DNA from: Patescibacteria group bacterium
Lineage (GTDB): Bacteria > Patescibacteriota > Microgenomatia > Levybacterales > UBA12049
Direction of reading: 5' to 3'
Assembly: GCA_023485865.1 (NCBI GenBank)
Contig: JAMCZC010000031.1
Location: 1 to 38,393 of the forward strand
Length of the DNA stretch: 38,393 nucleotides
The position numbers and the translations under genes are program-made. Numbering within the stretch: position 1 is the stretch's first letter; every line of letters starts with the position of its first letter. Shown in pieces: positions 1 through 38,393 of this stretch. The notes under the pieces are model-generated. The model had not been told where the DNA came from. It did no database searches and saw only the letters and a list, made by a program, of their open reading frames with translations.

Positions 1-90
1 CGCATATTGCGTCTATGGGTAGCATAACTACATCGTATAGAAACTGAATGTATTTTTCAATGCTTGGATATACGCGAATTTGTTTAGAAG

Positions 91-546
91 CTATTTTTTA
101 CTTTCTTCAAGTTTTTCGATTTTTCTTAATATTTCTAGCATTAATTTTTGCTGATTTTCTAAATGATTTAAGATTGTTTCTATTTCCTTTTCCGCTTTCT
201 TATCTGTTTCGAAATCGTGTTCGGAGCGAAGCTCCGCGTGTTTTCCCTGAATATTTTGGCCAACCATAATAAGCGGCATTAAATGAATCTGAATTAAATT
301 AGAGATAAAAAGCCATAAAACAAAAGCGGGATAAGGGTCAAAACGAAAATTTTTTGGAGCGAGTATGTTCCAGGAAAGCCAAATTGCAGTCCAAGCAAAA
401 ATTATGAAGAAAAATCCCATTGTTCCTATTTTTTCGGTTACAAAAAGCGCTAGTTTATCCATTGAAGACAATCTGGATCTATGAATTACGTTAACATTTT
501 TAATGGGGAATTGCTGCTGTAGTTTTTCAATTGAAGTTTGTGCCAT
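91..546 (-). CDS. DUF1003-family membrane protein
   Basis: Two hydrophobic segments plus C-terminal coiled coil (QNIQGKHAELRSEHDFETDKKAEKEIE) typical of DUF1003. Confidence 0.8.
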   Translation of the reverse strand: MAQTSIEKLQQQFPIKNVNVIHRSRLSSMDKLALFVTEKIGTMGFFFIIFAWTAIWLSWNILAPKNFRFDPYPAFVLWLFISNLIQIHLMPLIMVGQNIQGKHAELRSEHDFETDKKAEKEIETILNHLENQQKLMLEILRKIEKLEESKK

Positions 547-588
547 AGCTTTAGATTAACACATTAACATTATAATTCAATGAGGAAT

Positions 589-888
589 TTATATTTTTTC
601 TCCGCAGGTTCTTACAGATTGGATAACCTGTTTAAAAACGTGCCCTTTGGGAGTTAGGGAATATTCAACTTTTAATGGAACCTGGGCGTAAATTTTCTTT
701 TTAACATATCCTTCCTTTTCAAGTTCCTGAAGTCTTTTGGAAAGGGTTTTTGGGTTTATATCTCCTACACTTCTTTCCAACTCACCAAACCTTTTAGTCC
801 CAATTAGGAGTGAATTCAATATTAAAATTGTCCACTTGCTGCCAATAATTTTTGCAACTTTTGAAACTTCCAGTAAGTCCGTATCCAT
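589..888 (-). CDS. HxlR-family winged-helix transcriptional regulator
   Basis: KIIGSKWTILILNSLLIGTKRFGELERSVGDINPKTLSKRLQELEKEGYV is HxlR-like; ORF extends to a TTG at 915 but ATG at 888 is more likely. Confidence 0.88.
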   Translation of the reverse strand: MDTDLLEVSKVAKIIGSKWTILILNSLLIGTKRFGELERSVGDINPKTLSKRLQELEKEGYVKKKIYAQVPLKVEYSLTPKGHVFKQVIQSVRTCGEKI

Positions 889-908
889 ACTATACTTTTT
901 GTAACTAC

Positions 909-945
909 TTGACAAAGTCTAGCATCGATACTATACTTTGTCAAG
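909..945. promoter_or_regulatory. Divergent HxlR operator/promoter: inverted repeat CTTGACAAAGT / ACTTTGTCAAG with TTGACA-N17-TATACT on the + strand
   Basis: TTGACA 909-914, 17-nt spacer, TATACT 932-937; the mirror TTGACA-N17-TAGACT reads on the minus strand. Confidence 0.75.
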
Positions 946-946
946 T

Positions 947-1492
947 ATGGATAAACTTAAAATATTAGGAGTGGGAGGAAGTTTAAGAAAAGGCTCATTC
1001 AGCAAAGGACTTCTTTTAGAGGTTAAGAAACTTGCTCCTGAAAATGTGGATTTTGAAATTTGGGAAGATTATAATTTTCCTCCGTATAATCCCGATACTG
1101 AAATTCCTGAAAACGTAAAAGAGCTTAAAAATAAAATTAAAAACGCCGATGCAATACTTTTCTCATTGCCTGAGTATAATTATTCTGTCCCGGGCTTTAT
1201 AAAGAATGCTATTGACTGGGCATCAAGACCTTATGGAGATAATTCCTGGGAAGATAAGCCGGCAGCAATTATGAGTGAGTCTATAGGAAATACGGCGGGG
1301 TCTAAAGCACAATATCATTTGAGACAAGTATTAGTCTGTCTTAATGTTCATGCGCTAAACAAACCCGAATTTATGGTACCGAATGCTACAGATAAATTTG
1401 ATAAAGAAGGAAATTTAATAGACGAAGAAGCAAGAGGGAAAATTAAACCGCTCATTGAAGCTCTTGTAGCTTGGACTAACAAATTAAAATAG
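947..1492 (+). CDS. NADPH-dependent FMN reductase family protein
   Basis: GVGGSLRKGSFSKGLL flavin-binding motif, LPEYNYSVPGFIKNAIDWASRP; ATG 947 preferred over TTG 938. Confidence 0.88.
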   Translation: MDKLKILGVGGSLRKGSFSKGLLLEVKKLAPENVDFEIWEDYNFPPYNPDTEIPENVKELKNKIKNADAILFSLPEYNYSVPGFIKNAIDWASRPYGDNSWEDKPAAIMSESIGNTAGSKAQYHLRQVLVCLNVHALNKPEFMVPNATDKFDKEGNLIDEEARGKIKPLIEALVAWTNKLK

Positions 1493-1529
1493 TTTTGACA
1501 TTTTTCCTCTTACATATTATCATTTGATT

Positions 1530-2018
1530 ATGAAAACAATTCTCCGTTTTCTTTTGGAAAAGTTAATCGTTGAGAAAATAGCTTATGCCCACTGCGACAT
1601 CCCGTGCGGAATATACGACCCTCACAACGCGCAAATGGCAGCTCATACGATAATTCGTATGACACAACTTTTGGGAGAAGTTAAAAGAGACAGTGAAACA
1701 AAAGCGGAGCACGATATTTCAAGAATAACTCATGTTAAAGAGCATCATGCGGATATTCTTGAAGAAGAGTTGGATACCCTAAGGAATGATTATTTTAAAG
1801 AAGAGCATTACAAAGAATATCCGAATCTTAATGAACTTTTTGTAAAAACTCTAAAGGCAAGCGCAAAAGCCAGGCAGGGAATCGATATGGAAGCTGCTGA
1901 AAGTACATTGGCCGGAGCACAGGAAATCGCCGAAATCTTTTTCAAAACCAAAGGGGTTGAGTCTGTCAGAGTAAAAACGGTCTATCCCACAGGCGGAGAA
2001 ATTGTTCTTCATAAATAA
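1530..2018 (+). CDS. sodN: Nickel-dependent superoxide dismutase precursor
   Basis: Ni-hook motif HCDIPCGIYDP preceded by a ~20-aa propeptide; ATG 1530 preferred over 1524, which lies between the -10 box and the start. Confidence 0.9.
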   Translation: MKTILRFLLEKLIVEKIAYAHCDIPCGIYDPHNAQMAAHTIIRMTQLLGEVKRDSETKAEHDISRITHVKEHHADILEEELDTLRNDYFKEEHYKEYPNLNELFVKTLKASAKARQGIDMEAAESTLAGAQEIAEIFFKTKGVESVRVKTVYPTGGEIVLHK

Positions 2019-2308
2019 TGCTTCTTTTAAAAAAATTCAGAATTCGCGGCCACAGCATGGAACCTTTTATAAAAAATAACTCTATAGTTTTTGCTAGCGG
2101 AATTCCTTACTTATTTAAAAATCCCAAGGTAAATGATATTGTTGTTTTTAAAGATAAAGAGGGGAAAACTTTGATAAAAAGAATAACAAGGAACAAAAAA
2201 GATAGATATTTTGTTGCGGGGGATAATAAGGGCGATAGCCTGGATAGCAGGCAGTTAGGAGATATCTCAAAAAGGCAAGTTATTGGTAAAGTAATCTATA
2301 AATTATAA
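2018..2308 (+). CDS. sodX: S26-family peptidase, NiSOD maturation protease-like
   Basis: RIRGHSMEP Ser motif and TLIKRI Lys motif; start overlaps sodN stop (TAATG). Confidence 0.85.
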   Translation: MLLLKKFRIRGHSMEPFIKNNSIVFASGIPYLFKNPKVNDIVVFKDKEGKTLIKRITRNKKDRYFVAGDNKGDSLDSRQLGDISKRQVIGKVIYKL

Positions 2309-2824
2309 ATGTTATTTTATTTATTTTTTGGTGTAACTATTTTATTCTTGCTCTTCCTTCTTTCTATGGTTTGGCCGCCTGACAGTCCTTGGGCTCCTTG
2401 GTGGAGAACCTCTAAAAAAACTGCAAGAGCAATGTGCAAACTGGCAGATGTAAAAAAAGAAGATATTGTTTATGATTTAGGTTCGGGGGAAGGAACAGCT
2501 CTTTTGATTGCGGCAAAAGAATTTGGAGCAACGGGCTTTGGTGTAGAAATAGATCCTGTGCGTTTCCTTTTTTCAAAATTTATTTTAAAAATAAATGGAT
2601 TGTCCAATAAAGTAAAAATTAAGAGGGGAAATCTTTTTAAGCAGGATATTTCAAAAGCAAGCGTTATTTTTGTTTATTTGGTGCCAAAAACTCTGGATAG
2701 ACTTTTGCCAAAATTTAAAAAAGAATTAAAAAAAGGAACTAGGATTATAAGCTATAGATATGAGATGAACCTGCCTTTAAAAGAATACAATAAAGAAAAT
2801 CAAATACGGCTTTACATTATTTAA
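2309..2824 (+). CDS. Membrane-anchored class I SAM-dependent methyltransferase
   Basis: N-terminal TM then VYDLGSGEGTALLIAAKEFGATGFGVEID motif I/II; ATG abuts upstream stop. Confidence 0.8.
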   Translation: MLFYLFFGVTILFLLFLLSMVWPPDSPWAPWWRTSKKTARAMCKLADVKKEDIVYDLGSGEGTALLIAAKEFGATGFGVEIDPVRFLFSKFILKINGLSNKVKIKRGNLFKQDISKASVIFVYLVPKTLDRLLPKFKKELKKGTRIISYRYEMNLPLKEYNKENQIRLYII

Positions 2825-3782
2825 GTTTTAAAATAATCCAGCGGAGGTTATTTAATATATTATAAATAACATATAATTTTTTGTTCAAAATATAATCGTA
2901 GCTGCCTACGAATTCTACATGTCTTGCCCCGTAACCCTCTTTAAATTTATGGAATCCGTAGAAAGGGTCTTTATCATTAGGGTTAGGTCCCAAAGCTCCC
3001 CACATATCAAATTTTTTAAGCCCTAATTTTTTACCAAATTTTATTGTTTCCCACATCATAAGATTTGACGCCATAACCTCTTTGTATTTACTGCTTGATG
3101 CTCCATAGGGATAATAAAGTGTATCTCCTAAAATAAATAAAATCCAGGCAACAAGAATCTCCGACTTGTACTTGGCAACCAGTAAATGCGCCGTTAGCTT
3201 GTCATAATCTGATTTTTGATTTTTGATTTTTGATTTTTGATTTTTTAACGTTTCCCACATTAGCCTATGATATTTCTCGCTATGAGCATAGAATTTTTGC
3301 CTTTGTGTTGTTTCTTTGGTAAGGCGCAAATATTCTTCAAAAGCATTGTCTGAATTGTCCTCAAATATTTTTACGCCTTTTTTTTCTGCTAATTTTATGT
3401 TGTATCTTGTTTTAGAATGCATATTTTTTAAAAGTTCTTCTTCGGATTTTGTTAAATCCAAAACAAAAGTATATTTAGTCAGAAGAGGGCGTGAGGAAGA
3501 AACAAGGTTCTTAAAATTATATTTTTTGTTGCCCCTTTTTTCAACGTTTGGTTCTAGTTGAATAAAAATGCAGTTTTCTTTATTGCCAATTGTAAAAAGC
3601 GTATCAAGCATTTTTTTATTAATGTCGGGGCCTTTGGGAGCGTATCCAATTGTATATTTTGTGTGGGGAATGGGATGGATTGTAAGCTGCAAATTATAAG
3701 TTTTAACAACCTTAACTCCTGTTTTTCCCCTGAATAATCCCCATTCCTCGGATTGTAAAGGATGTAAATTCTTATTTATCAT
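2817..3782 (-). CDS. FemAB-like peptidoglycan bridge-forming aminoacyltransferase (GNAT fold)
   Basis: Q-SEEWG..F near N-terminus, TRYNIKLAEKKGV, YYPYGASSSKYKEVMASNLMMWETIKFGKKLGLKKFDMWG. Confidence 0.85.
   Translation of the reverse strand: MINKNLHPLQSEEWGLFRGKTGVKVVKTYNLQLTIHPIPHTKYTIGYAPKGPDINKKMLDTLFTIGNKENCIFIQLEPNVEKRGNKKYNFKNLVSSSRPLLTKYTFVLDLTKSEEELLKNMHSKTRYNIKLAEKKGVKIFEDNSDNAFEEYLRLTKETTQRQKFYAHSEKYHRLMWETLKNQKSKIKNQKSDYDKLTAHLLVAKYKSEILVAWILFILGDTLYYPYGASSSKYKEVMASNLMMWETIKFGKKLGLKKFDMWGALGPNPNDKDPFYGFHKFKEGYGARHVEFVGSYDYILNKKLYVIYNILNNLRWIILKLK
3211..3245. repeat. Heptamer array (GATTTTT)x5 inside FemAB-like CDS
   Basis: Direct count: five consecutive GATTTTT units; encodes KNQKSKIKNQKSD. 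Confidence 0.95.
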
Positions 3783-5617
3783 AAGTATTCGGGAACATCA
3801 GTTTGCATTCTATTTAAATTTCTTTCCAGCACTCCTTCTGGAAGTTCAAGTATGAATCTAGAGACAATATTTGTGGTTTTTTGTCCAAAAAAAAGTCTTT
3901 TTCTGGAATATGTTAAAAAGAGTTTTTCTTTGGCTCTTGTCATTCCAACATAACAAAGTCTTCGTTCTTCTTCAAGTTCGTTTTTTCCCATTAAACTTCT
4001 GCTATGCGGGAAAAGTCCTTCTTCCATGCCTGCCATAAAAACAACAGGGAATTCCAATCCCTTTGCCGCATGTAAAGTCATTAAATTTACAGCGTCTTTT
4101 TTGCCGTCCGCATCTTTTATATGGTCGGGAATATATTCTTGTTCAACTAGGGAAACATTTTCTAAAAATTCGCCAAGATTTGGAAATGATATCGCAACAG
4201 ACCTAAGTTCCTTAATATTTTCAAGTCTTTCCAAGTCTTCCTCGTCCTTCTCGTCGAATAAAGAAAGGTAATCAGTAGTTTTTAAAGCATTATCCATAAT
4301 AGAAATTGTTGTCTGACTATTTATTTTTTTTGCATCCAGGATTTTTTGAAAATCTAAAAATTTAGCAAATTTTCCCTTGCCTAATTTTTCTAATCTCTTT
4401 AAAGAAACTTTATCTTTTGGATTTGCAATAACTCTTAAATAAGCAAGCACATCTTTAATTTCTTTCCTTTCGTAAAATCTTATCCCGCCTATTAAAATAT
4501 AGGGAGTTCCTCTATGAATAAAAACTTCTTCAATCGTTCTTGATTGCGCGTTAGTTCTATATAGAATTGCAAAATCGTAATATCTTAAGTTAGGGTTTTG
4601 ATATCTAATTTTTTCCATCTCCTCCAGAATAAATTCTGCTTCGCGTTGTTCATTTAATGCTTCAAAGACCGAAATTTCCTCACCCGCTTTATTTTCGGTC
4701 CAGAGTTGCAAAACGGGATGGCTATTATTTTTAGATATGACCGAAGATGCCCCGTCCAATATTTTTTGTGTTGACCTGTAATTTTGCGACAAAGAAAAAG
4801 TTTTCGTATCTTTAAAATCCTCCTTAAATCTTGCTAGGTTTAAAAAATCTGCGCCCCTAAAACTATATATACTTTGGGAAAAATCGCCGACAACGCAAAT
4901 GTTATTCCATTTCTGACTAAGCAGTTTCGTAAGCAGGTATTGGGCGTGGTTTGTATCTTGATATTCGTCTACCAAAATATATTTAAATTTATTTTGGTAT
5001 TTTTCCAAAACTTCAGGATTTTTTCTAAAAAGCTCCACTGTTTTTAAAATTAAATCATCAAAATCTAAAGCCGCATTTTCCTTTAAGATTTTTTGATAAA
5101 TTATATAAACTTTCGAAACAACTTCCTGAAAATGTCCTCTGGCAAAGGAAGGATATTGTGTTTCATCAATTAATTCATTCTTGGCTTGAGATATAGTTGC
5201 AAGAATGGAGGATGGTTTATACTCTTTTAAAGATAATCCTAAAAGACTAAATGCTTCTTTTATAGCATCTTTTTGGTCCTGACTATCATATATTAAAAAG
5301 TTGTTCGGGATCGCTATGTGTTTACCTTCAATTCTTAATATTTTTGCACAAAGCGCATGAAAAGTAGCAATAAAGACGGAATGTTTTATTCCAAGAAGTT
5401 TCGATATTCTTTCTTTCATTTCACTTGCTGCCTTATTAGTAAACGTAGTTAGTAGAATATTCTCGTCAGGAATTCCCTGATCGATTAAATAGGCAGCTCT
5501 ATAAGTAAGTATTCTTGTTTTTCCAGATCCTGCGCCTGCCAATATTAAACGTGGCCCCTCAGTTGCTATAACTGCTTTTTTTTGTTCCTCATTAAGATTA
5601 GATAAATTAATTGCCAT
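3779..5617 (-). CDS. uvrD: UvrD/PcrA/Rep-family ATP-dependent DNA helicase
   Basis: LNEEQKKAV, GAGSGKTRILTYRAAYLI Walker A, VDEYQDTN, VGDFSQSIYSFRGA, MTLHAAKGLEFPVVFM. Confidence 0.93.
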   Translation of the reverse strand: MAINLSNLNEEQKKAVIATEGPRLILAGAGSGKTRILTYRAAYLIDQGIPDENILLTTFTNKAASEMKERISKLLGIKHSVFIATFHALCAKILRIEGKHIAIPNNFLIYDSQDQKDAIKEAFSLLGLSLKEYKPSSILATISQAKNELIDETQYPSFARGHFQEVVSKVYIIYQKILKENAALDFDDLILKTVELFRKNPEVLEKYQNKFKYILVDEYQDTNHAQYLLTKLLSQKWNNICVVGDFSQSIYSFRGADFLNLARFKEDFKDTKTFSLSQNYRSTQKILDGASSVISKNNSHPVLQLWTENKAGEEISVFEALNEQREAEFILEEMEKIRYQNPNLRYYDFAILYRTNAQSRTIEEVFIHRGTPYILIGGIRFYERKEIKDVLAYLRVIANPKDKVSLKRLEKLGKGKFAKFLDFQKILDAKKINSQTTISIMDNALKTTDYLSLFDEKDEEDLERLENIKELRSVAISFPNLGEFLENVSLVEQEYIPDHIKDADGKKDAVNLMTLHAAKGLEFPVVFMAGMEEGLFPHSRSLMGKNELEEERRLCYVGMTRAKEKLFLTYSRKRLFFGQKTTNIVSRFILELPEGVLERNLNRMQTDVPEYL

Positions 5618-6419
5618 AATTTATACCTTCAATAAATTTATTATATTTTCTCTCGAGATAAAGATTAGTATCTTTATACATATAAGCGAAGAGTTTAAAC
5701 GCTGACTTTTGTCCCAAGTTAATACGATAATAAGGTGTTTTTTGATCCTCCATAGCTATTATTATTTTTCCATTATACGAGTTCTTAAGGAGTTGTTTAA
5801 TTCTCCGATATAGAAATTCACTCATAGGCTGACTGGCGGTATAAAAATCTACGACTAGCTTGCTTTTATAGGATATATTTCGAAGAGAAACTGAGCCATC
5901 TCCGTCAAAATACCCCCTTATAAAGTGTCTAATCAAATTTTTAGGAATTTTTGGAGGAGTAAATGTTAGGCTTTTTCTTTCAGTAATACCTAATTTTATA
6001 AGATCATTAAAAATTACTTGATCACATATACGTATACTGTAAGATATTTTACCGTTGTCTCGTACTTTCTGATGGATTGGGCCCTCATAACTCAAAATCG
6101 ACTTTATTTTCTCAACAACGTCTTTGTCATCACAGGCAATATGTAGAGTATGTCCCCTTCCACTGCGACAAACATTCCCGTCTGCTCCAATAAATCCCAA
6201 AACATAAGCCATCTCCGGCGACCAAATCTTAAAGAAATTTGAATTTACTTTGTATTTTTTTATTTTTGCCTGGATAGGTAGATACCTAATCTTAGATTGA
6301 ATTGAATTGGGAGAACGATGAATGATAACCCCCATTTGTTTATAGGTCATTTTGCTAATATTCTCATTTAAAAACTCAATTTCTTCAATTGTCCATGGAT
6401 GGGTATGTTGATTTGACAC
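5607..6419 (-). CDS. Freestanding LAGLIDADG homing endonuclease with N-terminal HTH
   Basis: Paired motifs AYVLGFIGADGNV and RHFIRGYFDGDGSVS; GTG start; N-terminal HTH/SANT-like TIEEIEFLNENISKMTYKQMGVIIHRSPNSIQSKI. Confidence 0.88.
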   Translation of the reverse strand: MSNQHTHPWTIEEIEFLNENISKMTYKQMGVIIHRSPNSIQSKIRYLPIQAKIKKYKVNSNFFKIWSPEMAYVLGFIGADGNVCRSGRGHTLHIACDDKDVVEKIKSILSYEGPIHQKVRDNGKISYSIRICDQVIFNDLIKLGITERKSLTFTPPKIPKNLIRHFIRGYFDGDGSVSLRNISYKSKLVVDFYTASQPMSEFLYRRIKQLLKNSYNGKIIIAMEDQKTPYYRINLGQKSAFKLFAYMYKDTNLYLERKYNKFIEGINYGN

Positions 6420-6596
6420 TATAGTATTATAACAAAGCTGCGAGGGAAATTAAATATTCCTGGTTTGATTTAATGGTACCTATACCCTGAAGACAAGTAA
6501 GCATACTTAGGCTCAAGTTTTGATCGCGGAGGCAATATTCCTTAAGTATTTATCACAAGAAAATATTGTAACTGTGAGAAATTCTTACGTATTGCT

Positions 6597-7394
6597 TTAG
6601 TGAGCAATAGAAGCTTGTGGGATAGGTGGGGCTGGTTGAGGACCTGTATCAGGTTTTGCTTCTTGGCTTAATGCTTCTCTGATTTTATCCTGAGCTGCGG
6701 TATCACCTGTTACTTGCTCTTCGGGAAGATTAGTTGTTGCATTAGATCCGGGTTCAGTCGTATTACTTCTTCCTCGACCAATCATCCTCAGCATTCCTTG
6801 TACTAGATTTGCTGGATGTAATTTACCTCTTAAATGCAGGCCTTTTAGATCTATTGGTGTTAAATCTGTTCTCTTAGTATCCATATCTAAATTGGGTACT
6901 TGGAATAATTCTTCTGGTACAGGTATCTTTATAGTAGCATCTTGATAAACTGTTGGGTCAAATGCTATTTTGTAATCAAAATCTGCATCTGGCCTTATTG
7001 CTGTTCCCAGAAGCAGCGTATTTAAAGCTGCGTCTTTTACTTGCTGGCTTGCAGCTTCGCCAGGACTACCTGCCAGTTCTAGTAATGCGTTATTAACACG
7101 GTCATCGTGCTCAAGTCTTATGCTGGCTAATGCTGCTTCAGCTGCCCTATCGGATAATGGTTGCCCATCAATTCCTTGCAATCTCCCATTTAGATAACGT
7201 GACACTCTTTCAGCAGATCCTCTTAGTGCTTCCGGATCAATATTAGGCAATTCTCTGATTGCTCTGTCCAAAGATCTGTTCAGATAATCTTCTGGACTAA
7301 GGTTAGCGATGTTTTCTTCGACGTACTTTTTAGGATCTACCGCACTTACTTCTTGTGGGGTTGCCCCTGGTTGTGGCTCTGCGTTTGGATTCAT
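6597..7394 (-). CDS. Hypothetical acidic soluble protein (no recognised domain)
   Basis: Long ORF with promoter-like TTGACA upstream; Pro/Gln/Thr-rich termini and helical middle. Confidence 0.65.
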   Translation of the reverse strand: MNPNAEPQPGATPQEVSAVDPKKYVEENIANLSPEDYLNRSLDRAIRELPNIDPEALRGSAERVSRYLNGRLQGIDGQPLSDRAAEAALASIRLEHDDRVNNALLELAGSPGEAASQQVKDAALNTLLLGTAIRPDADFDYKIAFDPTVYQDATIKIPVPEELFQVPNLDMDTKRTDLTPIDLKGLHLRGKLHPANLVQGMLRMIGRGRSNTTEPGSNATTNLPEEQVTGDTAAQDKIREALSQEAKPDTGPQPAPPIPQASIAH

Positions 7395-7441
7395 ATTTAA
7401 ACTATTTCATAATTGATTTTTTTGTCAAACGATTTAAGTCC

Positions 7442-7471
7442 TTGAGAAAATCTTGCTTCATACCGTATAAT
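7442..7471 (+). promoter_or_regulatory. Sigma70-type promoter for tpiA operon (TTGAGA-N18-TATAAT)
   Basis: -35 7442-7447, -10 7466-7471. Confidence 0.65.
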
Positions 7472-7500
7472 GATACCATCCCGCTCAGCGGGGGTCAAGC

Positions 7501-8169
7501 ATGAATAACGTTTTAATCGTTGCTAACTTAAAGTCTTATAAGACTAAAATCGAAGCTAAAGAATGGTTAGATGCTTTTGTAAAAATAAAGGAGACAGAAA
7601 ATAGCCTCAATGATAAAGAAATAATTATTTGTCCGCCTTTTCAGCTTCTTTTCATGTTCGGCTCATATGCTAAGGATAAACTTTTGCCAATTAAAATAGG
7701 AGCGCAAAACGTTTCGCCTTTTGATGAGGGAGCATATACCGGTGAGGTAAATGCAAAACAAATAAAGGATTTTGCGGATTTTGTTTTAATTGGACATTCC
7801 GAAAGAAGAAATAATTTTGGAGAAACAGACGATATGCTTTCTAAAAAAACAACACTTTCTTTAAAATATGGACTTATTCCAATTTTTCTTGTCCAGGGAA
7901 AAGATAATCTTATCCCCCAGGGAGTAGAAATAATTGCTTACGAGCCGGTATTTGCCATTGGAAGCGGAAATCCCGATACTCCCGAGAACGCGGATCAAGT
8001 TGCCTCGTTTATTAAATCAGAAAACGATACTTATAAAATTCTTTATGGCGGAAGCGTGACTTCGGAAAACGTAAAAAACTTTACCAAGATGCCGAATGTA
8101 GACGGAGTTTTGGTGGGAGGGGCAAGTCTAAATCCGGAAGAATTTATCAAAATTATTTATAATGCCTAA
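7501..8169 (+). CDS. tpiA: Triosephosphate isomerase (short form)
   Basis: NLKSY, LIGHSERR, AYEPVFAIGSG, ILYGGSVTSENV, DGVLVGGASL. Confidence 0.93.
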   Translation: MNNVLIVANLKSYKTKIEAKEWLDAFVKIKETENSLNDKEIIICPPFQLLFMFGSYAKDKLLPIKIGAQNVSPFDEGAYTGEVNAKQIKDFADFVLIGHSERRNNFGETDDMLSKKTTLSLKYGLIPIFLVQGKDNLIPQGVEIIAYEPVFAIGSGNPDTPENADQVASFIKSENDTYKILYGGSVTSENVKNFTKMPNVDGVLVGGASLNPEEFIKIIYNA

Positions 8170-9259
8170 GAAGAAATTTATCCCAATCATCATAATTTCC
8201 GTTTTATTGATTTTTGTCGGTAAGCTAATCCTCAGCAACTTAAACGTATTTCCGTTTATGTTCCAGCTTATATTCAATCGGGACATTCAATTAAAACAGT
8301 CAGCCAGCCGTATTAACATACTACTTTTAGGTATCGGGGGGGGGACTCACGACGGCCCCGATTTAACCGATACGATTATTTTTGCAAGCTTGGACGAAAA
8401 AAATAATAAAGTCACTCTGGTTTCAATCCCAAGAGACTTATGGTCTCCGGAGTTAAATCAAAAAATTAACACGGCATATACTATCGGCGAATCAAAAAAA
8501 AAGGGCGGAGGATTAACTCTTGCTGAGGCTGCTGTTGCCAAGATAACAGGACAAAATATTGATTATGGGGTTAGGATTGATTTTTCCGGTTTTGTTAAGG
8601 CGATAGATATTGTTGGCGGTTTAAACGTCAACGTAGATAATGCTTTTGATGATTATCAATACCCGATAGACGGAAAAGAGGAAGATCCCTGCGGCCATAA
8701 TCAGAATGAGTTAGAAGCTCTGGCAACTGCAGCATCACAGCTAGAAGCTTTCCCCTGCAGATACAAGCATTTGCATTTTGACAAAGGGCCGCAGCGTATG
8801 GACGGTAAAGCAGCCTTAGAATTTGTAAGATCAAGACACGGCCAAGGGGACGAGGGTACCGACTTTTCCAGAAGTAGAAGACAGGAAAAAGTAATTAAAG
8901 CTTTTAAAGAAAAAGCGCTGTCTGCAGAAACCCTGTTAAATCCTGCAAAAATAATAAGTCTTTACGAAACGCTTAAGTCCAGTATAGATACAGATATAAA
9001 ACAAGATGAATTTGACGATTTTATAAGACTTGCTCAAAAAATGAAAACGGCAAAAATACAAAGCACGGTTTTGGACTATGGTGATGAGCAAAAACAAAGG
9101 CAGGGGCTTTTACAAAATCCGCAACCTTCTTCGGATTATAATTACGAGTGGGTGCTAATCCCAAGAATTGGAAACGGAAATTATAAAGAAATACAAAAAT
9201 ACATAGATTGTGAAATAAAAACAGGAAATTGTCCGGTTTCTGCAAAGCCCCAAAATTAA
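8162..9259 (+). CDS. LytR-CpsA-Psr (LCP) family protein
   Basis: N-terminal TM, INILLLGIGGGTHDGPDLTDTI, VSIPRDLW, MDGKAALEFVRSRHG. Confidence 0.92.
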   Translation: MPKKKFIPIIIISVLLIFVGKLILSNLNVFPFMFQLIFNRDIQLKQSASRINILLLGIGGGTHDGPDLTDTIIFASLDEKNNKVTLVSIPRDLWSPELNQKINTAYTIGESKKKGGGLTLAEAAVAKITGQNIDYGVRIDFSGFVKAIDIVGGLNVNVDNAFDDYQYPIDGKEEDPCGHNQNELEALATAASQLEAFPCRYKHLHFDKGPQRMDGKAALEFVRSRHGQGDEGTDFSRSRRQEKVIKAFKEKALSAETLLNPAKIISLYETLKSSIDTDIKQDEFDDFIRLAQKMKTAKIQSTVLDYGDEQKQRQGLLQNPQPSSDYNYEWVLIPRIGNGNYKEIQKYIDCEIKTGNCPVSAKPQN

Positions 9260-9265
9260 ATCGCA

Positions 9266-10528
9266 ATGCTAAAATTCTTAAAAGAATATAAAAAAATTCC
9301 ATTACCACCGATATTCGCTTTGTTATTTATTTTATTTATTAGAATAATCTTAATCAATCAGCCGAGTTTTAAAATCGATATGAATGACTGGCAGGCATGG
9401 GCAGGAAGACTTGTTGATGTAGGCCCCATGAAATTTTATACGCCCAACATTTTTGCGGACTATCTTCCCTTTTTTTATTTCTTTCTTTGGATTGTTGCAG
9501 AAGTTTTTAATGCAATTTTTGGTAAAGCTGCTATTTTTTCAACAAGCTTTGAACTTTACATAAAAATAATCAGTAATGTTTTTGATTTCCTAACCGGATA
9601 CACAATCTTTGCCATAATAAAAAGACATTCCCCAAAATGGGCTGCGATAGGCAGCATTCTCTACCTTGCTAATCCAAGCATTATATTTAATAGTTCCGTG
9701 TGGGGGCAAATAGACTCAATACCGACTTTTCTTCTTACCTATTCGCTTTATCAGCTTGAGGAACGTAAGAATATCATAGGCTCATCAATAACAAGCATCT
9801 TATCATTTCTAATAAAGCCATTGAACGTATCGCTTTTACCCATCGTGTTTCTAAGAGCGATAAGAAGTTTCACAATTAAAAAAATTCTGATAGCCGTTGG
9901 GTTTGGAATGCTGGTTTCAATTGTTATTTCAATGTTTTTCTTTGCAAATGACCCTATCCTCGGGGGGATAAAGCATTTTTCAGCAGCAATTAATATGTAT
10001 CCCTACACTTCCCTTAACGCATATAATTTTTGGGCTTTATTTGGCTGGTGGAAACCCGATACCGGGCATTGGTTTAACTTGTCATATCATATTTGGGGTT
10101 ATATTTTATACGCATTTATTCTTCTTATTGTCCTCTTCTCGTATTTAAGAAGAAAAGCAAAAATAGGAACAAAGCTTGATTATTTTGCCTCTGCTTTATC
10201 TTCTTTTGGGTTTTTTTTGTTTTTAACCCGCATTCATGAGCGTCACTTATTTCCGGTTTTTGCGTTGCTTATTATTTCAGCTTGTATTTTTCGGTCAAGA
10301 ATGCTTATCGTAAGCTATATTACGCTCGCTATCATTAATTTTATTAATCTATTTTATTCATATTATTACTACAATGTTATTTACAATAACCCAATGGCTC
10401 CGAAGAATATTATTTTTGACATATCCTTAAATTATCAATTGATTTTTTCTCTTGTTTCGCTTATTGTTTTTGGTATCATGTTGTATGTTTATTTTAAAAA
10501 TCAAAAATTAATTTATGAAAAAAAATAA
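9266..10528 (+). CDS. Polytopic GT-C type glycosyltransferase (mannosyltransferase-like)
   Basis: Many TMs, early acidic motif DMNDWQAWAG, SVWGQIDSIPT, TRIHERHLFP. Confidence 0.75.
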   Translation: MLKFLKEYKKIPLPPIFALLFILFIRIILINQPSFKIDMNDWQAWAGRLVDVGPMKFYTPNIFADYLPFFYFFLWIVAEVFNAIFGKAAIFSTSFELYIKIISNVFDFLTGYTIFAIIKRHSPKWAAIGSILYLANPSIIFNSSVWGQIDSIPTFLLTYSLYQLEERKNIIGSSITSILSFLIKPLNVSLLPIVFLRAIRSFTIKKILIAVGFGMLVSIVISMFFFANDPILGGIKHFSAAINMYPYTSLNAYNFWALFGWWKPDTGHWFNLSYHIWGYILYAFILLIVLFSYLRRKAKIGTKLDYFASALSSFGFFLFLTRIHERHLFPVFALLIISACIFRSRMLIVSYITLAIINFINLFYSYYYYNVIYNNPMAPKNIIFDISLNYQLIFSLVSLIVFGIMLYVYFKNQKLIYEKK

Positions 10529-11858
10529 AAAAACAAAAATAAACAGCGAAAAAGTTTTTAGTAGAATATTATTCTTTCTTCCCGAAGTTATAATCTTTGC
10601 ATTTGCATTTTTTACCCGCTTTTTAAGATTGGACATACCGAAAACTCATATATTTGACGAGGTTTACCATGCTTTTACCGCAGAACAAATGTTAAAAGGT
10701 AATCCTGCCGCGTGGGAGTGGTGGAATACTCCGCCAAAGGGTTTTGCATATGAATGGACACATCCTCCCTTAGCCAAAGAATTTATGGTAATTGCAATGT
10801 CTATTTTTGGCGATAATCCATTTGCCTGGAGATTTTTTTCGGCACTTTTCGGTTTTGGAGTGATAGTACTTATTTACTTAATTAGCTATAAACTTTTTAA
10901 AAACCGTTTGATTGCATTATTTGCGGCTTTTGCCGCTTCTATGGACGGACTTCTTCTTACTATGTCGCGTATTGCAATGAACGACATGTATTTCTTATTT
11001 TTTATATTACTAGCTCTTTTGTTTTTCCTCTACAACCGGAAATTTTTAATGGGAATCGCGCTTGGCCTTTCTCTAGCAGCAAAATGGACGGGTCTTTTTG
11101 GAATAGGAATAATAGGCGTAATATATGTCATTCAACTTTTATCACAAGTTAGAAAAAAAAATATTTCCAAAAGAAGCGCTATAAAAAATTTATTTGGAGT
11201 ACCTCTATTTTTTATCATCTTACCTCTTGCTATTTATCTAACCGTTTACCTGCCTTTTTTTACAGGAAAACATACACCGCCCGGTAACAAGTCTTCAGCC
11301 TTCAACGCCGAAACTTTTATTGGACTGCAGCAGCAAATGTATTGGTATCACACAAATCTTAGGGCAACGCACCCGTATCAGTCAAAACCGACACAATGGA
11401 TATTTGATCTTCGTCCGGTCTGGATTTATGTGGATTACAAAGATAATACAATTGCTAACGTCTACAACTTGGGCAATCCGCTTTTTATGTGGTTTGGATT
11501 GGTATCAATTATTTTTCTGCTTTTTGAATTTATAAAAAAAAGAACTTTGGGAATCGCGGTCGTTCTTATCGGATACTTTGGATTTTTCCTGCCGTGGATA
11601 GATTCCCCAAGAATTATGTTTTATTATCATTATTTACCGGCTGTTCCATTTTTAGCAATTGCAACAGGTTATGTTCTGAATAAATTATTTGTTGAAAAAA
11701 TAGGAAAAATATTTGTCTTTTTGTTTTTATTGTTTTTAGTAATTTTATTTATTTACTTTTTCCCCTTATGGACTGCAATCCATATCCCGCGATGTGTAAA
11801 TCCACAAGGATGTGTTAGCTGGTACGATTCTTACTTTTGGTTTTCCAGCTGGAAGTAG
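10515..11858 (+). CDS. PMT-like (GT39) glycosyltransferase
   Basis: IPKTHIFDEVYHAFTAEQML, EWTHPPLAKEFM, polytopic; resembles dolichyl-phosphate-mannose protein mannosyltransferases. Confidence 0.8.
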   Translation: MKKNKKTKINSEKVFSRILFFLPEVIIFAFAFFTRFLRLDIPKTHIFDEVYHAFTAEQMLKGNPAAWEWWNTPPKGFAYEWTHPPLAKEFMVIAMSIFGDNPFAWRFFSALFGFGVIVLIYLISYKLFKNRLIALFAAFAASMDGLLLTMSRIAMNDMYFLFFILLALLFFLYNRKFLMGIALGLSLAAKWTGLFGIGIIGVIYVIQLLSQVRKKNISKRSAIKNLFGVPLFFIILPLAIYLTVYLPFFTGKHTPPGNKSSAFNAETFIGLQQQMYWYHTNLRATHPYQSKPTQWIFDLRPVWIYVDYKDNTIANVYNLGNPLFMWFGLVSIIFLLFEFIKKRTLGIAVVLIGYFGFFLPWIDSPRIMFYYHYLPAVPFLAIATGYVLNKLFVEKIGKIFVFLFLLFLVILFIYFFPLWTAIHIPRCVNPQGCVSWYDSYFWFSSWK

Positions 11859-11863
11859 TATCG

Positions 11864-13066
11864 TTACATTGACCAGATATTTAGAAAATTAATCATAATT
11901 ATCCCCCACAAATTAATAATGATGCTCAATACAACTATCAGATAAGCTATCATTTTTGGCTTTTGACCGATACCTAAAGCAATAAGAATCAAAACGAAGG
12001 GCATAAAATCCTGGGCAAAACGATATCCAAATTCCGTAAAACCGGTGGCTACCCAAAGCGACAGGACAAAAAAAGTGGAAATAATAGCAAGCCAGCATGA
12101 AACCATAAGGGTGGATTTTTTTGCTCCCAACGCAAAAATAACGGCTGGAGAGACAAACCATATTGCCATGCTATATAAAGAGGGAATTACGTATGGCCAT
12201 GAACTTTGAAAATAAGGCAGTCTGGAAAACATAGCGTCGATATGTATCGGAATATGTTTAAAACTAAGGTAGCCGTCTTTAATAGCGCTTGGTTTATGCA
12301 CATTTGGAAGCAATTCATAGGGAGAAAGCGGACTGAGGCTTGCAAACCGCATAAAATTATAAAGTATGTCCAAAAAAATAAAAGAGCCTATTCCGATACC
12401 AAGGGCGATAAGCTTATAAATAGACTTTTTATTAACGGGTAAAAATTTATCTTTCAGATAAAAAAGAAAAAAGGGAAGGGTAAAAATTTCCGTTGATCTC
12501 GACCAAAAACTTGCTCCTAAAAAAAGGCCGATTAAAAGCAGTCTTTGTTTTCCGAAAGTTTCCCGTATTGCCAATAAAAGAAAAAAAAGCGCAACAATGT
12601 GCGCAAGATACCAGGCCGATCCAACGCTTGCCAAGAACCATTGACCGCTGCCGAATGCAAAGAAAAATGTAGTTACAATAGCTGTTTTGGATGAAATGTT
12701 TATTTTTTTTAATAGGCTGTAGAGAATAACAGGATTTAGACTGCCTAAGAATATGGAAAAAATTGTTTGTGAAACTCCGGCTCCGAAAAGAGCAACCAAC
12801 GGAAACAGTAGTACGGCGGGCATTGGCGGAAATACAACGTAATATTTATCTTTAAACGTTATTAATTCGCTTAGCCAAGGGGGGTTTTCCAATAAATAGA
12901 GCCTGTGGTTAACAAAGGCGTCGGCAAGCTTGACAAAATAGTCGTATGGAGTATTTTTAGAAGCGCTAAAAAAATAGATTATAAATGTAAGCGCGAATAT
13001 TAAAAAATATATAAGATAAGGATGAAGTTTGTTTATTTTCATACGGTGGTATTTATTATAAGGCAA
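11864..13066 (-). CDS. Polytopic membrane protein, GT-C glycosyltransferase-like
   Basis: Hydrophobic multi-TM; PYDYFVKLADAFVNHRLYL, YVVFPPMPAVLL. Confidence 0.6.
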   Translation of the reverse strand: MPYNKYHRMKINKLHPYLIYFLIFALTFIIYFFSASKNTPYDYFVKLADAFVNHRLYLLENPPWLSELITFKDKYYVVFPPMPAVLLFPLVALFGAGVSQTIFSIFLGSLNPVILYSLLKKINISSKTAIVTTFFFAFGSGQWFLASVGSAWYLAHIVALFFLLLAIRETFGKQRLLLIGLFLGASFWSRSTEIFTLPFFLFYLKDKFLPVNKKSIYKLIALGIGIGSFIFLDILYNFMRFASLSPLSPYELLPNVHKPSAIKDGYLSFKHIPIHIDAMFSRLPYFQSSWPYVIPSLYSMAIWFVSPAVIFALGAKKSTLMVSCWLAIISTFFVLSLWVATGFTEFGYRFAQDFMPFVLILIALGIGQKPKMIAYLIVVLSIIINLWGIIMINFLNIWSM

Positions 13067-14429
13067 AAAGCAGCATGGCGCCGATAATTGTAAGCACTCC
13101 TCCCAAAAGTCCCAGCGTAACTATTTTCCCATCAGGGCCGGGTGAATTTCCTCCCGGTGCAAGGGGCGGGGGCGCGGAGGGTTTGGGAGTAGGCATAGGA
13201 GTAGGCGTAACAGTTGGAATAGGAGTGGGCGATGAGGTTGGGGTAGGAGTTGCGGAGGGAGAAGGACTGGGAGTCGGGCTTGCTAAAGGAGTTGGTGTTG
13301 AGGTAGGCGGATTTGCTACAGGATTTACTTGGCTTCCTGCGGCATAAACCGTAAAGGTCTGGGTTATTGTTCTTAATATGCCATTTATGTCTTTTGTCGT
13401 TATAGAAATTGTATGCTGTCCCGGCGAAAGCGGGACGTTAGGTCTATAACTCCAATTTCCATTTGCATCGGTTTTTACCTTTGTTTGTATTTGTGCGTCC
13501 GAATGTATCTCTATTTTTACGTCTTCATTAGGTTTCCCCGTTCCTGTAAAAATAGGCTGTTGGTCCGAAAAGCTTTGGTTTTCCTTAGGAGTTATTATTT
13601 TCGGAGTATTGCCCGATGAAACTGCGGGAGAGGAGGATGGCAATGTTTCAATTTGAGCAGAGAATGAGGCTATGGGCTCGGTACCAGTTGTGAAATCATA
13701 GTTTTGCGAAAGCGTTACGGTTGGGACAGGATTTATTTGATTTAAAGATAAAGATACATTTGAAGATAAACCGTCTCCGAAAAAAAGCATTTTAAGAACG
13801 CTGGTTGCGGGAAAATCCAAATAAGACGCCAAATCTACTGTCCTCACGGAATTTAGAGGAATCAAGTAGTTTCCGTCAGATTTTATAAGGGACGAAATAA
13901 CTTGGGAGTTATCGGTTGTAATATAAATTATGGCTTCGTTCGGAATTTGTCCGTTTGGCATAACAACCTTCCCAACTATTGGTTTTTGTTCCGAAGGGGA
14001 GCTTGTCACAACAGCCCCCGTAACTGCCTCAAACGGAGTGCCGCTATTTAAAAATTTATCTTGGCCGCTAGTAATTGAAAAAAAATATTTTGTAACAGGA
14101 GACAAACTTCTTACGGTAATGCTATGAATTTTATGGTTGACTAGAGTGCCGGTTTGTTGATCTCTGTCGTCAAGGGCTGTTTGTCCTAAATTTTGATCTT
14201 TGCCGTAATTTAAACTGCCTATAACTTCCCCGTCCGTATTATAAGAAACAGTAAATGAATTATCGGTAATATTAGTTATTCTTACGTTTTGCGGATTGGT
14301 TGAGGGACTTGCGTTTCCAACAACAATGACTCCCTGTTTAACTAAAAACGAAGTAACACCAACACCGATTACTATAAGCAGTAGCCCTAAAAGCGTTGGT
14401 ATGCGTTTGTCCCAAAATGTTTTTTTCAT
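13056..14429 (-). CDS. Secreted, C-terminally anchored surface protein: FN3-like, carboxypeptidase-regulatory-like and Ig-like domains, P/T/S-rich stalk
   Basis: NPQNVRITNITDNSFTVSYNTDG; KPIVGKVVMPNGQIPNEAIIYI; PKENQSFSDQQPIFTGTGKPNEDVKIEIH; PTPSPSP stalk; SPGPDGK + terminal TM. Confidence 0.75.
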   Translation of the reverse strand: MKKTFWDKRIPTLLGLLLIVIGVGVTSFLVKQGVIVVGNASPSTNPQNVRITNITDNSFTVSYNTDGEVIGSLNYGKDQNLGQTALDDRDQQTGTLVNHKIHSITVRSLSPVTKYFFSITSGQDKFLNSGTPFEAVTGAVVTSSPSEQKPIVGKVVMPNGQIPNEAIIYITTDNSQVISSLIKSDGNYLIPLNSVRTVDLASYLDFPATSVLKMLFFGDGLSSNVSLSLNQINPVPTVTLSQNYDFTTGTEPIASFSAQIETLPSSSPAVSSGNTPKIITPKENQSFSDQQPIFTGTGKPNEDVKIEIHSDAQIQTKVKTDANGNWSYRPNVPLSPGQHTISITTKDINGILRTITQTFTVYAAGSQVNPVANPPTSTPTPLASPTPSPSPSATPTPTSSPTPIPTVTPTPMPTPKPSAPPPLAPGGNSPGPDGKIVTLGLLGGVLTIIGAMLLFAL

Positions 14430-14761
14430 GGCAAAATTACTCCTCCTGCTGATCCTTTGGGAGAACTACCTGGTCCGTTAAGCTCTGAAGCGGATAAGGA
14501 AGACGAAAAAATATTTGGAAAACCAGGCGTTGGCGATGGGCTAGCCGCGGGGTGCCCTTCATAAATAGGCGTAACTTTTTGTCTTTGTTTTAATTTAGAT
14601 ACGGCGTCCATATCAAAAATTGGCTTAATGGGAGATATCTGGATATCTACGGCAGGCGGTATGGTCGAGGTTGCTGAGCTATGATAAATGCTAAAAATAA
14701 CCCACGCTACAATTAAGATGAATGATGGTATCAATAATGTAATAATATCTTTTTGTTTCAT
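14426..14761 (-). CDS. Small single-TM protein of the pilN/pilO cluster (PilP-position, unassigned)
   Basis: N-terminal TM, P/S-rich tail, directly downstream of pilO and overlapping the surface protein start. Confidence 0.6.
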   Translation of the reverse strand: MKQKDIITLLIPSFILIVAWVIFSIYHSSATSTIPPAVDIQISPIKPIFDMDAVSKLKQRQKVTPIYEGHPAASPSPTPGFPNIFSSSLSASELNGPGSSPKGSAGGVILP

Positions 14762-15412
14762 TTATTGTTTGAAATAAGCAGTGCCTTTAAAATTTAATTG
14801 CGTTGACGGACCCTCTCCGGTATTCCTGCTTAAGGAAAGAGTATTTATAGAAATAATTCTTTGCATTTTAACCATAGAATCTATAAGTTTTGAAATACTC
14901 TCATAAGAACCGTTTGCCACAATACTAAAGGAAAAAGCGTAATATTTTTTTGTATCGACGGAAAAATTGGGAATTTCAATTTCAAAGGTCTGAAAACCTG
15001 TAATCGCAACGTTTGAGCTTTGCGCCAGCGATTGTATTTGCGCAACCAAAAGCGGAATCTGCGGATTCTTAGGGAATGAATCGAAAACGTATTGCAAGTC
15101 CGGAGTAAGCTGACCGTACTTTTGTTGAAGAAGATACAAGTTGTTTATCTTACTTTGTAGCTGCCCATCAACAAATTTATTATCCGACAATTGCTTGTTT
15201 AAGTTGGCGATGGTCGAGAGCGTTGGGTTAATTGCAAAAAGACCAAAAAAAGATAATGCCAGAATGGTAAAAACAAGAGTAGTAAACTTCCTGGCCCTCT
15301 CTTCTTTGAAATCCGGCAACATTTCAAAGTATTTCTTTTTTTGCAGGTTTTTAAATAAACTATTAGCTTGTATTCTGGCTTGAATTTTAGTTTGTATTTG
15401 CATAAGCGACAC
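14762..15412 (-). CDS. pilO: Type IV pilus assembly protein PilO-like
   Basis: TM then coiled coil (TIANLNKQLSDNKFVDGQLQSKINNLYLLQQKY) and ferredoxin-like C-terminus; adjacent to pilN. Confidence 0.7.
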   Translation of the reverse strand: MSLMQIQTKIQARIQANSLFKNLQKKKYFEMLPDFKEERARKFTTLVFTILALSFFGLFAINPTLSTIANLNKQLSDNKFVDGQLQSKINNLYLLQQKYGQLTPDLQYVFDSFPKNPQIPLLVAQIQSLAQSSNVAITGFQTFEIEIPNFSVDTKKYYAFSFSIVANGSYESISKLIDSMVKMQRIISINTLSLSRNTGEGPSTQLNFKGTAYFKQ

Positions 15413-15944
15413 TAGGTTTAAGCGTAGCAGTTAGACTAATTACAATAACTGCGCTTGAAGGCTTGTTTTCTATTTTGTCTATGCTTACGGAGTCTATTTC
15501 TGAATAGTTTTTGACAGAATTTACAAAAATATTTAGCGATGAAACAGAATCAGCATTTGCATCGATCTTTATTCTGTCTTCGTGCAAAGTGACATTGTTA
15601 AATGTCATCCCTAGCGGAGCAAAACTCACTATATCGCGAAAAACCTTAAACCTACTTACTCCCAAGCTGCTGTAAGTTGTGGCAATGAATAACCTGTCCT
15701 GTAAATTACGGTATGTTTTTTCGTTGTCTTTTAAATAATTAACAATTGCTTGTTCCTGGGTAATTTTAGAGTGAAGATCTATTAACTGCCGATCTAAGGA
15801 AAATCGGTATATAAAAGCCGATAAGGCAACAATTTCCGTTAGTATAACTAGTAATCGGCCTATTGTTAGGGCCCAATTTACAAACCTATCAATTAAACTG
15901 GTTTGTTTTTTCAGCAGATTTATTGAGGCAGAATTTTTTTGCAT
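15387..15944 (-). CDS. pilN: Type IV pilus assembly protein PilN-like
   Basis: SINLLKKQ N-terminus, single TM, VSRFKVFRDIVSFAPLGMTFNNVTLHED. Confidence 0.75.
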   Translation of the reverse strand: MQKNSASINLLKKQTSLIDRFVNWALTIGRLLVILTEIVALSAFIYRFSLDRQLIDLHSKITQEQAIVNYLKDNEKTYRNLQDRLFIATTYSSLGVSRFKVFRDIVSFAPLGMTFNNVTLHEDRIKIDANADSVSSLNIFVNSVKNYSEIDSVSIDKIENKPSSAVIVISLTATLKPSVAYANTN

Positions 15945-15953
15945 AGCAAGTTT

Positions 15954-15982
15954 AGTCTAGGGGTTTTTTATGCTTTTGTCAA
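15954..15982 (-). promoter_or_regulatory. Promoter of pil operon TTGACA-N17-TAGACT
   Basis: Minus strand: -35 at 15982-15977, -10 at 15959-15954, ATG at 15944 (9-nt gap). Confidence 0.7.
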
Positions 15983-16002
15983 AGATAAACCTGCTTAATT
16001 TC

Positions 16003-16317
16003 TTATTTCTTAGCCATTGTTTTGGATGTTTTGATTTTTGGAGCTCTCCTTCGTTTATCAGTTCTTTTGTGAGTTATTTTTTTACCCACAACAAGTTTGG
16101 CAAGTTTTGATTTTATTCTTGCCGCTTTGTTTTTATGAATGATGTTTTTCTTGGCTGTTTTATCTATAACCCTTACGGCTTTTCTGATATTTGTTTCTGT
16201 CGGAGTTTTTTCCGCAAGTTTTACGGCTTTTTTAAAAAGATTTTTAAGAGTTTTGTTTGCTAATTCTCTTTTCTTATCTTTTCTTAATTTTTTCTTTGCA
16301 GATTTTATTACTGGCAT
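16003..16317 (-). CDS. rpsT: 30S ribosomal protein S20
   Basis: MPVIKSAKKKLRKDKKRELANKTLK; IDKTAKKNIIHKNKAARIKSKLAK. Confidence 0.92.
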   Translation of the reverse strand: MPVIKSAKKKLRKDKKRELANKTLKNLFKKAVKLAEKTPTETNIRKAVRVIDKTAKKNIIHKNKAARIKSKLAKLVVGKKITHKRTDKRRRAPKIKTSKTMAKK

Positions 16318-16359
16318 CGGAACATTTTACCATGTTATACTTATAAAAACAATAACTTT

Positions 16360-18018
16360 ATGCCTAAGGATTTTTTAAAGCGTGGTTTGGGTCTTCTGTT
16401 TAAACGTCAAAATAATATTATTTCCGCGGCTTTTGTAATAATGGCGACAATTATTTTTTCCCAAGCCTTAGGTCTTATAAGACAAAGGCTTCTAGTTAGT
16501 ATTTTTGGTGCGTCAAATACTCTTGGGATTTATCTTGCTTCAACAAAAATCCCCGATTTTCTCTTTCAGTTAATAATTGCAGGAGCATTGTCCTCGGCTT
16601 TTATTCCCGTATTTTCCGAATATCTTGGCAAGGGTAAAAATCAGGACGCGCATAAACTGGGATCTACTCTTTTTGTGATAGGTTTAATAATTTTCTCCGT
16701 CCTTTCCTTGGTGCTTTTTATTTTTGCTAATGATTTTTCAAAAATAATGGCGCCCGGTTTTTCACAGGCTCAAATAAAGCTTATGGCGGACTTAACAAGA
16801 GTTGTAATATTTGGAGAAATTCTTTTTATTTTGGGAAGTTTTCTCTCTGCCATACTCCAGTCATATAACCATTTTTTTATTCCGGGAATTGCCTCGGCAA
16901 CTTTCAACTTAGGGATAATCATTGGCATCCTAACCTTAGCACCTTTTGTTGGTATTTTTTCGGCAGCTTATGGTGTGATCCTCGGCGCTTTCATTTTCGT
17001 GCTCGTTCAGCTTCCGTTTGTTAATAAAGTGGGCTTTTCTTTTAAGCCGACTTTTTCTTTAAAAACAAACGGAGTTATGGAGGTTCTAAGGCTTATGTGG
17101 CCAAGGACTTTATCCATAGGAATTTTTCAACTGGGAACAATTATTACCGTAACTTTGGTGTCTTTCTTGCCAAATCCCGGACGAAATTATGTAATTTTTG
17201 ATTATGCCCAGACTTTGGCTTTTGCCCCCGTCGCTTTATTCGGACAGGCAATTGCCCAAGCCGCTTTCCCTGTTCTTTCAAAAGAGAGAGAAAAACTTGA
17301 AGATTTTAAAACAACTTTTATAACAAGCTTAAATCAAATGCTATATCTGGTGCTACCCGTTTCGGCGCTTTTGTTAGTTTTAAGAATTCCTATTGTAAGG
17401 TTAATTTACGGAGCAGCTCAATTTGATTGGGACGCCACAGTTCTTACGGGTAAGACTCTCGCATTTTTTAGTATTTCTATCTTTGCCCAGGCGCTTGTTT
17501 ACCTTATCTCAAGAGGCTTTTATGCTCTGCATGATACTAAAACACCTCTTGTTATAGGAGGGTTAACAACAGGTCTTATGATTTTGTTAGGAGCACTTTT
17601 TGTTTTTGTATATCATTACGGAATCGAAAGCATTGCCATTGCTTATTCGGTAGCCAGCATTGTTGACATAATCATACTGTTTATATTCTTAGATAGAAAA
17701 ATAGGCGGGTTTAAAAAAGTTTCGCTCGTGGCGTCCTTAGCAAAAATTACACTCGCTACCGTTTTTACGGGTTTTGCTCTATATATCCCTATTAAGCTTT
17801 TGGATCAATTGGTTTTTGATACAACAAAAACAATAAATTTAATAGTCCTAACCGGGATTTCAAGTTTTGCCGGGCTGTCCTTGTACCTTTTTCTCACCTG
17901 GCTTTTCAATGTTAAGGAAGCAAGCATGTTTATTCTTCTTTTTAAACGGTTAGGAGACTGGAGACAAATTCTTAAGGGCAGTGAAGAAGCAATTGACGGA
18001 ATAAGAGTTAATCCATAA
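16360..18018 (+). CDS. murJ: Lipid II flippase MurJ/MviN
   Basis: SQALGLIRQRLLVSIFGAS, DFLFQLIIAGALSSAFIPVFSEY; polytopic ~550 aa. Confidence 0.92.
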   Translation: MPKDFLKRGLGLLFKRQNNIISAAFVIMATIIFSQALGLIRQRLLVSIFGASNTLGIYLASTKIPDFLFQLIIAGALSSAFIPVFSEYLGKGKNQDAHKLGSTLFVIGLIIFSVLSLVLFIFANDFSKIMAPGFSQAQIKLMADLTRVVIFGEILFILGSFLSAILQSYNHFFIPGIASATFNLGIIIGILTLAPFVGIFSAAYGVILGAFIFVLVQLPFVNKVGFSFKPTFSLKTNGVMEVLRLMWPRTLSIGIFQLGTIITVTLVSFLPNPGRNYVIFDYAQTLAFAPVALFGQAIAQAAFPVLSKEREKLEDFKTTFITSLNQMLYLVLPVSALLLVLRIPIVRLIYGAAQFDWDATVLTGKTLAFFSISIFAQALVYLISRGFYALHDTKTPLVIGGLTTGLMILLGALFVFVYHYGIESIAIAYSVASIVDIIILFIFLDRKIGGFKKVSLVASLAKITLATVFTGFALYIPIKLLDQLVFDTTKTINLIVLTGISSFAGLSLYLFLTWLFNVKEASMFILLFKRLGDWRQILKGSEEAIDGIRVNP

Positions 18019-18046
18019 TTTGATATAATTCCTCAAAAGGATTCTA

Positions 18047-19849
18047 ATGGAACAAAAAAATATCCGTAATTTTGCAATTATCGCTCATATTGACCATGGC
18101 AAATCGACTCTTGCCGACAGACTTTTGGAGTTAACAAAGACTATTGCAAAGGACAAAATTCAAGAACAATTCCTAGATCAAAGCCCTATTAGCAGGGAAA
18201 GAGGAATTACCATTAAATTAGCCCCGGTAAGGATGAACTTTTCACTAAACGCTACTAACTATACCCTAAATCTCATTGATACTCCGGGACACATTGATTT
18301 TTCCTACGAAGTTTCAAGAACGCTGGCTGCTTGCGAAGGAGCAATATTATTAGTTGATGCAACTCAGGGAATTCAGGCGCAAACTGTTGCTCACTTTAGA
18401 GTTGCCCAAAAAGAAAGTCTAGCTATAATTCCCGTTATCAATAAAATTGACTTAGATACTGCAAGAGTAGAGGAAACTACAAAAGAATTAGAGGAAATGT
18501 TTGGGTTCAAAAAGGAAGAGATATTTTATATTTCGGCAAAAACAGGGGAAAATGTAGAAAGCCTACTTAAGGCTATTGTTGAAAAACTTCCTCCCCCAAA
18601 AGGTTCAGTGGGCAAACCCCTAAGAGCTCTGGTTTTTGATGCGGAATACGACGAGCATAGAGGAGTTGTGGCTTTTATAAAAGTTGTTGACGGAAAAATT
18701 AGAAAAGGCGACAAAATAGAATTTTTGCAAAATAAGGTAAAGGTGGACGCTTCGGAAGTTGGATATTTTTCTCCGTTTCTTTCCCCAAAAGAAGATTTAA
18801 CAACCGGCGAAATCGGCTATATTGTCACGGGGATAAAAGACATAAGGCAGTCACGAATTGGAGATACTTTAACAGTTCAAAACTCCCGCCTGCCAAAGCC
18901 TGGCACTGGCGGGCAGGCAAAACTCATCCATTCGGCAAGCTCAGGACAAAAATCAGACATTCAGCCCCTGCCAGGATATGAAACTCCAAAACCAATGGTG
19001 TTTTTTGGTGTTTATCCAAAAAGCACGAATGAACTAGTCAGCCTTAAGGAAGGAATAAATAAGCTTTCGTTAAATGATGCTTCTTTAAGCATATCTTCGG
19101 AATATTCGATATTCTTGGGAAGCGGTTTTAGGGTAGGTTTTTTAGGACTTTTACACGCGGAGATTTTTAAAGAAAGATTAAAGCGCGAAGAAAATATTGA
19201 CCCAATTCTGACTATGCCCCATGTTTTGTATGAAAAACGAAAGAACGGCACAATGCTGGAACCATATATGAATTTAATTGTTTTTACACCGGTACAATTT
19301 GTCGGCGGAGCAATGTCTGTTGCCCAGAGTAAAAAAGGTAATCTTATTGATATTTCTTATCATAAAGATAATGCGATATTAAGATATGAAATGCCTTTCA
19401 GTATGTTTATCAGAAATCTTTCTACCGAGATAAAAACTGTTTCTTCGGGTTTTGCCAGCATAGATTACGAACTCACTGATTATAAAGAAGCGGATTTAGT
19501 TAATCTTGAAATTTTAATAAACGATACGGAAATAGACGTTCTTTCGGAACCGGTTTATAGTGATGAAGTTCAATTCTTAGCAAGGCAAAAAACGGAAAAA
19601 CTTAAAGATTTAATTCCAAGAAAACAGACGAAACAGGTTATCCAGGCAAAAGTCGGCGGAAAAATTCTTTCACGTTCTGAAATTCCGCCGTTTAGAAAAG
19701 ATGTTTTGGCAAAAATGTCAGGCGGGGATGTAACCAGAAAAAATAAGCTTTTGGAAGCTCAAAAAAAAGGAAAGAGCAAGCTATTCGGGACGTCCAAAAT
19801 TGATATTCCCCAAGAGGCATTACTGCCTTTAATTACAAAAGGAAATTAA
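18047..19849 (+). CDS. lepA: Elongation factor 4 (LepA) with internal in-frame insertion
   Basis: NFAIIAHIDHGKSTLADRLLE, RGITIKLAPVRM, LIDTPGHIDFSYEVSR, FRVGFLGLLHAEIFKERL. Confidence 0.96.
   Translation: MEQKNIRNFAIIAHIDHGKSTLADRLLELTKTIAKDKIQEQFLDQSPISRERGITIKLAPVRMNFSLNATNYTLNLIDTPGHIDFSYEVSRTLAACEGAILLVDATQGIQAQTVAHFRVAQKESLAIIPVINKIDLDTARVEETTKELEEMFGFKKEEIFYISAKTGENVESLLKAIVEKLPPPKGSVGKPLRALVFDAEYDEHRGVVAFIKVVDGKIRKGDKIEFLQNKVKVDASEVGYFSPFLSPKEDLTTGEIGYIVTGIKDIRQSRIGDTLTVQNSRLPKPGTGGQAKLIHSASSGQKSDIQPLPGYETPKPMVFFGVYPKSTNELVSLKEGINKLSLNDASLSISSEYSIFLGSGFRVGFLGLLHAEIFKERLKREENIDPILTMPHVLYEKRKNGTMLEPYMNLIVFTPVQFVGGAMSVAQSKKGNLIDISYHKDNAILRYEMPFSMFIRNLSTEIKTVSSGFASIDYELTDYKEADLVNLEILINDTEIDVLSEPVYSDEVQFLARQKTEKLKDLIPRKQTKQVIQAKVGGKILSRSEIPPFRKDVLAKMSGGDVTRKNKLLEAQKKGKSKLFGTSKIDIPQEALLPLITKGN
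18885..18947. repeat. GC-rich palindromic mini-element inside lepA: hairpin CCCGCCTGCCAAAGCCTGGCACTGGCGGG followed by CATTCGGCAAGCTCAGGAC
   Basis: Direct reading: CCCGCC-TGCCA / TGGCA-(CT)-GGCGGG stem; local GC much higher than flanks. Confidence 0.8.
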
Positions 19850-21005
19850 AGGGCAAAGAAAAGTAGAACCCCAATTACAGAAAGTATTGTTCCTATTGTT
19901 CCTATTGCCAATAATTTTCCATCAGGACCGGTTGGCGGAAGAGGCGGTTTTGGCGTAGCTTGGGCTATAACCGTTGAAGTTGGTGCCGCAGTTACCGTTA
20001 TTGTTTGCGTACAGGTTGTAGTAGAACTTACATTTCCAAGTGCATCAGTTAAAGAGGCAGATGCAACAAACGTTCCGGCGCTACTGTAAGTATGTGATAC
20101 TTGTACGCTTACAGAGCTTGGTCTTCCGGATTGCGGCACGTCCTGAACCGCACTGTCTCCGAAATTAAACGTAACCTTGCTGATTGTGCTTGCAGATGAA
20201 GTGCCTGTTGCCGTGAAGGTGAGTGAATAAGGTACAGCTCCGCTTGCTGCTCCGCTTAGGGTTAAGCTTTGACAAGCCGGTGCCTGAGCGTTTGGCGTTG
20301 GCGTTGGAACCGGTGTCGGAGTCGGCGTTGGCACGGGCGTTGGCGTTGGAACCGGTGTCGGAGTCGGCGTTGGCACGGGCGTTGGCGTTGGAGTCGCAGC
20401 AGCGGCCGTTATTGTTATTGTTGCAGGGCTAACTGAAGATAAGACATTTTCGTTGAATTGGTCGGTTGATCCAATTGATAAGACTTGAGTATTATTTCCG
20501 CTTGAATCAATAGTTATCTGCGTTGTGGAAGGAGCAGTTTCCGCAATAGCCTGGAAAGACAAAGTAGCGATTCTTGTCGCTGTCTGCACTATGTTTTGAG
20601 GGCTGCCGCCAATAGAAAGGGTTACGGAAATCGTACCCGGTCCGTAAGTTGGGCCTTGTAAAACAGACGGAAAGGCAACTACGTTTGGACAAAGAGCGTC
20701 ATTGGGTCTTGGGGGACAGACAGTTGAACCCGCTGCCGCTGTCGCAAGTTTAGTCGCATCATAATTGATAATAAATTTTACGAAGGAAACCTGATTTGTC
20801 CCCGGATTCATCATTACGTCTAAATTTACGGTGTCATTAACGGCGACTGTTTTGCTTGCCGGATTAAAACCAAGAGTTGTGGATTTTTGTGCTCCAATTT
20901 GAGTTTTTTGTTGTTGCTGTACAAGGTAGACGGTTAAAGGAATAACTATAAGTAAAACCGCTATAAATCCGAATAACAGCAATTTCTTGCCCGATGGAAA
21001 GGACA
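19846..21005 (-). CDS. Anchored surface protein: cohesin-like domain, P/T/V repeat stalk, PKD domain, C-terminal LPPTG-like anchor
   Basis: ASKTVAVNDTVNLDVMMNPGTNQVSFVKFIINYDATKL (cohesin-like), TFNFGDSA..HTYSSAGTFVASASLTD (PKD), PPLPPTGPDGK + TM; ATG 21005 (MSFPSGKK) preferred. Confidence 0.75.
20293..20393. repeat. 42-bp tandem repeat (~2.4 copies) encoding the P/T/V stalk
   Basis: ggcgttggcgttggaaccggtgtcggagtcggcgttggcacg repeated with a 42-bp period. Confidence 0.85.
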
Positions 21006-21062
21006 TAATATAAGCTAAATTTATGGTATATAAGAAAAGCTGAAGTGTCAAGTGGTTAAGTA

Positions 21063-21091
21063 TTGACAGCACTGTGTTTTTGTTGTATAAA
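21063..21091 (+). promoter_or_regulatory. groES promoter TTGACA-N17-TATAAA
   Basis: Consensus -35 21063-21068 and -10 21086-21091. Confidence 0.75.
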
Positions 21092-21118
21092 TAAGCAGTC
21101 ACTTTACGCGAGTGATAT
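21092..21118 (+). promoter_or_regulatory. Variant CIRCE (HrcA operator) TAAGCAGTC-N9-GAGTGATAT
   Basis: 14/18 match to TTAGCACTC-N9-GAGTGCTAA with exact N9 spacing, just downstream of the groES -10. Confidence 0.65.
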
Positions 21119-21129
21119 TTTTTGACCAT

Positions 21130-21431
21130 ATGGCAGTAAAAACCAATATTAAACCACTTTTTAATAATGTTTTAATAAAACCGCTTGAGGCGGAAGCAAA
21201 AACCGCAAGCGGAATAATTATTCCGGATTCCGTAAAAGAAAAGCCCCAAATTGGTCTTGTTATGGCTGTTGGCCCGGGGGATATTACTCCAAAAGGCGAA
21301 AAAATCGCAATGGTTATTAAAGTGGGGCAAAAAGTAATGTATAAAAAATGGGGCGGAAATGAAGTGAAAGTTGGAAGTGAAGAATGGACAATAGTCGAAC
21401 AAAAAGATATACTCGCCATCGTAGATGGCTA

Positions 21432-21432
<1 letters not shown>
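21130..21432 (+). CDS. groES: Co-chaperonin GroES
   Basis: IKPLFNNVLIKPLEAEAKTASGIIIPDSVKEKPQIGLVMAVGPG. Confidence 0.95.
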
Positions 21433-23121
<1,689 letters not shown>

Positions 23122-23182
23122 ACGCCCGCTTTTATTGTCAAAACAACAATTTCCTGCTATATTTGTTAGGCGCTTTCTACAA

Positions 23183-24028
23183 ATGAAAAAAATTCTTTTT
23201 ATAATCGTTCCCATTCTGCTGGCAATATTTATCTTTATTATTATTTTTGTTGTTGTTAACAAAACTAGCGGCAAGGGCGCTTTGCAAGTTACTTCAACTC
23301 CGGTAAGTAAGGTTTATGTAGATAGTAAATTCATCGGACAGACCCCTCTTTGCAAATGTGAAGTCAATGATATGATAACTGTCGGAACACATACTGTAAG
23401 GCTTATTCCGACACAAGGAGACTTGGAGGCTTTTGAAGAAAAGATAACTATCACTCCCTCCGTATTAACCGTCGTGGACAGAACTTTTGGTCCGGGAGCA
23501 TCTTCGCAGGGGTCTGTTATAAGCCTGACGCCTATTTCCGATAAAAAAGATGCGCAGGTTTTAGTGGTAACTTTTCCCGATAAATCCCAAGTTTTTTTAG
23601 ATAACAATTCTTCGGGATTGTCACCACTTCTTCTTAAGAATCTAACCATATCAGATCATGAAATAAAAGTTACAAAAGACGGATATAAAGATAAAACTTT
23701 AAAAATAAGAACAGTTCTGGGCTATAAGCTGGAGGCATTGGTTTTTTTGGGAGTTAATTTAGCTGCCGCAACCACGTCAGCTATTCCGTCCCCGTCTCCG
23801 GCCATAAGTCCAACTCCTGCATCAAATGTAAAAATACTAATTCTTGATACTCCGACAGGGTTTTTAAGAGTAAGAGCAGACTCTTCTTTAGGCTCGGCTG
23901 AAATAGGAAGAGTAAATCCCGGCGAAACTTACGATCTTTTGAATGAAACAACGGGTTGGTACCAAATACAGCTTAAAGATAAAACCAAGGGCTGGGTAAG
24001 TTCCCAATACGCTAAAAAGCAGAGCTAG
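23183..24028 (+). CDS. PEGA-domain and SH3b-domain membrane-anchored protein
   Basis: N-terminal TM; STPVSKVYVDSKFIGQTPL and FPDKSQVFLDNNSSGLSPLLL (PEGA-like); GFLRVRADSSLGSAEIGRVNPGETYDLLNETTGWYQI (SH3b). Confidence 0.78.
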   Translation: MKKILFIIVPILLAIFIFIIIFVVVNKTSGKGALQVTSTPVSKVYVDSKFIGQTPLCKCEVNDMITVGTHTVRLIPTQGDLEAFEEKITITPSVLTVVDRTFGPGASSQGSVISLTPISDKKDAQVLVVTFPDKSQVFLDNNSSGLSPLLLKNLTISDHEIKVTKDGYKDKTLKIRTVLGYKLEALVFLGVNLAAATTSAIPSPSPAISPTPASNVKILILDTPTGFLRVRADSSLGSAEIGRVNPGETYDLLNETTGWYQIQLKDKTKGWVSSQYAKKQS

Positions 24029-24968
24029 GGCTGATAAAGTATATAATTCCAATAACTAAAACTATCCAAATTAAAACCGTTGCAAGAAGAGGAATGTCAG
24101 ACAATAAAACTTTTTCAGGACTTTCTCCCTCATTTTTCTCGTAAATATCCTGCAGATACCTCATTAACCCATAAACAACAGGAATAATTGTTATCATAAG
24201 CCATTTTCTCTGAAAAAAAGCCGGTAAAAAATCCGGCATAAAAACCCCGATAGTTAGTTTAAAGCCTCTTGGATTTTCCAAAAAAGTAAAAAGCGAATAA
24301 GATACAAAAGTCGAAGTCGCAAAAATAGAAGCATAAACATCCAGAAGCCTTTCGGAATAATGCGATAAAGATTTTCTTGTTGCGGCAATGTTTATCTCTT
24401 TAGTACCAAGCAAAAGAGTAAGCTCCGACCTTCTTTTGCCAACAGCCAAGAAAAGCGAGATTGAAATTGTGGTAAGCAAAAGCCAGACAGAGATATGAAA
24501 ACCGCTTGCAAATTCTCCTCCGTAAACCCTCAAAATATATCCGGCGGCAATTAACAGAATGTCTAAAACTGCAACAGATTTTAAGTAAGATGAGTATAGA
24601 AATTGGATTGCCAAATAGGTTAAACCTAAAAGAAAAAAAGCCGGAGTTATGCCTTTTGCTATAAGTAGTGAAACTATTATTAACACAATAGCCAAAACCC
24701 TGGCTGCTGGAATTGGAATATCGCCATTAGCTAAAGGTCGAAACTTTTTAAAGGGATGGAGCCTGTCTTTTTTTACATCAAAAATGTCGTTGATGATATA
24801 GGTTGCTGAAGAAAGACCGCAGAAAACAAAAAATCCAAACAATACTTTCTCAAGAACGGGAAAGTCAAAAAGTTCACCGGAAAAAGTAATAGCGGCAAAA
24901 ATTGCGAGGTTTTTAATCCACTGTCTTGGTCTTAGTAAGCGTAGTAAGTTATATGCCAGCTTTATCAT
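24012..24968 (-). CDS. UbiA-family prenyltransferase, decaprenyl-phosphate phosphoribosyltransferase-like
   Basis: LLRPRQWIKNLAIFA and YIINDIFDVKKDRLHPFKKFRPLANGDI motif. Confidence 0.8.
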   Translation of the reverse strand: MIKLAYNLLRLLRPRQWIKNLAIFAAITFSGELFDFPVLEKVLFGFFVFCGLSSATYIINDIFDVKKDRLHPFKKFRPLANGDIPIPAARVLAIVLIIVSLLIAKGITPAFFLLGLTYLAIQFLYSSYLKSVAVLDILLIAAGYILRVYGGEFASGFHISVWLLLTTISISLFLAVGKRRSELTLLLGTKEINIAATRKSLSHYSERLLDVYASIFATSTFVSYSLFTFLENPRGFKLTIGVFMPDFLPAFFQRKWLMITIIPVVYGLMRYLQDIYEKNEGESPEKVLLSDIPLLATVLIWIVLVIGIIYFISPSSAF

Positions 24969-26028
24969 TGGTTCTTTTTAGAAAAAAGTGCAGGAAAAAT
25001 ATTGCTCCTCCGGCAATAATAACAAGCATTATAATTGCAAACAATTTGCCCTTGCTTGACAAAACAAGAGATAACGCCCCTAATATAGCAGAAATTACCC
25101 AATAAAACAACGCAATCCGCCTTTGTCCAAAGCCTAAATCTAGCAGTAAATGGTGTAAATGTTTCTTGTCATGCCAAAAAGGAGAATGCCCCGTGCCGAT
25201 TCTTCTTAATATGGTAAAGGCTCCGTCTGTCATCGGAACTCCCATAACTAAAATTGCGGTTGCTAATTTTGCCCCGGATAGAATAGAGGCTACTGCTAAA
25301 AGAAGGTAAATTGCGGTTGCTCCATATCCCGGAAAGATTTTCGCCGGATAAAAATTAAATATTAAAAACCCCAGAGACGCGCCGGCAATGATAAAAGATA
25401 AGGTTGCGCTCATTAAGCTATATTGGTCTAAAACAGGAAAGCGGAGGCTTAAAATCCCGATAACAATTGCAGAGATGGCAACGATACCAGGCATTTGTCC
25501 GTCAACTCCCTTACTCCAATTTAACATATTAATCACCCAGACAATCCAGACAATTGCGATAACATAGGAAATAAAATTAAGCTGGATAAGTCCCAAAAAA
25601 GGAACATGTAAGGAATTTAAAAATAGAATTCCGCCGAAAGGATTTGTAATAAAAGGAACATTAATTCCTGCCAATATAACAATAACTGCCGCAATGACAT
25701 TTATTACAAAGCGAAGATATGGAGAAAGGTCAAATTTGTCGTCTAAAATTCCAATCAAAAGGCAGATAAAGGAAGCGGTAAAGATTGCAATTGTAATTTT
25801 CTCAACGGGTAAGAAAATTAAGCTCGCAATTAAAACTCCAATAAAAAGAGGAATACTTCCGGCTCTAGGGATTGGTTTTTTGTGAATTACCGCCGGGTGC
25901 TTGTGTTTCTTGGGGTCATCAACGATCCCCAGTTTTTTTATAAAAAATAAAGAGAACGGAGTTGCGATAACGGTTACTATAAACGCCGTTATTAAAGGAA
26001 AAAAAATAATAGATTGCGAATTAATCAT
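24949..26028 (-). CDS. WecA/TagO-like undecaprenyl-phosphate GlcNAc-1-phosphate transferase
   Basis: GILDDKFDLSPYLRF, NMLNWSKGVDGQMPG, HLHHLLLDLGFGQRR. Confidence 0.85.
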   Translation of the reverse strand: MINSQSIIFFPLITAFIVTVIATPFSLFFIKKLGIVDDPKKHKHPAVIHKKPIPRAGSIPLFIGVLIASLIFLPVEKITIAIFTASFICLLIGILDDKFDLSPYLRFVINVIAAVIVILAGINVPFITNPFGGILFLNSLHVPFLGLIQLNFISYVIAIVWIVWVINMLNWSKGVDGQMPGIVAISAIVIGILSLRFPVLDQYSLMSATLSFIIAGASLGFLIFNFYPAKIFPGYGATAIYLLLAVASILSGAKLATAILVMGVPMTDGAFTILRRIGTGHSPFWHDKKHLHHLLLDLGFGQRRIALFYWVISAILGALSLVLSSKGKLFAIIMLVIIAGGAIFFLHFFLKRTNDKAGI

Positions 26029-26382
26029 CTATAAAACAATTTGAATAGTTCTAAAAACAAAAAGCAACGAAAGTAAAGAAATAATAAAACTTACTACCGC
26101 AAGCATTCTGGAAACAAGCGGAGTCTTTTTATATAAAACGGATGAAAGAACTAAATTTGAAATTAAAATACAAAGTGAAATTAAACTTGGAATAAAAACT
26201 CCAAAAGGAGGCGCAATTCTTGGTTGCCCCCAGGGCAGCTGATTAAAAACCGGAAGATATGGCGGTAGATTTCTATAAAAAAATACAATATATGGAAGAG
26301 GTAGGAGAGTAAAAATAAAAGTTGCGATAAATACTCTAAAGGTTAATTTATCGGTTGTTACGTCTTTAAAAAATTCTTTCAT
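26029..26382 (-). CDS. Small membrane protein (3-4 TM), unknown function
   Basis: Hydrophobic ORF tightly packed between glycan genes. Confidence 0.6.
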   Translation of the reverse strand: MKEFFKDVTTDKLTFRVFIATFIFTLLPLPYIVFFYRNLPPYLPVFNQLPWGQPRIAPPFGVFIPSLISLCILISNLVLSSVLYKKTPLVSRMLAVVSFIISLLSLLFVFRTIQIVL

Positions 26383-27850
26383 AAATCAAAACATTATCTA
26401 TTTTAATTTTTTCTCTATAATCCATAAGAGAAAAAGGAATCCGTCCGACGTTTGGCATTATAACAATTGCTTTAGGTTTTTTCACTAATATTCCTTTCTT
26501 TGTATTGGATACCCCATCCGGGTAGTTCGTTATATGATACGCTGTGGTATATTTTCCCGGCGGTAATTTATTTGTCAGTTTGTAAACTTGAGCATTATTT
26601 CCCCAAATAAATATAGAATCGTTTTGATTAGTATTAGAGTTAATATAATTAGCAAGCTCGTAATCTATCGGTGTTTGCTTATCAAAAAAAGCCTGGTAAC
26701 TCGATACGCTTTTTCTATTTGTTATAAACGAAATAAAATTTGTATAGTAAAAAGGAAAGCGTATAAAAAACCAAAAACTTGTAGCTATGATAACAAAAGC
26801 GAAAATTAGAACTAAAAACGTAAAACCTTGGCGTTTTTTATCAAACAGACAATATCCAACTAATAAACAAAACGCAGGTAGAAGCGTCAATAAATAATGC
26901 GTATAGGGTCTTTGTGAGAAAAATGCATTAAACAAAGAAAACGCAAACCAAAGCCAAATAAACATTGTGGGCTTAGACAAAGATTTCCTTTTTGCATAAA
27001 CAAATAAACAGAATAGGCCCAGGGTAAAAAGCTTCAAGATTAAAAATCCCTGGGGAATAATAAACTTATTGCCGTAACCCACATACCCGACATTAGAAAA
27101 AAGAACCGCTTTTATAAAATAAGAAATTGCCCCATTAAACAAAAATACAAAAGCTGATAGAATAACAGGCAAAACAAATCCTAAAATAAAGACGGTAACT
27201 TTTTTAATTTCAAAAATTAAAGTTGTTTTTTTTAACAAATTCTTAAAAGAAAAGGATGAATCTGCAAAGACAGAAAAAAGGAGAAGAGCCGCAAAATCAA
27301 AAACTGCAACTATTTTAAAAAGAAAAGCTATGCCAAGCAGAAGACCTGCGGTAAATAGTATTAAGTATTTTGTATTAAGTATTTTGTATTCCGTGGATTT
27401 TAAAACCAGGAATCCGGCAGCGATTATCGGTAAAAGCATAAAGTTTTCCGCATTGGCAATGTTTCCCTCTAAAAGCGGCAAGCCAAAAAGGAGAGCAAAA
27501 AGGGCAGTTGTAATCCAAACTATTCTTTCTTTTACAAATAATTTCTTAGTAAGAAAATAAAATGCGATAACCGTTAAAAGGCCTACTATTAATGAAAAAA
27601 GTCTAACCCAGAATTGGTCGGATTCAAATATGCTGTAAACAAAATACAAAAGAGGCGGTTTATTATCCCAGATGTCTTTGTATAAAAGCCTGTTTTGGTT
27701 CATCGCAATACCCAAAACCTGATAAATTCCCTCGTCACCATACCAATAAGGTTCAAATAGGGAAGGAAGCCGGAGTAAAAAAAAGAATAAGGAGGTTATT
27801 AATAAAAACCAATAATCCCGGGTGTTTTCAAGCTTTTGCAGGACCCTCAT
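26366..27850 (-). CDS. GT39-like polytopic glycosyltransferase
   Basis: LFEPYWYGDEGIYQVLG, LLYKDIWDNKPPLLYFVYSIF; multi-TM. Confidence 0.78.
   Translation of the reverse strand: MRVLQKLENTRDYWFLLITSLFFFLLRLPSLFEPYWYGDEGIYQVLGIAMNQNRLLYKDIWDNKPPLLYFVYSIFESDQFWVRLFSLIVGLLTVIAFYFLTKKLFVKERIVWITTALFALLFGLPLLEGNIANAENFMLLPIIAAGFLVLKSTEYKILNTKYLILFTAGLLLGIAFLFKIVAVFDFAALLLFSVFADSSFSFKNLLKKTTLIFEIKKVTVFILGFVLPVILSAFVFLFNGAISYFIKAVLFSNVGYVGYGNKFIIPQGFLILKLFTLGLFCLFVYAKRKSLSKPTMFIWLWFAFSLFNAFFSQRPYTHYLLTLLPAFCLLVGYCLFDKKRQGFTFLVLIFAFVIIATSFWFFIRFPFYYTNFISFITNRKSVSSYQAFFDKQTPIDYELANYINSNTNQNDSIFIWGNNAQVYKLTNKLPPGKYTTAYHITNYPDGVSNTKKGILVKKPKAIVIMPNVGRIPFSLMDYREKIKIDNVLIYERIF
27359..27393. repeat. Heptamer array TATTAAG TATTTTG TATTAAG TATTTTG TATTCCG inside the GT39-like CDS
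   Basis: Direct reading, five 7-bp units; encodes STEYKILNTKYLIL. Confidence 0.85.
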
Positions 27851-27868
27851 ATTAATACTTTAACATAC

Positions 27869-29362
27869 TTAAAGCTTTTCGGTAACTTTATATTCAAGTC
27901 TTTTCCCAAACATCAATTGGGTATGAGAAATTAACGCGGGAAGTGCGCTCAAAAAAAATCCGACAATTGGCAAAAGTAAAAATTCCAAAGGAAACAAAAG
28001 CTGTTTCTTTTTGGAGGGCGCAGCGGCTTTTGGTCTGTTTCTAAAATCAATAATTATCATGGCAAGAGTTGCAAATAGACAGAGTGTTAAGATAAGTCCA
28101 GCAAGCTTTGGAAGATTATAACCAAGGGTAGTTCTTGAAAAAGCAGGATTTATAAAGGGCATAATATTTGCAGCGATTGTAATAATAAACCAATAAACAG
28201 GCCACATTAAGTGATCAAATAACACGTTTAAAGTTATCATGGTTTTTCTAAAAAAAGGAACGTTAGGTACAGTAAGCCACCATTTTATAAAGAGTGCATC
28301 ATCCGAAACCCCCCATGCCCAACGTCTTTCCTGATGGTATTTATTCTTTAAACTATTCATATAACTTGAAGATAAAGGGGCATCCATGGAGGTTTTTAAA
28401 AATATTGGTTCCATCCGCATGTCGCCGCTTTTTTTGTAGAATGCTTTAAAGAATATTCTGTAATCCTCCGGAATTACATCCGTATCCCAGTAGCCTATTT
28501 CATGTAAAAGCTTAAAAGATAAAGAATAAGTAGAGTTTGATATGAGCCTATCCCCTTGTATTAAAAGTCCCGTTCTCCAAAGGCTTCCAAAAAAAGCAAT
28601 AATTCTAATGGGCGCCGGAACACCCCAGAAATTGTTGTAGTTTACGTTTGCAGACTGCCAGAATTTATTATATCTTTTTTCATCTTTTAAGAAACTGTAA
28701 GCAAGATAAGAATAGTACTGTTTATCAAAAATTGAGTCTGCGTCAACCGACGAAATTGTGGCGAAATTTAAATCAATAACCTTTTTCCCTACAAGCCTTT
28801 TATATGCAACGTGACCTCCAAAAGCTTCGTTTGAAGATTTTCCTTTTACTTCTCCCGGTAAATCAGGATGGAAACTGGCAAAAATATCTCCGAATTTATG
28901 CTTAAACTCTTTTATTAAAATTTCTGCTTTTTCCTTAGCTTCTTCTTCCCGTTTTTCCATAGCCAAAACTACATAAATTCTTTTTGTCGGAAAAGTCTGA
29001 CTACTAAGGCTTTTAACAGTTTCGCGTAACTTATCAACGCTTTCTTTGTAGTTTGGAATAATAACAATATGAGTTACTTTTTCAAAATCGGGCAGTGTCC
29101 TTATAAGTTTTAGCCAATCATTTTTTTCCGCTTTCTTGATTTCCTCAGAGGAAATAAATGCGGTTATAACTAGAGAAAAGGACTTGTAAAACCAGTAAAC
29201 GTCAAAAAATAAAATAAAGTAGGCAAGAATTACCGGAATAAAAAAACTTCCCCAAATAGGGAAAAGAATTAAGGTCCACGCAAGAAACCCGGGCATAATT
29301 TCAAGCGCCCTTCTTGTTTTTATTGGATATCTTGTAAAAATTTTGGCAAAAAAGTTTGTCAT
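27869..29362 (-). CDS. Membrane glycosyltransferase family 2-like
   Basis: VTHIVIIPNYKESVDKLRETVKSLSSQTFP, SSVDADSIFD (DxD), HQERRWAWGVSDD, C-terminal TMs. Confidence 0.8.
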   Translation of the reverse strand: MTNFFAKIFTRYPIKTRRALEIMPGFLAWTLILFPIWGSFFIPVILAYFILFFDVYWFYKSFSLVITAFISSEEIKKAEKNDWLKLIRTLPDFEKVTHIVIIPNYKESVDKLRETVKSLSSQTFPTKRIYVVLAMEKREEEAKEKAEILIKEFKHKFGDIFASFHPDLPGEVKGKSSNEAFGGHVAYKRLVGKKVIDLNFATISSVDADSIFDKQYYSYLAYSFLKDEKRYNKFWQSANVNYNNFWGVPAPIRIIAFFGSLWRTGLLIQGDRLISNSTYSLSFKLLHEIGYWDTDVIPEDYRIFFKAFYKKSGDMRMEPIFLKTSMDAPLSSSYMNSLKNKYHQERRWAWGVSDDALFIKWWLTVPNVPFFRKTMITLNVLFDHLMWPVYWFIITIAANIMPFINPAFSRTTLGYNLPKLAGLILTLCLFATLAMIIIDFRNRPKAAAPSKKKQLLFPLEFLLLPIVGFFLSALPALISHTQLMFGKRLEYKVTEKL

Positions 29363-29366
29363 TTTT

Positions 29367-30161
29367 TTAAATTCTGAAAATAGCCTTCGCGTTTGCGGTA
29401 GTTACTTTATCAACTTCATCAAAAGATACACCCTTAATTTTGGCAATGGAGCTAGCCGTAATTATAGCATAAGAAGGTTCATTTCTGCTACCTCTGTGGG
29501 GTTTAGGAGTAAGATAGGGAGCATCCGTTTCAACCACAATCCTATCAAGCGGAGCATATTCAACAAGTTCGCTTAGTTTTGTATCTTCTCCCGGAGCCAA
29601 ACCCTCGTAGGTGATGTTTCCGTCAAAACCAACGTAAAAACCAAAACCCAAAATTCTTTTTAGATAATCAATATTTCCGGCCAAGCAATGAAACATTCCG
29701 GGAGGCGTTTGGAAGCTGGTTCTGTATTCAGTCAATATTTGGATAATATCATCTGACGCATGCCTCCCATGGATTTGTAACGGGAGCTTAAGTCTAATAG
29801 AAAGCTCAATCTGTTTTACGAAAATTTCTTTTTGGAGTTTTGGGTCGACAATGCCGTTAGATTTATAACTGAAATAATCAATTCCCACTTCGCCAATTGC
29901 TACGACTTTTTCTTCTCTTGCCAATTTTTCAATATCTTTTATCCAGTCTCCTTCTACTTTATCCGCATGGTGGGGATGAATTCCTACAATTGCATATAAG
30001 TTTTCATATTCCTTAGCCAATTCAACTGCTCTAAGACTAGTTTCAATGCTTGTTCCGACATTAATTATTTTATTAACACCCGCATCTAATGCTTTTTTTA
30101 TCACTTCATCATAGTCGTTTTTGAAAGCGTTAAAGTTTAAGTGGCAATGGGTGTCTATCAT
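29367..30161 (-). CDS. tatD: TatD-family hydrolase
   Basis: MIDTHCHLNF, VGIHPHHA, AIGEVGIDY, QIHGRHA, VETDAPYLTPKPHRG; ATG 30161 preferred over the long ORF start. Confidence 0.92.
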   Translation of the reverse strand: MIDTHCHLNFNAFKNDYDEVIKKALDAGVNKIINVGTSIETSLRAVELAKEYENLYAIVGIHPHHADKVEGDWIKDIEKLAREEKVVAIGEVGIDYFSYKSNGIVDPKLQKEIFVKQIELSIRLKLPLQIHGRHASDDIIQILTEYRTSFQTPPGMFHCLAGNIDYLKRILGFGFYVGFDGNITYEGLAPGEDTKLSELVEYAPLDRIVVETDAPYLTPKPHRGSRNEPSYAIITASSIAKIKGVSFDEVDKVTTANAKAIFRI

Positions 30162-30191
30162 CTTAAACATTATATCAGTAGGGACGGTGTA

Positions 30192-30233
30192 TAAAAAATG
30201 GAGACCTCGCATGTTTGCCCAAGCAAGGCCTCC
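30192..30233 (-). terminator. Rho-independent terminator (minus strand)
   Basis: GGAGGCCTTGC-N12-GCGAGGTCTCC (11-bp stem, two G-U) followed by ATTTTTTA on the minus strand. Confidence 0.75.
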
Positions 30234-30291
30234 GCTCGAAATTATACTAGAATTAGCCCCAAATTTCAAGTTTTGATTTTTTCAGCGAGGT

Positions 30292-30942
30292 TTAATATCC
30301 GTTGTTTTGACTTTTTAAGGCGTTTTCGCATGCAGCTTTCGCGCTGGGGTCTGTAATTCCCGCGCAGGAAAATCCGGCGCCTCCGGTTGTCGGTGCTCCC
30401 GATGTTTTGGGCATCATAGCAGATATGTCGGTAAACTTAACATTTGCCGGCGGGGCAAAAAGAGAAGAATCAACAATCCAGGGAGAACATTTGTAATCGG
30501 CTTTTTCATTGGGATTAAAATATTGTCCGGTCTTGGTATCGGAAGCAAAATCTTTCTCAGGTACAGTCATTTTTATTCCTTGGGGAATAGCAGAGCCCCA
30601 AATGTAGTTTGTATCCCCATTTCTTATCATACTGATGTTTTGTTTTTTCCCTTCAACCGTTGTGGTTATATCTCCCCTGAGTTTTCCGGCCGAAACATAT
30701 AAAACGCCGCTACTTTCTGTAGATTCCACTTTCATGTCAAAAGTACATTTCTGAGAAATTCCGGAAGAAAGGATATCCATAAACGACTTTGCGGCATTTT
30801 CCTGTTTTTGAGTAGCGGGGGTAGCATTGGTAGCTTGATTTCCTGTTTTTGAAGATTTTGAAAGCGTTAAGTAAGCAGCTCCTCCCAAAAGGGCAAGAAT
30901 TACTGCTGCGGCGACAACAACTAATGTTTTATTCTTAAACAT
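30292..30942 (-). CDS. Secreted/membrane-anchored hypothetical protein
   Basis: MFKNKTLVVVAAAVILALLGGAAYLTLS anchor, conserved-looking paired Cys, Gly-rich tail. Confidence 0.65.
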   Translation of the reverse strand: MFKNKTLVVVAAAVILALLGGAAYLTLSKSSKTGNQATNATPATQKQENAAKSFMDILSSGISQKCTFDMKVESTESSGVLYVSAGKLRGDITTTVEGKKQNISMIRNGDTNYIWGSAIPQGIKMTVPEKDFASDTKTGQYFNPNEKADYKCSPWIVDSSLFAPPANVKFTDISAMMPKTSGAPTTGGAGFSCAGITDPSAKAACENALKSQNNGY

Positions 30943-31019
30943 TAAAAGGAGTATAGACCCAAATTTTTGTCCAGTCAAGAGTTAAATTTTAAAAAATTGT
31001 CAGGATTAAGACAGGAGAA

Positions 31020-32222
31020 TTGTCCGAAAATGGTCAAGTAGTACGGCGTCTTTTAGATTATCATCGCTTCATGTTAGGAGAAGTGCCACGGTCAATTGGT
31101 CCAGACCTAGGTAGCGTTTCAAGGCCAGGGCTAGCGCCAAGGTCCGATGTCTTGCCTCACAGAGAATTATCATTAAGGGAAGTTCTCTTCCATTACAGCC
31201 GTGTTAATGCAATAGTAGCTGTAGAAGCCCGCGGGGCAATTGGTGCCTTATATGCATCGGGAGCATCGCTTAGCGAGCCGGATAGAAAGTCATTTGCAGA
31301 TAAACTTGATAGGCAGGCTACGGTCACAATGGAGCAAGGTCTTCATTCCGCTTCTTTTGTTTCGGAAGTAGTACCGAATGGATGCGAAGGGATTAAGGAA
31401 AATAGAAAGGCCTTGGAATTAGGCGAAGGCCCGGCGGATTTACCCGTATTAACAGGTACTTATGGTGCAGGGCATGCGGTTCCCTTTTCCGAAAGGCATG
31501 TTTTAAGCGAAGCAGATTCTAAGGTAGAATTAATCATTGATCCTATTGAAGGAACAACCAGAGCTTCTTTAAATCAGGAGGGAGCAGTGGCGGTAATAGC
31601 AGGGACTCTAACGGGAAACATAGCGCCCATTCCTCCGGAAGATAGCCCTGCTTTATATGCGGACAGAATTGTTGCGTCCCCAAGACTTAAAGGAAAAGTA
31701 TCTCTTTTGCAATCTCCCGCAGATAACGTAAGAGCAACAATGGAAGAATTTGAATTAACTAATCCTAAAGACGTAAAAGTCGTTGTAATGAGGAGGGGGC
31801 GCAATCAAACTTTGATAGAAGAATTAGAAAAAGCGGGAGTAACATTGGAGTTAATACCTTCAGGAGATCTTATGCCTGCGCTGGCCGCGCTTACCCAAAA
31901 TAAACCAATTCTTTCTATGGGAAGCGGCGGAAAACAGGAGGCTGTAATTGCAGCCTGCGCCGCTAAAGCTTTAGGGGGGTCATTTGAATTACGGTATGTA
32001 ACCAAAGAAGGTAAGCCTGTTGAGGAATTTCCTGGCCTTTTAAAACTTGATGATGTTGTATCAGGTCCCGCTTCGGATTATTTTGTAAACTTTGCATCTA
32101 TTACAGGCGTTTCCGAACTTGGCTTAGCGGTTCCCGAGGCAAGGGGGAGTAACTATCTTGTTCCCGTGGCAACCATAACAAGCGAAAACGCCGGATTAAT
32201 GACGCAAGGATTAATAGTTTAA
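31020..32222 (+). CDS. glpX: GlpX-like class II fructose-1,6-bisphosphatase homolog
   Basis: IIDPIEGTTRASLNQEGAVAVIA, VVVMRRGRNQTLIEELEKAGV, LSMGSGGKQEAVIAACAAKALGG; TTG start with AGGAGA upstream. Confidence 0.72.
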   Translation: MSENGQVVRRLLDYHRFMLGEVPRSIGPDLGSVSRPGLAPRSDVLPHRELSLREVLFHYSRVNAIVAVEARGAIGALYASGASLSEPDRKSFADKLDRQATVTMEQGLHSASFVSEVVPNGCEGIKENRKALELGEGPADLPVLTGTYGAGHAVPFSERHVLSEADSKVELIIDPIEGTTRASLNQEGAVAVIAGTLTGNIAPIPPEDSPALYADRIVASPRLKGKVSLLQSPADNVRATMEEFELTNPKDVKVVVMRRGRNQTLIEELEKAGVTLELIPSGDLMPALAALTQNKPILSMGSGGKQEAVIAACAAKALGGSFELRYVTKEGKPVEEFPGLLKLDDVVSGPASDYFVNFASITGVSELGLAVPEARGSNYLVPVATITSENAGLMTQGLIV

Positions 32223-32231
32223 GTTTTCAAT

Positions 32232-33671
32232 CTAAATTCTTGGGAAAAGGGGAGCGGCCGATTTTATTTCCGAAGCTTCAAACTGCCGTAGTATTTTCTC
32301 ACTGGTTTCGGGCAAAAAAGGCCCCAGCAAATTCGCAATTTCCTGGATTTGGTCAACGGAATGTTCTAAAACACTTTTCAGTCTGGGGTTATTATTTTTA
32401 GCCAGCTCCCAGGGTTTTTCATCGTTTATAAATTTATCGAGCCTTGTAATTTTTCCCCAGATAATTCCTAGCGCATCATTAAACTTGTATTCCTCCAAGG
32501 CTTTTTTATAATCCTCATCAAAATTGGAAACGTGTTTTTGGTTTTCTACGGTTTTGGTTTTTGTATAATTTGCGTTTTCGCAAAGTTTGGCAACCCTTGA
32601 AATTAAATTGCCTAGGCCGTTAGCTAAATCGGAATTGTAAACTTCAATTAATTTTTTTTCGGAAAAATCCCCGTCGCCTGTTGGAGAAATATCATGCAAG
32701 AGGTAATATCTTAAGCCATCGGCAGTATATTTTTCTATAAATTCCAAAGGGTCTGCAACGTTCCCCAAAGATTTGGACATTTTTTGCCCGTCAACGGTAA
32801 AATATCCGTGAACAAATAAGGCTTTTGGTAATTTTAACCCTGCGGAAAGTAAAAATGCGGGCCAGTAAACAGCATGAAACCTGATTATGCCCTTTCCGAT
32901 TACATGTAAATCGGCGGGCCACCATTTTTGGTATTCTTTTTGGTTGCTATAAAATCCGACGCCGCTTTGATAAATATTTAAAGCGTCAAACCAGACATAC
33001 ATTCTCTGCGTATCGTCATTTGGAACTTTTACTCCCCAGTTTTTCGCGCGTTTGTTGCTCCTGGAAATACTGATATCCCTTAACCCCTCTTTTAAAAGTC
33101 CTAAAACTTCATTTTTCCTAAGCCTTGGAATTATCAGAAGTTTGTCTTTTTCTATTAATTCTCTAATTTGTTTTTCGTATTTTGAAAGACGGAAAAAATA
33201 ATTTTCCTCGCTTACTTCCTCCAAAGGCTTTCCGGGGTGCTCAAAACATTCACCGTTTTTGTTCAGTTCATTTTTTTCGTAAAAAAGCTCACAGCCGGTG
33301 CAGTAAAGCCCTTTATATGCCTTTTTATATATATCGTGTTTGCAAAGTTCCCATAATTTTTGAGAAGCAGAATGATGTTTTGTATCACTTCCTCTTTGGA
33401 AAACATCAAACCGGATGTTTAATTTTTCTGCCAACTCCTCAAAAAGTTTGGAATTTTTATCGATAAGCTCCCCGACAGCTACGCCCGTATTTTCCGCGGC
33501 CTGGACATTTTTAATTGCATTTTCGTCCGCTCCCGACAAAAGTAAAACATCATCTCCTTGAGATTTTCGGTACCTTTTTATGACGTCTGCCTGGACAAAT
33601 TCCAATGCGTGTCCAATGTGGGGCCTGGCATTTACATAAGGGATAGCTGTTGTTAAATAAAATTTGTTCAT
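32232..33671 (-). CDS. metG: Methionyl-tRNA synthetase
   Basis: TTAIPYVNARPHIGHALEFVQADV, YCTGCELFYEKNEL, FVHGYFTVDGQKMSKSLGN. Confidence 0.96.
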   Translation of the reverse strand: MNKFYLTTAIPYVNARPHIGHALEFVQADVIKRYRKSQGDDVLLLSGADENAIKNVQAAENTGVAVGELIDKNSKLFEELAEKLNIRFDVFQRGSDTKHHSASQKLWELCKHDIYKKAYKGLYCTGCELFYEKNELNKNGECFEHPGKPLEEVSEENYFFRLSKYEKQIRELIEKDKLLIIPRLRKNEVLGLLKEGLRDISISRSNKRAKNWGVKVPNDDTQRMYVWFDALNIYQSGVGFYSNQKEYQKWWPADLHVIGKGIIRFHAVYWPAFLLSAGLKLPKALFVHGYFTVDGQKMSKSLGNVADPLEFIEKYTADGLRYYLLHDISPTGDGDFSEKKLIEVYNSDLANGLGNLISRVAKLCENANYTKTKTVENQKHVSNFDEDYKKALEEYKFNDALGIIWGKITRLDKFINDEKPWELAKNNNPRLKSVLEHSVDQIQEIANLLGPFLPETSEKILRQFEASEIKSAAPLFPRI

Positions 33672-33685
33672 GAGGGGATTGTAGC

Positions 33686-34018
33686 TTATTTTCGCTTTGC
33701 AAACAATAATTCAAGCATTGCCAAAAGAATCAGAAGCAGGATTATAAAAAACGGATGGGTTAAGTTTATTAACTTTAAAATAAAATATCCCAAAATAAAA
33801 ACAGCAACCAAAAACCCTCTGCGTTTATTGTTCAGCAAAAAAGCAACAAGAGAAAATATAAATAAAAAAACTAGGACCAAAACAATCGGCAAAATCTGAA
33901 ATCTGAAATCTGAAATCATAAATCCGTAGGTGGGTGGAAAGTTCAAAACCAAATAAATAAGCACTGCTACCGACAATAAACCAAGAACCAATAGCCGTAG
34001 TGGTCTTTTCCTCCGCAT
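33686..34018 (-). CDS. Small polytopic membrane protein
   Basis: Hydrophobic ORF directly upstream of metG. Confidence 0.5.
   Translation of the reverse strand: MRRKRPLRLLVLGLLSVAVLIYLVLNFPPTYGFMISDFRFQILPIVLVLVFLFIFSLVAFLLNNKRRGFLVAVFILGYFILKLINLTHPFFIILLLILLAMLELLFAKRK
33893..33920. repeat. Heptamer array (AATCTGA)x3 AATCATA inside small membrane ORF
   Basis: Direct reading; encodes MISDFRFQI. Confidence 0.85.
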
Positions 34019-34056
34019 AATTTTAGTTTACCACAACATAGTTTGACCCCGAGTTG

Positions 34057-34073
34057 CCCCGATAAAATCGGGG
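34057..34073. repeat. Perfect palindrome CCCCGATAAAATCGGGG in intergenic region
   Basis: 7-bp arms, 3-nt loop. Confidence 0.85.
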
Positions 34074-34173
34074 TTCAATCGGAGTTGACTTCCCACCCAC
34101 AAAAGAGGATTTTTATCTATATATTTAATTTAGCTTCAAGTATTAATACATTTAGTCTATTTAATATTGCCTA

Positions 34174-34202
34174 TTGCAAATATTGCAATTATGTGTTATA
34201 AT
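34174..34202 (+). promoter_or_regulatory. Promoter TTGCAA-N17-TATAAT of the ATPase island
   Basis: -35 34174-34179, -10 34197-34202, ATG 34210. Confidence 0.65.
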
Positions 34203-34209
34203 ACTAGGT

Positions 34210-34428
34210 ATGCAAGAAGATAGAGCGCAAAGATTCAAAAGAATTGCCACATATAGAACAAATGAGGTTATAGACAAACTCAGGCTTTTAGGAAATCTTT
34301 CTAACAAAGCAAACTATGATTATTCCAATGAGGAAGTAGGTAAGATTTTTTCTGCCGTAGAATCTCAATTGAAAATAGCAAAAGCCAGATTTGCTTCACC
34401 TAAGAAGAAAAACGAATTTAAACTTTAA
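34210..34428 (+). CDS. Small helical protein, partner ORF of the GHKL ATPase
   Basis: RFKRIATYRTNEVIDKLRLLGNLSNKANYDYSNEEVGKIFSAVESQLKIAKARF; ATG 34210 follows a -10 box. Confidence 0.7.
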   Translation: MQEDRAQRFKRIATYRTNEVIDKLRLLGNLSNKANYDYSNEEVGKIFSAVESQLKIAKARFASPKKKNEFKL

Positions 34429-34435
34429 TAGTATT

Positions 34436-35971
34436 ATGGATGTTTCATCTATTTTAAAACACACAGAAGTTAAAACAGAAGCTATAAATATTACCCCAGA
34501 TAGGTCAATGTTACCGAAGTCAGGAAAAGTTGGATATACATTAACTCAGGCAATAGCGGAGTTAGTGGATAACGCCATAGACGCAAGGATCCCCGAAGAA
34601 ATCTTAGAAATAAAAATAGTCATTCAAAATGACTTTGTAAAAGTTGAAGACAATGGAACAGGCATGAATAGGAAAGATATAGAAAGCGCCTTAATTTTAG
34701 GCCGTTCTAGCAAAGTTAATCTACTAGGCGAATTTGGTATAGGAATGAAAGCCGCATGTACAAGTCTAGGTAAAAGATTTACAGTCATGTCAACGAAAAA
34801 AGATTTAAAAGAAGGATATGTTTATCAATATGCTGAAGAAAAATGGTTAGCAGAAGCAAATAAAAGTGATTGGATAGATGCTCTAAAAATATATGAAAAA
34901 CCAAATCCAAATGAACATGGGACTTCTATTGAGATAGAGCAACTTACTAGATCCATAAATAAAGCGCGAAAACCAGAGGTATTAAAAGATTTAGGCAATA
35001 GATTTTCACCGTTTCTTTCATCAAATCAAGTAAAAATCTACGTTAATCAAGATGAATGTGCTCCTGAAGATCCGGAACTGAACAAGGATGGAAAACATTT
35101 TTTTGCAGTTGATGCATCAAATGGTAATAAAATTAATGGTTGGTATGGATTACTAATGCATGGTTCAAATAAAGGCTTATATGGATTTAACACGTTTAGA
35201 AGAGGAAGAATGATTACTACATATGATAAGTTTGCTATTCCTTCTCATCCTACGGTTTCAAGGATAATTGGAGAGATACACATGGATCATGTACCAGTCT
35301 CTTCAAGTAAAAGAGGGTGGGAGACTGAATCTTATGAGTATAAAGAAGCAGAAAAATTACTTGAGAAAGAATTTAAAGAGTTGGTAGCTAAAGCTAGATT
35401 AACTTCGATGGAAGAAAAAATCGATAAAAATGTTAAAGATAAAACAGAAGTTTGGAAACAAGAATTAGCAAAAGCTGCTCAAAAAGAAATAAATAAGCTT
35501 GGAGATAAAATGCAAACTAGCATAAAAAAGAGAAGCAAAAATCTTGAAGATCCTATCAGTGGAATTATTATTGAGAAAAGGGATCCGGCTCTAGATCAAG
35601 TTCACAATGAGGCAAAAATAAAAGAAGAACACACCCGAGACCCTAAAAAACGTCAAGCGATTGTCTCGCATTATATAAATATTTTTGGCAAAAGATATAT
35701 TATTAAGCACGATTTTGCCAGTTTAGGAATTGAAAAGGGTTGGAAAGATGTCTATCATAAGGAGGGTGACCCGACAATTGAAATTTATACAAATCAAGAT
35801 TTTCCCGCATATGCAACAACCTCAGATTTACCATTTTATGCCGCCCTGCATATTTCGGAGGCCTTAGGTGAAATTATTGCTTCAAGTAACGAAGAGAGTT
35901 TGGATAAAGCAAATGAATACAAAGAAAAAATATTAAGAGATGCAGCACAAATAATGGATGAATTTAAATAG
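34436..35971 (+). CDS. GHKL (HSP90/MutL/MORC-like) ATPase
   Basis: AIAELVDNAIDA (N box), VEDNGTGMN (G1), LLGEFGIGMKAAC (G2), C-terminal coiled region. Confidence 0.82.
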   Translation: MDVSSILKHTEVKTEAINITPDRSMLPKSGKVGYTLTQAIAELVDNAIDARIPEEILEIKIVIQNDFVKVEDNGTGMNRKDIESALILGRSSKVNLLGEFGIGMKAACTSLGKRFTVMSTKKDLKEGYVYQYAEEKWLAEANKSDWIDALKIYEKPNPNEHGTSIEIEQLTRSINKARKPEVLKDLGNRFSPFLSSNQVKIYVNQDECAPEDPELNKDGKHFFAVDASNGNKINGWYGLLMHGSNKGLYGFNTFRRGRMITTYDKFAIPSHPTVSRIIGEIHMDHVPVSSSKRGWETESYEYKEAEKLLEKEFKELVAKARLTSMEEKIDKNVKDKTEVWKQELAKAAQKEINKLGDKMQTSIKKRSKNLEDPISGIIIEKRDPALDQVHNEAKIKEEHTRDPKKRQAIVSHYINIFGKRYIIKHDFASLGIEKGWKDVYHKEGDPTIEIYTNQDFPAYATTSDLPFYAALHISEALGEIIASSNEESLDKANEYKEKILRDAAQIMDEFK

Positions 35972-36010
35972 AAAGAAATATTAAAATATAAATCGTCTTT
36001 TTTTGCTAGC

Positions 36011-36433
36011 CTAATTTATTCTACGATGGTTTGCAAGAATTGTAACGATACAAATAAAAGATTGTATTCTAAAAAAAATTATTCTACCTTCCTGTGAATG
36101 TTCAATTTCTTCTAAATCTGCATCTGGAGGAAGGCCAGCAAATAAGCTGTGATAGTCTCCGCTATCTGTTATTCTTCCCCTAGACCTAAAGTATTTAAAA
36201 TTATTCGCAGTCATGTAATTAAACTTATCAATTATTGGTTTAAAATTATTTACTTGATTTAGCTCACATTCTCTGTGGTTGTAGAATTTAAATACTAATC
36301 TATAGTTGCCTTCATTCGCATGCTCTCCTAATGTATCTTTTATTGCTACAGATGGAGGTATAGGTAGGCTTGCGAGCTCTTTTTCTTTTTCTCTTTTCTG
36401 CTCTTTAATTTTATTTTGGAATTTGTCGCCCAT
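36011..36433 (-). CDS. Putative toxin partner of Panacea/DUF4065 protein
   Basis: Overlaps downstream end of DUF4065-like ORF by 23 nt; compact 140-aa protein with no recognised domain. Confidence 0.5.
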   Translation of the reverse strand: MGDKFQNKIKEQKREKEKELASLPIPPSVAIKDTLGEHANEGNYRLVFKFYNHRECELNQVNNFKPIIDKFNYMTANNFKYFRSRGRITDSGDYHSLFAGLPPDADLEEIEHSQEGRIIFFRIQSFICIVTILANHRRIN

Positions 36434-36872
36434 AGTAGGCCTTCATTAGAGCAGTGGGGATAACTCTAGTAGAACCTTCATATGGCAACAGATTATTCCT
36501 AGTCTTAATCCAAGGTTCTTCACTATGAGTAAGCTCTTCTAGGTAGCCCGCATCATATTTTCCGTATACTTCCCATACCGTATCTAACACTCGTAATTCA
36601 TCTTTAGTTAGATTTTTAAATTCATTTTCATCAATTTTATCTTCGATATTATTAAATCCGAAAACCTTATATCTTGTGTAAATGCTACGTACTGCTGGAC
36701 CATGAATCCAAGCTTCTATCTCGTTATTAAAAAGTTTTTTATTGTTAAAAACTAAATTCCAAGCTTGGGCATAATACAGGAGTTTTTGAAGTTTTTTATT
36801 AGTTAAATTTCTTTTATCTTTGGCGTTCTTAAATATAAAGTATTTAGCAATGAGGATAGCGCGATCTTTCAT
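36411..36872 (-). CDS. Panacea/DUF4065 (SocA-like) domain protein, putative antitoxin
   Basis: AKYFIFKNAKDKRNLTNKKLQKLLYYAQAWNLVFNNKKLFNNEIEAWIHGPAVRSIYTRYKVFGF, HSEEPWIKTRNN. Confidence 0.88.
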   Translation of the reverse strand: MKDRAILIAKYFIFKNAKDKRNLTNKKLQKLLYYAQAWNLVFNNKKLFNNEIEAWIHGPAVRSIYTRYKVFGFNNIEDKIDENEFKNLTKDELRVLDTVWEVYGKYDAGYLEELTHSEEPWIKTRNNLLPYEGSTRVIPTALMKAYYGRQIPK

Positions 36873-36972
36873 AGTATAGATATAGAATACAACTCAAATT
36901 ATAAAAAATCAAGTTGCTTAATTCCTGAAAATTTTAGATAAGATTCAAATGGTCATTAACCAAAGATAGGTC

Positions 36973-37010
36973 TTGACAAACTATTAGCAGTTGTGGTATC
37001 TTACTGCTAA
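36973..37010 (+). promoter_or_regulatory. hrcA promoter (TTGACA ... TATCTT) overlapped by variant CIRCE TTAGCAGTT-N9-TACTGCTAA (36984-37010)
   Basis: -35 36973-36978; CIRCE-like inverted repeat with exact N9 spacing. Confidence 0.75.
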
Positions 37011-37051
37011 TCCTCCTTCGCTCTTTGAGCTTCGGAAGGACAAGTCCGAAG

Positions 37052-37079
37052 TTTTGACTTTTGACTTTTAAATTTTGAA
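37052..37079. repeat. Heptamer array TTTTGAC TTTTGAC TTTTAAA TTTTGAA in hrcA leader
   Basis: Direct reading in 7-bp phase. Confidence 0.8.
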
Positions 37080-37087
37080 TTGAGTTT

Positions 37088-37819
37088 ATGCATGATTTAA
37101 CGCAAAGGCAGGTTGAAATCTTAAAAAGCCTCATTGAGGAGTACATTGAAACAGCAGAGCCGGTTGGTTCGGAAACGCTTGAAAAAAAGCACAATATGAG
37201 CGCTTCTCCCGCTACTATTAGAAACGAAATGGTAAGGCTTACGGACTTAGGCTACTTAAAAAAGCCTCATATTTCGGCAGGAAGAGTTCCGACCCCAATG
37301 GCAATGAAATTCTACGTTAAACAGCTAATGAAGGAAAAAGAGCTGTCTGTGACGGAAGAAGTCGCCTTAAAAGAAAAAGTCTGGGATTTAAGGGATAAAG
37401 AAAACGACTTTTTAAAGCAGGTTACAAAAGCTTTGGCTGAAAAGACAAAAGCTTTAGCTGTTACAACAACCTCAGATGGTAATTTTTTCTGCGCAGGTTA
37501 TGCGAATATTCTGGATATGCCGGAGTTTTTTGATATTGACTTAACCAAAGCGCTTTTATCTTTTGTTGATGAAAGCGACTATATGCGGGCTTTGTTTTCG
37601 GGAGAAATTGACGATGGAGAAATTCACATACTCTTGGAAGACGAATTAGGACCCAAATTAGTCGGTCCTTACGGATTTGTTTTTGTAAAATACCATTCGC
37701 CAAATCATGTAGTTGGAGAAATCGGAGTTTTGGGACCGAGCAGATTAAACTATAATTATATAGTGCCGACAGTTAGGTATTTTGGAAATTTAATTGAAGA
37801 AATAGCCAAGGGTTGGTAG
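37088..37819 (+). CDS. hrcA: Heat-inducible transcription repressor HrcA (short)
   Basis: LTQRQVEILKSLIEEYIETAEPVGSETLEKKHNMSASPATIRNEMVRLTDLGYLKKPHISAGRVPT; C-terminal VGEIGVLGPSRLNY. Confidence 0.93.
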   Translation: MHDLTQRQVEILKSLIEEYIETAEPVGSETLEKKHNMSASPATIRNEMVRLTDLGYLKKPHISAGRVPTPMAMKFYVKQLMKEKELSVTEEVALKEKVWDLRDKENDFLKQVTKALAEKTKALAVTTTSDGNFFCAGYANILDMPEFFDIDLTKALLSFVDESDYMRALFSGEIDDGEIHILLEDELGPKLVGPYGFVFVKYHSPNHVVGEIGVLGPSRLNYNYIVPTVRYFGNLIEEIAKGW

Positions 37820-37825
37820 ATGATT

Positions 37826-37860
37826 AATTTACAATTTACAATTTTCAATTTACAATTACG
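37826..37860. repeat. Heptamer array AATTTAC AATTTAC AATTTTC AATTTAC AATTACG between hrcA and grpE
   Basis: Direct reading, five 7-bp units. Confidence 0.9.
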
Positions 37861-37868
37861 ATAAGATA

Positions 37869-38315
37869 ATGAAGAAAGATGAAAAACACAAGAATCCGCC
37901 AGCTGGCGGAGAAGACTTTAAGAACCTTGAAAACCAGTTAAAAAGAGCGCTTGCCGACTATCAAAATCTTGAAAAAAGGATAGTTGAAGAAAAAAGTTCG
38001 TGGATAAAGGCGGCAAACAAAGATTTGCTTTTAAAACTTTTACCGGGGCTTGATAATCTCATCTTGGCTGAAAAACATACGCAAGATAAGGGCGTAAAAA
38101 TTTCGATAAAACACTTTCTTGATATTTTAGAGCAAGACGGTGTAAGGAAAATCGAGACTGAAGGTAAAGACTTTGACCCGAATTTGATGGAAGCGGTTCA
38201 TACAGCGCAAGGGCAGGAGGGAAAAGTTGTAGAAGAATTGCGAGCAGGCTATACTCTTTTTGGACAGGTTTTAAGACCGGCACAGGTTGTTGTTGGCAAG
38301 CAACAACAAAATTAA
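37869..38315 (+). CDS. grpE: Nucleotide exchange factor GrpE
   Basis: ALADYQNLEKRIVEEKSSW, LLPGLDNLILAEKH, FDPNLMEAVHT, GYTLFGQVLRPAQVVVG. Confidence 0.92.
   Translation: MKKDEKHKNPPAGGEDFKNLENQLKRALADYQNLEKRIVEEKSSWIKAANKDLLLKLLPGLDNLILAEKHTQDKGVKISIKHFLDILEQDGVRKIETEGKDFDPNLMEAVHTAQGQEGKVVEELRAGYTLFGQVLRPAQVVVGKQQQN
37895..37910. repeat. Perfect 16-bp palindrome TCCGCCAGCTGGCGGA inside grpE 5' end
   Basis: Self-complementary; encodes NPPAGGE. Confidence 0.9.
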
Positions 38316-38343
38316 AAATTAAACATAAAATATTAAATATAAT

Positions 38344-38378
38344 TTTTGAGATTTGATTTTTGACTTTTAAGTTTGACT
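38344..38378. repeat. Heptamer array TTTTGAG ATTTGAT TTTTGAC TTTTAAG TTTGACT downstream of grpE
   Basis: Direct reading in 7-bp phase; same TTTTGAC core as the hrcA leader array. Confidence 0.8.
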
Positions 38379-38389
38379 GAAAGGAACGT

Positions 38390-38393
38390 ATGG
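38390..38393 (+). CDS. Start codon of next gene (truncated by window; likely a chaperone gene by synteny)
   Basis: AAAGGAACGTATGG: RBS plus ATG at window end. Confidence 0.4.

Follow-up and report, generated by a model that had tools for sequence, protein, structure and literature searches.

Start-adjacent promoters suggest leaderless or near-leaderless mRNAs for sodN and other first genes in Levybacteria and many other CPR bacteria

Leaderless genes are a known type in Deinococcota and Actinobacteria, and they seem to be undescribed in the CPR/Patescibacteria. Mycobacteria, for which leaderless transcriptomes have been mapped, are a high-GC lineage. A large fraction of their mRNAs begins at the start codon and, as is likely in the genome described here, normal SD machinery operates beside the leaderless mRNAs, which in mycobacteria were mapped experimentally (PMC3898074, PMC4633059). 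In Deinococcus-Thermus, leaderless genes with a ‘-10 region adjacent to ORF’ have been shown experimentally and account for about 30% of ORFs (PMC12340547). The layout that we describe is similar in that the -10 box stands directly before the start codon, is widespread and coexists with RBS-type genes; it differs in being documented by sequence evidence alone, in belonging to reduced CPR genomes and in usually having a recognisable TTGAC -35 box. The text of that report makes no mention of Patescibacteria. Zheng et al. (2011) recognised leaderless, TA-led genes by a TANNNT box some 12 bp ahead of the start codon; such genes are widespread but not dominant in bacteria and exceed 20% in the richest phyla (PMC3160421). 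The promoters found here likewise place a TANNNT box just before the start codon. Candidate phyla are not mentioned in the text of that survey (953 bacterial genomes, 2010). Little SD use has been reported for the CPR lineages Absconditabacteria, Wolfebacteria, Campbellbacteria and Peregrinibacteria, and such SD-scarce CPR were placed in a class without a conserved CCUCC anti-SD (PMC10783764); here, in contrast, relatives retain an intact anti-SD, and the alternative signal can be named: a start-adjacent promoter. A full-text literature search, with many subscription journals outside its scope, found no report of leaderless mRNAs in CPR/Patescibacteria.

The window, by which we mean the whole 38,393-nt stretch of DNA that was analysed, is contig 19 of a 680-kb assembly in 41 contigs. 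It carries a gene for nickel superoxide dismutase, sodN, which is identified by its conserved HCxxPCG nickel hook (HCDIPCG) at the N terminus of the mature protein and by an adjacent S26 peptidase gene:

1495..1500, plus strand: sodN -35 box TTGACA; TTGAC at 17-nt spacing is kept before sodN in most close relatives
1518..1523, plus strand: sodN -10 box TATCAT; 6 nt from the ATG in many relatives
1524–1529, plus strand: TTGATT, the spacer between the -10 box and the ATG at 1530
1530..2018, plus strand: sodN (Pfam Sod_Ni, E = 1.9e-33), with its ATG at the predicted +1
2018..2308, plus strand: sodX-type S26 signal-peptidase-like gene (Pfam Peptidase_S26)

The arrangement TTGACA-N17-TATCAT-TTGATT-ATG with a 6-nt gap, as given in the first-pass annotation, matches the sequence at 1495–1532 exactly. 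The two near-consensus hexamers are 17 nt apart, within the 16–18 nt of a sigma-70-type promoter, and the position of the -10 box would put +1 at the start codon or a few nucleotides from it. The start codon itself is anchored by HCDIPCG about 20 codons in, and alignment shows the equivalent codon in relatives. Inspection of the sequence 5–10 nt ahead of the sodN start found no SD motif, and an Rfam search of the whole window returned no match and hence no sign of a known riboswitch or leader RNA. A longer transcript could also include sodN through readthrough from the FMN reductase gene. The ATG of the sodX-type gene overlaps the sodN stop codon (TAATG, 2018), which makes this gene operon-internal with, as read from the sequence, an overlap-coupled start.

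Similar promoters precede other genes in the window (the gap is the number of nucleotides between the -10 box and the start codon; scores are in bits for the -35 and -10 boxes jointly):

909..946, plus strand: FMN reductase promoter TTGACA-N17-TATACT, 9 nt to ATG 947
947..1492, plus strand: NADPH-dependent FMN reductase gene (Pfam FMN_red)
547..580, minus strand: promoter of a DUF1003 gene (Pfam DUF1003), TTGAAT-N16-TAATCT, 6 nt to ATG 546; weak, score 6.9
6420..6454, minus strand: promoter of a LAGLIDADG gene (Pfam LAGLIDADG_3), TTTAAT-N17-TATAAT, 6 nt to GTG 6419; score 8.0
15945..15982, minus strand: promoter of a pilN-like gene, TTGACA-N17-TAGACT, 9 nt to ATG 15944; score 13.1
16318..16352, minus strand: rpsT promoter TTGTTT-N17-TAAAAT, 6 nt to ATG 16317; from the sequence and the promoter scan
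30162..30174, minus strand: tatD -10 box TATAAT, 7 nt to ATG 30161; from the sequence
30943..30978, minus strand: promoter of a gene without assigned function, TTGACT-N17-TATACT, 7 nt to ATG 30942; score 12.8
33672..33706, minus strand: promoter of the methionyl-tRNA synthetase gene (metG), TTGTTT-N17-TACAAT, 6 nt to ATG 33671; score 7.9
34174..34209, plus strand: promoter of a 72-aa ORF, TTGCAA-N17-TATAAT, 7 nt to ATG 34210; score 11.7

The first-pass annotation had assigned one and the same geometry to sodN and seven of these genes, for the DUF1003 gene as a possibility. Close promoters are indeed present at all of them, although the gap is 6, 7 or 9 nt and not always 6: it is 6 at sodN, rpsT, the LAGLIDADG gene and, weakly, the DUF1003 gene, 7 at tatD and the 72-aa ORF, and 9 at the FMN reductase and pilN-like genes (the PilN Pfam match of the latter falls slightly under the cut-off). 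The methionyl-tRNA synthetase gene at 33671 and the gene at 30942 are two cases absent from that earlier list. A perfect 12-nt inverted repeat, ACTTGACAAAGT / ACTTTGTCAAGT (907–918 / 935–946), covers both promoter boxes (-35 and -10) of the FMN reductase gene and sits between this gene and a divergent HxlR-type regulator gene (589–888). The repeat is likely to be an operator, at which the HxlR-type regulator is predicted to block the near-leaderless FMN reductase promoter.

The genome sample comprised 322 kb, about half of the assembly, taken in stretches. Genes were called by a simple in-house caller that uses coding potential only and ignores upstream signals; -35 and -10 boxes were scored jointly with a threshold of at least 7.5 bits, every nearby ATG or GTG was admitted as a start, and six equal windows further upstream (gaps 15–44) served as controls. 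Across the whole window, 10 of 23 first genes reach at least 7.5 bits at gaps of 5–9 nt, against a control mean of 1.2 (Poisson P ~5e-7). Among the transcription-unit-first genes of the 322-kb sample, 41 of 159 have a promoter at these gaps, compared with 3–10 in the controls (mean 7.0; Poisson P ~1e-18). The corresponding figure for operon-internal genes of the sample is 7 of 110 against a background of 1.7, and three relatives from the same family (stretches L063–L070) give 30 of 112 first genes against 4.0. As an SD-using control, 200 kb of Escherichia coli MG1655 treated identically gave 0 of 121 at gaps of 5–9 nt against 5.7, its promoters lying in the further windows; base composition is covered by the internal distance controls. 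Plasmid 2 of Deinococcus deserti was tried as a positive control and offered 18 first genes only, at high GC. One genome, G025, was left out, as its apparent GC of 14% looks like masked stretches.

The scan of -10-to-start distances proposed in the first-pass annotation reveals a genome-wide peak at 6–9 nt. When -10 matches alone are counted before first genes, one distance stands out, the 6-nt gap, with 23 of 159 genes; other distances have at most 11, and typically 1–5. The gaps of the best promoters of 271 first genes are distributed as 4 nt, 1; 5 nt, 1; 6 nt, 20; 7 nt, 11; 8 nt, 9; 9 nt, 14; and 10 nt, 0, followed by at most 5 per position. The lower edge at 6 nt is sharp; a shorter gap would put +1 inside the coding sequence, and the edge therefore agrees with what leaderless mRNAs or mRNAs with 1–3-nt leaders predict; gaps of 8–9 nt, which would leave a leader of 1–3 nt, account for 23 of the 54 genes in the 6–9-nt peak. 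At the strict threshold the excess amounts to roughly a fifth of first genes; this is a minimum, since genes with weak promoters or wrongly called starts drop out. From generic starting boxes, EM arrives at T-A-[TA]-A-A-T and a TTGACA-like box and puts 28% of first genes at gaps of 5–9 nt, compared with 5% in shuffled sequences; applied to operon-internal genes, it found no start-adjacent promoter motif. About three quarters of first genes are without a strong close promoter, and these may have leaders, weaker promoters or wrongly called starts.

Comparison between genomes shows that the geometry is conserved at sodN and rpsT in relatives. Most named relatives of the window sodN belong to ‘Candidatus Levybacteria/Levyibacteriota’ or to other Microgenomates, which makes the host a Levybacteria-like CPR (Patescibacteria) bacterium. 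Among 40 distinct CPR (Microgenomates) sodN genes, in which the start is fixed by the nickel-hook motif HCDxPCG some 20 codons downstream, a strong promoter precedes 27; the gap is 6–13 nt in 25 of these 27, and its mode is 6 nt (exactly 6 in 12 genes). The sodN genes of Woykebacteria (L135) and of L136 have AAGGAGG/AAAGGAG ahead of the ATG and no close promoter. Among 56 archaeal sodN genes and sodN genes of other bacteria, only five reach a comparable promoter score, and in each of these the gap is 30–37 nt. The 6-nt gap of rpsT is common to the genome itself and the family member L099, which has the same boxes but differs at three of the six positions that separate the -10 box from the ATG; rpsT in three further representatives of the class (L086, L089 and L105) has a GGAGG-type SD and -10-like boxes 24–27 nt upstream. 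The sodN and rpsT comparisons therefore indicate that one and the same gene can use either mode, depending on the lineage, even among relatives. CPR-like nickel superoxide dismutase genes are also frequent in DPANN and other archaeal MAGs (for example, L132–L189), which suggests extensive gene transfer or mis-binning.

The enrichment of start-adjacent promoters is broad in the CPR and not universal. Across 145 CPR genomes, TTGAC-N18-TANNNT-N6-ATG occurs 510 times, compared with 201 times for the same pattern with N16 and 59 times for a backward-read control. Gap-6 sites outnumber gap-16 sites in 95 of the 145 genomes and are outnumbered by them in 22. The ratio of gap-6 to gap-16 sites is 14:1, 10:0 and 11:4 in named Levybacteria genomes, 19:3 in a Microgenomates MAG and 1:1 in Woykebacteria; seven non-CPR bacterial genomes (~15.6 Mb, mostly of higher GC) total 18:11. 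Examples of CPR genomes with more gap-16 than gap-6 sites are G070, G108, G124, G142, G154 and G208, and several of the gap-16 matches among those listed have GGAG/GGAGG ahead of the ATG, pointing to SD-dominated lineages within the phylum. In G231, G232 and G238, leaderless-type promoters recur with a palindrome-like ATACCCCC...GGGTAT spacer (for example, TTGACATATACCCCCGTAGGGTATATCATACTTCAATG), which looks like a candidate operator for a metal or formaldehyde sensor (CsoR/FrmR-type) overlapping the promoter.

Chance is an exceedingly unlikely source of this pattern. TATAAT-like hexamers are common in AT-rich DNA, and at the GC content of 37–38% found here isolated -10-like hexamers are frequent at every distance; the distance controls nevertheless contradict this reading, and matches are also far fewer at in-gene ATGs, in shuffled sequences and with the backward-read pattern. 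It is very improbable, too, that real promoters are followed by normal leaders, with wrong start calls and true starts at later in-frame codons. Start calling without RBS signals is error-prone, and the LAGLIDADG gene does have an alternative ATG at 6350. However, protein families cover TatD, S20, MetRS and FMN reductase from residues 2–5: the Pfam TatD_DNase match begins at residue 2 if TatD starts at 30161, and the tRNA-synt_1g match at residue 5 of methionyl-tRNA synthetase (start 33671). The longest tatD ORF begins at TTG 30269 (minus strand); the promoter and the protein family both favour re-annotation of its start to ATG 30161. The sodN relatives begin at the equivalent codon, and the identical procedure yields no peak of this kind in E. 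coli.

We also consider it improbable that the A/T-rich box is a non-SD translation enhancer inside a real leader, a role proposed in Bacteroidetes, and not a promoter element. Bacteroidetes do have AT-rich upstream regions that lack an SD (PMC5397173), and the base before the start codon suggests that some translational preference exists too: T occupies -1 at about 50–55% of both first and operon-internal genes, compared with 31% of in-gene ATGs (own genome and family relatives), and this likeness between the two classes means that it is not solely a transcription-start preference. Against an enhancer, the box has a -35 partner at a distance of 17 nt, and a TTGACA-like -35 is retained by EM from generic boxes; the box is nearly absent at operon-internal genes, which likewise need translation signals; and the gaps are cut off abruptly below 6 nt.

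On the translation side, SD 5-mers precede 19% of operon-internal genes, 8% of first genes and 5% of in-gene ATGs. An SD 4-mer at -17 to -4 was found at 0 of 58 leaderless-type genes compared with 19% of internal genes, a difference that arises partly by construction because the -10 box fills this stretch. The anti-SD GGATCACCTCCTTTC is intact at the 16S 3′ ends of 15 relatives (the genome’s own 16S is absent from the assembly), and lineage-wide loss of the anti-SD was rejected on this ground. Nearly all relatives possess IF3 and bS21; loss of these factors was likewise rejected as a cause, and the translation machinery therefore gives no hint of special adaptation.

Promoter position and gene class together make it highly probable, in our judgement, that first genes are often leaderless or near-leaderless, that internal genes are coupled or SD-led and that sodN is one instance of this. 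The sodN site would be a housekeeping sigma-70-type promoter with its predicted +1 on the A of the ATG, giving a leaderless sodN mRNA, within a layout that appears to be genome- and lineage-wide in Levybacteria and many further CPR genomes. In a large share of transcription-unit-first genes the -10 box would lie 6–9 nt before the start and thus leave a leader of 0–3 nt; it is from promoter position that we infer the absence of a 5′ UTR. The 5′-terminal AUG of a leaderless mRNA is taken by the 70S ribosome, or by the 30S subunit with IF2 and initiator tRNA. Here, too, that AUG would presumably be recognised by a ribosome carrying initiator tRNA, and operon-internal genes would rely on overlap coupling and partly on SD pairing with the intact anti-SD. 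The first-pass proposal that leaderless initiation is a standard mode at first genes accords with the 6-nt edge, the conserved geometry at sodN and rpsT and the E. coli result of 0 of 121; its companion claim, that operon-internal genes keep overlaps or SD-like sequences, is supported by the near-absence of close promoters there, by the 19% with SD 5-mers and by the TAATG overlap. More tentatively, and with a little less than even confidence, we suggest that in Levybacteria and many CPR lineages leaderless or near-leaderless initiation is the main mode for first genes, with SD use largely operon-internal and lineage-wise switching of the kind seen at sodN and rpsT.

The CPR account for a very large share of bacterial diversity, and it is mostly SD-oriented tools that call their gene starts. 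If many CPR first genes are leaderless, promoter position should guide a revision of start annotations, and in expression tools for cultured CPR the promoter should be joined straight to the start codon. The presence of leaderless and SD-led versions of sodN and rpsT in related lineages would open the evolutionary exchange between these modes to direct tests.
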